Below are positions 1 through 39,848 of a stretch of DNA of 39,848 nt, piece after piece (position 1 is the stretch's first letter; every line of letters starts with the position of its first letter). The translations under genes and the position numbers were made by a program. A model generated the notes under the pieces. It was not told the origin of the DNA and ran no database searches. It worked only from the letters and a program-made list of their open reading frames with translations. Source of the DNA: a virus; IMG/VR virus record IMGVR_UViG_3300022908_000069, positions 1 through 39,848 of that record; one strand, given 5' to 3'.

Positions 1-621
1 ATGTCGGTCAATCAGCGCGGTGGATTTCGGCCAGGTGCAGGCAGGCCAGCCGGTACCGGCACCTATGGCGAGCCCACGCAGCAGGTCCGCGTGCCTGACA
101 GCCTCGTCCCGGCCGTAGTCGCCTACCTCGACGTTTATCGTCAGAAGCTCGCAGACGGCGACTCGAACGAACCCGGCGCCGCAGTGGCGATCGACCCCCG
201 CCCTGTTGTCCCGAACGCAGTGCGCAAGCGCCTGCGTCGCGCCGTGTCATCCGTACAGGCCGGTTTCCCAAGTCCTGCGGACGACTACGTCGAGAACGTG
301 CTCGATCTCAACGATCACCTGGTGATCACCGGGCACCAAGACGCGACGTTCATCGTGCGCGTGAGCGGCTGGAGCATGATCGGCGCAGGGATTCACGATG
401 GCGATGAGGTGGTCGTCGACCGCGCGATCACGCCGGCCGAGGGCCACGTGGTCGTCGCGATCGTCAACGGCGAGTTGACGATCAAGCGGCTTCGATTCCA
501 GAAAGGAAAGCCCGTGCTGGTTCCGGAGAATCCGCACTTCAAAGAACGTCGATTCGAGGAAGGTAGCAGCGACGAGCTTGAGATCTGGGGTGTAGCAACG
601 CGCGTACTGCACAAGCTCTAG
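1..621 (+). CDS. umuD: UmuD-like self-cleaving S24 peptidase (Pol V accessory subunit)
   Basis: A 206-residue LexA/UmuD-family protein. UmuD is trimmed by RecA-stimulated self-cleavage and then joins UmuC to form translesion polymerase V. The cleavage region [10 protein letters not shown] matches the family site, with the scissile bond at Ala87-Gly88. The nucleophile is Ser125 (in SGWSM) and the general base is Lys162 (in LTIKRL). It is longer than E. coli UmuD (139 aa) because about 60 extra residues precede the cleavage region, including an RPGAGRP motif at 10-16 that is common in mobile-element UmuD homologues. The window starts exactly at the ATG, so any LexA-type operator upstream cannot be seen. 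umuC follows after 20 nt, indicating an operon. The assignment is firm; that it is SOS-induced is inferred from the family. Confidence 0.9.
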
Positions 622-641
622 GCCGTCATCGGAGAACGATC

Positions 642-1928
642 GTGCGACGGATTGCGCTGATCGACGTCAACAACTTCTACGTCTCATGCGAGCGCGTGTT
701 CCAGCCGCGGCTTGAAGGTGTGCCGGTCGTCGTGCTGTCCAATAACGACGGGTGCGTCGTGGCGCGCAGCGCCGAGGTCAAGGCGCTCGGTGTCGCGATG
801 GGAATGCCGTGGCACAAGATGCAGGACTTGGCAAAGGAACACCGCATCCAAGCCTTCAGCAGCAACTACACTCTCTATGGCGACATGAGTCGACGCGTGA
901 TGAACGTGCTCGGGCAGTTCGCACCGGATCAGGAGGTGTACTCGATCGACGAGTGCTTCCTCGACCTGACGCCGCAGCCGCACGTCGTGCCTACAAATCT
1001 GGGCCATGTCATCCGCCAGCGTGTGAAGCAATGGGTCGGCGTTCCCGTGTCTGTAGGCGTCGGGGAAACGAAGACGCTCGCCAAGCTCGCGAATCACGTC
1101 GCGAAGAAGCGACCGGAATGGCAAGGCGTTTGCGATCTCGCCACGTTGTCAACAAGCGCGCGCGATGATCTATTCGACAGCATCGGTGTGCGTGAAGTGT
1201 GGGGAGTCGGCGGCAGGACCGAAGAGAAGCTGTTCGAGCAAGGCATCAAGACAGTTGCCGATCTTCGGGCGATGGATACGGCGGCGGTCCGTCGCGGATA
1301 TTCCGTCGTTCTCGAACGCACGGTGCGGGAGCTGCGCGGAATGGCATGCATCGCGATCGAGGAAGTGGCGCCGAACAAGCAGCAGATAATCTGCTCTCGA
1401 TCGTTCGGTGCGCCGGTCTACTCGGTAGACGAGCTCGCGGAGAGCGTGCGCGCATACGTGGCACGGGCTGCAGAGAAGCTGCGTCGCCAGGGAAGCATAG
1501 CCGGTGCACTCGGGGTTTGGATCGAAACGAACCGATTCCGGTTCCAAGATGCACAGCATCAGCCTTGCGCGACGGTGAAGCTACCTGAGGCCACCGACGA
1601 CACGCTGCGCCTTGTGGCGACGGCCACAGCGGTGCTGCGGCGAATCCATCGCAATGGGCACCGCTACGTGAAGGCGGGCGTCATGCTGCTGGAGCTACGC
1701 GAGCGCGGAGTTCGGCAAGGATCATTGTTCGACACAGCCCCGGTGCTGGATAGCAAACGCGACCGGCTGATGGCAGTCGTCGACTTGGCGTCGCAAAAGT
1801 GGGGACGTGGAACGATCGCGCCGGGAAGCGCTGGACTGGCCGCCCCGCGCGCATGGGCCATGAAGCGCGGATCAACGACTCCGGCATACACGACGCGATG
1901 GAGCGAATTGGTTACGGTCAAAGCATAG
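642..1928 (+). CDS. umuC: UmuC-like Y-family DNA polymerase (Pol V catalytic subunit)
   Basis: A 428-residue Y-family translesion polymerase. The palm carries the metal ligands Asp8 (in ALIDVNNFY) and Asp103-Glu104 (in SIDECFLDL). The N-terminal finger region has the family signature [10 protein letters not shown] at 29-38. Little-finger sequence follows, and the last 45 residues ([12 protein letters not shown] onwards) match the C-terminal tail typical of UmuC (DUF4113-like). The GTG start at 642 is preceded by GGAG at 631-634. Length equals the usual 420-425 aa, so the gene looks intact. Together with the upstream umuD-like gene it forms a self-contained mutagenic polymerase operon, as known from several plasmids and prophages. 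It is transcribed in the opposite direction to the late operon. Confidence 0.96.
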
Positions 1929-2189
1929 CTCTGTCACGTTTTCCGGAATGACCACGATTGCGCGTAGCCGACACGGCATTATTTCTCTTCCGCTCTCAAC
2001 TACCTACCAGCTAAGTCTGCGATGTCAACCGGCGTGCTAAGCTGAACGCACTGTTCAGCAAAGGGACGCTGCCATCACCGTAGGCAGCACTATGCATTCG
2101 GATCAGACAATCTCGCCGCATCAGAGCGCATGCGAAGGCCGCGCCTGCTCGTAGGATGAGTAGATCGATCCAATATTAATTAACGGATC
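1929..2189. other. Intergenic region between umuC and the HEPN-like gene
   Basis: 261 nt without a convincing gene. It contains a perfect 7-bp inverted repeat with a 5-nt loop (2041-2047 and 2053-2059) that is not followed by a T tract, so it is not a clear intrinsic terminator. Base composition turns AT-rich just before the next gene; the stretch 2171-2183 (caatattaattaa) could supply a -10 element, but no good -35 is visible. Confidence 0.5.
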
Positions 2190-2201
2190 TTGAGCACGCC
2201 G

Positions 2202-3512
2202 ATGACTGAAACGACTTCATCCAATGAGAATGCGTCGACCAAAGATATAGGGTCCGCGATTGAATTGTTTATAAAACATGTCGACAGCATCGGAAATATC
2301 ATGCCACCGATGGTTGTCGCCATGCAGGAAATCGCCGCGAGGTTCCGAAGTAGCCTTCACACATTTGAGGGTGCGCATTGCCAAGTTGAAGAATCAGACC
2401 GTGGCAGAAGCGTAACAATTAATCAGGAGCATCTAAAAAGATGGAAACATCTTAAACGCCGATACGATAACGCTCACCATGCGCAGATATTGATGCCCCG
2501 GAGTATGCTTGTAAGTCTCGTCTCGCAGTTCGATGCTTTCTTGGGCCGACTCCTCTGGATTATTTTTTCATTAAAGCCGGATACGATAAAGAAATCCGAA
2601 AGAACTTTAACGTACGAGCAACTTGTCGGTTTTGACTCTATTGCTGCTGCTCGCGATTACATTATCCAGAAAGATATTGAGTCAATTTTGCGTTCTAGCC
2701 ACCCGGATCAATTTTCCACGCTTGAGGATAGATTTAGCCTGAAACTAACGTCCGACCTACCAAGCTGGAAAGCATTCGTTGAGATCACAGAGCGTCGCAA
2801 TCTATTTGTTCACACCGATGGCGTAGTATCCGCACAGTACCTAACGAACTGTAGAAATCACTCCTGCAGTACCGAGGGTCTAAAAATCGGTGATCGATTG
2901 GGCGTAACACAAGAGTATGCGAATAAAGCCCACCACTGCATACTCGAAATTGGCATAAAATTAGGTCAAGTCCTTTGGCGCAAACTCTTCCCAAAAGCAC
3001 CGGAATTGGCGGACCGGAGTCTTGTCGACATAACTTTTGACCTACTTGATTCAGGTCGGTTCAAATTGGCCATCTCGGTCCTAGATACGGCATTGAAATA
3101 TTTCAAATTTTCGAGCGAAACCTGCAAACTCACTTCTACGATAAATCTAGCGCAGGCTTATAAATGGACCGACTGTGAATCTGACTGCAAGTCTCTGCTG
3201 CAGTCAGTTGACTGGGAAGCAAAAGGCGACGCGTATCGATTAGCAAATGCAGTGCTCCACGAAGACTGGCTTGCAGCACAGCGCCTAATGGAGCGTATCG
3301 GAACTAACGACGAGATCGTCAACCAGACAAACTACCGTGACTGGCCTGTTTTTCGGCAATTCAGAGAACGTCAAGAATTCTTAGACACGTATCGCAAAGT
3401 ATTTGGAAAGGATTTCGAACGAGGCATCGAAATCGACTTGCCCGCTCTTGTAGCATCGCAGTCCGATGATGGCAGTGAAGGCGCGCGAATATCGGAACAG
3501 TCTACGCCGTGA
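2202..3512 (+). CDS. Orphan accessory protein with HEPN-like RNase motif and TPR-like C-terminus
   Basis: 436 residues from the ATG at 2202 (440 from an in-frame TTG at 2190; neither start has a strong ribosome binding site). Numbering from the TTG, residues 203-208 read RNLFVH, the Rx4H signature of HEPN-type RNases, set between helical segments (about 105-215). The C-terminal 285-375 is helical and TPR-like. HEPN proteins are frequent in abortive infection and toxin systems; that function is inferred here, not shown. Base composition is visibly more AT-rich than both neighbours and codon use includes many A/T-ending codons, which indicates separate acquisition. It converges on the tail operon and overlaps the last tail gene by 11 nt. 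No partner antitoxin gene is present beside it. Alternative: an unrelated helical protein with a chance motif. Confidence 0.6.
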   Translation: MTETTSSNENASTKDIGSAIELFIKHVDSIGNIMPPMVVAMQEIAARFRSSLHTFEGAHCQVEESDRGRSVTINQEHLKRWKHLKRRYDNAHHAQILMPRSMLVSLVSQFDAFLGRLLWIIFSLKPDTIKKSERTLTYEQLVGFDSIAAARDYIIQKDIESILRSSHPDQFSTLEDRFSLKLTSDLPSWKAFVEITERRNLFVHTDGVVSAQYLTNCRNHSCSTEGLKIGDRLGVTQEYANKAHHCILEIGIKLGQVLWRKLFPKAPELADRSLVDITFDLLDSGRFKLAISVLDTALKYFKFSSETCKLTSTINLAQAYKWTDCESDCKSLLQSVDWEAKGDAYRLANAVLHEDWLAAQRLMERIGTNDEIVNQTNYRDWPVFRQFRERQEFLDTYRKVFGKDFERGIEIDLPALVASQSDDGSEGARISEQSTP

Positions 3513-5303
3513 GCTTGAGCGTCACCGTCATCGCGGCCCACGGCCAGGACGCATCCATCGTCCACTCCGGCCCCTGCACTCCGGTCGCATCGACGTCGAG
3601 GAAGGCCGCGCCGCTGTATGCCTGGTTGGCGCCGTCGGGGCAGTTGAACAGTTCGGTGTAGCCGGCCGGTTTCGTCAACGCGGCGGTGCTGTTATTCCCG
3701 CCGACCATCACCGCGACGATCATTTCCTTCGCCTGCGTCGTGGCCGCTGTCGTTGCCTTCGGTGCGGTGCTGGTGCCTGTATCGGTCGCGACCTGGTCGA
3801 GTGGGCTCGTCGCGAGGTCCGTACGTTCCACGGCGGTGCTGTTCATGTAGATCGGCGGCGTGGTGCTGAACGCGATCGTCCATCCCGCGTTGCCAGCGCC
3901 AGCGACGCCGGTCCAAACCTCACCGACGAAACCGCCGTCCGGATTGGTGATGGTGCCGCGCTGAGCGAGCGCGTTGCCGTTCGCGGTTACGCCCGTGATG
4001 ACCGCGTCGCCGTTGTTGTAGCCACCGAGCACGATCACGACGCCGTTGCCGGCGGTGAAGGGCTTCGGGACGCCACCGACGGCAGGGAGGAATGTGACCG
4101 AGCTGGCATTGTCGCCGCCTGTGACCTGCATGGCATCGGTGATTTGCACGATGCCACCTCCCCCGCCTCCGCCGCTCGGCGCGATCACGATCGACTGTGC
4201 GGACGTGGCGACCTGCGGCGGAACGCTGCTGTCCGTCGCGCGCACGGTGAACGCGAGCGTGGTGTCGACGTCCGGTGTGCCCGGGAACGAAACGGTCGTG
4301 TCCGTAACGGAAGGATCGGACCACGTCGGAAGCGTGCCGACGCTGGCGTCGATCGCCACCGGCGGAGTGAAGTCTCCGGTCAGCGTGAGCGTACCAGGGT
4401 ACGGCGTTCCGACCGTGCCGTCGGGAAGCGTACCCGTGAGGCCCATCGGCGTGGGCGCTGGCGGTCCGCTGCCCCCGGAGATCGCCACCAGCACGCCATA
4501 GGTGACCGTGTCGACGGCGCCGGTTGCCGGGCCGTCGAACTTGACCTTGACGTCCGCGGCGCCGATCGCGCCGGCGACGGGCACAAACTTCGAACAGTCG
4601 AGGATGAACTCGTCGACGTTGTCGACGATCAGCTGCTCGCTCCTGAATCCGGCCGGCAGGATCAGTTCGCTCAACGTGCCGACCATGCCATCAGGCGGCG
4701 CGGTCGACGTAGAGAACGTCCCGAGCACGAGCGAGTTGGGGTTGATCGTGGCGAACTCACTCGGCGCGGCTACCGTGACCTGCGAGTTCTTGACCGTCGA
4801 ATTGAAGCCCTTGACGAAGTCATGGAAATCGATCTGCAGCGTCGCGCCATCGGCATGGATGTTCGTCGCGATGGCGAGCCAGTCCGATTCACCGTCGGCG
4901 ACGCCGAGCAGGAACCCGTTGCTCCAGTCCTCCGTGCCGTTGATCAGCCGGAACCCGTAGTACAGACCATCGTTGACATCGCCGGGTCCCGTCGTTCCGC
5001 CGACCTGGAGCAATAGGTCGAACGCGCGATCGTCCCAGTTGATCGGGCCGCTGCCGGTCACGCCGATCTTGAACGTACAGACGTCGCCGGCAACCGGCGG
5101 CTTTTCGGGCCAGCCCGGGATGCGGACCTTCAGCTGGTTCGTGTACTCGCCCGGCGGCGTATCCGGAAAGCGCTGGCCGTCCTGCGTCGACGTCAGGACG
5201 TATATGCCGGACCTGCGCTGCCACACGACATGACCGCCGTGCGCGATGCGAAGCGCGGACACGCCGTTCTTGATGAACTCGGCGATGGAATCGAAGCGAG
5301 GCA

Positions 5304-5304
<1 letters not shown>
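3502..5304 (-). CDS. Tail-tip/fibre protein with Ig-like domain
   Basis: 600 residues from the ATG that overlaps the upstream stop as TGATG (5302-5306), a translational coupling that decides the start over a GTG eight codons earlier. The N-terminal part is beta-rich without a recognised domain. Roughly residues 275-385 form a putative Ig-like domain of the kind common in phage tails (begins GLTGTLPDGTVGTPY). A heptaglycine hinge follows, then a second beta-rich domain to the C-terminus. This is the last gene of the late operon, the usual place for host-range proteins. Its stop lies inside the end of the convergent HEPN-like gene. Role in receptor binding is inferred from position and composition. 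Confidence 0.65.
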
Positions 5305-6315
<1,011 letters not shown>

Positions 6316-6319
<4 letters not shown>

Positions 6320-7215
6320 AGCAGTTCCTCAAGACTCAGCGTGCCCTTGTAGGCGTTGCTCGAGTCAGTGGCTGAGTAGGTCAGGGTTGGCGGCGGCGAG
6401 GCCATCAGGCTCGCCATGAAGCAATTGCGGATCATCGTCTGCAGGTCGGCGGCACCGCTCTTCTGGAACGCGCCGGGGTTGCGCCAGATGCTGGCCGCCA
6501 CGCACGCGCCGTTCCGGTCGGCATCGACGATCGCATCCATGATCGAACGTCCGAACCTGGTCGATCTTGGAACGATGACCGCATCGTTGCGCGCGATCGG
6601 ACCGATGCCTACCGACAGCGTGCGGTATGCATCGCCGAGCACGATATTCGGCGTGTTGTTGCTTGAACGGTTGTTCTGCGTGGCGGTTACGAAAGGCTGA
6701 CTGATCGTCTGGATCGGGATCTCGTCGGCGCCGGCGATGATTATCTCGCCGATGCCGAAATTGTTGAACGCGCTCGCGAAGTTCGCCGTCATCTGGACGT
6801 TCAAGTTCGTCGTCGGCGTCGAGCCGACCTTGTCGGCGCGCGAAAACACCTGCCACGCCTGCATGTAGCCCTGCGGCCCGATGCCCGCTTGGCACACGCG
6901 TGGGCCAGACGCTCCCCATTTTCCATTCGGCAGGAACCGGCACGACGGCAGGATCTGACCGGCGCGCGGCGAGGTGCCGCAGTACACGACGCCGACCAGC
7001 AGATACGGATAGTCGATCGTGTTGAAATCGAGGTCGCTATCGCTCACCAACGTCTTCGTGATCGAAAGCGTCTGCGTGCCGGCCACCGTCTGCGCGAACA
7101 GGGTCGGCCGCCCGGGAATAAGATCGGACAGGCCGGCATAGTTCGGCGAGAGCAGCGAGAAATTGCCGGCGTGCACGGCGCTCGAAACGTTTGGAAACTG
7201 ACTTGCGAATAGCAC
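6316..7215 (-). CDS. Tail protein of unknown function
   Basis: 299 residues from a GTG start, 3 nt after the stop of the large hub-like gene. It is soluble with no signal peptide. The middle carries hydrophilic, asparagine-rich loops (TATQNNRSSNN). I do not recognise a family. Its place between the large central tail protein and the fibre genes makes it a likely structural component of the tail tip. An independent function cannot be excluded. Confidence 0.6.
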
Positions 7216-7218
7216 CTG

Positions 7219-9918
7219 TCACCCCCGCCCAACGATGAGCATTTTTTGTTTTCCGGGAATCAGCGTCGTCGCGAAGACGGCGACCTTCTTCTGCACGTTC
7301 AGATTGATGCCGCGCTTGCGCTTCGACACGTAGTTGATAGCGAGCACTGTGCCGAACAGGTATTCCGGCGGAATGCCCTGGTAATTGATGACGAAGGTGA
7401 CGAACTGCGGCGCGTTGTAGGTCCCCGCGACGGTGAACGGTCCGCTGTTGAGCACGGCGCCGTAGGTGTACGGCGCCAGCGCGCGCTTCAGCTCGGCCAA
7501 GGCGACGACTGGATCGTCGATGACCATTTCGAACGCGGCCGCCATGCGCGCAAACTGGTAGGCGTTCGCGAGCTGCACGTTGCAAACCTGCTGGATCCGC
7601 GACGAGCGCATCAGCTGCGTCTTGAATGCAGGCGGCACGAGCACCGTGTCGGTCACGACGTCGCTGTCGCCATGCTCGACCCAGTTGCGTTGGTTGCCCA
7701 CCGTCTGAGTCAGGCCGGGCGCATAGTCGGTGGCGATCTTTATCGGGTAATCGATGTCGTCTTCTGTGTAGGTCGCAACGGGTGGCAGGTTGGCCGGATC
7801 GACCAGGCGCCGGAATCGACGCACCCCGAGCCGATCGACCTGCACGACGGCGCTGATGCTGGTCAGCGGCATATTCACCACGGATGCAAGCGTGGTTCCG
7901 GTCTTCGTGACCGCAACGCCGAACGGCGCGCTCGGATAGAACGCGTCGATATCCGCGCAGTCGCTCTGCGACCATTCCGACGGATCGACGCGAGCATGGC
8001 CATAGCACCGCGTCATGTGATTCAGGATGCTGCTGCCGACCAGCGGGATATCCACCGGCACCCCGATGATCTCTTTCACGTCGATTCCGTAGATCGCGGC
8101 ATAGCACGGATCGTTGGCAGCTGCCGCCACGGTGAAATACAGGTTGCGATCAGCGCCGGCGGGCACCGTGTAAATCAACGTGATCGGGATGTCCGTGCGA
8201 GACGCGCCGGTCAATGGCATCAGGTACGGACTGATCCATTGCTGGCTATTCAAGTAGGGAGCCTGCGCGGACATCACGCACAAGCCGCTCGCGAGATTCG
8301 ATCGGCTCGCCTGGAAGTCGTACATGTGAAACGTAATCTGGTAGGTCTTGCCGGCGCGAAGCGGCGTGATGCCGTTTGCCTTGAACGAAAATTCGTGCGC
8401 GGTGCCGATATCCGACATCGGCCGCCTCGTTTGCAGCACGATCATGTTGTGCGGGAACGCGGGCTTCGCGAACTTCACCACGGACGAGATTCCGAGTGCG
8501 TCGGTGTTCGTGACGACCCAGCCAGGCGGCGGTGGCGTGCTGCCTGTCCAGGCGGTATCCCAGTTCGTGCCGATGCCGGCGAGCACGTCGGGCGGTGCTG
8601 GATATTGGTTCGTCGTGCCGCTGCAGCCGATGTCGCCGGTGAACTTCCCTACCGGAAGGGTCGCCGGAACGACGGCCTGCAAGTCGCTGGTCATCGTGAA
8701 CTGCGAACCGCTCAGAGGGTTGCCTTTGTCTCGCAGCACGCCGATGTAACAGTTCGCATCGCCGAGCTGGAAGGTGCGGCTTGCTTCGTCGACCAGATTC
8801 TCGCCGACGTCGAAACTGCGAACCGCGCCAATGATGATCGGCACCGGCCGGCCGGCGACACCTGCATCGGTCCACGGCGGGAACACGCGCCGCTGGATCG
8901 GCACGACGTCCGCCTCGAGCTTGTCCTTGAACGTGATGTTGACCGTGTTTTCGTCTGGCGCCGTGATGTCGTCGATCAGGCAAGTGGCGAGCGTGTGCGC
9001 GATCGCATGCAGCGGCTGGCTGTCATCCGTCAGCAAACGGAAATAGGCCGGCGCATCTCGGTAGGCATCCGCGTTGTCGACAAGCGTGCTGAAGTCACCG
9101 AGGGAATTGTCGAGCGTGACCGGCGCATAGGTCGCGGTCTGGCTTCCCGGCGTATCGTCCGAGGCGCCGGTGTCATCGAACTGCGTCCAGACCGTTCCAC
9201 CTTTCCCGATCTGCAGATTCATGACATCGAGACCCGGCAGATACAGCGCGTTTGCCGGTGCGTCGATGGTGCCGCTGGTGTAGGCGCGACTGCGGATCGG
9301 GCCGATGTAAACGGGCGGCGGCGGCGTTGGCGCAGTGAACCACCCCGCATATCCGGTGATGGGCCGCGCGAACGTGCGATCGCCGAAATTGACGTACATG
9401 CTGAGGCCGTACGCATTGATTGAGCCGACCGTAAACGACGGGTAGTACATGCGGCCGCCGGTGGCTGGGCTGATCGCTTGCACGTAGCCGAGGCCGTTGT
9501 TGCCGCCACCGTCGATGAAGATCGTCATCGTGGATGCATCGAGGTCGACGCACACCTGCGCAAAGGTCTTCGGCTGGCATGACCCGGTTGCGGTCAGCAA
9601 CGCGCCACCCTGATAGATGCCGCCATCGGCCATGCTGAATCCATAGCTGCTGGCGTCCGCGCCGGTCGCCTGGTTGAGCGGCGACAGTGCGGTGCAGATG
9701 CCCGCGAGGATGAGCGTTGCCGGCGCATCGTCGCCCCAGTAACCGACCTCAAACATCCATTGCCCAGACGTCTTCGGCTGCGTGCCGCGACATTTCATGC
9801 GGCTCGCGCCGTTTTGCCCGGTGAGGTTGCAGGTCAGGACGAGACCGGTCTCCTGAATCTCGAGGTTCGAGCCGATCGCCGCGCCGTCGAGGACGGCGTA
9901 GTTCGGTTGGGTCGCCAT
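7219..9918 (-). CDS. Large tail-tip protein with N-terminal SPRY-like domain
   Basis: 899 residues from the ATG overlapping the upstream stop (TGATG at 9916-9920); a start six codons earlier is less likely. Residues about 1-190 look like a SPRY/concanavalin-like sandwich (MFEVGYW, then LNQATGADASSYGF), a domain used in phage tails for ligand contact. The central region contains a long beta-rich part, and the C-terminal 250 residues resemble tail hub sequence (PLTSISAVVQVDRLG, later INYQGIPPEYLFG). Position directly after tape measure plus one adhesin gene fits a central tail-tip protein. Specific function is inferred. A long + strand open frame through this gene is a codon shadow. Confidence 0.65.
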   Translation of the reverse strand: MATQPNYAVLDGAAIGSNLEIQETGLVLTCNLTGQNGASRMKCRGTQPKTSGQWMFEVGYWGDDAPATLILAGICTALSPLNQATGADASSYGFSMADGGIYQGGALLTATGSCQPKTFAQVCVDLDASTMTIFIDGGGNNGLGYVQAISPATGGRMYYPSFTVGSINAYGLSMYVNFGDRTFARPITGYAGWFTAPTPPPPVYIGPIRSRAYTSGTIDAPANALYLPGLDVMNLQIGKGGTVWTQFDDTGASDDTPGSQTATYAPVTLDNSLGDFSTLVDNADAYRDAPAYFRLLTDDSQPLHAIAHTLATCLIDDITAPDENTVNITFKDKLEADVVPIQRRVFPPWTDAGVAGRPVPIIIGAVRSFDVGENLVDEASRTFQLGDANCYIGVLRDKGNPLSGSQFTMTSDLQAVVPATLPVGKFTGDIGCSGTTNQYPAPPDVLAGIGTNWDTAWTGSTPPPPGWVVTNTDALGISSVVKFAKPAFPHNMIVLQTRRPMSDIGTAHEFSFKANGITPLRAGKTYQITFHMYDFQASRSNLASGLCVMSAQAPYLNSQQWISPYLMPLTGASRTDIPITLIYTVPAGADRNLYFTVAAAANDPCYAAIYGIDVKEIIGVPVDIPLVGSSILNHMTRCYGHARVDPSEWSQSDCADIDAFYPSAPFGVAVTKTGTTLASVVNMPLTSISAVVQVDRLGVRRFRRLVDPANLPPVATYTEDDIDYPIKIATDYAPGLTQTVGNQRNWVEHGDSDVVTDTVLVPPAFKTQLMRSSRIQQVCNVQLANAYQFARMAAAFEMVIDDPVVALAELKRALAPYTYGAVLNSGPFTVAGTYNAPQFVTFVINYQGIPPEYLFGTVLAINYVSKRKRGINLNVQKKVAVFATTLIPGKQKMLIVGRG

Positions 9919-11969
9919 CAGAGATTCGCCTTGCACGCGCCGCCAGCGCTGCCGGTCACGGTCACCGGTGCCGCTGCTGCCGCGCCATTGGTTACCGTGG
10001 TGATCGGCGTGCCGATGTCGACTGTGACGATCACGCCACCGCCACCGCCGTAGTTGCCGTTCCCGGCGACGCCCGCACCGCCGCCGCCTGATCCACCGTT
10101 GCCACCGTGGCCGCCGCTCGAATCAAGCGCGTTCGCTGCAGTCGCGCCCGTGAGGAATGCGTAGACGATGCGAATCTCTCCGCCGCCACCACCGCCGCCA
10201 CCACCGCCACCTCCGGCGCCGCTGCCCGTGCCTGCCGATCCGTTCGCGCCGGCGCCGCCGATGCATGCGATCGCACCGGCCGCCGTCGTAGCCGATCGGT
10301 TGATCGTCTTCGCGTAGATCGCCAGGCGCCCACCCGCGCCGCCGCTGCCGCCGCCCTTGCCCCCAGGTGGCGTGCCGCCCGTTGCCGATCGGCCGCAGCC
10401 ACCGCCGCCGCCGCCCGTGCCCGCGGCGACCGGATACAGTGCAACGGTCAGCGTTCCGGAATCCCAGATCTGCGCGACGTCGGTTGATGTCGCGTCGCGC
10501 TGGATGGACGTGGCCTTGTTCGTGCCACCGCCTACGCCGCTCGCTGCGCCCGCGCCTGCACTACCTGCGCCACCGGCGCCGGCCGTTGCGACGCCCGCAG
10601 CAGGACGCCCGCCGAGCCCACCCGCACGCACGTCGACCGCAGTACCTGCAGCACCTGCAGCGCCACCATCGCCGCCGAGCCCCGAGCGCGAGCCGAATGC
10701 GCCAGGCACGCCGGGTGTGTCTGCGACCGCTGCGCCGCCGCCGCATGTGATCGAGTTCGCTGTTGCCGCGGCAAGGTCGAGGACGCCGGACACGTACAAC
10801 TTGAAGCCGGCCATGTAGAGCTTGCCGCCTGTGCACGACAGGTTGTTCAAATAGAGATCGCGGGTTGCAACGTTGGCCGTGCCGATCGGCGAGCCGGCAA
10901 GCGGCGCAAAGCTGGGGCTGTTCGTTCCGTTGAGCGTGAGGTCGCCGTCGCTTCCGTCGCCGAAGTAGATCGCGAGAAAGTCGCTGCCTTCGGCCTGCCC
11001 ATTCGCGTCGCCCGTGAGGAACGAGCCCGGCGAGATCGTCTTGATGCCGGCGACGACCGTCAGCGTCACCGTTCGGGACGTCGTGTTGCCCCAGAAATCG
11101 GTGCAGGTGATCGTCGGCGTGTAGGTGGCCGCGAGCGCTGGATCGACGGCGCCGCTGAGCACACCGGTCAGATCGTCGATCGTGATTCCAGTCGGAAGAC
11201 TCGTAGCCGTCCATGTGATCGGGTCGGTGCCGGCTGGATTCTGAGAGAGCGCGTTATCGACGGCCGTCGCAGTCGTGGTGTAAGGCGCACCTGCAAGGCA
11301 CTTAGGTGGCTGCGCAATCCCGTCGAAAAGGATGTAGCCGATGCTCCGATTGATGACGAGCGGAACGTTGACCGTGACTGACGTTCCGCTACCCGCATCG
11401 GCTGCGGTGATCGTTACCATCGCCTTGGTTCCGATCGAACTCGCATACGTGCCCGTGATCGCGCCGGTCGTGCTCGAAATCGCCAGCGGACTTGGCAGGC
11501 CTGTCGCTGACCACGTGACGACACCGGTCGCACCGACAGCTACGAGGTTGCCGCGATAGGCGGACTGCGCGGTTGCTTCCGCGAGCGATCCGGCGAGCGA
11601 GAACGTTGCACCGATGGTCACGCCGAACACGACCGACACCGATGCGCCGCCGTTGCCCGCGTCGGCCGCGGTGAAGACAGGCTGGTAATAGGCCTGCGCG
11701 GTGCCGGCGCCGCTCCAGATTCCAGTGACCGGATCGATCGACGATCCGGCGGGCAATCCAGTTGCTGACCACGTCAGTGGGCCGACGTAGTTCACCGCCT
11801 GCATCTGGATCGAAAACGCCTGCCCCTTCGGCACGGCGTTCTTCGATGCGTAAAGCGGCGCAGCCGTGGTCGAGATCGGTGGCCACGGTGGCGTGATGAT
11901 GTGATACGTGTCGTCCAACGGCGTGACCGTCGGAGATATTTCGAGCAGGACCTTCGGCTTGGCGCTCAT
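9918..11969 (-). CDS. Ig-repeat and polyglycine tail adhesin
   Basis: 683 residues. Three consecutive Ig-like repeats lie at about 45-115, 125-205 and 215-305; each contains a variant of TWSATGLP followed by a DPVTGxxSG-like turn, typical of putative Ig domains. After a beta-rich linker, residues about 425-680 are strongly glycine-rich, with runs of 8 to 12 glycines separated by short hydrophobic motifs. The pattern recalls the polyglycine sandwich of T-even-like gp38 adhesins, although homology is not claimed. The start overlaps the tape measure stop (ATGA at 11966-11969) and the stop overlaps the next start (TGATG). Likely a surface-exposed receptor-binding or tail-tip decoration protein. 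Confidence 0.65.
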   Translation of the reverse strand: MSAKPKVLLEISPTVTPLDDTYHIITPPWPPISTTAAPLYASKNAVPKGQAFSIQMQAVNYVGPLTWSATGLPAGSSIDPVTGIWSGAGTAQAYYQPVFTAADAGNGGASVSVVFGVTIGATFSLAGSLAEATAQSAYRGNLVAVGATGVVTWSATGLPSPLAISSTTGAITGTYASSIGTKAMVTITAADAGSGTSVTVNVPLVINRSIGYILFDGIAQPPKCLAGAPYTTTATAVDNALSQNPAGTDPITWTATSLPTGITIDDLTGVLSGAVDPALAATYTPTITCTDFWGNTTSRTVTLTVVAGIKTISPGSFLTGDANGQAEGSDFLAIYFGDGSDGDLTLNGTNSPSFAPLAGSPIGTANVATRDLYLNNLSCTGGKLYMAGFKLYVSGVLDLAAATANSITCGGGAAVADTPGVPGAFGSRSGLGGDGGAAGAAGTAVDVRAGGLGGRPAAGVATAGAGGAGSAGAGAASGVGGGTNKATSIQRDATSTDVAQIWDSGTLTVALYPVAAGTGGGGGGCGRSATGGTPPGGKGGGSGGAGGRLAIYAKTINRSATTAAGAIACIGGAGANGSAGTGSGAGGGGGGGGGGGGEIRIVYAFLTGATAANALDSSGGHGGNGGSGGGGAGVAGNGNYGGGGGVIVTVDIGTPITTVTNGAAAAAPVTVTGSAGGACKANL

Positions 11970-14900
11970 ACCATGTGCACCAGCCGAGAGCCGCGCGGTC
12001 CGATCGGCCGGCCACCCATCGGCGGCGGCAGCGGCGTTGTCGGCGAGCCGATAGGGTCACCCGGCCGCGGCGGCATGGGGATGCTTCCGCCTGGGTGTCC
12101 AACGCGATCCGTTCCCGGGCCTCCGCCGAGCAGCGCATCGAGAATCTGCTGCAGCTTGTCGACGATGCTCTTCGTGTTTTCGCCGGCGCTGTCCTTCGCG
12201 TCCATGAGGTTCTGGATGTACTGCGCGGTCTGCGCATCGTTCATGCCGAGGCCCTTCTCGAACGCGGCGATGTCGACGTTCATGCCGGCGAGCACGTCCT
12301 TCCAGTCCTCTTCCTTGGCGCCGGCGATCTCGGCAACATCCTGCGCGAAGGTCTGGTATTGCTGCAACGTCGCCTGCTGCTGGAGCTGGTCGCGCTCCTT
12401 CAGCAGATCATTCAAGCGCGCCTGGTCGGATGCGCTGAGTCCGTTGCTGGACTGCGGGTTGCCCATGCCGCTCGCGTGCTGCTGCGCTGCGATGGCTTCG
12501 GCTTCGTCGAAGATCGGCTTGTATTGCGGCCCAGACGCGTACAGACGGCGCGCGATCTCTTCGACCTGCTCGGCAGTCGCCGTTCCTTCGCGCTCGCCCT
12601 GAAGCGCGAGCTGTAGCTTCTGCTCGTCGTTGTAAGGCGAGTTATCGCCGAGCAATCGGCTCATCGCCTCCGTGGCTTGCTCCGCGGCGGCCGACATCGC
12701 ATCGCCAAAACCGTGCACGGCGCTGCTCGCCGAATTCGCCTCGCCCTGGAGCCGGCTGATTTCTGCGTTGACGTCGTCGAGCGAACCGGTGTTCGTGATG
12801 CCGAGGCCGAACGCGGTCGACTGCGCCGAGGCCTCCAGTTGCTGCAGCAGCTGCGCGTACTGTTTCGCGGCGGCTTCGTGAATATTGGTCAGATCCTCGA
12901 CGGACGCGCCCTCAGCGCCGGCCGCCTTGGCCAGGTCGTTGGCCTGCTTGATGTTCGCCTGCAGCTGATCGGTCAGCTGCGATTCCGCGGCCTCGAAATC
13001 GTCGACGTACGTGGTCGATTTGAATTGCCCGACGAACTGGTCATAGGCCTGCTGCGACTGCGCGATGCGCTGCATCGTCTGGTCGATCGTTTCGCCGATG
13101 CCCTGCATGCCCTCAGCGAGGCCGAGGAACGCGGATAGCGATTGATCGCTGCCGAGCGCGAGGAACTTCGTTCCGTCCTGAAACATTTTCTGCACGCTGG
13201 CGAGGTCGTTCGTCACCGCGGCCAGGGTGTCCGCGTCATCTCGGAATGCGTCGACCGCGTCGTTCAATCTGGCGTCGAACTGATCGAGGATCGCCAGCTC
13301 GTTTTCGGAGACCAGCCGTTCCTCGAATTGCTGCTCGGTCTCGTTCTGGTAGGTCTGGTCGCCGATCGTGGTTGTGGTCGCACCGGTCGGCTGGCCATTC
13401 TTGTCGAACACCTGCGCGAACGATCCGCCGACGACGTCGCCGACCTTCGCGTTGAACTCTTCGGCGAACGAATCGTTGTTGCGCTTCAGCGCATCGTAGA
13501 AATCCTGCACCGCCTTCAGCGTGTCGGCGTCGAGATCGCTGTGGACCGTCCAGTTTTTATCCGACGTGAAGAAACCGCCCTTTGATCGGATGTTCGCGTC
13601 AACGCCGCCGCCGCCACCATCCGGACCGATGCTCTCGGTCATCGTGCCGCCCTGCAGCTTCGGCTTCTGATGACCGAACAGCCGTGACACGATCGAGCTG
13701 CCAGTCAGGATCGATGCGAACTGATCGCCGAACCCGATGCCACGCAGGAACTTGTCGGACAGGTCGACTCCGATCGCGCCAGGTGCCAGCGCGCCGGCGA
13801 TCGGGTTTGAAAACGCCGACGAGAAATCGAAGCCGTTGCTTGCCTGCCAGCCTTGCTTGAAGAGCTTGTTGTCTTCAGCCATGCCCGCGATGATCAGACC
13901 GATGATCGGGATCCAGCTGGCCACCGCGGCGAGCGTGCCGCCTGCGGCTGTCGCGGCTTCCGAGCTCGCTGCGATGGAGTCCGCGCCAACGTTCGCCGCC
14001 GTCGCGCCTTCGAAACCGGCGCCGGCAATGCTGCCGTAACTGGCAAGGTCAGGCCCGACAACGTCGCCGGTGAGAAGGCTAAGGTAGTCCGTGCCAGTGC
14101 CGACCGCGAAGCTCGATGCGGCTCCGCTGGCAGCGCCCGCGCCGCCACCGAAGATGGAGCTGATCGCGCCGGAGAATCCGCCCTGTGAAAATCCAGTCCA
14201 CAGTTTCTGGCCAGCACTGAGCCAGCCAGGCGCAGACGTCAGGTAGCCCCCGACCCCGGCGCTCTGCCCGGCCGCGCCGGCCACCGCGGCGGCACCGCCG
14301 CCGCTAGCGCCGCTGAACAGACCGCCAAGCGTCGGCAGCAGCGAGAATCCAGCCGAGCCGCCGAAGATGCTGTCGAGCAGCGGGTTGATGACGGCCAGCT
14401 TCAGAAAGTAGCTGAGGATCGCCTCCGACACCTGTTTGGCGACATCCTCGAGCGCCTCCATCGCGCTGCCGCCTTCGACCAGATCCTTCGCGAAATCGTC
14501 GGCAACCGTCGTGCCGGCCTGCTGGAAAATATCTATCCAGTCCTTTGCGGCCTGCTGGTTCGCCTTCAGTTCGTCATCCAGCGCTTTATGCGCGGCAACG
14601 TCGCCGGTGATCGCGTCGACTTCCGCTTGGCTGAGCTCCGGGCTCGCGCGAAGGTGCGCCTCGTACTGCTTTCGCGCTTCGTTCTCGGCGGCGATGATTG
14701 CCGTCAGCTGCTCGTGAGCCGTTCCGGTCGTCGCGATCAGCCGGGTTTCATCATCCAACTTGATATGCAGCTGGCCAACGATGTCGGCCTGATCCTTCAA
14801 CCTGTCAGTGGTCTGGGTCAGCGAGCTGACAAGGCCCGCTTCCCCTTGCTGCCACAGTTCGAGCACCCGCTCGAACGGAACACCTTCGATCGCGGCCTTG

Positions 14901-16765
14901 TTCGCAGCCGCGGCCAGATCGTCCATGCTCTTGTTGTAGTCACTGATGGCCTTTTGGTACGGCGACCCGAACTTGGCGTTGATGCCGTCGACCGCAGACT
15001 GGAGCTTTAGCAACGACTCCGCGGAATTGTCCTGATAGGCCTTGGTTTCCTTGACCTTGGCGGTGTAGCTGCCCTGTGACTTGTCGGCCGCATCAAGGGC
15101 TACCTGAAGTTTCTGGAGCGCCGCGCTCTCCTGCGCGTGCACGATCGTTGCGTCAGCACCGTCGGCGATCATCTGCCGCGCGGCTTCATGAATACGATCA
15201 ACGCCGGCGAAGTACTTCGCCATGTTGCCTTCGATCTGGCCGCCGACGAATGACCTCGCCGCGTCCGTCACGGCGGAAGCGAATTCGCGCATATCAGCGG
15301 ACGCGGTGACTACCGTCTGATGCTGCTTGTCGAGCTTCGCCTGGAGATCGGCAAGCTCTGTCTTCAGGTCGGTGATCGCCTGCGCAGCTGTGCCGGCGCC
15401 GAGCGTTCCATAGCCCCCGGCATTCGGAACTGACGCCATCGACTTGGCGTTTTCTTCGTTGAGCTTTTGCAGCGCTTCAAGGGCCACGATGGTGGCCTTC
15501 GAATTGTCGATCTGTTTTTGCGTGACCTTGTCGAGCGAATCGACACGTAGGAGATCCGTTTGCACCGAATCCGCTGTGACGTTCTTCAGCAGGTCCTCCG
15601 CCGTGCGAAGCGTGTCAGCGGCTTTCGCTGCTTCGGTCTCGTGCGTGGCCAGCTCGTAGATGCCAACACCTGCCAGAGCGATCAGCCCGGGCAAGCCACC
15701 TATGACGGCAAGCAAGCTTCCGCCGGCCGCGGTGACTCCCGCCATTGCCACTTCGGTCGCAGCCAAGCCGCCAGTCATCTCGGCCCATATGGAAGCACCG
15801 ATGACTGCTTCCGCGGAAAGTGACGCCAGCGAAGCGGCAGCGCCCACGGCCCATTGCGCGAGCTTGAATTCGGCGAGCAACTCAATGACCGAAATCAGCG
15901 TGCCGAGATTGTTCGCGAGCGCGAGCACCGTCTTTCCGGCGGCATCGAGTCCTTCGCGGAAGCCCTCGCTGTCCATCGCGTCGACAAACAGATGCGAGAT
16001 CGTCTCGATCGCAGGCGCGAGCGCCACGCCGATCTGATTGCCGAACCCGAGCATGCGAGCACCGATCGCATCAAGCGCGTCGTTCGCCTCGAGCAACGCC
16101 TTGTTGTCCTGGTCGGACAGGACGATGCCGAAGACGCGCGCCTGGTCGGTCGCTTTCTGGAAACCGTCGCCGAGCTCGTTGAAGAGCTTCGCGTTCTGCG
16201 CCGCGCCGCGGCCGAACAGCTCCATCATGATGGCGGTCTTGTTCGTGCCGTCCGCCATCTCGGACAGGTGCTGTGTGGTGACCTGGATCAGTTGATCCGG
16301 ATCCTTCATCAGCTCCTTGACCTGCGTCGACGAGATGCCGAGCGCGCGGAAGGCTTCAACCTGCTGCGCGCTGCCGGCCGCGGCTTCGGTGGCGGATCGC
16401 TCCAGCTTCACGAACGCGCCGGCCGCATCGTCCAGACTGCCGCCCGTGGTGGCCGCCACGAACTGGATCGTCTGCAGGGTTTCCGCCGATGCGCCGAGCG
16501 ACGCCCTCAGCTTGTCGATTTTCTCGGCGGTCTCGATCGCCTCGATGCCGAGCGCGCCGAGCTCCTGAATGCCAATGCCGATGCCGAGCGCCGCAGCGAT
16601 CCCTTCGATCGTGCTCTGGATGTTTTCGCCGGCTTCATGCCATTGGCGTTGAATCTCCTTCGTGGCTTTGGAGTTCTCGGACTGCACCTTCCCGAGGTCG
16701 CTGACCATGTTCGCGATATTCGCGAGCACATCGATGTTGATCGCGCCGGCGGAGTTCGTTGACAT
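11966..16765 (-). CDS. Tail tape measure protein
   Basis: 1599 residues, the longest gene of the window. It sits after the frameshifting tail chaperones, the diagnostic position. The N-terminus is helical (about 1-50) followed by hydrophobic segments near 55-75. A long alanine- and glutamine-rich coiled-coil body follows, with a hydrophobic helical block around 270-380, a Gly/Ala-rich stretch near 840-950, and a proline-rich end. Tape measures set tail length at about 0.15 nm per residue, which would give a tail near 240 nm and hence a siphovirus (inference). Upstream of its ATG only a weak GGAAT ribosome site is present, because the U tract of an intrinsic terminator (16777-16803) occupies the leader. 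Confidence 0.95.
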   Translation of the reverse strand: MSTNSAGAINIDVLANIANMVSDLGKVQSENSKATKEIQRQWHEAGENIQSTIEGIAAALGIGIGIQELGALGIEAIETAEKIDKLRASLGASAETLQTIQFVAATTGGSLDDAAGAFVKLERSATEAAAGSAQQVEAFRALGISSTQVKELMKDPDQLIQVTTQHLSEMADGTNKTAIMMELFGRGAAQNAKLFNELGDGFQKATDQARVFGIVLSDQDNKALLEANDALDAIGARMLGFGNQIGVALAPAIETISHLFVDAMDSEGFREGLDAAGKTVLALANNLGTLISVIELLAEFKLAQWAVGAAASLASLSAEAVIGASIWAEMTGGLAATEVAMAGVTAAGGSLLAVIGGLPGLIALAGVGIYELATHETEAAKAADTLRTAEDLLKNVTADSVQTDLLRVDSLDKVTQKQIDNSKATIVALEALQKLNEENAKSMASVPNAGGYGTLGAGTAAQAITDLKTELADLQAKLDKQHQTVVTASADMREFASAVTDAARSFVGGQIEGNMAKYFAGVDRIHEAARQMIADGADATIVHAQESAALQKLQVALDAADKSQGSYTAKVKETKAYQDNSAESLLKLQSAVDGINAKFGSPYQKAISDYNKSMDDLAAAANKAAIEGVPFERVLELWQQGEAGLVSSLTQTTDRLKDQADIVGQLHIKLDDETRLIATTGTAHEQLTAIIAAENEARKQYEAHLRASPELSQAEVDAITGDVAAHKALDDELKANQQAAKDWIDIFQQAGTTVADDFAKDLVEGGSAMEALEDVAKQVSEAILSYFLKLAVINPLLDSIFGGSAGFSLLPTLGGLFSGASGGGAAAVAGAAGQSAGVGGYLTSAPGWLSAGQKLWTGFSQGGFSGAISSIFGGGAGAASGAASSFAVGTGTDYLSLLTGDVVGPDLASYGSIAGAGFEGATAANVGADSIAASSEAATAAGGTLAAVASWIPIIGLIIAGMAEDNKLFKQGWQASNGFDFSSAFSNPIAGALAPGAIGVDLSDKFLRGIGFGDQFASILTGSSIVSRLFGHQKPKLQGGTMTESIGPDGGGGGVDANIRSKGGFFTSDKNWTVHSDLDADTLKAVQDFYDALKRNNDSFAEEFNAKVGDVVGGSFAQVFDKNGQPTGATTTTIGDQTYQNETEQQFEERLVSENELAILDQFDARLNDAVDAFRDDADTLAAVTNDLASVQKMFQDGTKFLALGSDQSLSAFLGLAEGMQGIGETIDQTMQRIAQSQQAYDQFVGQFKSTTYVDDFEAAESQLTDQLQANIKQANDLAKAAGAEGASVEDLTNIHEAAAKQYAQLLQQLEASAQSTAFGLGITNTGSLDDVNAEISRLQGEANSASSAVHGFGDAMSAAAEQATEAMSRLLGDNSPYNDEQKLQLALQGEREGTATAEQVEEIARRLYASGPQYKPIFDEAEAIAAQQHASGMGNPQSSNGLSASDQARLNDLLKERDQLQQQATLQQYQTFAQDVAEIAGAKEEDWKDVLAGMNVDIAAFEKGLGMNDAQTAQYIQNLMDAKDSAGENTKSIVDKLQQILDALLGGGPGTDRVGHPGGSIPMPPRPGDPIGSPTTPLPPPMGGRPIGPRGSRLVHMV

Positions 16766-16776
16766 CGGGATTCCGG

Positions 16777-16803
16777 AAAAGAAAAGGGCCGCGAATGCGG
16801 CCC
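16777..16803 (-). terminator. Intrinsic terminator between tail chaperones and tape measure
   Basis: Perfect 7-bp GC stem: 16797-16803 pairs with 16786-16792, loop 16793-16796. On the minus strand it is followed by TTTTCTTTTC. It lies entirely in the 47-nt gap before the tape measure gene and would lower tape-measure transcription relative to the tail tube. Confidence 0.75.
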
Positions 16804-16812
16804 ATTGGGGTT

Positions 16813-17351
16813 TCAGTTTTTCTTGCCGTACTTGCGTTGGAAGTCGGCGGCGATCTCGCGCGCGCGCTGACCAGCAAGTTCGTTGTAGAGCGTCGAATCC
16901 TTATCCTTGAGCGAGAAGTGCGCGACGATCTCGACGATGTCGTAGACGGTCATTCGCTCTTCGAGCTCGGACGGAAGGCATCCGAATTTCTCGATCGCGA
17001 CGTCTACGAAGAAGCTTCGCTGGCCGTCGCTGAAGAGTTTTTTCCGGCTTCCTCCACGGTCGGTTTCTGGAAGCTGTTCACGGCGACCTGGTAGGCGTGG
17101 ATCTGGTCGGCATCCCACTCGTCGTTGATGGACTTGACGGTGAGGAAGTTCTTACCTTCCTCGTTGATCACGGACGCGGCGATCAGCTTCAGGTTCAGGG
17201 TTGCCCAGGCAACGGCGCCCGGCGCTTCACCCGGCGCGCAGCCCTTGCGGAGTTCGTCGAAGTACTGCGCTCGATCGAGCACCTTCATGCGTTTCAGCGT
17301 GACGGTGTCGGTCTTGTCGCCGTATTTGATTTCAATGGTTTCGGTCTTCAC
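16813..17351 (-). CDS. Tail assembly chaperone, -1 frameshift product (lambda gpGT type)
   Basis: The fusion product reads 105 codons of the upstream chaperone, slips back one base at the heptamer A AAA AAC (17043 to 17037) and continues for 74 codons in the second frame, giving 179 residues. The second-frame part starts LFSDGQRSFFVDVAI and ends with a basic GKKN. It has no good start of its own (an internal ATG at 16953 would leave only 46 residues), which supports frameshifting. In lambda and many siphophages the shifted form brings tape measure and tail tube together during assembly and is absent from virions. The open frame itself extends to 17118. Stop lies 47 nt before the tape measure gene. 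Confidence 0.8.
17004..17351 (-). CDS. Tail assembly chaperone, zero-frame product (lambda gpG type)
   Basis: 115 residues from a GTG at 17351 with AAGGA about 6 nt upstream on the minus strand. Sequence starts KTETIEIKYGDKTDTVTLKR, a small beta-rich domain followed by helices, as in tail chaperones located between tail tube and tape measure. The last ten codons after the slippery heptamer give SSATASEASS and then TAG. Most ribosomes would make this short form. Acts in the cytoplasm during tail assembly, holding the tape measure protein in soluble form (known for the family). Confidence 0.85.
   Translation of the reverse strand: MKTETIEIKYGDKTDTVTLKRMKVLDRAQYFDELRKGCAPGEAPGAVAWATLNLKLIAASVINEEGKNFLTVKSINDEWDADQIHAYQVAVNSFQKPTVEEAGKNSSATASEASS
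17037..17043 (-). other. -1 programmed frameshift slippery site (A AAA AAC)
   Basis: On the minus strand the zero frame reads GGA AAA AAC TCT. The heptamer A AAA AAC obeys the X XXY YYZ rule exactly and shifting by -1 joins the zero frame to the second chaperone frame, which remains open for 74 codons downstream while the zero frame stops at 17004-17006. Confidence 0.85.
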
Positions 17352-17447
17352 GGTGTGTCCTTATGGAAGATCGACCGACAGCGGCGCCGAGGAACGCGCA
17401 CCGCCATGCGCAACACCGCTGCCAGTCGAAGCGGGGTCAGCTAGCGG

Positions 17448-18008
17448 TCAATGGAACTCGGTGCTGAGTTCGCCGGCGACGACCCACTGCGACCCGCCCG
17501 TCCACTGGATGGCAAAGTCGGCGCGGTCGATGTCGTTGTCGGTCTTCTTCGGCGAGAACTGGCTGATGTAGCCACGGCCGATCGTCCCGTCGCGCGTCCA
17601 TTTCGGCGTCGGGGTTGCCGTGTCCATCGGCGGGGTCAGCACGTCGTCGACGCCTTCCAGCGTCGGCTCGTCGTCGCTGCCGCTGTCGCCGACAAACACG
17701 TCGACGCCGTCGATCAGGCCGCCGGCGCAGGCTTCCTGCAACGACTTCAGTTTCTGATGGCCAGGGATCGACTTGATCAGGATCAGTTCGCCCGACGCTT
17801 CGTCGGGGGCGATGCGGCCCGCGGCGTATTCGTCGTGCGTCTTGGAGTCCATGTTCGACTTGTCGATCTTCGACGTCTTACCGCCGCCGACAGCCGACAG
17901 ACCCTTCAGGGCCGGGACCGCGATGATGACTGCGGGGTCTACGGTGCGATCGACGATGAAGACGACCGAGCCGACGGTGGCTTTCGACTGCGTGTTGTTC
18001 GTAGGCAT
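17448..18008 (-). CDS. Major tail (tube) protein
   Basis: 186 residues from the ATG at 18008, chosen because AGGAAAA lies just upstream on the minus strand; a longer frame opens nine codons earlier but lacks a ribosome site. The protein is soluble. It has the composition of siphophage tail-tube subunits and lies between head-completion genes and the tail chaperones. The C-terminal part (RADFAIQWTGG) ends in a beta-rich segment. It polymerises into the tail tube (family knowledge). A strong intrinsic terminator lies immediately upstream, so its own promoter or antitermination must feed it. Confidence 0.85.
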   Translation of the reverse strand: MPTNNTQSKATVGSVVFIVDRTVDPAVIIAVPALKGLSAVGGGKTSKIDKSNMDSKTHDEYAAGRIAPDEASGELILIKSIPGHQKLKSLQEACAGGLIDGVDVFVGDSGSDDEPTLEGVDDVLTPPMDTATPTPKWTRDGTIGRGYISQFSPKKTDNDIDRADFAIQWTGGSQWVVAGELSTEFH

Positions 18009-18033
18009 TGGCTTTTCCTGCGGGGTTTCGGGC

Positions 18034-18057
18034 AAAAAAAACCCCGCAAATGCGGGG
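18034..18057 (-). terminator. Intrinsic terminator upstream of the tail tube gene
   Basis: Textbook structure on the minus strand: stem 18052-18057 with 18042-18047 (CCCCGC/GCGGGG), loop of 4 nt, followed by eight consecutive T (18041 to 18034). It sits in the 75-nt gap between the tail-completion gene and the tail tube gene. Confidence 0.85.
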
Positions 18058-18083
18058 TGGGTTTCATCTGTACGTCTGCTGCC

Positions 18084-18482
18084 CTATCGGGACGTCCAGA
18101 AGCTGAAATCTCGGCTGTCGCGCCAGCGCTTGGTATCCGGCTCGACGCGACGGCCGTTGTACGCAATGCACCGAATGCCGGCGCCGTATTGGTTCATTGC
18201 CGCGGTGCTCTGCAGCGCTTGCTCGATCGCCCATGCCAACGCCTTCGCGCCGTCGTTGTCATCGGCCCAGGCATCGATCTGGATCCGTTCGTTCGTCGCG
18301 CGCGGCGACGTGTCCATCACGTTCTCCGGCCTGCCGACGACCATGCAGTACGTGGCCGCCGGCATCGGCGTGTCCTGCGGAATCTCGTCCGGGTACAGCT
18401 TGCAAGCCGCGCCGGCACCGATCAGCGCACCGACGCCGGCATTCGCCGAAACGATCGCGAACAGGATTTCATCGGCGGTCAT
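18084..18482 (-). CDS. Tail completion protein (DUF3168-like)
   Basis: 132 residues starting MTADEILFAI. The ATG overlaps the upstream stop (ATGA at 18479-18482), which rejects the much longer open frame through it. The pattern of an N-terminal helix, a PDEIPQDTPMPAATY segment and a TNERIQIDAWAD strand is that of the DUF3168/gp17-like tail terminator family. In HK97- and SPP1-type phages this protein caps the tail tube and joins it to the head. Last gene of the head-tail joining block, followed by an intrinsic terminator. Confidence 0.8.
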   Translation of the reverse strand: MTADEILFAIVSANAGVGALIGAGAACKLYPDEIPQDTPMPAATYCMVVGRPENVMDTSPRATNERIQIDAWADDNDGAKALAWAIEQALQSTAAMNQYGAGIRCIAYNGRRVEPDTKRWRDSRDFSFWTSR

Positions 18483-18958
18483 CGTTTCGACTCCTGCGTC
18501 GCGGCGGCCACGCCATCGGCCAGAGATGCGCGGAACACTTCCAGCGCCTCCGTTTTCTTCGTTTCGAACGCCGGCCGAAGGAACGGCTCGGCGCGCATCT
18601 TCGACGTGCCGTACTCGACGAACACGCCGTAGTACGCATCCCCGATCACGCGCACGCGCTGGTTCGCGCCGCGCAGGATGCGCAGCACGCGCTTCTCTTT
18701 CGCGCTGTACCTGATCTTGCGCACGCTCACGACGTAATAGGCCGTGCTCGCATCGCGCCCCTTGCGGCGGAACACCGCGATCGCATCGCGCAACGCGCCC
18801 GATCGCACCGGCACACGCACGATCGCCTCCGCCTTGAATACGGCAGCTGCGGCGAGCGTTGCCTTCCACAGGTATTTCTTACCGATCTTCTCGCTGAATC
18901 CCTTCAGCGCTTCCCCGAGCTCGGCCAGGCCACCGACCCGCACCTCGATTGCGCTCAT
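18479..18958 (-). CDS. HK97 gp10-like head-tail joining protein
   Basis: 159 residues. The family hallmark is the C-terminal motif VEYGTSKMRAEPFLRPAF at about 117-134, preceded by VPVRSGALRDAI at about 49-60, both typical of HK97-gp10-like proteins. These act at the neck or tail terminator during head-tail joining. It overlaps both neighbours by 4 nt (ATGA), so stoichiometry is probably linked by translational coupling. Confidence 0.9.
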   Translation of the reverse strand: MSAIEVRVGGLAELGEALKGFSEKIGKKYLWKATLAAAAVFKAEAIVRVPVRSGALRDAIAVFRRKGRDASTAYYVVSVRKIRYSAKEKRVLRILRGANQRVRVIGDAYYGVFVEYGTSKMRAEPFLRPAFETKKTEALEVFRASLADGVAAATQESKR

Positions 18959-19284
18959 CCCGCATTTACGCCTTCCGAGCAGTACAGGAGCATCCAGCCG
19001 CGGCGAGTCCGATCCTTCATGACGGCGGCGATGTTGAAAATGCTGTCGTCACAGCGCGCGCGCATCTTCGCCTTCACGCCAGGCAGGTAGCGGATGGTGA
19101 TCTTCGTGGTCACCTCGCTCTGCTGCTGCGACGCCTCGAAGAACTCGCGGCCACTGACCGGCAGAATTTCTGCGGGCACGCCTTCGGCGAACACTGCCGG
19201 GGTGCGCACTACGCCGCCCGTCGACGTCCGCGTCTCGACCCAATCGTCTATGTCGATGAAACTGTTCAGCCGCGTGATCTGCAC
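18955..19284 (-). CDS. Head-tail adaptor / head closure protein
   Basis: 109 residues. Sequence contains RLNSFIDIDDWVETRTSTGG and later EVTTKITIRYLPGVKAKMR, the layout of the phage head-tail adaptor family (SPP1 gp16/HK97 gp7-like head closure). It plugs the portal-connector channel after packaging (family knowledge). Position between the gp6-like connector and the gp10-like gene fits exactly. Confidence 0.85.
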   Translation of the reverse strand: MQITRLNSFIDIDDWVETRTSTGGVVRTPAVFAEGVPAEILPVSGREFFEASQQQSEVTTKITIRYLPGVKAKMRARCDDSIFNIAAVMKDRTRRGWMLLYCSEGVNAG

Positions 19285-19285
19285 G

Positions 19286-19774
19286 TCAGATCCCGAGGTT
19301 CGTCCGAAACTGGTGCAGCAGCGTCTTGGATCCGTTCGGCAGCTCGACAGCCGTCGTCACACCGACGGCGATCACGCTGTCCTGCCGGTTCTCGAACAGA
19401 TCGCCGCACGCGAGCAGGCAAGCCGCCTGCATGATCTCGTTCATCACGAGGCCGCGAATCGTCATGGCGTACGCGCGAAACGCATCCGCACGCGCGCCGG
19501 TGACCGCATCTAGCGCGATCGCTCGATGCGTGCAGTCAGTCAGCGTGCTCGCCGCATCCTCGCTCACCTTGATCGAAGCGAGTGCGTCGGTCAGCGTCGT
19601 CGGCGCCACCACGATCGCGGCAGCAAGTGCGGTCGCATCGGCGTACATGAAGCGATTCATGTACTCGGCGGCGGATCGCTCCGCGGCATCGAGGTAAAGC
19701 TGGATGAGCGCGTCCTCATTGGTCGCGTACACCCGGCAATGCTTTCGTGCCGTCTGGAGGTCGATGATGCTCAC
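19286..19774 (-). CDS. Head-tail connector (HK97 gp6-like)
   Basis: 162 residues, mostly helical. The N-terminus DLQTARKHCRVYATNEDALI and the helix AERSAAEYMNR are characteristic of gp6-like connectors that form a ring under the portal. An insertion of about 35 residues rich in Ala/Thr (near 48-85) makes it longer than the usual 100-110 residues. Only 1 nt separates it from the head closure gene and 5 nt from the upstream gene. Confidence 0.85.
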   Translation of the reverse strand: MSIIDLQTARKHCRVYATNEDALIQLYLDAAERSAAEYMNRFMYADATALAAAIVVAPTTLTDALASIKVSEDAASTLTDCTHRAIALDAVTGARADAFRAYAMTIRGLVMNEIMQAACLLACGDLFENRQDSVIAVGVTTAVELPNGSKTLLHQFRTNLGI

Positions 19775-19779
19775 GGGCG

Positions 19780-20130
19780 TCAGCCCGCCTTGTTCTTCGG
19801 TTCGGACGCTTTCTTGTTCGCCGGCTCCGATGCCTTTTTCTGACCGCCATTGCCTTCGGTGTTTGCCACGTCTTCATCCTCATTCGGAGCTGCTGGTTTG
19901 GTTTCGCTGGCGTGCACGATGCCGCTGCCCTCGCCCCCGATCAGCAGAGCGCGTCCGTGATTCAATTCGACGTGCTCGCCTGCGGGTAATTCCACGAGTC
20001 CGTTTCGCGCGAGCTGCAGGCCGCGCTGACGTTCGACCTCGATCTCGTCGCCCGCATTGACGTGGCCACTGCCGTTGAGAAATTCGCGAAGGACTTTGAC
20101 CTTCAACGTTTCGACGTTTGGTGCGTTCAT
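19780..20130 (-). CDS. Small post-capsid protein with charged tail
   Basis: 116 residues. A small beta-like domain (KVKVLREFLNG to ARNGLVELPAG, 10-51) of a type often found between capsid and connector genes in HK97-like phages is followed by a hydrophilic tail with two AxxKKASEP-like repeats and a lysine-rich end. Function unknown; possibly a head accessory protein. The ATG lies directly after the U tract of the terminator at 20131-20158 and has no Shine-Dalgarno sequence; the only AGAAGG sits inside the hairpin. Confidence 0.65.
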   Translation of the reverse strand: MNAPNVETLKVKVLREFLNGSGHVNAGDEIEVERQRGLQLARNGLVELPAGEHVELNHGRALLIGGEGSGIVHASETKPAAPNEDEDVANTEGNGGQKKASEPANKKASEPKNKAG

Positions 20131-20158
20131 AAAAGAAAGGGCCGGTTGCCCGGCCCTT
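20131..20158 (-). terminator. Intrinsic terminator after the major capsid gene
   Basis: Minus-strand hairpin with stem 20150-20158 pairing 20137-20145, loop TTGC (20146-20149), followed by TTTCTTTT. It lies in the 55-nt gap between the capsid stop and the next ATG, which directly abuts the U tract. It probably makes a capsid-only mRNA 3' end with partial read-through. Confidence 0.75.
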
Positions 20159-20185
20159 CTCCATTGCTGTGACGGTGAGCGCCGC

Positions 20186-21454
20186 TTACGGCGCGGGGTC
20201 GGCCGGGAACGTGCCGTAGACGAAGGACTGCGGGCGGTACACGCAGAGCGCCAGGCGCTCTTCCGCACGGATCGTGACCATGTTCTTCACGAAGTTGTCC
20301 TGGTCTTCGGTCGAGACCTCGACGGCCGCATCCTCGCGGTCGAACACCTGGGCCGCGATATCGAGCGCGCCGACAAGGAACTTGCCGACCGGCATCGCAT
20401 TGGTGTCGATGACCGGCAAGCGCCACATGCGCGAGACACCGCCGTCGGTGACGCTGACCCAGATGTATTGACCGGTCGTGTCCTTCTTCAGCGACAGACG
20501 TTCCCAGTCGTTCGGGTTCAGCACGATGCCGCTCGCGCGGTACTCGGCGACGCGCACCTGCGTGATCGCGTGCGACAGCACGTCGATGCCGGTGTCGCCC
20601 GTCTTCGTGCGCGTGGTGTCGTATGGCGTGGCCTGCGGAATCAGCCCGAGCAGGTTGTTGCCCGTGCCGTCGCCGGCGAGGATCTGCGCTTCCTCGACAT
20701 ACTTCAGGCCGTAGATCGCGCGGCCGTTGATGTAGCTCTGCAGGGCCGGGATGTCGGCGAGCACCTGCTTCGACGCCCGGAACCAGTGAGCGATGGTCTT
20801 GACCGTAGCGGTCAGCAGCGTGAAGGACAGATCGGACTGCGGCTTCAGCAGACCTTCGCCGACAGGACCGGCCATGTTCTGGAAGCCCGACTCCTGCACG
20901 TACTCAATCGCGTTCGAACCGGTGCGACCCGGTGCGATGAGATCGCGAATCATGAAAGGACGCTGCGGCGCGGTGATGATGCCCTCGATGCGATCGGGAC
21001 GGATCGCAACGCCAACGCCGCCGGTGCCCGTGGTCAGGCTGGTGATGTTCGTCACCGCCTTCAGGCCGCCCAGGCGAGCCGTGCCACGACCGTTCTTGGT
21101 CAGGTTGGCGAACGACTCGTGATCGGTCAGCTGCTCGCCGAACGACTTGCCGGCCTCGACGTCGCCATTGCCGCCGCGACGCGCGAGTTTCTGCTCGATG
21201 TCGAGCATGCGCGCGTTGTATTCGTTGCCGGCCTTCGACAGCAGCTCCAGCGCCGCCTTCGTGTCATCGAGCACCTTCCCGTGCTGCGCGATGTCGGCAT
21301 TCGCCTTCTCGACGAACGTCTTGATCTCGGTGTCGCGCTTGCCGAGCGCTTCGATCACCGACTTCATTTCGCGCTGGAGGTCGCCACGATCGGCAACACC
21401 TTCATCCTTCCGCTCGCGGATGCCATCCGCAGCAGGGTTTTCTTTGATCAACAT
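20186..21454 (-). CDS. Major capsid protein, HK97 fold
   Basis: 422 residues from the ATG at 21454, which has AGGA about 7 nt upstream; the open frame extends further but that part only mirrors the protease gene. Residues 1-105 are highly charged and coiled-coil like, the scaffolding delta domain that the prohead protease removes. The body starts around the NLTKNGRGTARLGG segment and contains the family landmarks RPFMIRDLIAPGRTGSN, AHWFRASKQVLADIPAL, and GIVLNPNDWERLSLKKD. Assembles the icosahedral head. Expression is probably boosted by a terminator right behind the gene, giving a discrete transcript. Confidence 0.95.
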   Translation of the reverse strand: MLIKENPAADGIRERKDEGVADRGDLQREMKSVIEALGKRDTEIKTFVEKANADIAQHGKVLDDTKAALELLSKAGNEYNARMLDIEQKLARRGGNGDVEAGKSFGEQLTDHESFANLTKNGRGTARLGGLKAVTNITSLTTGTGGVGVAIRPDRIEGIITAPQRPFMIRDLIAPGRTGSNAIEYVQESGFQNMAGPVGEGLLKPQSDLSFTLLTATVKTIAHWFRASKQVLADIPALQSYINGRAIYGLKYVEEAQILAGDGTGNNLLGLIPQATPYDTTRTKTGDTGIDVLSHAITQVRVAEYRASGIVLNPNDWERLSLKKDTTGQYIWVSVTDGGVSRMWRLPVIDTNAMPVGKFLVGALDIAAQVFDREDAAVEVSTEDQDNFVKNMVTIRAEERLALCVYRPQSFVYGTFPADPAP

Positions 21455-21464
21455 GGGTATTTCC

Positions 21465-22151
21465 TCAGTTTGAGAGAGAGAATCCGGCGAGCTGCTTGTG
21501 CAGTGCCGATAGCAACGCGCTGCTCTCGCCCGGATCCCCCAGGTGTTCGAGCTGCTTGTAACCGCCCTCCGCAATGCGGATGGCCTGCGACTTCGAGAAC
21601 CCTTGCTCCCGCAAGAGCGCTTCGAATTCGCGCAACGTCGGAAGTGACCCGTGGGCCAGCTTCGACTTGATCGTGTCGACACGCGCTTCGTCGTTCGCCG
21701 GGAATGTCACCGGCGACACTTCGGCCAGGTCCAGCGCGGTAAGCGTGCGGATGCCCGTCTTCTCGTCATATGACGAGGCGCGCACGTAGTAGCCGATGGA
21801 CAGGCCGCTGATGATCCCGCGCTTCATCAGCGCGTAGACCTCGCGCGCGCGGTTGACGTCGTCCTTCAGCAGGAAACCTTCAACGCGAAGACCGGTGTCG
21901 TCTTCGACGAGCGAGGAATACCCGCCGATTGGCTCGTCGCTGTTGTGATTCCACAGCGCCGGCAGGATGCGGCCGAGGTCGGCGATCTCCGCCAGCGACT
22001 GCGTGAACGCACCCTTCGCGACGATCTCGTTGTAGCTGTCGACGACACCGAACACCGAGCCATAACCGGAATAGGTTCCGTCGTCGGCGACCACGTTTGC
22101 CTTGAACGCGAAGGTCCGGAATTTGAGGGACCGGCCATCTTTACGCTGCAT
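21465..22151 (-). CDS. Prohead protease, HK97 U35 family
   Basis: 228 residues from the ATG at 22151, which lies inside the last codons of the portal gene (11-nt overlap). The catalytic pattern is visible: His69 in ALWNHN and the serine motif SGLSIGYYV at 115-123, followed by EVSPVTFPANDEA around 150, all diagnostic of U35 prohead proteases. It cleaves capsid delta domains and itself during maturation. The remaining C-terminus (about 170-228) is helical and is expected to be removed. Confidence 0.92.
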   Translation of the reverse strand: MQRKDGRSLKFRTFAFKANVVADDGTYSGYGSVFGVVDSYNEIVAKGAFTQSLAEIADLGRILPALWNHNSDEPIGGYSSLVEDDTGLRVEGFLLKDDVNRAREVYALMKRGIISGLSIGYYVRASSYDEKTGIRTLTALDLAEVSPVTFPANDEARVDTIKSKLAHGSLPTLREFEALLREQGFSKSQAIRIAEGGYKQLEHLGDPGESSALLSALHKQLAGFSLSN

Positions 22152-23484
22152 CGTCTTGCTCCTGCGGTAGTCCCAGCAAACGCAGCAGGCCGGACTTCGC
22201 GGCTTCCGCTGGCGGTGCGACCGCGCCGAGCTTGTCAATCGGCACGAGGTTGGATTGAACGGTGTAGATGTCGCCGCCGACGGGTTTCGGCAGGTCTTCG
22301 CGTGCTGCAACTTGCGCTCGATTGATCCACCCGTTTTGCAAACCGCTCGCGTAGTAAGCCGCGCGGCCGGCGCTGTCGGCGCGCAGCAGACCTTCCACCG
22401 AGAACTTCGCGAAGTAGCGCAGCCGCTCTGCCGGTGTGAGCAGGCTTTTTCGAATGGACTTCTCGATGCGTGCCAGCCACGGCGAGAGTGTGTGCGTCAG
22501 GAACAGCTGCCCTTGCGCTTCCGTGCTGGTCGGCCAGCTCGATTGCTTGTCGCCGTGTCCAACCATCACCGGCGGAACGCGGAACCAGCGGCAGATTTCT
22601 TCGACGTTGAACCCACGGGTCGCGAGCAGCTGCGCGTCTTCCGGATTCATCGGCACCTGCTGATATTTCAGACCCGCTTCCAGCACCATCGTCTTGCCGG
22701 CATTCATCGCGCCGGCGAACTTGGCAGCGAAATTTTCTCGGTATTCCTCGCGCTGCTCGGTGTTCAGGTTCTTGTCCGTCGACAGCGTGCCGCCAACGTT
22801 CATGCCATTGGCGAAGACCTTCGCCGACGCCTGGTCTGCCGCGAGCGCCGCTCCGAACGTGTTGGCACCGTAGCGAATGCTCGACAGACCCATCACGCCG
22901 TCCTGACTGAAGGCCTTCAGGTGCCACATCAGCGCTTCCGGAATCACCCGCTGGTGACCAGTGACGTCGGTGTAGCGGTATTCCAGCGAGCCATCCGTCA
23001 GGCGCCGCACGTTCATGCGGTGCGGCTCGAGGAAATCGATCGCTATCACCCGGCTACCGCTGTACAGCTTTTCGCCGAACGAATTGCCCCACAGCATCAG
23101 CGCGACCAGCACGACTTCCCAGAATTCGACCGACGTCATGTCGCCGTTTGGCTGGTCGTGCAGGAGTTCGAAAAGAGGATGGCTGCGCGCAGCCACACTG
23201 CTGCCGTCAGGCGCGCGCTCATAGATCCCGCACGGCAGTGTCGCAATCGTCTCCGCTACCAAACGACAGCAGGCCCAGGCCGTCGACAAGCTCAGCACGG
23301 TTCGCGCCGACACGTGCTGACCACTGTTCGAATCCGCGCCGAAGAACGCCGACCAGAAACCGCCGTCGGTCAGCTTGATGGTCTTACCGACCCAGTCGCT
23401 GACCATCGACTTCAGCGCAAGGCTGGTACTCGATCGTGTCGCGACGGCGCGCTGCAGGACGGTTGCGATCGCCAGGTCACCCAC
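22141..23484 (-). CDS. Portal protein, HK97 family
   Basis: 447 residues from a GTG at 23484 that overlaps the end of the small membrane protein gene by 8 nt. Recognisable family segments are SLSTAWACCRLVAETIATLPC (about 67-87), LMLWGNSFGEKLYS, and EEICRWFRVPPVMVGH. It forms the dodecameric ring at the packaging vertex and binds the terminase during DNA entry. A long + strand open frame through this gene is a shadow. Confidence 0.93.
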   Translation of the reverse strand: MGDLAIATVLQRAVATRSSTSLALKSMVSDWVGKTIKLTDGGFWSAFFGADSNSGQHVSARTVLSLSTAWACCRLVAETIATLPCGIYERAPDGSSVAARSHPLFELLHDQPNGDMTSVEFWEVVLVALMLWGNSFGEKLYSGSRVIAIDFLEPHRMNVRRLTDGSLEYRYTDVTGHQRVIPEALMWHLKAFSQDGVMGLSSIRYGANTFGAALAADQASAKVFANGMNVGGTLSTDKNLNTEQREEYRENFAAKFAGAMNAGKTMVLEAGLKYQQVPMNPEDAQLLATRGFNVEEICRWFRVPPVMVGHGDKQSSWPTSTEAQGQLFLTHTLSPWLARIEKSIRKSLLTPAERLRYFAKFSVEGLLRADSAGRAAYYASGLQNGWINRAQVAAREDLPKPVGGDIYTVQSNLVPIDKLGAVAPPAEAAKSGLLRLLGLPQEQDDAA

Positions 23485-23641
23485 CGGTCAACCCCCTGCG
23501 CAAGAACCCTGCGAACATCAGAAGCGCGACACCGGACGCGAGCAGCGCCCATCCGGTGCCGAGCAGCACGTAGACGCCGCCGACAATCAGCCCGCTGCCA
23601 GCCAGGACCGACAGCAGAAAGATCAGGTGTGGGAGCTTCAT
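23477..23641 (-). CDS. Small two-helix membrane protein between terminase and portal genes
   Basis: 54 residues, starting MKLPHLIFLL. Two hydrophobic helices (about 5-27 and 31-47) are separated by a short GTG turn; the C-terminus carries RRG. The ATG overlaps the TerL stop (ATGA at 23638-23641) and its stop overlaps the portal start, so the gene exactly fills the 153-nt gap and is translationally coupled on both sides. Tiny hydrophobic genes in this position occur in related phages but have no established role; membrane docking of packaging, or regulation of lysis, are possible guesses. Confidence 0.7.
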   Translation of the reverse strand: MKLPHLIFLLSVLAGSGLIVGGVYVLLGTGWALLASGVALLMFAGFLRRGLTGG

Positions 23642-25398
23642 GCGATTACCGGGTTTTTGAGGAAGTCCATGAGCCCCTCGTTTTCGTCAACGTTGCCCGA
23701 CACGCCGACCGCCATCAGCAGCGCGCACATGTCATCGATCTTGTCTGCGGACCGCTTCTTCGACGGGCCGGTGTTGTTGTTGTCGTCGGTCTTCGCGACG
23801 AGATTCGAGGCGCACCAGTTGAGGACCGGATCGCCTCCATGCGCGAATCGCTTCGACACGTACGCGCGTTCCAGCGCCTTCATGGCCGGGTGATACGACT
23901 TCGGCCCCTGTATGAATTCCTGCATCGGGACGCCGGCGGTGATGAGGTTCTGCGCCATCGCCTCCGCGTTCCATTTGTCGTAGCCCACGATCTGCGGGTT
24001 GAACCGCGCGCAGATGCCCTGCACGTCGGTCTCGATCAAGCCGTAGTCCGAGACGGCCCCTTCAGTCATCTTGATCAGGCCTTCCTCGACCCAACCGGCG
24101 TAGTTCACCGAGTCGCGCGCGGTGCGCTGCGCTACAGCATCGGTCGGCACCCATCGCCAGCCGAACGTGAAGAGGAACGCATCCACCCACCAGACCAAGC
24201 GGAACGCGTTCAAGTCCGTGGTGGCGGCCAGGTCGAGACCTCCCCAACAGGGGTACGGCCGCAGGAATTCCAGATCGACCGCGCCGCTGCACTGCTGCCA
24301 GCGCGTCAAGTTCACCCATCCGGAGCTCGTTGAAGCCGACCGGTTGAGTCGCTTGATGCGGAATTCCGCCATCGCCGACGGCATCCGCTTCGCTTCGATC
24401 GCCTCCTTTCGGATCGCCTCGAGCAAATACGGGTTGACGTCGATCAATGGGTTCGCCTTGTGCCAGGCGTCTTCGCTGAATTCGTCGTCGGCCTTGATGC
24501 CGGCTGCCTTGTCCTCTTCGTCGACGGTGAACATCACCGCGAGGAAGTGATCTACGTCGATCAGTTTCCGCAGGATGTCTTTGCCGAGCTTGCGCAGGTC
24601 CGGCCAGGGACCGGCGTTTGTAAATCCCTCCGTCGTCGTGAACAGGAACAGCGGCGACCGGCGCGCACCGGCCGCGGACCTCAACACGTTGAGCAGGTCC
24701 GCCGTCTTATGTGCGTGGATCTCGTCGGCCGCCACGTGCGACGGGTTCAAACCGTCCTGCGTACTGGCCTTCGCGTTGATCGATTTGAAGCTAGCGCCGA
24801 TCTCCACGCGCGCGATCGAATTCGCCCATGCGTGCAGGCCGTACGCCTCGCGAAGATCGGCGGTCTTCTCGACCATCTTCTTCGCCGGATCCCATATCTT
24901 CCGTGCCTGGTCGTTCGTCGTCGCCGCGCTAATCAGCTGCGCGCCCGGCTCGTCTTCGCAGCACATGCAATACAGCATGATCGCCGCGGCGAGCGTGGAC
25001 TTCGCGTTCTTTCGTCCGATCAGCAGCAGCGCCGAGGTAAAGCGACGCGTACCGTCCTTGCGCTTGCGAAACCCGAACAATTGCACGATGAAAAACACGT
25101 GCGCCGGATGCAGCACGATCGTTGGCGTATCCCATGTGCCTTCAACGTGCGGAAGCATCTCGATGAAGTTGCACGGATCGTTCGCGTTCCACTCATCGAA
25201 GTAGAACGGGCACCGCTTGGACTGAGCCCTTTTCAGGTCGGCCAAGAACCGCCGTGCCGCCTGTTGAATCAACCTCCCGTTGCGTTTGCGCTTCCTGTCG
25301 GCGATGACTTCGTTTGCGTAGGCGATGGCCTCCGCTACGAAGTCACGCGGGCCGCTTTCCGATTTTTTGGAATCGGTTGCTGACTTCCTTTTCGCCAC
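23638..25398 (-). CDS. terL: Terminase large subunit
   Basis: 586 residues from a GTG start, overlapping TerS by 56 nt. The ATPase has an unusual Walker A GRKNAKST at 128-135 (typical of the HK97 Terminase_1 family) and Walker B VAADE at 222-226. The nuclease domain starts at GGLDLAATTDLNAF, with Asp as metal ligand. It pumps DNA into the prohead through the portal and cuts the concatemer. HK97-type terminases of this class usually work with cos sites and an HNH protein, which is present upstream; the cos site itself is not identifiable by eye. Confidence 0.95.
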   Translation of the reverse strand: MAKRKSATDSKKSESGPRDFVAEAIAYANEVIADRKRKRNGRLIQQAARRFLADLKRAQSKRCPFYFDEWNANDPCNFIEMLPHVEGTWDTPTIVLHPAHVFFIVQLFGFRKRKDGTRRFTSALLLIGRKNAKSTLAAAIMLYCMCCEDEPGAQLISAATTNDQARKIWDPAKKMVEKTADLREAYGLHAWANSIARVEIGASFKSINAKASTQDGLNPSHVAADEIHAHKTADLLNVLRSAAGARRSPLFLFTTTEGFTNAGPWPDLRKLGKDILRKLIDVDHFLAVMFTVDEEDKAAGIKADDEFSEDAWHKANPLIDVNPYLLEAIRKEAIEAKRMPSAMAEFRIKRLNRSASTSSGWVNLTRWQQCSGAVDLEFLRPYPCWGGLDLAATTDLNAFRLVWWVDAFLFTFGWRWVPTDAVAQRTARDSVNYAGWVEEGLIKMTEGAVSDYGLIETDVQGICARFNPQIVGYDKWNAEAMAQNLITAGVPMQEFIQGPKSYHPAMKALERAYVSKRFAHGGDPVLNWCASNLVAKTDDNNNTGPSKKRSADKIDDMCALLMAVGVSGNVDENEGLMDFLKNPVIA

Positions 25399-25756
25399 TC
25401 GGTTTCACCTTGCCTTGCGCCACTGGCGTCAGGCCGAAGTCGTTCGACAACCCTCGCAGCTGCGCCATGTTCGACGCGTGCACCGGCATGCCGGCAGCGC
25501 GGAAATTGACGACCTCGCCGTGCATCGCGCACAGATGCGCGAACGTCGACAACGCCGCTTCGGTCAGCAGCTTGTTCGCGCACAAGATCGGCGCGAGCCG
25601 TTCCCATTCCTTGATGGCGTGCACGTTGCCGAGCCAATCGGGCGGCTTCGGTATGCCATCGACGAGTGGCAAATCGACAGCGGCCGCCCCGTCCCGATCG
25701 GCACGATCAGTGCCGGCGACGATCTTCAGGCTGCGGGGCTTTCGGGGGTTGGCCAT
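25343..25756 (-). CDS. terS: Terminase small subunit, P27 family
   Basis: 137 residues starting MANPRKPRSLKIVAGTDRAD, the basic N-terminus of P27-type small terminases. The centre (EWERLAPILCANKLLTEAAL) and a NDFGLTP motif before the basic C-terminus are also family marks. Binds the packaging site and loads TerL. Located 57 nt downstream of the HNH gene and overlapping terL. Confidence 0.9.
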   Translation of the reverse strand: MANPRKPRSLKIVAGTDRADRDGAAAVDLPLVDGIPKPPDWLGNVHAIKEWERLAPILCANKLLTEAALSTFAHLCAMHGEVVNFRAAGMPVHASNMAQLRGLSNDFGLTPVAQGKVKPSGEKEVSNRFQKIGKRPA

Positions 25757-25813
25757 CGTTCACCACAAGCGACAAAAAAACCAAATTTCTCAAGTGACGA
25801 CACAAATAAACCA

Positions 25814-26245
25814 CTACGCGCCCGTATCGGGGGCGACGACCCGTAGACTTTTTCCCCGCCTACCCCCACCGGTCGATTCCGTAGGGACACAACCCCCTTT
25901 CGACGATGGCGATCGCGACGCCGCCGGTGCCTGCCGCGCGCGTCCGAGGCCGCCGTTCTCGCGGTTCGTCTTTCGCGTGTGGCAGGGCTTGCACAGAGAC
26001 TGGTGATTGCTCGGATCGTTGTTCGAGTCATCCCCATCGACGTGGTCGACCTCGCTGGCCATGCGCACGCGTCCGAGTGCTGCGCAGTGTCGACATAGCG
26101 GCTCGCGCCGCAGCTGTGCTGCCCGCAACTTCCGCCATGTCGTGCTGTTCGTGGCCAGCGCGCGCCGCTGCTGCCTGTTCCCCTCTGGCCGGTACACGCG
26201 CGCCTTCTTTCGGAAAGGCGAATGCACCGGGGGTTTCGTTGGCAC
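25814..26245 (-). CDS. HNH endonuclease of the packaging module
   Basis: 143 residues from a GTG start. Zinc-binding pairs are C51xxC54 and C85xxC88. The HNH core has Asp67-His68 (in VDHVDGD), Asn80 and His89 (in CKPCHTRKT). HNH proteins placed just before terS are needed for cos cleavage in HK97-like phages, where they stimulate the terminase nuclease (family knowledge). The first 45 residues are basic and the last 45 are low complexity and probably disordered. Confidence 0.88.
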   Translation of the reverse strand: MPTKPPVHSPFRKKARVYRPEGNRQQRRALATNSTTWRKLRAAQLRREPLCRHCAALGRVRMASEVDHVDGDDSNNDPSNHQSLCKPCHTRKTNRENGGLGRARQAPAASRSPSSKGGCVPTESTGGGRRGKSLRVVAPDTGA

Positions 26246-26246
26246 G

Positions 26247-26507
26247 CTACCCCGCGCGCCGTCCGCTCAATATCTGCGGATGCTGGATCTGCGCTTCCGG
26301 CTGCGCAGGCGTTTCCTCGACGTCCTCGCCATCCACCTTGAGCAGAGCGGTGATCAGCTGAGCGTGCGAGTCGGCGACGGAGAGCATGGCCTGGGTGAGC
26401 CCGACCATGCCTGCGGTCTGCTGAGACATGCAGATCGCCAGGGCGTCGAAGCGCTTCAGCAGGGCCTTGTCCCGCGCGCTGAGGCCTTCCTCATCCGGAT
26501 CGGTCAT
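26247..26507 (-). CDS. Small helical protein of unknown function
   Basis: 86 residues from the ATG that overlaps the upstream stop (ATGA at 26504-26507). The sequence starts MTDPDEEGLSARDKALLKRF and has a helical middle with regularly spaced Leu/Ala/Met, so a short coiled coil is likely. The C-terminus is Pro/Glu/Gln-rich. No family recognised. It lies in the lysis-to-packaging interval, where phages often keep small variable genes. Confidence 0.55.
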   Translation of the reverse strand: MTDPDEEGLSARDKALLKRFDALAICMSQQTAGMVGLTQAMLSVADSHAQLITALLKVDGEDVEETPAQPEAQIQHPQILSGRRAG

Positions 26508-26860
26508 GACTGCACATCCTCGTTGCTCCACTTCCTGGTCATCGCTTCCCATCGGTTCGCCTGATGACCCATTGCAGTGATATTGCTGGCGGTGACGCCT
26601 GCCGCGCGCAGGAGCATGCGGCGCCACCACGTCAGCACGACACGCCTTTCCGTTATCTCGCCATCGATGTCGATCATCTCGTCCATCGTAACGAGGCAGC
26701 TGATGCGCGCGCGCCACACGTCGTCGCTCTTGCCGGTGATCTCGATGCTCTGCACACCGCCGAGCTCACTGCCGTCAGCCAGGATCACACGTGTTCCCTG
26801 CGTAGGCGTCGGCTTGCCCTGCTCACCCAGCACCGGCCGTATCGTGCATAGGTTGTTCAT
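26504..26860 (-). CDS. Small soluble protein of unknown function
   Basis: 118 residues starting MNNLCTIRPVLGEQGKPTP. The first 80 residues look like a small beta barrel (TQGTRVILADGSELGG, then SIEITGKSDDVW) followed by a helical end with several Trp and Arg. No signal peptide. The ATG has no obvious Shine-Dalgarno and follows the upstream stop by 14 nt. Function not recognised. Confidence 0.55.
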   Translation of the reverse strand: MNNLCTIRPVLGEQGKPTPTQGTRVILADGSELGGVQSIEITGKSDDVWRARISCLVTMDEMIDIDGEITERRVVLTWWRRMLLRAAGVTASNITAMGHQANRWEAMTRKWSNEDVQS

Positions 26861-26874
26861 GGTGCGCGCGGATG

Positions 26875-27156
26875 TCAGGTCGAGGACTGCTTGTTGAACG
26901 TTCCGAGCGAGTGATACAGCGCGACGAGCGCGGTGATCATCGTGGACAGATATGGCCACACCTGCTCGAGCGTGACCTCGACACCCGACACCTGCGCCCA
27001 TGCGGCATCGAGGAACGCCTTGACCTGTGCCAGCTTGGTAGCGCCAGGCGTGCCCGCCGGGAACGCTGACTCGACCTGCTGCACCAGCATGTCAACGGTC
27101 GGCCATACCGCGGTGATCGCGGCAAAGATGAGCTTGATCTGGGTGAATATGTTCAT
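26875..27156 (-). CDS. Small helical protein in the lysis region
   Basis: 93 residues from the ATG at 27156, supported by GGAG 8 nt upstream; an in-frame GTG three codons earlier is too close to that site. The ATG overlaps the stop of the lipoprotein gene (ATGA at 27153-27156). Two moderately hydrophobic helices (about 5-22 and 70-86) flank a polar middle. It may associate with membranes, or serve as an antiholin, but this is only position-based speculation. Confidence 0.55.
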   Translation of the reverse strand: MNIFTQIKLIFAAITAVWPTVDMLVQQVESAFPAGTPGATKLAQVKAFLDAAWAQVSGVEVTLEQVWPYLSTMITALVALYHSLGTFNKQSST

Positions 27157-27377
27157 TCGTGGCACTCCATCTTGAAGATGACGCCGTCAGGCGTCGGGAA
27201 ATCAGCCCGGTCCGATCGCGTTGTCGCGAGAAACGGGAGTTGGTCGAACAGCAGACCGAGCGTCGGCCTGCACGTGATGTCCGTCGGTGCCAGCCTGTGA
27301 ACCTGCAGGGACTGGCACGCGCTCAACAGTGCCGGGAGGATCATCACCAGCAGCAGGCGAAGGGGGCGCAACGCCAA
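27153..27377 (-). CDS. Rz1-like phage lipoprotein nested in the holin gene
   Basis: 74 residues from TTG at 27377 (AGGCGG lies 5 nt upstream on the minus strand); a second TTG at 27371 and an ATG at 27344 are alternatives. The first 21 residues form a lipoprotein signal peptide: basic n-region, hydrophobic core LLLVMILPALL and lipobox LSAC. The mature part is 53-54 residues and contains two more cysteines. Most of its coding region is out of frame within the 3' end of the holin gene, the classical arrangement of outer-membrane spanin subunits (Rz1). It is less proline-rich than typical Rz1, so the identity is probable rather than certain. It would link to an inner-membrane spanin at the last step of lysis. 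Confidence 0.6.
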   Translation of the reverse strand: MALRPLRLLLVMILPALLSACQSLQVHRLAPTDITCRPTLGLLFDQLPFLATTRSDRADFPTPDGVIFKMECHE

Positions 27378-27585
27378 GCGGACCGCCTGACGGTTTGCGC
27401 GATTCGTTCGCCAGCGCGAGCAACAACGAAACAAGCGTGATAGCAACCGCGACGATCTTGTCCGAGATATCAGCCGACAACGTGACATGTGCCGCTCCAG
27501 CGATGGCCGTGACGATGCCGGCCCAGGTGGTCGGCTCCTGCAGCTTGCGAATGGCGTATTGCTTGATCAGGCCGCTGAAGATCAT
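27202..27585 (-). CDS. Holin
   Basis: 127 residues. Two transmembrane helices are visible at about 20-35 and 43-60, joined by a short polar loop (TLSADISDK); a basic N-terminus precedes the first. The remaining 65 residues are hydrophilic and Pro/Gly/Asp-rich and mostly exist because the lipoprotein is encoded in the alternative frame. The ATG overlaps the endolysin stop (ATGA at 27582-27585). Forms membrane lesions that time lysis and give the endolysin access to peptidoglycan (family role). Confidence 0.75.
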   Translation of the reverse strand: MIFSGLIKQYAIRKLQEPTTWAGIVTAIAGAAHVTLSADISDKIVAVAITLVSLLLALANESRKPSGGPLGVAPPSPAAGDDPPGTVERVPVPAGSQAGTDGHHVQADARSAVRPTPVSRDNAIGPG

Positions 27586-28097
27586 GTGTTGCTCTCCACG
27601 AGCTGGGCATGCCAGCGTTCGATGCGCTCGACGTAGCCGATCGTCTGCGCGGCATTGATGGCGCCCGTTATTCCCGGAAGCGCCGCGATGATGGTTGCGT
27701 AGTCGTTGGCGTTATTCGCCTTGCGCTGCGCGGCAATGATTCGTCCAGATCCAGCGTTGTAGGACGCTTGAGCGAGCCGGCGGCGATCATCTTCGGTGCG
27801 CGGCTGAGCCCACCAAATGCGGCGCCTGCTGGCCATGTAGTAGGCCGCCGCAGGAATCGCATATACGGGCTCGAACGCGGTGGCGGTCGGCGGGAACTTG
27901 AGCTCACGGACCATCTGAGCCCAGGTACCGGGCATGAACTGCGCGATGCCGCGCGCGCCCACCGCAGATATTGCTTCCGGATCAAGCATGGACTCGGTCA
28001 GTAGCTGCGCCTTCAGCCACCGCCAATCCCATTCAGGCAAATACTTCTCCGCCGCCGCGGAGATCATTTCATCGTAGGCGGCGGAGACAATGGCCAT
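27582..28097 (-). CDS. Endolysin: SLT-type lytic transglycosylase
   Basis: 171 residues from the ATG at 28097; the frame is open further upstream without a good start. The soluble lytic transglycosylase fold is clear: catalytic Glu35 in LLTESMLDP, the AVGARGIAQFMPGTW motif at about 45-59, and the YNAGSGRI motif around 125-132. It cleaves the MurNAc-GlcNAc bond non-hydrolytically. No signal peptide, so export depends on the holin encoded next. Substitutes for a lysozyme or amidase in the lysis cassette. Confidence 0.9.
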   Translation of the reverse strand: MAIVSAAYDEMISAAAEKYLPEWDWRWLKAQLLTESMLDPEAISAVGARGIAQFMPGTWAQMVRELKFPPTATAFEPVYAIPAAAYYMASRRRIWWAQPRTEDDRRRLAQASYNAGSGRIIAAQRKANNANDYATIIAALPGITGAINAAQTIGYVERIERWHAQLVESNT

Positions 28098-28101
28098 TGG
28101 G

Positions 28102-28329
28102 TCACTCGACCGGCGTGAGATCGACGTAGAACTGCTTGCCGGGCTCGATCTGGGCAAGTACGGCCGGATTCGTGCAGCCGAACGTAAACGAACCGCTCGG
28201 CGTGTACTTCGTGAACACGGCGTCTTCCGGAATGCCCTTGACGTCGCACACGGGCACCAGATGGATCTCGGCGCTCTCCTTCGAGAACGCCTTGACCGAC
28301 TGGACTGTGAACTTGCAACGGATGGCCAT
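28102..28329 (-). CDS. Small beta-rich phage protein of unknown function
   Basis: 75 residues, MAIRCKFTVQSVKAF to YVDLTPVE. The alternating strand pattern with KYTPSGSFTFGCTNPAV in the second half is seen in small proteins of several siphophages near the lysis or tail genes, without an assigned role. It resembles a mini beta barrel. 4 nt upstream of the endolysin gene. Confidence 0.65.
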   Translation of the reverse strand: MAIRCKFTVQSVKAFSKESAEIHLVPVCDVKGIPEDAVFTKYTPSGSFTFGCTNPAVLAQIEPGKQFYVDLTPVE

Positions 28330-28331
28330 GA

Positions 28332-28697
28332 TTACGGACTCGGCGCGGCCGGCGTGTTCGCCGCAACAGCGTTCGCCAGTTCGGTGTTGTTCGAACCGAG
28401 CTGATCGCTGAGCGCCTGGACCTGCGACCAATCCTGACCGGCGATGGCCTGGTCGAGAAGAGATTTCAGGTTGCCGAGCAGCACAACGGCGGAGCGTTCG
28501 ACGGTGGTGTTCTCCGCAACATTGGCGGTCAGGGAATCGATAGCGGGCATGACAATCTCCTTCAGATATTTCAGGGTGGCTTGATTGCTCGGTACGCAGG
28601 GCTTTTCGCTGCCGGCGCGCTGAGACATGGTGAAAACACAAAAGGCGACCGTCTGCGCCGCGAGGACCACGGCACAGATCGGGAGGAAGACATTCAT
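28332..28697 (-). CDS. Small helical protein with optional N-terminal membrane anchor
   Basis: 121 residues from the ATG at 28697, 2 nt after the upstream stop. Residues 1-24 form a transmembrane helix, followed by a polar linker. The domain beginning at Met50 (MPAIDSLTANVAENTTVERS) matches a common type of small phage protein that usually starts at exactly this methionine, and here ATG 28550 has its own strong ribosome site. The same frame may therefore give a 121-residue membrane form and a 72-residue soluble form. The domain is a helical hairpin rich in Leu, Ala, Asn and Thr. Its function is unknown. Confidence 0.6.
   Translation of the reverse strand: MNVFLPICAVVLAAQTVAFCVFTMSQRAGSEKPCVPSNQATLKYLKEIVMPAIDSLTANVAENTTVERSAVVLLGNLKSLLDQAIAGQDWSQVQALSDQLGSNNTELANAVAANTPAAPSP
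28551..28560 (-). promoter_or_regulatory. Internal ribosome binding site for the 72-residue form
   Basis: On the minus strand GGAG at 28560-28557 lies 6 nt before the in-frame ATG at 28550. No comparable site precedes the outer start at 28697. Confidence 0.6.
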
Positions 28698-28699
28698 GG

Positions 28700-28993
28700 T
28701 CAGCGCCGGCGGGACTGCTGTTCGAGATCGAGAATTCGGCGCTCGTGCTCTTCGAGGCGGACCTCGACCTTCGCCATCGTGCGCGCCATTGTCGGCACGT
28801 CCGCAAGCTGCGATCGGATGTCGCGAAGGTCTCCGCTCATGGTGACCATCTGCGCCTGCAGGACTGCATTCGCCTTACCCTGATCGGTCGTGCTCGACGC
28901 GAGCCAGATGACGCCAACAAGGATCAGCCCTTCAAGAACTGTGCGGAAGGATTGCAAGCTGGTGCTTTGTGCCACGGGCTGAGCCTCCGGCAT
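28700..28993 (-). CDS. Membrane protein with coiled coil, possible inner-membrane spanin
   Basis: 97 residues starting MPEAQPVAQSTSLQS. One transmembrane helix (about 22-37, LEGLILVGVIWLASS) is followed by about 55 residues of heptad-like coiled coil ending EHERRILDLEQQSRRR. A single N-terminal helix plus a long coiled coil is the design of Rz-type inner-membrane spanins, and no other such gene is present in the lysis cassette, although it is separated from the lipoprotein gene by four genes. Alternatively a holin-like or structural membrane protein. First gene of the late operon after the Q-like regulator. Confidence 0.55.
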   Translation of the reverse strand: MPEAQPVAQSTSLQSFRTVLEGLILVGVIWLASSTTDQGKANAVLQAQMVTMSGDLRDIRSQLADVPTMARTMAKVEVRLEEHERRILDLEQQSRRR

Positions 28994-29023
28994 TGATTTA
29001 TCCCCGTGTTGGATAGGTGATCC

Positions 29024-29350
29024 ATGTACAAAAAAACGCCGCAGCGGGCTAAATGGGTACGACCGTGGAGCGAATCGACAATGGCCCGAAAGTTGCTTGA
29101 TCAAAGCTCCACAAACGGGAAAAGTGACATGACCATCCAAGAACAGCTTGAAGCGGAGAGAGACACACTCCTTCACGAGTGCATTGACCTCGGAAACCAG
29201 CTCCAAACGGAAAAAGATCCAGATCGAAGACAGCGACTGCAGCGTGAAATCGACAGGAAGCAACATCGCCGCAACGAGATCCAAAATGCCATCTTTCGCA
29301 GCACCATTGATCAAGCCACAGTGCCGACACCGGATGGCACTCGACTCTGA
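29024..29350 (+). CDS. Lone + strand coiled-coil protein in the late leader
   Basis: 108 residues, with AGGTGA 5 nt before the ATG at 29024; a shorter form could start at 29129. The second half (TIQEQLEAERDTLLHECI to RRNEIQNAI) is a strongly charged coiled coil. It points against all surrounding genes and has lower GC than its neighbours. It ends 12 nt before a strong hairpin that can serve as its terminator. This is the layout of a moron: an independent gene expressed in the lysogen. No family recognised; DNA- or protein-binding by the coiled coil is possible but unproven. Confidence 0.55.
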   Translation: MYKKTPQRAKWVRPWSESTMARKLLDQSSTNGKSDMTIQEQLEAERDTLLHECIDLGNQLQTEKDPDRRQRLQREIDRKQHRRNEIQNAIFRSTIDQATVPTPDGTRL

Positions 29351-29362
29351 TCCAGAAATGAA

Positions 29363-29387
29363 AAACCCGGCTTTCGAGGCCGGGTTT
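29363..29387 (-). terminator. Hairpin terminator between Q-like gene and lysis genes (tR'-like)
   Basis: Stem of 6 GC pairs (29379-29384 with 29366-29371) extended by three A-T pairs, loop 29372-29378. Minus-strand 3' side runs into TTTTT, plus-strand side into TTT. It can act in both directions: ending the + strand gene at 29350, and stopping leftward late transcription unless antiterminated. Confidence 0.75.
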
Positions 29388-29491
29388 GGGGATTCGGGAG
29401 TGTTTGGCAGGATGCCGGAAATTTACTTCATTCCCGGGGGAAAAGTGCGCACGTTTTTTCGAGGGTCGGAGGCATTTCAGGTTTCGTTCAC

Positions 29492-30007
29492 TTATCCGAC
29501 GATCTGTGAGCGGCCAGCAAAGAGTCCCAACAGCCATGAATGTGCAAGTTCGAGTTCAGTGCGGTAGCTCCTCGCAGACAGCTGTGTGCCGAGCACCTCA
29601 TTTGCCAGATTGACCTTGAGCGTCCGGTCGATGCTCCCATTGCAATATTCCATCCGAAGTATCACGGCCTGCGTTGCGTTGGACCGGTACAGATCGATCA
29701 CAGCGAGTTCGACGGCTTCAGCCGCGGCCGGAATAGCCATAGGCTTGATGCCGTTTTTGCTCTTCGCTCCATAGCAAACGATCTTGGGCGCGAGTTCGCG
29801 TTTCAGCTTCCCGTCAACGTCGCGATATGTTCGGTACTTCGGTGCTCGCCTGCGTGTCTGTCGGTCGTAGCGCGTCGATGGCGCCCCGCTGACGAGCGGA
29901 TGCACCGAGGCACGATCTTGCACCTCGTCGTCACCGTCTACGGCGACACCGACGCCGAAGACACGTCCCCAATGGTGGAGCTGTCGTTTCAAGTCGCCGA
30001 ATTGCAT
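29492..30007 (-). CDS. Q-like late antiterminator
   Basis: 171 residues. The N-terminus MQFGDLKRQLHHWGRVF and the C-terminal region (AVELAVIDLYRSNATQAVIL, then EYCNGSID and a final AHSWLLGLF) follow the architecture of phage Q/ArpU-type late regulators, whose C-terminal half resembles a sigma region 4 helix-turn-helix. The gene is the last of the replication operon, and the late genes start some 500 nt further on behind a hairpin terminator, exactly as Q, pR' and tR' are arranged in lambda. The residue-level identity of the family is not certain. Overlaps its upstream neighbour by 19 nt. Confidence 0.6.
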   Translation of the reverse strand: MQFGDLKRQLHHWGRVFGVGVAVDGDDEVQDRASVHPLVSGAPSTRYDRQTRRRAPKYRTYRDVDGKLKRELAPKIVCYGAKSKNGIKPMAIPAAAEAVELAVIDLYRSNATQAVILRMEYCNGSIDRTLKVNLANEVLGTQLSARSYRTELELAHSWLLGLFAGRSQIVG

Positions 30008-30258
30008 GCGAGCTCCTGCGCGCGCTGGTCGAGGTCTTCAAATATGTCCAAGGCGCGGGAGCCCATCGCGTACGTGCCCACGATCAAGCCTGCCGCGTCG
30101 TCGTAAATTTTCTTTGCCTGGTCGGATCGCGTATGCGCGCAGCAGATCGCTCCGCCGCCGTTGACCCACACGACCATGCCGTCAACGGCGCATGCCCTGC
30201 GCTGGATGACGATGGCCAGTCGCTTGAGGTTCCCTTTGATCTCACCGACAACCATCAC
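29989..30258 (-). CDS. Small protein of unknown function upstream of the Q-like gene
   Basis: 89 residues from the first of two ATGs (the second at 30255 is possible). Contains RLAIVIQRRACAVDGMVVWV and a helical end (ALDIFEDLDQRAQELACNS), with three cysteines. No membrane segment. The start overlaps the upstream stop (ATGA at 30255-30258) and its end overlaps the Q-like gene. Unrecognised; comparable in size and place to lambda nin-region genes. Confidence 0.6.
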   Translation of the reverse strand: MMVVGEIKGNLKRLAIVIQRRACAVDGMVVWVNGGGAICCAHTRSDQAKKIYDDAAGLIVGTYAMGSRALDIFEDLDQRAQELACNSAT

Positions 30259-30464
30259 ATCGCTGTCCTAGCTATCACTGCTTCACGCTTCGGCGGGGTC
30301 ACCTTCCTGGGTATTCCTCGTGGCGCGTGCGCGGGGTCGGCGGGCTCGACGGTGACCTTCACGCAACCGCGTGCAAGGATCATCGCGCGCGCTTCGCGGT
30401 TCGCGTCTACGAGCACGCGCACCAGTTCAAAAAAAGATGTCGCGTAGTACGTGAAGGCTTTCAT
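30255..30464 (-). CDS. Small protein following the DnaB-like helicase
   Basis: 69 residues, MKAFTYYATSFFELVRVLVD onward. The N-terminal half is helical; the C-terminal half is basic and proline-containing (PRGIPRKVTPPKRE). The start overlaps the helicase stop (ATGA at 30461-30464). No family recognised. The basic tail suggests nucleic acid contact, as speculation only. Confidence 0.6.
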   Translation of the reverse strand: MKAFTYYATSFFELVRVLVDANREARAMILARGCVKVTVEPADPAHAPRGIPRKVTPPKREAVIARTAM

Positions 30465-31873
30465 CGTGGCTTCCAGCTCGAACGGGGTTTCGGTGGTGTC
30501 TCGGGTTCCGCGGGTGGGTGCGGGAGGGGGCCATCCCAGTCCACCATCCGCATGCGGTCGAAGCGGTTCGCCAGGTGGATCGTTTCGCCGAGACGTAGGT
30601 TTCGGCCCTTGGCGGGGATCAGCTCAATCACACCCTTCAGGTGCGTCTTGCGATCGATCGTGTCGTAGTAGTCCTCGCGATGGAGGAACAGAATCACGTC
30701 GGCTTTCTGCTCGATGTCGCCGGACTCGCGCAGGTCCAACATGATCGGGCGCTTGTCCGAGCGCTGGCCGAGGTTACGGTTCAACTGCGCCAGCAGTACC
30801 ACGGGGCATCCGAGCTCTTTCGCGAGCGTCTTGGCACCGCCGGCAGCTCGGCCAATCTCCATGCGCGCGCGCTGCGGATCGCCGCTGCCGAAGTCCATGT
30901 CGTGCAGGTGATCGATCACGATCAGACGGATCGGCGAGTGTTGGTGCTCCCGACGCGCGCGGGCCATCAGCTGCTCTATCTTCAGGTACGGCGTGTCGTC
31001 GACGAGCAGCGGAGCCTTGAGCAGGTCCGACGTGATCGTCGTCATCCGCCCCCAGTATTCGTTGTCGTCGGGATTGTCTTTGTCCGGTTGCTCGACCCAG
31101 TCGAATGGGATGTTTCCGAACGCCGCGCAGGAGCGCGCGAGAAATTCTTCTTCCGAACCCTCGATCGCGAACAGAGCAGCGCGCTTGCCGTCCAACGCCG
31201 TTGCCGTGACCAGTTGCCCGCCGAATACCGACTTACCCATCGATGGTCGCGCGCCGACGACGTACAACAGCCCGTCCCGCAGGCCCTTCGTGAACGTGTT
31301 CAACCCTTCCCACGGCGTGGCGAGTCCGAGCAGCCGTTCCCCGCTTTCGTAGCGGCGATTCATCTCGGCAAAGAGCCGTTTGATACCGGGCTTCACACCG
31401 TGCAGTCCGGCGCGCGAGCGTGTCGCGACCATTGAAGACAGCTTCTGCGTTGCCACCGCGACGAGATCACCCGACGACTTGCCGGGCTTGAGGGCAGCGC
31501 CGGCTAAACCCGTTCCGATGTCGCAGAGCACGCGGAGCCGCGATTTCTCGACGACGATCTCGGCCCAGGCGGTGATGTTCGCGGCGCTCGGCGTGTTTCC
31601 AGCGAGCTCGAGCACGTAGGCGCCAGATACGAACTCGTCCATCCCCTGCTCCTTCATCCATTCGCACATCGTTACCGCGTCGCTGGCCTCGCTCTTTCCG
31701 GCAAGTTCGCTGAAGGCGCGGAAGATCACGCGATGGTCCCTGCGGTAAAAGTCGTCTTCGACCAGCCAGTCTGCGACCTTCGAAAACGAAGCCGGGTGGA
31801 GCATCAGGCCGCCGAGCACGGCCTGCTCGGCTTCGTTCGAATGCGGCGCCACGAGCAAATGTTCGGTGCTCAT
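30461..31873 (-). CDS. dnaB: Replicative DNA helicase, DnaB family
   Basis: 470 residues with the two DnaB domains. The N-terminal helical domain begins HSNEAEQAVLGGLMLHPASF. The RecA-like ATPase has Walker A GARPSMGKS at 207-215, Walker B within RLIVIDHLHDM at about 307-317, and the LRESGDIEQKADVILFLHRE segment near 390 that is diagnostic of DnaB. Unwinds DNA at the phage fork as a hexamer. Its start overlaps the upstream initiator gene by 4 nt (ATGA), the usual initiator-helicase pair. A self-encoded helicase removes the need to steal host DnaB. Confidence 0.95.
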   Translation of the reverse strand: MSTEHLLVAPHSNEAEQAVLGGLMLHPASFSKVADWLVEDDFYRRDHRVIFRAFSELAGKSEASDAVTMCEWMKEQGMDEFVSGAYVLELAGNTPSAANITAWAEIVVEKSRLRVLCDIGTGLAGAALKPGKSSGDLVAVATQKLSSMVATRSRAGLHGVKPGIKRLFAEMNRRYESGERLLGLATPWEGLNTFTKGLRDGLLYVVGARPSMGKSVFGGQLVTATALDGKRAALFAIEGSEEEFLARSCAAFGNIPFDWVEQPDKDNPDDNEYWGRMTTITSDLLKAPLLVDDTPYLKIEQLMARARREHQHSPIRLIVIDHLHDMDFGSGDPQRARMEIGRAAGGAKTLAKELGCPVVLLAQLNRNLGQRSDKRPIMLDLRESGDIEQKADVILFLHREDYYDTIDRKTHLKGVIELIPAKGRNLRLGETIHLANRFDRMRMVDWDGPLPHPPAEPETPPKPRSSWKPR

Positions 31874-32838
31874 GCGACGTCCGAGATGGCCTTGTCGAAC
31901 ACGGCGGTCATCCGATCCGCACGCGTCAGCAGCTCGAAATCGGGCACGTAGTTCTGGTGATCACGGCTGCCGGCCACGTCGCCGCGCAGCCACGGGTCGG
32001 CGTCGCACGCGGTGAAATAGTCGGTCCAGAACTTGGCCGGGATCTGCCGATCGAAATCTTCGTACTGCCGTTTGGAGATTTCTCGTGCGACGTCGAGGCA
32101 GCGCTTGACCTGTTTCGCGCGCACCTCGTTGACCAAATGCACCGCGGCGAGCTTGCCGTTCGGCTTGCCAAGGACCGCGTTGTACGCCGTGACGGCGTCG
32201 GCGGTCACCTGCGCCAGGCGCTTCGCCCGGGTCTCGTCGAGACTCGTCGGTGGAAGCTGCGCCGGGGCGTCGGCTGCCGGTTCGATCGGCGGATCGATAC
32301 CGGGCGGTTCCTGAATCGGATCGTCCAACTCGGGCCCGTCCGCCGCTTGCGGTGGACGTGCTTGTGTCTTTTGCTTTTGCTCTTTCTCCTCTTCTCTCCT
32401 CTCCTCTCCTCTAGGCGTGACATGGTGTGACATTTGGTTGTCACGCCGTTCTTGCTCAGCCGCCGCCATGTCACGCTCGCGCTGTGCGCGCTTTCGATCG
32501 GTCGATTTCGGATCCTCGCGTTCGCGCTTCGGCTGGCGTTTTTCCCATGCAGTCAGTCGGTTATCGTCGAGCGTCTTACCCTGCATCGCGACCCGAATGC
32601 CAGCGACGTGCGCCTCGTCGAGTTCGAGCAGCACCCCGATGTCCTCATCGCACCATCCCTGCAGTTGACCCCGAGGATTGGCCTGCGAAGCACACTCGAC
32701 CATGCACGACCAGACCGCGAGAACTTCGGCAACCGTGACATGGCGTGACATGGCGTGACGCGCGCGCGTCGCCACAATTCGCCATTTCGGATCATTGACC
32801 GTTCCGTGGTGCCAGCGAAACCAATGCTCAGTTGCCAT
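31870..32838 (-). CDS. O-like replication initiator protein
   Basis: 322 residues. The N-terminus EHWFRWHHGTVNDPKWRIVA to CDEDIGVLLELDE is the winged-helix-like domain of phage replication proteins and primosome components. The middle (about 105-215) is highly charged and low complexity (many Arg, Glu, Lys, Gln, then Pro). The C-terminal 100 residues contain EISKRQYEDFDRQIPAKFW and are expected to contact the helicase encoded next. As in lambda O, the middle of the gene contains direct repeats and an unusual purine/pyrimidine tract that may be the origin. Coupled to the helicase gene by ATGA. Confidence 0.75.
   Translation of the reverse strand: MATEHWFRWHHGTVNDPKWRIVATRARHAMSRHVTVAEVLAVWSCMVECASQANPRGQLQGWCDEDIGVLLELDEAHVAGIRVAMQGKTLDDNRLTAWEKRQPKREREDPKSTDRKRAQRERDMAAAEQERRDNQMSHHVTPRGEERREEEKEQKQKTQARPPQAADGPELDDPIQEPPGIDPPIEPAADAPAQLPPTSLDETRAKRLAQVTADAVTAYNAVLGKPNGKLAAVHLVNEVRAKQVKRCLDVAREISKRQYEDFDRQIPAKFWTDYFTACDADPWLRGDVAGSRDHQNYVPDFELLTRADRMTAVFDKAISDVA
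32380..32412. repeat. 33-nt homopyrimidine tract (CTCCT repeats)
   Basis: Uninterrupted C/T run on the + strand (purine on the coding strand) with several CTCCT units, inside the initiator gene and only 4 nt from the GTGACAT repeats. Such tracts can form triplex structures and often lie near origins; here it also encodes the Arg/Glu-rich linker. Confidence 0.7.
32417..32474. repeat. GTGACAT repeat cluster A (iteron-like)
   Basis: Direct GTGACAT copies at 32417-32423 and 32427-32433 (10-nt period), an inverted GTCAC near 32440, and an inverted ATGTCAC at 32468-32474. Same motif as the cluster 300 nt away at 32735-32760. Confidence 0.55.
32735..32760. repeat. GTGACATGGC repeat cluster B (iteron-like)
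   Basis: Two perfect tandem copies of GTGACATGGC (32735-32744, 32745-32754) plus a partial third (GTGACG, 32755-32760). The helical-phase spacing of 10 nt fits binding of initiator subunits on one face. It overlaps the coding sequence, where it gives the repeated residues RH.MSRH. Confidence 0.6.
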
Positions 32839-32843
32839 CGTGA

Positions 32844-32918
32844 CTACCTCGTCACGACGCTACTGATACGCACGCCGGTGCGTGCGGTCTCGCGAGGAAA
32901 AATGCTGGCCTTGCTCAT
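32844..32918 (-). CDS. 24-codon leader ORF upstream of the replication initiator
   Basis: Starts MSKASIFPRE and ends VVTR, with GGAG 6 nt before its ATG (32918); its TAG lies 5 nt before the initiator ATG at 32838. The ribosome site is better than that of the initiator itself, so ribosomes may be delivered by translational coupling. The peptide is basic and non-hydrophobic; it may be a leader peptide without a separate function, or a very small protein. Confidence 0.45.
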   Translation of the reverse strand: MSKASIFPRETARTGVRISSVVTR

Positions 32919-32976
32919 GCGTTCTCCAAGGGGTGCTCCGAAGTAAGACGCAACCGCCGCCGGGAGCGCGGTATTC

Positions 32977-32997
32977 CTTCCGGGAGCTACCCGGAAG
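32977..32997. promoter_or_regulatory. Perfect stem-loop in the replication gene leader
   Basis: CTTCCGGG (32977-32984) and CCCGGAAG (32990-32997) form an uninterrupted 8-bp stem with a 5-nt loop. No T tract follows on either strand, so it is not an intrinsic terminator. It lies in the 226-nt region between the small gene ending at 33065 and the initiator, and could be an mRNA processing or protein-binding site. Confidence 0.5.
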
Positions 32998-33064
32998 TAG
33001 GCGGTGCGTGCACTGGTTGCGCCGAGGCGCGAATGTCTCCCTCCCCCGGGGTAGTGCGGTGCGT

Positions 33065-33517
33065 CTACCGAGCGCCGTCTCCCTGTGCGTTCAGGTGTTG
33101 AATCACCACGACCGCAACGTCGTAGAGCGTTTCCTTGGTGACCCAGGTCTTTTCCGCGAGCTGTCGAATCCAGAACGCCAAGCCGCCGGCACCATCGAAG
33201 ATCCTGCGGTCGATCTCGTAGACCTGACCGGGTCGGTTCGGATCGAGCACGTCGACACCTGCGCCACCCTCAGCGATCCGGGCGCGTAGTCCGGTTGCAC
33301 TAGCTCGGCGAAAGCCGCCGTCAGACCGCGCCGCCTTGCGGCTCAGGATTTCGCGCAGTACCGCATCGATCACGCCGTGCTTCTCGGCGATGTCGACGAT
33401 CGAAACGGCATCCGCAAGATACATGCCTCCCTCGCCTGCTGTGGCGGCAAACGAAGGCGGCGCCGGCGCGGCGGAGTGATCCGCGCCGGTCGAAACTATG
33501 CGGTCGGTATCGCTCAC
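33065..33517 (-). CDS. Phage protein of unknown function between CII and replication genes
   Basis: 150 residues from a GTG that overlaps the stop of the CII-like gene (GTGA at 33514-33517). After a Ser/Ala/Pro-rich stretch, a helical region (ADAVSIVDIAEKHGVIDAVL) and a basic section (RKAARSDGGFRRAS) lead into a compact C-terminal domain ending DVAVVVIQHLNAQG. No recognised family. Its place between the CII-like regulator and replication genes suggests an early regulatory or replication-accessory role. Confidence 0.6.
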   Translation of the reverse strand: MSDTDRIVSTGADHSAAPAPPSFAATAGEGGMYLADAVSIVDIAEKHGVIDAVLREILSRKAARSDGGFRRASATGLRARIAEGGAGVDVLDPNRPGQVYEIDRRIFDGAGGLAFWIRQLAEKTWVTKETLYDVAVVVIQHLNAQGDGAR

Positions 33518-33969
33518 GCTGCCACCAGCGCACGTTTGCCTGACATCGCCGTCAGGCTTCCCAGCCAAGTCATGATTGCTTCCTGGTGGCTCAGTCCGAT
33601 GCTCTCGATCAACCGAAGTTCGTTTGCCGAGATCACGCCATCAGAGAGTGCGTCTTGCACGGCCTGCGCGAGCGCGCCTTGCGTCGAGCTGGCGCGGAGC
33701 ATGCTTTCGACGAAGCCGCCCGGCACTGCTGGCACCTCGACCTTCCGCAGTACGCATCCGAGCTCAGCTGCGGCGGCTTGCATCGTGCTGAGGTCGTTCG
33801 TCACGCTGCAGATCAGGATGGCTTCTTCCAGCCCGAGCTTGTGCGTGGTCGTGTTCGGATTGACCTTCGATCGCAGCACTGCCGGCGACATGCCTATGCG
33901 CACGCCCAAGGCTTCACTGCCGCCTGGATAATCCTTCACGGTCTTGTGTGCTGCGTCGATTGCGTTCAT
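33514..33969 (-). CDS. CII-family phage transcriptional regulator
   Basis: 151 residues from the ATG at 33969; upstream the frame runs open but there it overlaps a structured leader. The N-terminal helix-turn-helix region (YPGGSEALGVRIGMSPAVLR, about 14-33) followed by NTTTHKLGLEEAILICSVTN matches the phage CII/CP76-type regulator family. The C-terminal helical part ends in LGSLTAMSGKRALVAA. In related phages it controls the lysis-lysogeny decision or early genes. Its own expression may be attenuated by a hairpin in the 5' leader (34040-34073). Confidence 0.8.
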   Translation of the reverse strand: MNAIDAAHKTVKDYPGGSEALGVRIGMSPAVLRSKVNPNTTTHKLGLEEAILICSVTNDLSTMQAAAAELGCVLRKVEVPAVPGGFVESMLRASSTQGALAQAVQDALSDGVISANELRLIESIGLSHQEAIMTWLGSLTAMSGKRALVAA

Positions 33970-34232
33970 GCCGACCCTTGTTGAACGGTGATTGCGAAAC
34001 GTCCTGCCGCTACCGTTGCGGCCATGGACACGAATGAACAAAAAGCCCGCGCGCCAGCTCTCGCTCTCGCGGCCCTGTGGTTTGCGGGTCGGCGCCCCGC
34101 GAGCAAACGCCGGAAAGAAAGGCGCTGCCCGCACGCGGTCGGAGACGCGCCGGACAGCGATTCGCGCGAATGGGGAGAACGCGCGAATGAGGTCGCGGTC
34201 TCCGTCGTATGCTGTGGGTACTTGACGTCCAC
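33970..34232 (-). ncRNA. Possible structured leader RNA upstream of the CII-like gene (C4-like)
   Basis: About 260 nt without a convincing gene on the minus strand between Cro-like and CII-like genes. It is densely self-complementary: a hairpin around 34084-34106 (GCGGG with CCCGC), two direct GCGCGAAT copies at 34163-34170 and 34180-34187 on the + strand, and a GC hairpin followed by TTTTT (34040-34073). The minus sequence is of the type found before icd/ant-like genes in other phages, where C4 antisense RNA controls premature termination. Resemblance is by memory of pattern only and not verified. Confidence 0.3.
34040..34073 (-). terminator. Attenuator-like hairpin in the CII leader
   Basis: Minus strand: CGCGGC segment (34073-34068) pairs with GCGGGC (34050-34045) allowing one bulge, with a 17-nt loop region, then five T (34044 to 34040). 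It would stop transcription about 70 nt before the CII-like start codon unless the fold is altered. Confidence 0.4.
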
Positions 34233-34255
34233 AACTCAGACCTTTGGAGACCGCG

Positions 34256-34540
34256 ATGAACGGGGAATTGGCTTTCCTGCAGGGACGCGTCGACGCTCTG
34301 GAAACGCTTTGCTTGGCGCTCGCGAAGACGATGCGCAATCAGGAAGTGCTGAAGACGGTGCTTGGTTCGACGTGGCAGGCGATGTATCGAGAGATGCTTG
34401 CGAACAAATCGAGCGATCAACACCTAGCCGGGGCGATGGCGATGGAGCGGAAGATGATCGAGACGATTGGCAGCTTTTCCCTTGGGAAGACGCCGCCACT
34501 GTGGGATGTGATAGGACCCGATCAAGAACCGTCGGCGTGA
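34256..34540 (+). CDS. Small + strand protein of unknown function opposite the early operon
   Basis: 94 residues from the ATG at 34256, with GGAG 8 nt upstream; an in-frame TTG four codons earlier overlaps that ribosome site and is rejected. The sequence (MNGELAFLQGRVDALETLCL) is helical for most of its length, with a short coiled coil at 3-30. The end is Pro-rich. It lies antisense within the gap between Cro-like and CII-like genes, so its transcription would oppose the lytic leftward transcript. Unknown family. Confidence 0.6.
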   Translation: MNGELAFLQGRVDALETLCLALAKTMRNQEVLKTVLGSTWQAMYREMLANKSSDQHLAGAMAMERKMIETIGSFSLGKTPPLWDVIGPDQEPSA

Positions 34541-34653
34541 TACCAATATCGACCGCGACACGAATTCTGTCGGCACGCGAGAGGAAGCGAACCATCGCCG
34601 GAATCGGAGCGTCTGGAAGTGAAGTAGATGGCATGGACGCCACGATGTCGGAC

Positions 34654-34887
34654 CTAGTCGCGGACATGGGAGTAAGGCGCCTTACTATTTGCTTGCGGCG
34701 ATGGCGGCTTGAGATTTGGCATGCCATGGAGCTTCACCGCCGCATCGCCTCGGGGCGCGTAGGTTCGTCCTTGCTTGATGTCCGACACCGCTGATGGAGA
34801 CACACCGATGTGTCGCCCGATCGCAGTTAGCGACCAGCCTTTCGATTCGAGCTGTGCGATGCGCTCACGCGCCCAAGATTTGGCCAT
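34654..34887 (-). CDS. Cro-like repressor
   Basis: 77 residues from the ATG at 34887. A compact helix-turn-helix is visible: WSLTAIGRHIGVSPSAVSDI at about 18-37, followed by KQGRTYAPRGDAA, the arrangement of Cro/CI-type DNA-binding domains. It is divergent from the CI-like gene, with the operators between them. The predicted start of transcription from the promoter at 34894-34923 falls on or next to the ATG, so the mRNA may be leaderless, consistent with the absence of a normally spaced ribosome site. In the Cro paradigm it shuts off CI synthesis in the lytic cycle. Confidence 0.8.
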   Translation of the reverse strand: MAKSWARERIAQLESKGWSLTAIGRHIGVSPSAVSDIKQGRTYAPRGDAAVKLHGMPNLKPPSPQANSKAPYSHVRD

Positions 34888-34893
34888 CACTCC

Positions 34894-34923
34894 ATTCTAT
34901 GGAATACCATAGGTACGCGTCAA
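34894..34923 (-). promoter_or_regulatory. Leftward early promoter for the Cro-like gene
   Basis: Minus strand -35 TTGACG (34923-34918), 18-nt spacer, -10 TAGAAT (34899-34894); each differs from consensus at one position. The operator 34897-34912 lies between and across the -10, so repressor binding would block polymerase. The expected +1 is at about 34887, the Cro-like ATG. Confidence 0.65.
34897..34912. promoter_or_regulatory. Repressor operator, immunity region site 1
   Basis: Perfect 16-bp palindrome CTATGG-AATA-CCATAG between the Cro-like and CI-like genes. The same arms with a 4-nt spacer recur at 35929-35944. Confidence 0.75.
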
Positions 34924-34936
34924 TGGCATCCCATAA
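34921..34936. promoter_or_regulatory. Repressor operator, immunity region site 2
   Basis: CAATGG-CATC-CCATAA, an imperfect copy of the site-1 palindrome with centre 24 bp away (just over two helical turns), overlapping the -35 of the leftward promoter. Suited to cooperative binding of repressor dimers. Confidence 0.6.
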
Positions 34937-34958
34937 CGCAATTCAAGAACAATAGCCC

Positions 34959-35606
34959 ATGGACATCGGAACCAGAATCCGCGAACGCCGCGAGGCACTT
35001 GACCTATCCCGAGGCGACTTGGCCAAGCGAGCGCGCATGCCCTATGCGACGCTCGCCGGCTTGGAGAACGGGGATCAGAAGAATTCACTGCACCTGCCAG
35101 AGATCGCGAAAGTCCTGTGGTGCAATCTCGATTGGCTGGTAACCGGACTTGGGCCGATCGAATATGGGGACGAAGATGACGCGTTCGTCAACGTGGCAGG
35201 GGCCAGCCTGCCAGTGAGCTCGGGCGGAGGAACCGAAGACGATCCAAACGCTGAGGCCGGTCGTTTGAAATTTCGGCGCGAGAGCCTGATTGGTAAGGAG
35301 CTCGATGTCAGGCGCCTACGGGTCTACTACAGTCGCGCAGATTCGATGGAGCCCGCGATCAACGACGGGTCGGCAGTGATGTACGACACATCGAAAAAAA
35401 AGCCAGAAGACGACACAGTTTTTGTAGTCTGGTACGAGAACAGACTGTTCGTGAAGCGGCTCCGGGTACCTACACGTGATGGGGATATATTCATTGAGTC
35501 CGACAATAAAGTCGGGAAGTGGCGCAAGCTCATCGCGGTCACGCCAGGCGACAATTTTATGATCGAGGGGAAAGTCGTATGGCTCGCAAACTGGTTTCAA
35601 GTCTGA
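34959..35606 (+). CDS. CI-like repressor (HTH plus S24 peptidase)
   Basis: 215 residues. The N-terminal HTH (about 5-62) contains LSRGDLAKRARMPYATLAGLE. The C-terminal S24 domain has Ser129 (in RADSMEPAI) and Lys166 (in RLFVKRLR) as catalytic dyad. Candidate Ala-Gly cleavage bonds are 80-81 and 100-101. Maintains lysogeny by binding the palindromic operators and is destroyed by RecA-stimulated self-cleavage on DNA damage (family knowledge). No clear ribosome site precedes the ATG, so translation may be weak. Its 3' end overlaps the next gene by 28 nt. Both operator pairs in the region are its predicted targets. Confidence 0.9.
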   Translation: MDIGTRIRERREALDLSRGDLAKRARMPYATLAGLENGDQKNSLHLPEIAKVLWCNLDWLVTGLGPIEYGDEDDAFVNVAGASLPVSSGGGTEDDPNAEAGRLKFRRESLIGKELDVRRLRVYYSRADSMEPAINDGSAVMYDTSKKKPEDDTVFVVWYENRLFVKRLRVPTRDGDIFIESDNKVGKWRKLIAVTPGDNFMIEGKVVWLANWFQV

Positions 35607-35899
35607 CCCTCAGCGCGTGCCTCGCGCTACCACTTGCGGCAGCCGCCGCACGTGCCAGCGGGCTGCGTGATGTGCTAGCCGCGCACTCCGCGGAGACCTT
35701 CACGATTGTCGAAGATGGAGGGACAGAGTTCGCTGGCAGCGCGCAGATTGGTAGCGACGCCCTCTGCGTTTCGCGCGTTGTAGTTCAACGGCCGACGGAT
35801 AAACAGACCTCTGTCACCCCTTGCATCCCCTACTCGGCCATTCGAACAACTGCGTCAGGAACCGACAGGCCAGGCGTCACAATAACGCTCATCCGCTAG
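35579..35899 (+). CDS. Secreted small protein co-transcribed with the repressor
   Basis: 106 residues starting inside the 3' end of the CI-like gene with GAGGGG about 9 nt upstream. The first 27 residues are a signal peptide (MARK, then hydrophobic core, then ARASG) with likely cleavage after Ala26 or Ser27; an LSAC motif at 11-14 could alternatively act as a lipobox. The mature part is about 80 residues with cysteines at 63 and 82, which may form a disulphide, and a beta-rich pattern. As it shares the repressor's transcript it should be made in the lysogen, so superinfection exclusion or another lysogenic conversion function is the leading guess. No homologue recognised. Confidence 0.7.
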   Translation: MARKLVSSLTLSACLALPLAAAAARASGLRDVLAAHSAETFTIVEDGGTEFAGSAQIGSDALCVSRVVVQRPTDKQTSVTPCIPYSAIRTTASGTDRPGVTITLIR

Positions 35900-35905
35900 A
35901 CGAAA

Positions 35906-35921
35906 TTATGGAATTCCGTTG
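35906..35921. promoter_or_regulatory. Repressor operator, rightward promoter site 1
   Basis: TTATGG-AATT-CCGTTG, an imperfect palindrome with the same left arm and spacing as the immunity operators. It overlaps the -35 of the rightward promoter; centre 23 bp from the perfect site. Confidence 0.5.
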
Positions 35922-35947
35922 ACGAGTTCTATGGAATCCCATAGGAT
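35919..35947 (+). promoter_or_regulatory. Rightward early promoter with overlapping operators
   Basis: -35 TTGACG (35919-35924), 17-nt spacer, -10 TAGGAT (35942-35947). The perfect operator palindrome is centred in the spacer. Mirrors the architecture of the leftward promoter, including the identical -35. Drives the gene at 35986 and probably the int-side operon. Confidence 0.6.
35929..35944. promoter_or_regulatory. Repressor operator, rightward promoter site 2
   Basis: Perfect palindrome CTATGG-AATC-CCATAG, identical in both arms to the immunity-region site 34897-34912. It lies about 1 kb away from that site and occupies the promoter spacer, so the CI-like protein should repress this promoter too. 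Confidence 0.75.
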
Positions 35948-35985
35948 GCTCTCCCATGGCGCCATGTTGGCGCTTGGAGGCAACC

Positions 35986-36375
35986 ATGCATTCGTCGCTC
36001 AGCGTTCGCCATTCGGACGAACGCGATCACTCTGTACAGCAAGACGCCGTAAGGATTCCGTGGCAGCGCAAGGTTGAGCGCGTCCGACTGATGCTGATCG
36101 TCGGGCCGCTCGATCTGACCGCAGCACAGATCGGCGAACGAGTCGGCATCAATCCGTCCAACCGCATCGAGATGCATCGGCTGCACGCGATGCTGGCCGC
36201 GCGCGAACTATCTCCGGGCACGTCGTGGGACGGTGTCGAGCGCCGTCGCGAACTGTCGCCGGAACCGAACTGGAAGACGGAGTTCCTGGTGTGCGTCCTG
36301 TTCGCCGTGGGATTGTTCGCCTTCGGCATCATCGCGCCGCACCTGCCAGCGCTCGGCGCTTGGGTGGCACCGTGA
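35986..36375 (+). CDS. Membrane-anchored HTH-like protein, first rightward early gene
   Basis: 129 residues from the ATG at 35986, which has GGAGG 6 nt upstream; an in-frame ATG at 35956 lies too near the promoter start and lacks a ribosome site. Residues 42-75 (LDLTAAQIGERVGIN onwards) look like a winged or simple helix-turn-helix. A single strong transmembrane helix follows at 99-117. The combination of a cytoplasmic DNA-binding-like part with a C-terminal membrane anchor is unusual for an early phage protein. First gene behind the second CI operator pair, so expected only on induction. No named family recognised. Confidence 0.65.
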   Translation: MHSSLSVRHSDERDHSVQQDAVRIPWQRKVERVRLMLIVGPLDLTAAQIGERVGINPSNRIEMHRLHAMLAARELSPGTSWDGVERRRELSPEPNWKTEFLVCVLFAVGLFAFGIIAPHLPALGAWVAP

Positions 36376-36389
36376 GCGAAGCCTTTCTG

Positions 36390-36863
36390 TCACGCGATCA
36401 TTCGCATCAAACGGGATCGAAGCGGCTCTGCCTTGGTGAAATCCAGCCTGCCGTTGCTGCGCAGGTTATCGTTGTATGCAGGCAAACGCAGGCCTTCGAC
36501 CTCGTCGTCGACCGTGCCGTCCAAGCGAGCGAGCGATTCCTCTATCTCGTCCAAAGCCATCTTCGGCGCACGTACCAGCAGATCCGAAAAAGCAACGCGC
36601 CACATCTGGTGCTTCGCTCCTTTCTCGGCCCAACCGCCAACAATATCGGCAGCGCTCGCGACCGCCACGACGATGCCGCACGCGGTGAGGGTGAACGGCA
36701 TCCGCTGCAGGGCGCCGACAAGGGCGCCACTTCCCGCGACCAGACTCGCGACTGCGGCAATCCAACGCAACCGTGCGTAGTACCGGCAGCTCAGTTGGTG
36801 CAGACGGATGTTGTATCGCACATCGAGGATGGCCTCGTAACTCGTGCGGTCGTAGTGCTGCAT
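36390..36863 (-). CDS. Two-helix membrane protein, SLATT-like, probable lysogenic-conversion gene
   Basis: 157 residues with AGGAG 7 nt before the ATG. N-terminal helix (LDVRYNIRLHQLSCRYYARL), then two transmembrane helices at about 34-52 and 57-77, then a long cytoplasmic helical domain (EKGAKHQMWRVAFSDLLVRA to DDEVEGLRL). This order resembles SLATT-type membrane proteins, which occur with effectors in defence and exclusion systems; assignment is by architecture, not verified. It is transcribed against the early operon around it, together with the tiny proline-rich ORF 10 nt upstream, from a plausible own promoter. This is typical of genes expressed from a prophage. The effector, if any, is not seen beside it. 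Confidence 0.65.
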   Translation of the reverse strand: MQHYDRTSYEAILDVRYNIRLHQLSCRYYARLRWIAAVASLVAGSGALVGALQRMPFTLTACGIVVAVASAADIVGGWAEKGAKHQMWRVAFSDLLVRAPKMALDEIEESLARLDGTVDDEVEGLRLPAYNDNLRSNGRLDFTKAEPLRSRLMRMIA

Positions 36864-36873
36864 GGAACCACTC

Positions 36874-36999
36874 CTATTTTCGATTCGGCGGAGGGGGCGG
36901 CGGCGGCGGGTTGCGGAATGGCGGCTGCCCCTTGTGGTCTGGCGTCGGGGGCGATGATGGCCTTGTCGGCGGCGGACGATGCGAAGAGATATCGATCAC
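36874..36999 (-). CDS. 41-residue proline-rich peptide gene
   Basis: Starts from GTG at 36999 with AGGAGA 5 nt upstream; the sequence is IDISSHRPPPTRPSSPPTP followed by an octaproline and a basic end. It ends 10 nt before the SLATT-like gene, so both form one transcript. It is hydrophilic with no signal. Overlaps the start of the + strand secreted protein gene by 46 nt in antisense. Short polyproline peptides can bind SH3 or EVH1-like partners, or stall ribosomes (EF-P dependence), which would affect the downstream gene. Confidence 0.5.
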   Translation of the reverse strand: MIDISSHRPPPTRPSSPPTPDHKGQPPFRNPPPPPPPPNRK

Positions 37000-37442
37000 G
37001 GGTTTCTCCTGGTCTGGCCGTTGATGGTGCGGTCGCACGCTCATCATATGTCGGCCAGGAGAGCCCACCAAACCGCTTCGTCACTGTATTACTAGCCGCC
37101 GTGCTCGGCGCCGCCACGATCGATGCACACGCCGGCGCGACGTTGTTAATCACCATCGGCACCACGCGGACCGTCTACACCGGCTGCGATGCATGGGTCA
37201 CTACGACCGGCGCAGGCGGCTACTTCGGATCGAGCTGCGCACACGATATTCCCGACGAGCACGTCCCCGAGGTGATCTTTACGGCAGGGTTCGAGCCTGC
37301 GCCAGCGCGCGGAAGTTGGACATGGTTCCTCGAAACCGACATCGGCGTTGTCGCCGGCAACGGCGAGTGCATCGGCACGACGCAGGCCGGCCTCGGCTCT
37401 GATGGAAACGATGTGCTCGTGCAACTGGAGTGCCGGCCATGA
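36954..37442 (+). CDS. Secreted cysteine-containing protein
   Basis: 162 residues from the ATG pair at 36954/36957. A 40-residue polar start precedes a hydrophobic segment (VTVLLAAVLGAATI, about 43-56) and an AHA-G cleavage site near residue 60, so it looks like a signal peptide with an unusually long n-region. The mature ~100 residues have four cysteines (78, 95, 139, 160), consistent with two disulphides in the periplasm. AGGAG at 37057-37061 has no in-frame start behind it, raising the possibility of an upstream indel. Stop overlaps the next ATG (ATGA). Function unknown. Confidence 0.55.
   Translation: MMALSAADDAKRYRSRVSPGLAVDGAVARSSYVGQESPPNRFVTVLLAAVLGAATIDAHAGATLLITIGTTRTVYTGCDAWVTTTGAGGYFGSSCAHDIPDEHVPEVIFTAGFEPAPARGSWTWFLETDIGVVAGNGECIGTTQAGLGSDGNDVLVQLECRP
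37043..37071 (-). promoter_or_regulatory. Possible promoter for the proline-rich/SLATT-like pair
   Basis: Minus strand -10 TATGAT (37048-37043, one mismatch), 17-nt spacer, weak -35 TTGGTG (37071-37066). Its start of transcription would be about 35 nt before the GTG at 36999. Independent of the CI operators, fitting expression in the lysogen. Confidence 0.4.
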
Positions 37443-37708
37443 ACGCGCGCGCGAAAAAAACCATTGCCTTCGCGTTCGGACCATTTGGCCGAACAGGCGA
37501 CCGACTCTTTAGCGTCCAGGGGGACATGTTCGCCGCCGACGCTACGGAGCTTGCCGAGCTGTTGCTTGGGGTCGCGATCGATCTGCAGTCGACCATCATC
37601 GCGGCGTCGCCTGAGGACGACCACACGAACCTCGCATACGCATCGCGCTTCATGGTCGACGCCGCGCGCGCCCTCTACATTTCTGCAGGCAAGGGGACCG
37701 AGACATGA
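37439..37708 (+). CDS. Small helical protein, DUF3077-like paralog 1
   Basis: 89 residues from the ATG at 37439 (GGAG 8 nt upstream). The core (LAELLLGVAIDLQSTII, then FMVDAARALYISAGKG) matches, with conserved spacing, the core of the next gene: xLLxxAxDLxxxI...F..DA..AL..S.G. This pattern resembles the helical-hairpin DUF3077-type family found in proteobacterial phages and islands, of unknown function. Start and stop overlap its neighbours (ATGA both sides), so the block is translationally coupled. Confidence 0.6.
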   Translation: MNARAKKTIAFAFGPFGRTGDRLFSVQGDMFAADATELAELLLGVAIDLQSTIIAASPEDDHTNLAYASRFMVDAARALYISAGKGTET

Positions 37709-37980
37709 AAAAGCCACTTCGAGTGGAAATCACACCGGTAGCGGCCAGTGGAAGTAACTTCCATCACATTTCGCGCAGCAACGAATACGTCCTCGCCGTC
37801 GTCGCCGGCGTCAGCGCTGAAGCAGTGATCGATACGGCAGGCGGTCTGTTGTACACGGCGAAGGATTTGGTCGAACTGATCGTCAACAATCCTGAAGGCA
37901 GTGCCGCGCTTTCAGCTGCTGCGAGCTTCCTGATTGATGCGAGCATCGCGCTGCACGGCTCCATCGGGGTGCGGCCATGA
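37705..37980 (+). CDS. Small helical protein, DUF3077-like paralog 2
   Basis: 91 residues with AAGGGG upstream of the ATG. The N-terminus is beta-like (LRVEITPVAASG), then a hairpin (GGLLYTAKDLVELIVNNPEG and FLIDASIALHGSIG) clearly related to paralog 1: both share a LL..A.DL core and end in a DA..AL motif. Overlaps both neighbours by 4 nt. Function unknown; being paralogous and adjacent suggests a hetero-oligomer or diversified targets. Confidence 0.6.
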   Translation: MKKPLRVEITPVAASGSNFHHISRSNEYVLAVVAGVSAEAVIDTAGGLLYTAKDLVELIVNNPEGSAALSAAASFLIDASIALHGSIGVRP

Positions 37981-38312
37981 CCGCCCGCGCTGCGACGCCT
38001 GTCGGGAGCCAGGCGCTTCCCGGTCGATCCTCTGATCCGAGCCTCTTCGTCTCCCCGAGAGTATTCGACGCGAATGCGGATATCGGTGATCTTCTCGAAG
38101 ACGCATCCCAGTTTGGAATAGCGGCGGTGACCCTCGTCGGTTTCGTAGCTGACGAAACGTCCGAGGCGACGTCAAACCTCCGGGCGCAGCCGGAGATCAG
38201 CGCGCAGTTGCTTTGGGCGGCAAAGATGCTCATGCAGATCTGCAACGATAGCCACCATGCTGCGCTCGATTTCATCGCACGGCGTGAGCAAGCCGCCGAA
38301 CGGGAGGAATGA
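37977..38312 (+). CDS. Small helical protein, third member of the overlapping cluster
   Basis: 111 residues. A polar 35-residue start is followed by a helical core (DLLEDASQFGIAAVTLVG) and a second long helix (EISAQLLWAAKMLMQICND) of the same general plan as the two upstream paralogs, though with weak residue-level similarity. Overlaps the upstream stop (ATGA at 37977-37980). Unknown function. Confidence 0.55.
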   Translation: MTARAATPVGSQALPGRSSDPSLFVSPRVFDANADIGDLLEDASQFGIAAVTLVGFVADETSEATSNLRAQPEISAQLLWAAKMLMQICNDSHHAALDFIARREQAAEREE

Positions 38313-38539
38313 TCATGACCGGCAGCGGATCGATCCACCTCATTGACGACTTTGACCTCGCGTGCAGTCACCTGACCGCGTTGATCGACGTGCTGCAACT
38401 CGCGTCATTTGGGGACCAGCCCCTTGAACGGGAAACCGTTCCATCCCTCATGACGCAGATGCGGGATCACGCCGCGCACATGTTCAACATGGCGCACGAA
38501 ATGGACCGCAGGTTATCAGCCGCGGGAAAGCGCGGTTGA
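38309..38539 (+). CDS. Small helical protein, fourth member of the overlapping cluster
   Basis: 76 residues from ATG 38309; a second ATG at 38315 is better spaced from GGAGG and is equally possible. Helical (LIDDFDLACSHLTALIDVLQ, later LMTQMRDHAAHMFNMAHEM), again a two-helix plan with many His and Met in the second helix. No recognised family. Ends 7 nt before the excisionase-like gene. Confidence 0.55.
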   Translation: MIMTGSGSIHLIDDFDLACSHLTALIDVLQLASFGDQPLERETVPSLMTQMRDHAAHMFNMAHEMDRRLSAAGKRG

Positions 38540-38546
38540 TCCACAA

Positions 38547-38744
38547 ATGTTCTTGATCACACCGGTGGCTTGGAAGCAAAAGTATTTCGCCGAAGGCAGT
38601 CGTCCGCCCGAGCCGACCGTGCACCGATGGCTCCGCGACGGCGTCGTGCCAGGCAAGAAAATCGGCGGAAGCTGGTTCGTCGACGAGCAGGCGTGGCTTG
38701 CCAACGGCGACGACCTGGTGCAGCGCGTGCTGGAAGCGGGGTAA
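38547..38744 (+). CDS. xis: Excisionase-like DNA-binding protein
   Basis: 65 residues. The pattern TPVAWKQKYFAEGSRPPEPT, then RWLRDGVVPGKKIGGSWFVD, is a winged helix-turn-helix of the MerR/excisionase type, including the turn GKKIGGSWFV where the wing contacts DNA. It lies 6 nt upstream of the integrase gene in the same direction, as xis-int pairs do. It would bias integrase toward excision on induction. Size is in the usual 60-75 residue range. Confidence 0.8.
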   Translation: MFLITPVAWKQKYFAEGSRPPEPTVHRWLRDGVVPGKKIGGSWFVDEQAWLANGDDLVQRVLEAG

Positions 38745-38750
38745 GCTGTA

Positions 38751-39848
38751 ATGATGGGGCGGGTCAGATCGAGCAGTCGGAAGGGTTGGCCGGAGAATCT
38801 GTATCCCAACAGGGCGGGGTACAAATACCGGCACCCTGTGTCGCGCAAAGAAACGTGGATGGGCACCGATCGAGCGAAAGCGTTCGCCGCCGCGCGTCGG
38901 CTGAATTCGCTTCTGATGCCGAGCAATGACCTCGTCGCGCGCGTCGTGACTCAAGACGAGACGGTGGCAGATGCGATCCGCGTGTTCAAGGCCGAGGACA
39001 TGCCCGGCCGGAACTGGGCGCCGAAGACGGCTGAACTATACGGCAGCATCCTGTCTCGCATGGAGAAGGCGATCGGCACCCGCGAACTGCCGGCGCTGAC
39101 TGTTCGCGACTGCGCCACCTTCGTGCGCGAAGTCACCGACTCGCCGCGCGCGCGCCAGCAGTTTCGGCTCGTGCTCACCTGGGTGCTCGCCTGCGCGGTC
39201 GAGGAAGGTTGGATCGAGACGAACCCTGCCCTGCAGACGCGTAAGGCGAACTATGAACGCCAGCGCGAACGCCTGACGCATGCTATCTACAAGGCGATCT
39301 GGACCGAGGCCGAGCCTTGGCTGCGCAACGCGATGGATCTCAGTCTGTTGACGCTGCTGCGGCGCGACGACGTCGTGTCACAGAAATTCACAGACGCGCA
39401 CGACGGCGCGCTGTGGGTCGTTCCAGGCAAGACCGAGGACAGCACCGGTATACGCTTGCGCATCGCGGCCACCGGCGAACTCGGCGCGCTGATAGCGCGC
39501 TGCCGCGACGACATCGCGTCGCCCTACCTCGTGCACCGGTTGCCGGAAAAGGCCCGGCCGACGGGGAAGCGTGCGAAGGCGCGCGTGCACCATACGCAGG
39601 TTCTTCCGGAGCAACTTTCGCGCGCATTTGCCGAGGCGCGCGTGCGCGCTGGGATCGTCAGCGACAGCCCCCCGACCTTCCACGAAATACGGAGCTTGGG
39701 CGGCGCTCTGTTGCGCGACGCGGGCTGGTCGCTCGCCCAGGTGCAGGCCCTGATGGGCCACGCCAGCGAGAGCATGACGACTCACTACATGGAAGGCCAT
39801 GAGGCGCCTTGGAGCGAGGTCACCACCGGCATCAAGCTCACCCGATAG
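38751..39848 (+). CDS. int: Tyrosine integrase
   Basis: 365 residues from ATG 38751 (a second ATG follows directly). The N-terminus (1-65) resembles lambda-type arm-binding domains, with GYKYRHPVSRKETWMGTD; a core-binding domain spans about 66-165. The catalytic residues are all visible: Arg204 (in LLRRDD), Lys227 (in VPGKTED), His311 and Arg314 (in HEIR), His337 (in MGHAS) and Tyr346 (in THYMEG). Intact. Integrates and excises the phage at its att site. The stop is the last base of the window, so the usual att location just beyond the gene cannot be seen. Confidence 0.96.
   Translation: MMGRVRSSSRKGWPENLYPNRAGYKYRHPVSRKETWMGTDRAKAFAAARRLNSLLMPSNDLVARVVTQDETVADAIRVFKAEDMPGRNWAPKTAELYGSILSRMEKAIGTRELPALTVRDCATFVREVTDSPRARQQFRLVLTWVLACAVEEGWIETNPALQTRKANYERQRERLTHAIYKAIWTEAEPWLRNAMDLSLLTLLRRDDVVSQKFTDAHDGALWVVPGKTEDSTGIRLRIAATGELGALIARCRDDIASPYLVHRLPEKARPTGKRAKARVHHTQVLPEQLSRAFAEARVRAGIVSDSPPTFHEIRSLGGALLRDAGWSLAQVQALMGHASESMTTHYMEGHEAPWSEVTTGIKLTR

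Follow-up and report, generated by a model that had tools for sequence, protein, structure and literature searches.

Hairpins in the late operon of a temperate siphophage: likely intrinsic terminators before the tube and tape measure genes and a candidate split ribosome-binding site after the capsid gene

The window analyzed here, a stretch of 39,848 nucleotides, is the complete IMG/VR virus record of a temperate siphophage (IMGVR_UViG_3300022908_000069). It encodes an integrase, a CI-like repressor, a CII-like activator, a DnaB helicase, and lysis genes. The structural genes lie on the minus strand in the order terminase, portal, protease, HK97-fold capsid, connectors, tube, chaperone, and tape measure. 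The major capsid protein, of the HK97 fold family, is encoded at 20186..21682 (phrog_10, E=3.2e-81). A gene 3′ of it, at 19780..20130, encodes a 116-amino-acid protein with no assigned function and weak phrog_21804/2616 matches; its N-terminus is level with the starts of homologues in relatives. The major tail (tube) protein is encoded at 17448..18008 (phrog_158, E=9.5e-7), the tail chaperone at 17004-17351, and the tape measure protein at 11966..16765 (phrog_8462, E=9.6e-25), all on the minus strand. Near the end of the chaperone gene, GGAAAAAAC at 17045-17037 (minus strand) is followed by an overlapping frame at 16813-17118, together a probable −1 frameshift of the G/GT type. An Rfam search of the window returned zero matches.

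Three leftward hairpins with U-tracts, which a sequence-only reading had placed after the capsid gene, before the tube gene, and before the tape measure gene, were found at those positions: T1 (20159-20131), T2 (18058-18034), and T3 (16803-16777). A separate hairpin/U-tract finder returned them as the three strongest such sites on the minus strand. Only one further site on that strand, at 29385-29365, came near them; shuffling the strand 60 times gave an expectation of about 0.1 sites at its weaker energy threshold. On a d'Aubenton-Carafa-type scale, in which positive values are terminator-like, T1, T2, and T3 scored 40, 46, and 42, respectively. Between the capsid and tape measure genes, four gaps exceed 40 nt; the three hairpins fill three of them, and the fourth, between tube and chaperone, is without a U-tract. 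T2 (18034..18058, minus strand) consists of a 7-bp stem (18058-18041), an ATTT loop, and 8 U's, and T3 (16777..16803, minus strand) of a 7-bp stem (16803-16786), an ATTC loop, and UUUUCUUUU; counterparts of both were found in relatives. The T1 stem lies at about 20159-20136 with UUUCUUUU (leftward).

Relatives were collected by capsid searches, which gave 72 IMG/VR and 8 genome loci, and further loci were taken from around the capsid genes of the HK97-like phage mEpX1 (80 loci) and of D3 (80 loci). L002 was the only relative of the tube protein found (40% identity), and it also carries a related tape measure gene. Searches for close relatives of the tape measure protein in IMG/VR and of the tube protein in INPHARED gave nothing usable.

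Between the capsid and tape measure genes of the relatives, 104 terminator-like sites (88 nonredundant loci) were found, with 4.5 expected from shuffles. Nearly all (97/104) lie no more than 70 nt 5′ of an open reading frame of at least 70 amino acids. The sites cluster ahead of the tube and tape measure genes, with a minority after the capsid gene or before the chaperone gene, and major tail proteins were encoded after the pre-tube sites in 26 of 28 cases tested. Sites of the T2 and T3 types scored as terminator positive in 82 of 96 instances. Their stems vary by lineage (CCCCGC/GCGGGG, GCCGGC/GCCGGC, CCCGGCC/GCGCCGGG, and, in L002, CCGGCC/GCGCCGG), and the U-tract stays adjacent to the stem despite these sequence differences. 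In T2 and T3 themselves, a GC-rich hairpin is directly followed by a U-tract, and such sites are more frequent than chance predicts and are kept in relatives. Such a pattern is expected of conserved intrinsic terminators, and the identification of T2 and T3 as intrinsic terminators is well supported by the comparison of sequences. Since terminators are already annotated in the mEpX1 record (NC_019709) at the pre-major-tail and pre-tape-measure junctions, the observation of terminators there is not new.

The sequence-only reading had also proposed that at each hairpin the U-tract takes the place of a normal ribosome-binding site. This does not hold generally: T2 is followed by the Shine-Dalgarno sequence AGGA (18019-18016), 7 nt 5′ of the tube ATG. 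Between T3 and the tape measure start, there is a weak GGAA alone.

Around T2, a second structure was noted. The T2 3′ arm and the first three U's (18048-18039) are a perfect 10-nt complement to 18028-18019, a downstream repeat of the T2 5′ arm that touches the tube Shine-Dalgarno sequence. The resulting alternative hairpin (18048-18019; 10 bp, −17.8 kcal/mol) is predicted to be more stable than the T2 terminator. D3 and L234 have a similar downstream copy of the 5′ arm, and L010/L020 have a weak one. A general terminator/antiterminator switch at T2- and T3-type sites was considered and rejected, since p<=0.05 was reached at just 7 of the 51 sites before tube genes and 2 of the 21 before tape measure genes.

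Internal terminators of phage late operons have precedents. The single late operon of mEpX1, an HK97-like lambdoid phage, has predicted terminators after the capsid gene and ahead of the major tail and tape measure genes, and that of the P22-like phage L has a predicted terminator at the end of the procapsid module; both phages differ from the window in host and tail module. In phage SPP1, potential stem-loop terminators bound the late gene clusters, and no additional late promoter was identified (PMC6316719). SPP1 has a Gram-positive host and belongs to another phage lineage, and the portion of that account consulted reports no split ribosome-binding site. The role of intraoperon terminators in phage late operons is an acknowledged open question, with none known (PMC8022706). 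The authors of the phage L study, describing such terminators as without known role, proposed either that they terminate in part or that they halt transcription initiated without antitermination.

T2 and T3 bracket the tube/tail-chaperone cassette inside the late operon. Unmodified RNA polymerase, from leaky transcription or host read-through in a lysogen, would stop at these sites, and late antiterminated polymerase would mostly pass them, leaving some 3′ ends. It had been suggested that the hairpins set protein ratios, with much capsid and tube and little tape measure. That suggestion fits T3, which would keep tape measure levels low, but not T2, where a stop before the tube gene would lower the abundant tube protein relative to the scarce connectors. 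Because a pre-tube terminator opposes a high tube copy number, we favor the stopping of nonantiterminated transcription as the role, together with a degree of attenuation ahead of the tape measure gene.

Passage of the hairpins by a Q-modified polymerase is plausible by analogy with lambdoid phages. No Q protein was recognized in the window. The additional terminator-like site mentioned above (29365..29385, minus strand; −12.4 kcal/mol, score 15) lies at the start of the lysis/late region, and an orphan 171-amino-acid gene at 29492-30007 precedes the lysis genes. We take the site to occupy the place of lambda tR′ and the gene that of lambda Q. The 29492-30007 protein matches only a PHROG of unknown function; no Q family, Pfam match, or relative in IMG/VR or INPHARED was recognized for it. 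It is possible that this gene encodes a new antiterminator.

The layout after the capsid gene differs from that at T2 and T3. A Shine-Dalgarno-like GGAG (20159..20162, minus strand) stands directly 5′ of the T1 hairpin (20137..20158, minus strand), which has a 9-bp stem, AAGGGCCGG/CCGGCCCTT (20158-20150 with 20145-20137), and the GNRA loop GCAA. A spacer, UCUUUU (20131..20136, minus strand), connects the stem to the AUG at 20130, and this spacer plus the last two U's of the stem make up what had been read as the T1 U-tract. The linear distance from GGAG to AUG is 28 nt, and about 6 nt remain with the 22-nt hairpin folded out. A Shine-Dalgarno sequence lies 5′ of the hairpin with the AUG at a functional distance, and there is none between hairpin and AUG.

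This arrangement recurs in relatives. The sister of the window, L003, shows the order GGAG(G), a stem of about 7 to 10 bp, a GNRA loop, a short spacer (6 to 7 nt in the conserved form), and ATG, and so do a Pseudomonas group, Paraburkholderia phage IPK, and the HK97-like set. At the corresponding position, GGAG or a near match is kept in L003, the L028-L038 group, L086 (IPK), and the HK97-like set, and it is weak or absent in L026, L039, L045, and L053. Three features co-occur: a spacer of 5 to 10 nt, GGAG or a variant 5′ of the hairpin, and no Shine-Dalgarno sequence 3′ of it. Relatives with longer spacers have an ordinary Shine-Dalgarno sequence 3′ of the hairpin. Predicted hybridization to the 16S tail was favorable 5′ of the hairpin and about zero 3′ of it in the split layout, and the reverse in the longer-spacer relatives. 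A DNA pattern written for the element gave no hits in three genomes, but it was so narrow that even the known copies would have escaped it.

The stem is conserved as a structure and covaries strongly. Among 22 relatives, 99.4% of cells were paired and both sides had changed in 7 of 8 pairs, with 44 both-side-changed cells versus 16 in shuffles, counts in which pairing is favored by the choice of the best hairpin in each leader. Within the capsid clade of the window, a GNRA loop was found in 20/20 split-layout sequences and 0/20 ordinary ones, in a class table corrected by hand (L015 and L048 assigned to ordinary, L037 unusable, and the L026 start called too far downstream). Loops such as UCUC also occur in the D3 relatives, which have an ordinary Shine-Dalgarno sequence. 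About four changes suffice to explain the split layout on the capsid tree, which limits the independent support for it. A statistical link between layout and loop was not established on this tree, with few independent contrasts, nearly all in the same direction, and their association is suggestive only.

Two further features of post-capsid hairpins were noted among the relatives. In the D3-like loci L173-L228, just 3′ of the capsid stop codon, the hairpin loop is GAGA or TCTC between near-identical phages, as if inverted. In a distant group (L057-L071, about 40% capsid identity), the hairpin, placed 13 to 45 nt after the capsid stop codon, is mostly of −24 to −40 kcal/mol and has a U-rich tail.

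The three hairpins are not one kind of element. The designation of all of them as intrinsic terminators stands for T2 and T3, where position is kept, the U-tract is adjacent, and the sequence turns over; it does not extend to T1, where same-clade relatives lack the U-tract and keep GGAG-hairpin-ATG. We consider it probable that T2 and T3 are genuine intrinsic terminators and that T1 works mainly in translation, as a split ribosome-binding site. The T1 part of this reading is drawn from the conserved layout, the covarying stem, and the match to T4 genes 38 and 25. In those genes, a hairpin between the Shine-Dalgarno sequence and AUG cuts the effective spacing from 22 to 5 nt and from 27 to 11 nt, as shown by experiment, and destabilizing the hairpin lowers initiation (PMC3014915). 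At T1, the effective spacing would likewise fall, from about 28 to 6 nt. T1 differs from the T4 sites in belonging to an unrelated phage lineage and gene, in its GC-rich stem with a GNRA loop, and in its position directly 3′ of the major capsid gene. In Escherichia coli thrS, the ribosome also accommodates a folded hairpin within its binding region (PMC3936740); there the hairpin parts the Shine-Dalgarno sequence from an upstream single-stranded part, whereas the T1 hairpin lies between the Shine-Dalgarno sequence and AUG.

We infer that the hairpin after the capsid stop folds out 22 nt and brings GGAG to about 6 nt from the AUG, from which the ribosome would start the 116-amino-acid gene. The hairpin probably also blocks 3′-to-5′ decay of the capsid message. 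The U-tract in the spacer of the window would give T1 some terminator capacity, and through it the spacer may fold back to pair with GGAG. In the predicted fold of the window, GGAG is mostly paired with the U-rich spacer (unpaired probability, 0.05 to 0.17), which counts against the split-site reading; in L031, L077, and L086, GGAG lies outside the hairpin itself. T1 may serve in the window both as a terminator and as a split site.

A rival account is that all three hairpins are intrinsic terminators, attenuators that step transcription down and are passed by antiterminated polymerase, with the GGAG 5′ of T1 incidental. The window scores of T1 to T3, all between 40 and 46, agree with it, as do the U-rich tail of the D3 post-capsid hairpin and the decision of the mEpX1 depositors to mark the post-capsid hairpin, too, as a terminator. 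The U-tract of T1 is not kept in relatives, however: only 1 of 16 same-clade homologues with the split layout was terminator positive (median score, −33). Among HK97-like homologues, 21 of 27 were positive, weakly. Uniform termination also leaves unexplained why a Shine-Dalgarno sequence is missing 3′ of the hairpin exactly where GGAG precedes it, and its pre-tube terminator is at odds with the required protein ratios. We regard this account as rather unlikely. It is improbable that the hairpins mainly stabilize mRNA, a role in which they would block 3′-to-5′ exonucleases and define the 3′ ends of the processed capsid and connector messages but would hardly affect transcription or initiation. 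A strong post-capsid hairpin in nearly every relative, usually without a U-tract and with varying loop and Shine-Dalgarno layout, is what stabilization would produce, but it would account neither for the strictly adjacent U-tracts of T2 and T3 nor, at T1, for the constancy of GGAG and of spacer length. Module borders, where the hairpins sit, are expected places of exchange in mosaic phages, yet functionless GC-rich palindromes, whether chance products or recombination linkers, are very hard to reconcile with about 0.1 sites expected in the window, with the excess over shuffles in relatives, and with hairpins that share structure and position only, where linkers would share sequence.

With T1 read as a split site, the post-capsid hairpins of both the window and mEpX1 are reinterpreted: what the annotation of an HK97-like genome calls a terminator shows conserved features of a translation element. 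The two other hairpins are kept as predicted terminators in lineages whose tails differ, each at its own fixed junction, and termination and translation, two questions that annotation had merged, become separable. Should the split site prove real, it would be a natural and recurring case of ribosomes starting across an intact hairpin. T4 genes 38 and 25 were the only other phage split sites of this kind found documented, and a literature search covering few subscription journals found no report of a split site with a GNRA loop 3′ of phage capsid genes. A broader proposal, which we hold tentatively, is that the post-capsid hairpin of HK97-fold siphophages is a widespread GNRA element that both seals the capsid message and forms a split site. 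In lineages with a U-tract (the window and the HK97-like phages), it would act as a three-way switch among termination, a closed Shine-Dalgarno sequence, and split-site initiation. A second GGAG-hairpin-ATG junction was seen in mEpX1 (L090 7385-7425), between the major tail gene and the chaperone gene, where it is annotated only as a stem_loop.

Follow-up and report, generated by a model that had tools for sequence, protein, structure and literature searches.

The immunity region

The window (the whole stretch analysed, 39,848 nt of virus record IMGVR_UViG_3300022908_000069) contains a CI-like repressor gene, followed on the same strand by a short ORF with a predicted export signal (Table 1). 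The two genes overlap by 28 nt, and the ATG of the ORF lies in the +2 frame relative to cI. Profile searches matched the upstream gene to HTH_3 (5e-07), Peptidase_S24 (2.7e-08) and PHROG 4 'transcriptional repressor' (1e-31). Judged by these matches, it is a genuine CI-type repressor of the HTH and S24 kind.

A 16-bp palindrome (CTATGGAATNCCATAG) was found in four copies (≤3 mismatches) around these two genes and nowhere else in the window; 8 strand-matches were observed vs 0.21 expected. The copies form two pairs of 16-bp operators (CTATGGNATNCCATAG), which enclose cI and the exported ORF. The oR pair is situated between cI and a divergent Cro-like HTH gene, the oL pair just 3' of the exported ORF, and CI is predicted to bind all four candidate operators. 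Only two sigma-70-like sites were present in positions 34500-36500, one within each operator pair and both directed outward. The slot between the cI stop codon and oL comprises 302 bp, with the exported ORF on the cI strand.

The leftward arm leads to cro and the replication genes and the rightward arm to small genes and the integrase at its end, as in the pL-to-int order of lambda. The first gene of the rightward arm had no family match in profile searches (Pfam, NCBIfam). A gene at 36390-36863 (minus strand), reversed with respect to its neighbours in this arm, matched PHROG 11791 (unknown function) at 3.8e-19. Rfam gave no match in the window.

The sequence thus has same-type operators on both sides of cI, outward promoters overlapping these operators, a Cro-like gene divergent from cI, and same-strand cargo that overlaps cI and lies between it and oL. 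A lambda-type immunity region with the exported ORF in the rexAB position is well supported by this layout. The first-pass annotation had put the ORF on the repressor transcript. Its regulatory placement was borne out and strengthened: two operator/promoter pairs enclose cI and the ORF, which puts the latter in the rex position of lambda, and most of the related slots described below also open with an ORF starting less than about 60 nt from the cI stop codon. Sharing of the repressor transcript is predicted from the overlap and the layout.

Further features were seen elsewhere in the window. Positions 1-1928 encode a UmuD-like S24 protein and then a UmuC-type polymerase, a phage-borne SOS mutagenesis pair at the left end. 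An ORF in the tail region (5304-5933, minus strand) contains a long collagen-like GPTGATG repeat. As the record starts exactly at an ATG (1) and stops exactly at the integrase stop codon (39848), it looks like a trimmed provirus without attachment sites.

Table 1. Features of the immunity region and the rightward arm (positions in the window)
Feature	Position	Strand	Basis and remarks
Cro-like HTH gene, divergent from cI	34654..34890	-	PHROG 6223 'transcriptional repressor' 4.6e-13
Outward pR-like promoter TTGACG-18-TAGAAT inside oR pair	34894..34923	-	Consensus match; same position and phase in related loci
Operator oR-a CTATGGAATACCATAG	34897..34912	.	Palindrome match
Operator oR-b CAATGGCATCCCATAA	34921..34936	.	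Palindrome match; 24 bp from oR-a
CI-like repressor, HTH + S24 peptidase, conserved Ser129/Lys166 dyad	34959..35606	+	Profile matches and alignment with 10 relatives
GAGGGG ribosome-binding site of exported gene, inside cI	35565..35570	+	8 nt 5' of ATG; sequence and SD score
Exported-protein gene (rex-slot cargo)	35579..35899	+	106 aa; translation MARKLVSSLTLSACLALPLAAAAARASGLRDVLAAHSAETFTIVEDGGTEFAGSAQIGSDALCVSRVVVQRPTDKQTSVTPCIPYSAIRTTASGTDRPGVTITLIR
Predicted signal peptide, residues 1-26	35579..35656	+	MARK / LVSSLTLSACLALPLAAAAA / ARA↓S; crude pattern predictor and read from sequence
Predicted mature domain, 80 aa, Cys63 and Cys82	35657..35896	+	Low-confidence model: one helix, five strands
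Operator oL-a TTATGGAATTCCGTTG	35906..35921	.	Palindrome match
Outward pL-like promoter TTGACG-17-TAGGAT inside oL pair	35919..35947	+	Consensus match; conserved in relatives
Operator oL-b CTATGGAATCCCATAG	35929..35944	.	Palindrome match; 23 bp from oL-a
First gene of rightward (pL-like) arm, C-terminal hydrophobic segment	35986..36375	+	Start re-read; GGAGG at 35976-35980
Tyrosine integrase, end of rightward arm	38751..39848	+	Phage_integrase 3e-15, Arm-DNA-bind_1 2.8e-07

The predicted exported-protein gene

According to the first-pass annotation, the gene starts within the 3' end of the CI-like gene, has its own GAGGGG site and encodes a signal peptide and a mature domain with a Cys pair. 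The start and the ribosome-binding site were confirmed on reading the sequence. The N-terminus of the ORF fits a Sec signal by pattern: a basic n-region (MARK), an apolar h-region (residues 5-24) and a signal peptidase I type site (A-R-A↓S) after residue 26. Export of the product is well predicted by this pattern. Both cysteines of the mature domain are present.

A third cysteine, Cys14, lies inside the hydrophobic stretch within a lipobox-like LSAC (residues 11-14). The protein might therefore be a membrane-anchored lipoprotein processed at Cys14 rather than a soluble periplasmic protein, which would leave its function unchanged. LSAC fits a lipobox, and lipoproteins predominate among the exported cargo of the slot in relatives. 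However, the hydrophobic stretch runs on about ten residues past Cys14 to residue 24 and ends in the better type I site, and nine residues would make a short h-region. We consider processing at Cys14 unlikely.

We also weighed whether the ORF might be a degenerating or accidental reading frame, situated between cI and the oL promoter, that gives no functional product. Its length is weak evidence for a gene, since an ORF of ≥90 aa alone occurred in 17% of dinucleotide shuffles of the slot, and its codon statistics are weak as well: the true frame scored -7.3 nats, which is not positive but is the best of the six frames. Moreover, no collection searched contained a homolog. The combination of an ORF of ≥90 codons with an export signal and an SD sequence, on the other hand, was rare, with 0.05% of 6000 dinucleotide shuffles of the slot, and was found in none of the 70 spurious antisense ORFs of the window. 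Relatives also carry genes at the same place with a similar start offset. A frame without a functional product is improbable.

Homology and fold searches

No homolog of the exported protein was found in viral_contigs, genome_contigs, phages or plasmids, nor in 398 genomes of the Luteibacter order or 43 related phage records. The earlier statement that no family could be recognised held, as searches of Pfam, PHROGs, NCBIfam and PADLOC yielded no profile match; the protein was not placed with RexA/RexB, BstA, SieA, SieB or Ltp.

AlphaFold2 models made without homologs had a pLDDT of 44 for the full length and 48 for the mature domain. The top PDB matches of the mature-domain model were nearly all Hfq/Sm/LSm proteins, none of them significant (best E 0.34). 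The likeness to the Sm/Hfq-type small beta-barrel concerns the fold only: the low-confidence model shares with it a helix and five strands, at a match that is not significant. The full-length model had no Sm-like match, BLASTP against Hfq gave no match, and neither a significant fold match nor a profile match to Sm/Hfq was obtained. An Sm-like barrel is a weak lead for the mature domain. YgdI/YgdR (DUF903) is an exported Sm-like family. It was absent from 61 genomes of the order and hence could not be used as a bridge to the Sm-like fold.

Related loci with the same switch

Single-sequence scans of viral_contigs with the repressor and with DnaB gave no matches. As the repressor is too diverged to be found by short peptides, we scanned directly for paired operators. 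Among the viral records, 36 had the strict pattern, and the relaxed pattern gave 57 stretches. The scan of genome_contigs yielded 27 stretches, with the repressor present in those of Stenotrophomonas, Pseudoxanthomonas, Dyella and Luteibacter. We dropped pairs spaced by 21 or 28 bp, as well as many genome_contigs matches from unrelated phyla; all were without the repressor. A homologous repressor was carried by 42 sequences (window included).

The window repressor was 38-46% identical to ten aligned relatives, the closest being that of locus L104 (46%). In all 28 distinct loci with both operator pairs (window included), a divergent Cro-like gene was found at the oR side. Outward TTGAC-type promoters were at a constant position in both operator pairs of the related loci. 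Other repressors of the family in the same bacterial order had no such operator pairs. The named hosts of the relatives are Lysobacterales (Luteibacter, Dyella, Stenotrophomonas, Pseudoxanthomonas), and because these relatives bear the repressor, we infer that the host of the window phage is also a member of this order. A scan of viral_contigs with the portal protein brought up relatives of the window's structural genes, most of them without its immunity region.

Six loci (L090, L092, L101, L112, L139, L162) have repressors with the HTH and the operators of the window but a different C-terminal half, which has no S24 peptidase region. In these loci, operators of the window type may therefore be under the control of repressors that escape cleavage during the SOS response.

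Cargo of the slot in relatives

The slot from the cI stop codon to oL ranged from 243 to 2715 bp in related loci, and its cargo varied from phage to phage. The slot of L108 encodes AbiGi (PADLOC 3e-56). Two further kinds of cargo bear PDC labels, which denote candidate defence systems: HipA_2 with DUF3037 (PDC-M66A/B) in L119, with homologous genes in L134, and DUF6978/DUF1828 (PDC-M24) in L174, a weak to moderate match with only E = 0.01 for the first gene. The HipA_2 and DUF3037 pair was directly behind cI in the immunity slots of L119, L134 and L169.

Lipoprotein-type families made up 12 of 37 in the slot vs 4 of 313 in the flanks after clustering by homology (odds ratio 37, P = 4e-10), as called by a crude N-terminal predictor and with flanking genes being those on the fetched stretches only. 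Before clustering, the crude uniform N-terminal rule gave 18 of 49 slot genes vs 3 of 420 flanking genes. By the same rule, 22 of 34 distinct slots had one or more genes of export or membrane type. Some of the slot lipoprotein genes lie on the opposite strand and require a separate promoter. The exported gene of the window was left out of the enrichment count, as its weak codon bias fails the gene filter. Two further cases were recognised by eye: a 67-aa protein with two TM segments in the slot of L104, whose repressor is closest to that of the window, and a minus-strand lipoprotein in the slot of L096.

The cargo is mixed, and for several genes no connection with phage defence is visible. Families without a stated defence role include MASE1 proteins and lipoproteins of the PDZ-domain and DUF2846-like kinds. 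A lipoprotein of 142-160 aa (MRHxWIL..AC, weak DUF2846) recurs in the slots of L093, L102, L116, L125, L141 and L143, often as the last slot gene before oL.

Proposed function

The gene is a new orphan example of a known cargo type. Our main reading is that the ORF is lysogeny-expressed, Sec-exported cargo in a rex-equivalent slot, with superinfection exclusion as its most likely role; we give this a probability of about 0.5. An exclusion function is suggested by location: the slot in relatives holds AbiGi, candidate defence pairs, and many lipoproteins or membrane proteins. Location and company make lysogeny-expressed protection against other phages, with the envelope as site of action, the best guess.

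In a lysogen, CI would bind the two operator pairs flanking cI and the exported ORF and shut off both outward early promoters while cI itself is transcribed. The exported ORF would be carried on the cI transcript and translated from a separate ribosome site inside the 3' end of cI. Sec would export the protein, probably with cleavage after A26, and place a small mature domain, perhaps disulfide-bonded (C63-C82), in the periplasm. There, it would most likely block adsorption or DNA entry of competing phages.

The main rival is a lysogenic conversion of another kind, in which the exported protein would affect the host envelope, tolerance of stress or behaviour between cells, with no action on incoming phages. 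A lysogeny-expressed position suits any conversion gene, and the PDZ-domain, DUF2846-like and MASE1 cargo agrees with such a role. Yet AbiGi and the candidate defence pairs also populate the slot, and rexAB and bstA hold the same site in lambdoid phages (PMC8585504). A non-defence role is less probable than exclusion.

A bolder proposal would be a long shot: that a widespread group of Lysobacterales phages uses the slot as a dedicated, fast-exchanged reservoir of envelope proteins that exclude rival phages, and that the window gene belongs to a new class, encoding a soluble, Sec-exported, Sm-like barrel that stops phage entry in the periplasm.

The operator-defined slot rich in envelope proteins is a more useful result than the orphan gene itself. 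As the sequence suffices to delimit it, from one operator pair to the other, the cargo series of this phage group can be listed and its genes screened individually in lysogens. Many of its cargo genes encode uncharacterised exported proteins, and repressor-adjacent prophage cargo is a productive source of phage-defence genes. The envelope proteins in the slot point to cell-surface competition as a main selective force on these prophages.

Comparison with known systems

Ltp, SieA, HK97 gp15, Glo, Fc02 olg1 and BstA/RexAB are precedents, and none is a detectable homolog of the window protein. Ltp, SieA and HK97 gp15 are prophage proteins that act from the envelope to stop DNA entry (PMC3952083, PMC10883804). 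Ltp of Streptococcus thermophilus phage TP-J34 is exported and encoded in the lysogeny module beside the repressor, and its gene is transcribed in the prophage (PMC3952083). Ltp is a lipoprotein, acts against DNA injection and belongs to a Gram-positive host, whereas the window protein has no similarity to it and more likely carries a type I signal. P22 SieA and HK97 gp15 are likewise prophage-expressed (PMC10883804). SieA is an integral protein of the inner membrane, as gp15 is predicted to be; the window protein is similar to neither.

Glo of Vibrio phage K139 is described as a soluble periplasmic exclusion protein (PMC3952083). Like the window protein, it is small, exported, prophage-encoded and by prediction a soluble protein of the periplasm. 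When the phage collection, in which K139-type phages should be present, was searched by tblastn with the window protein, no match appeared at E up to 1. In Fc02, the small gene olg1 serves exclusion and lies on the repressor transcript of the lysogen (PMC9936078).

RexA, RexB and BstA differ from the window protein in that they are not small Sec-exported proteins, have no sequence similarity to it and belong with other operators and hosts. The likeness is in the position. BstA and RexAB occupy the post-cI site in lambdoid phages, and the interval from cI to N is known as a hotspot of mosaicism (PMC8585504). As in the window, this cargo lies directly 3' of cI between the early promoter/operator regions, is exchangeable among phages and is, like the window ORF, presumably expressed from the repressor promoter.
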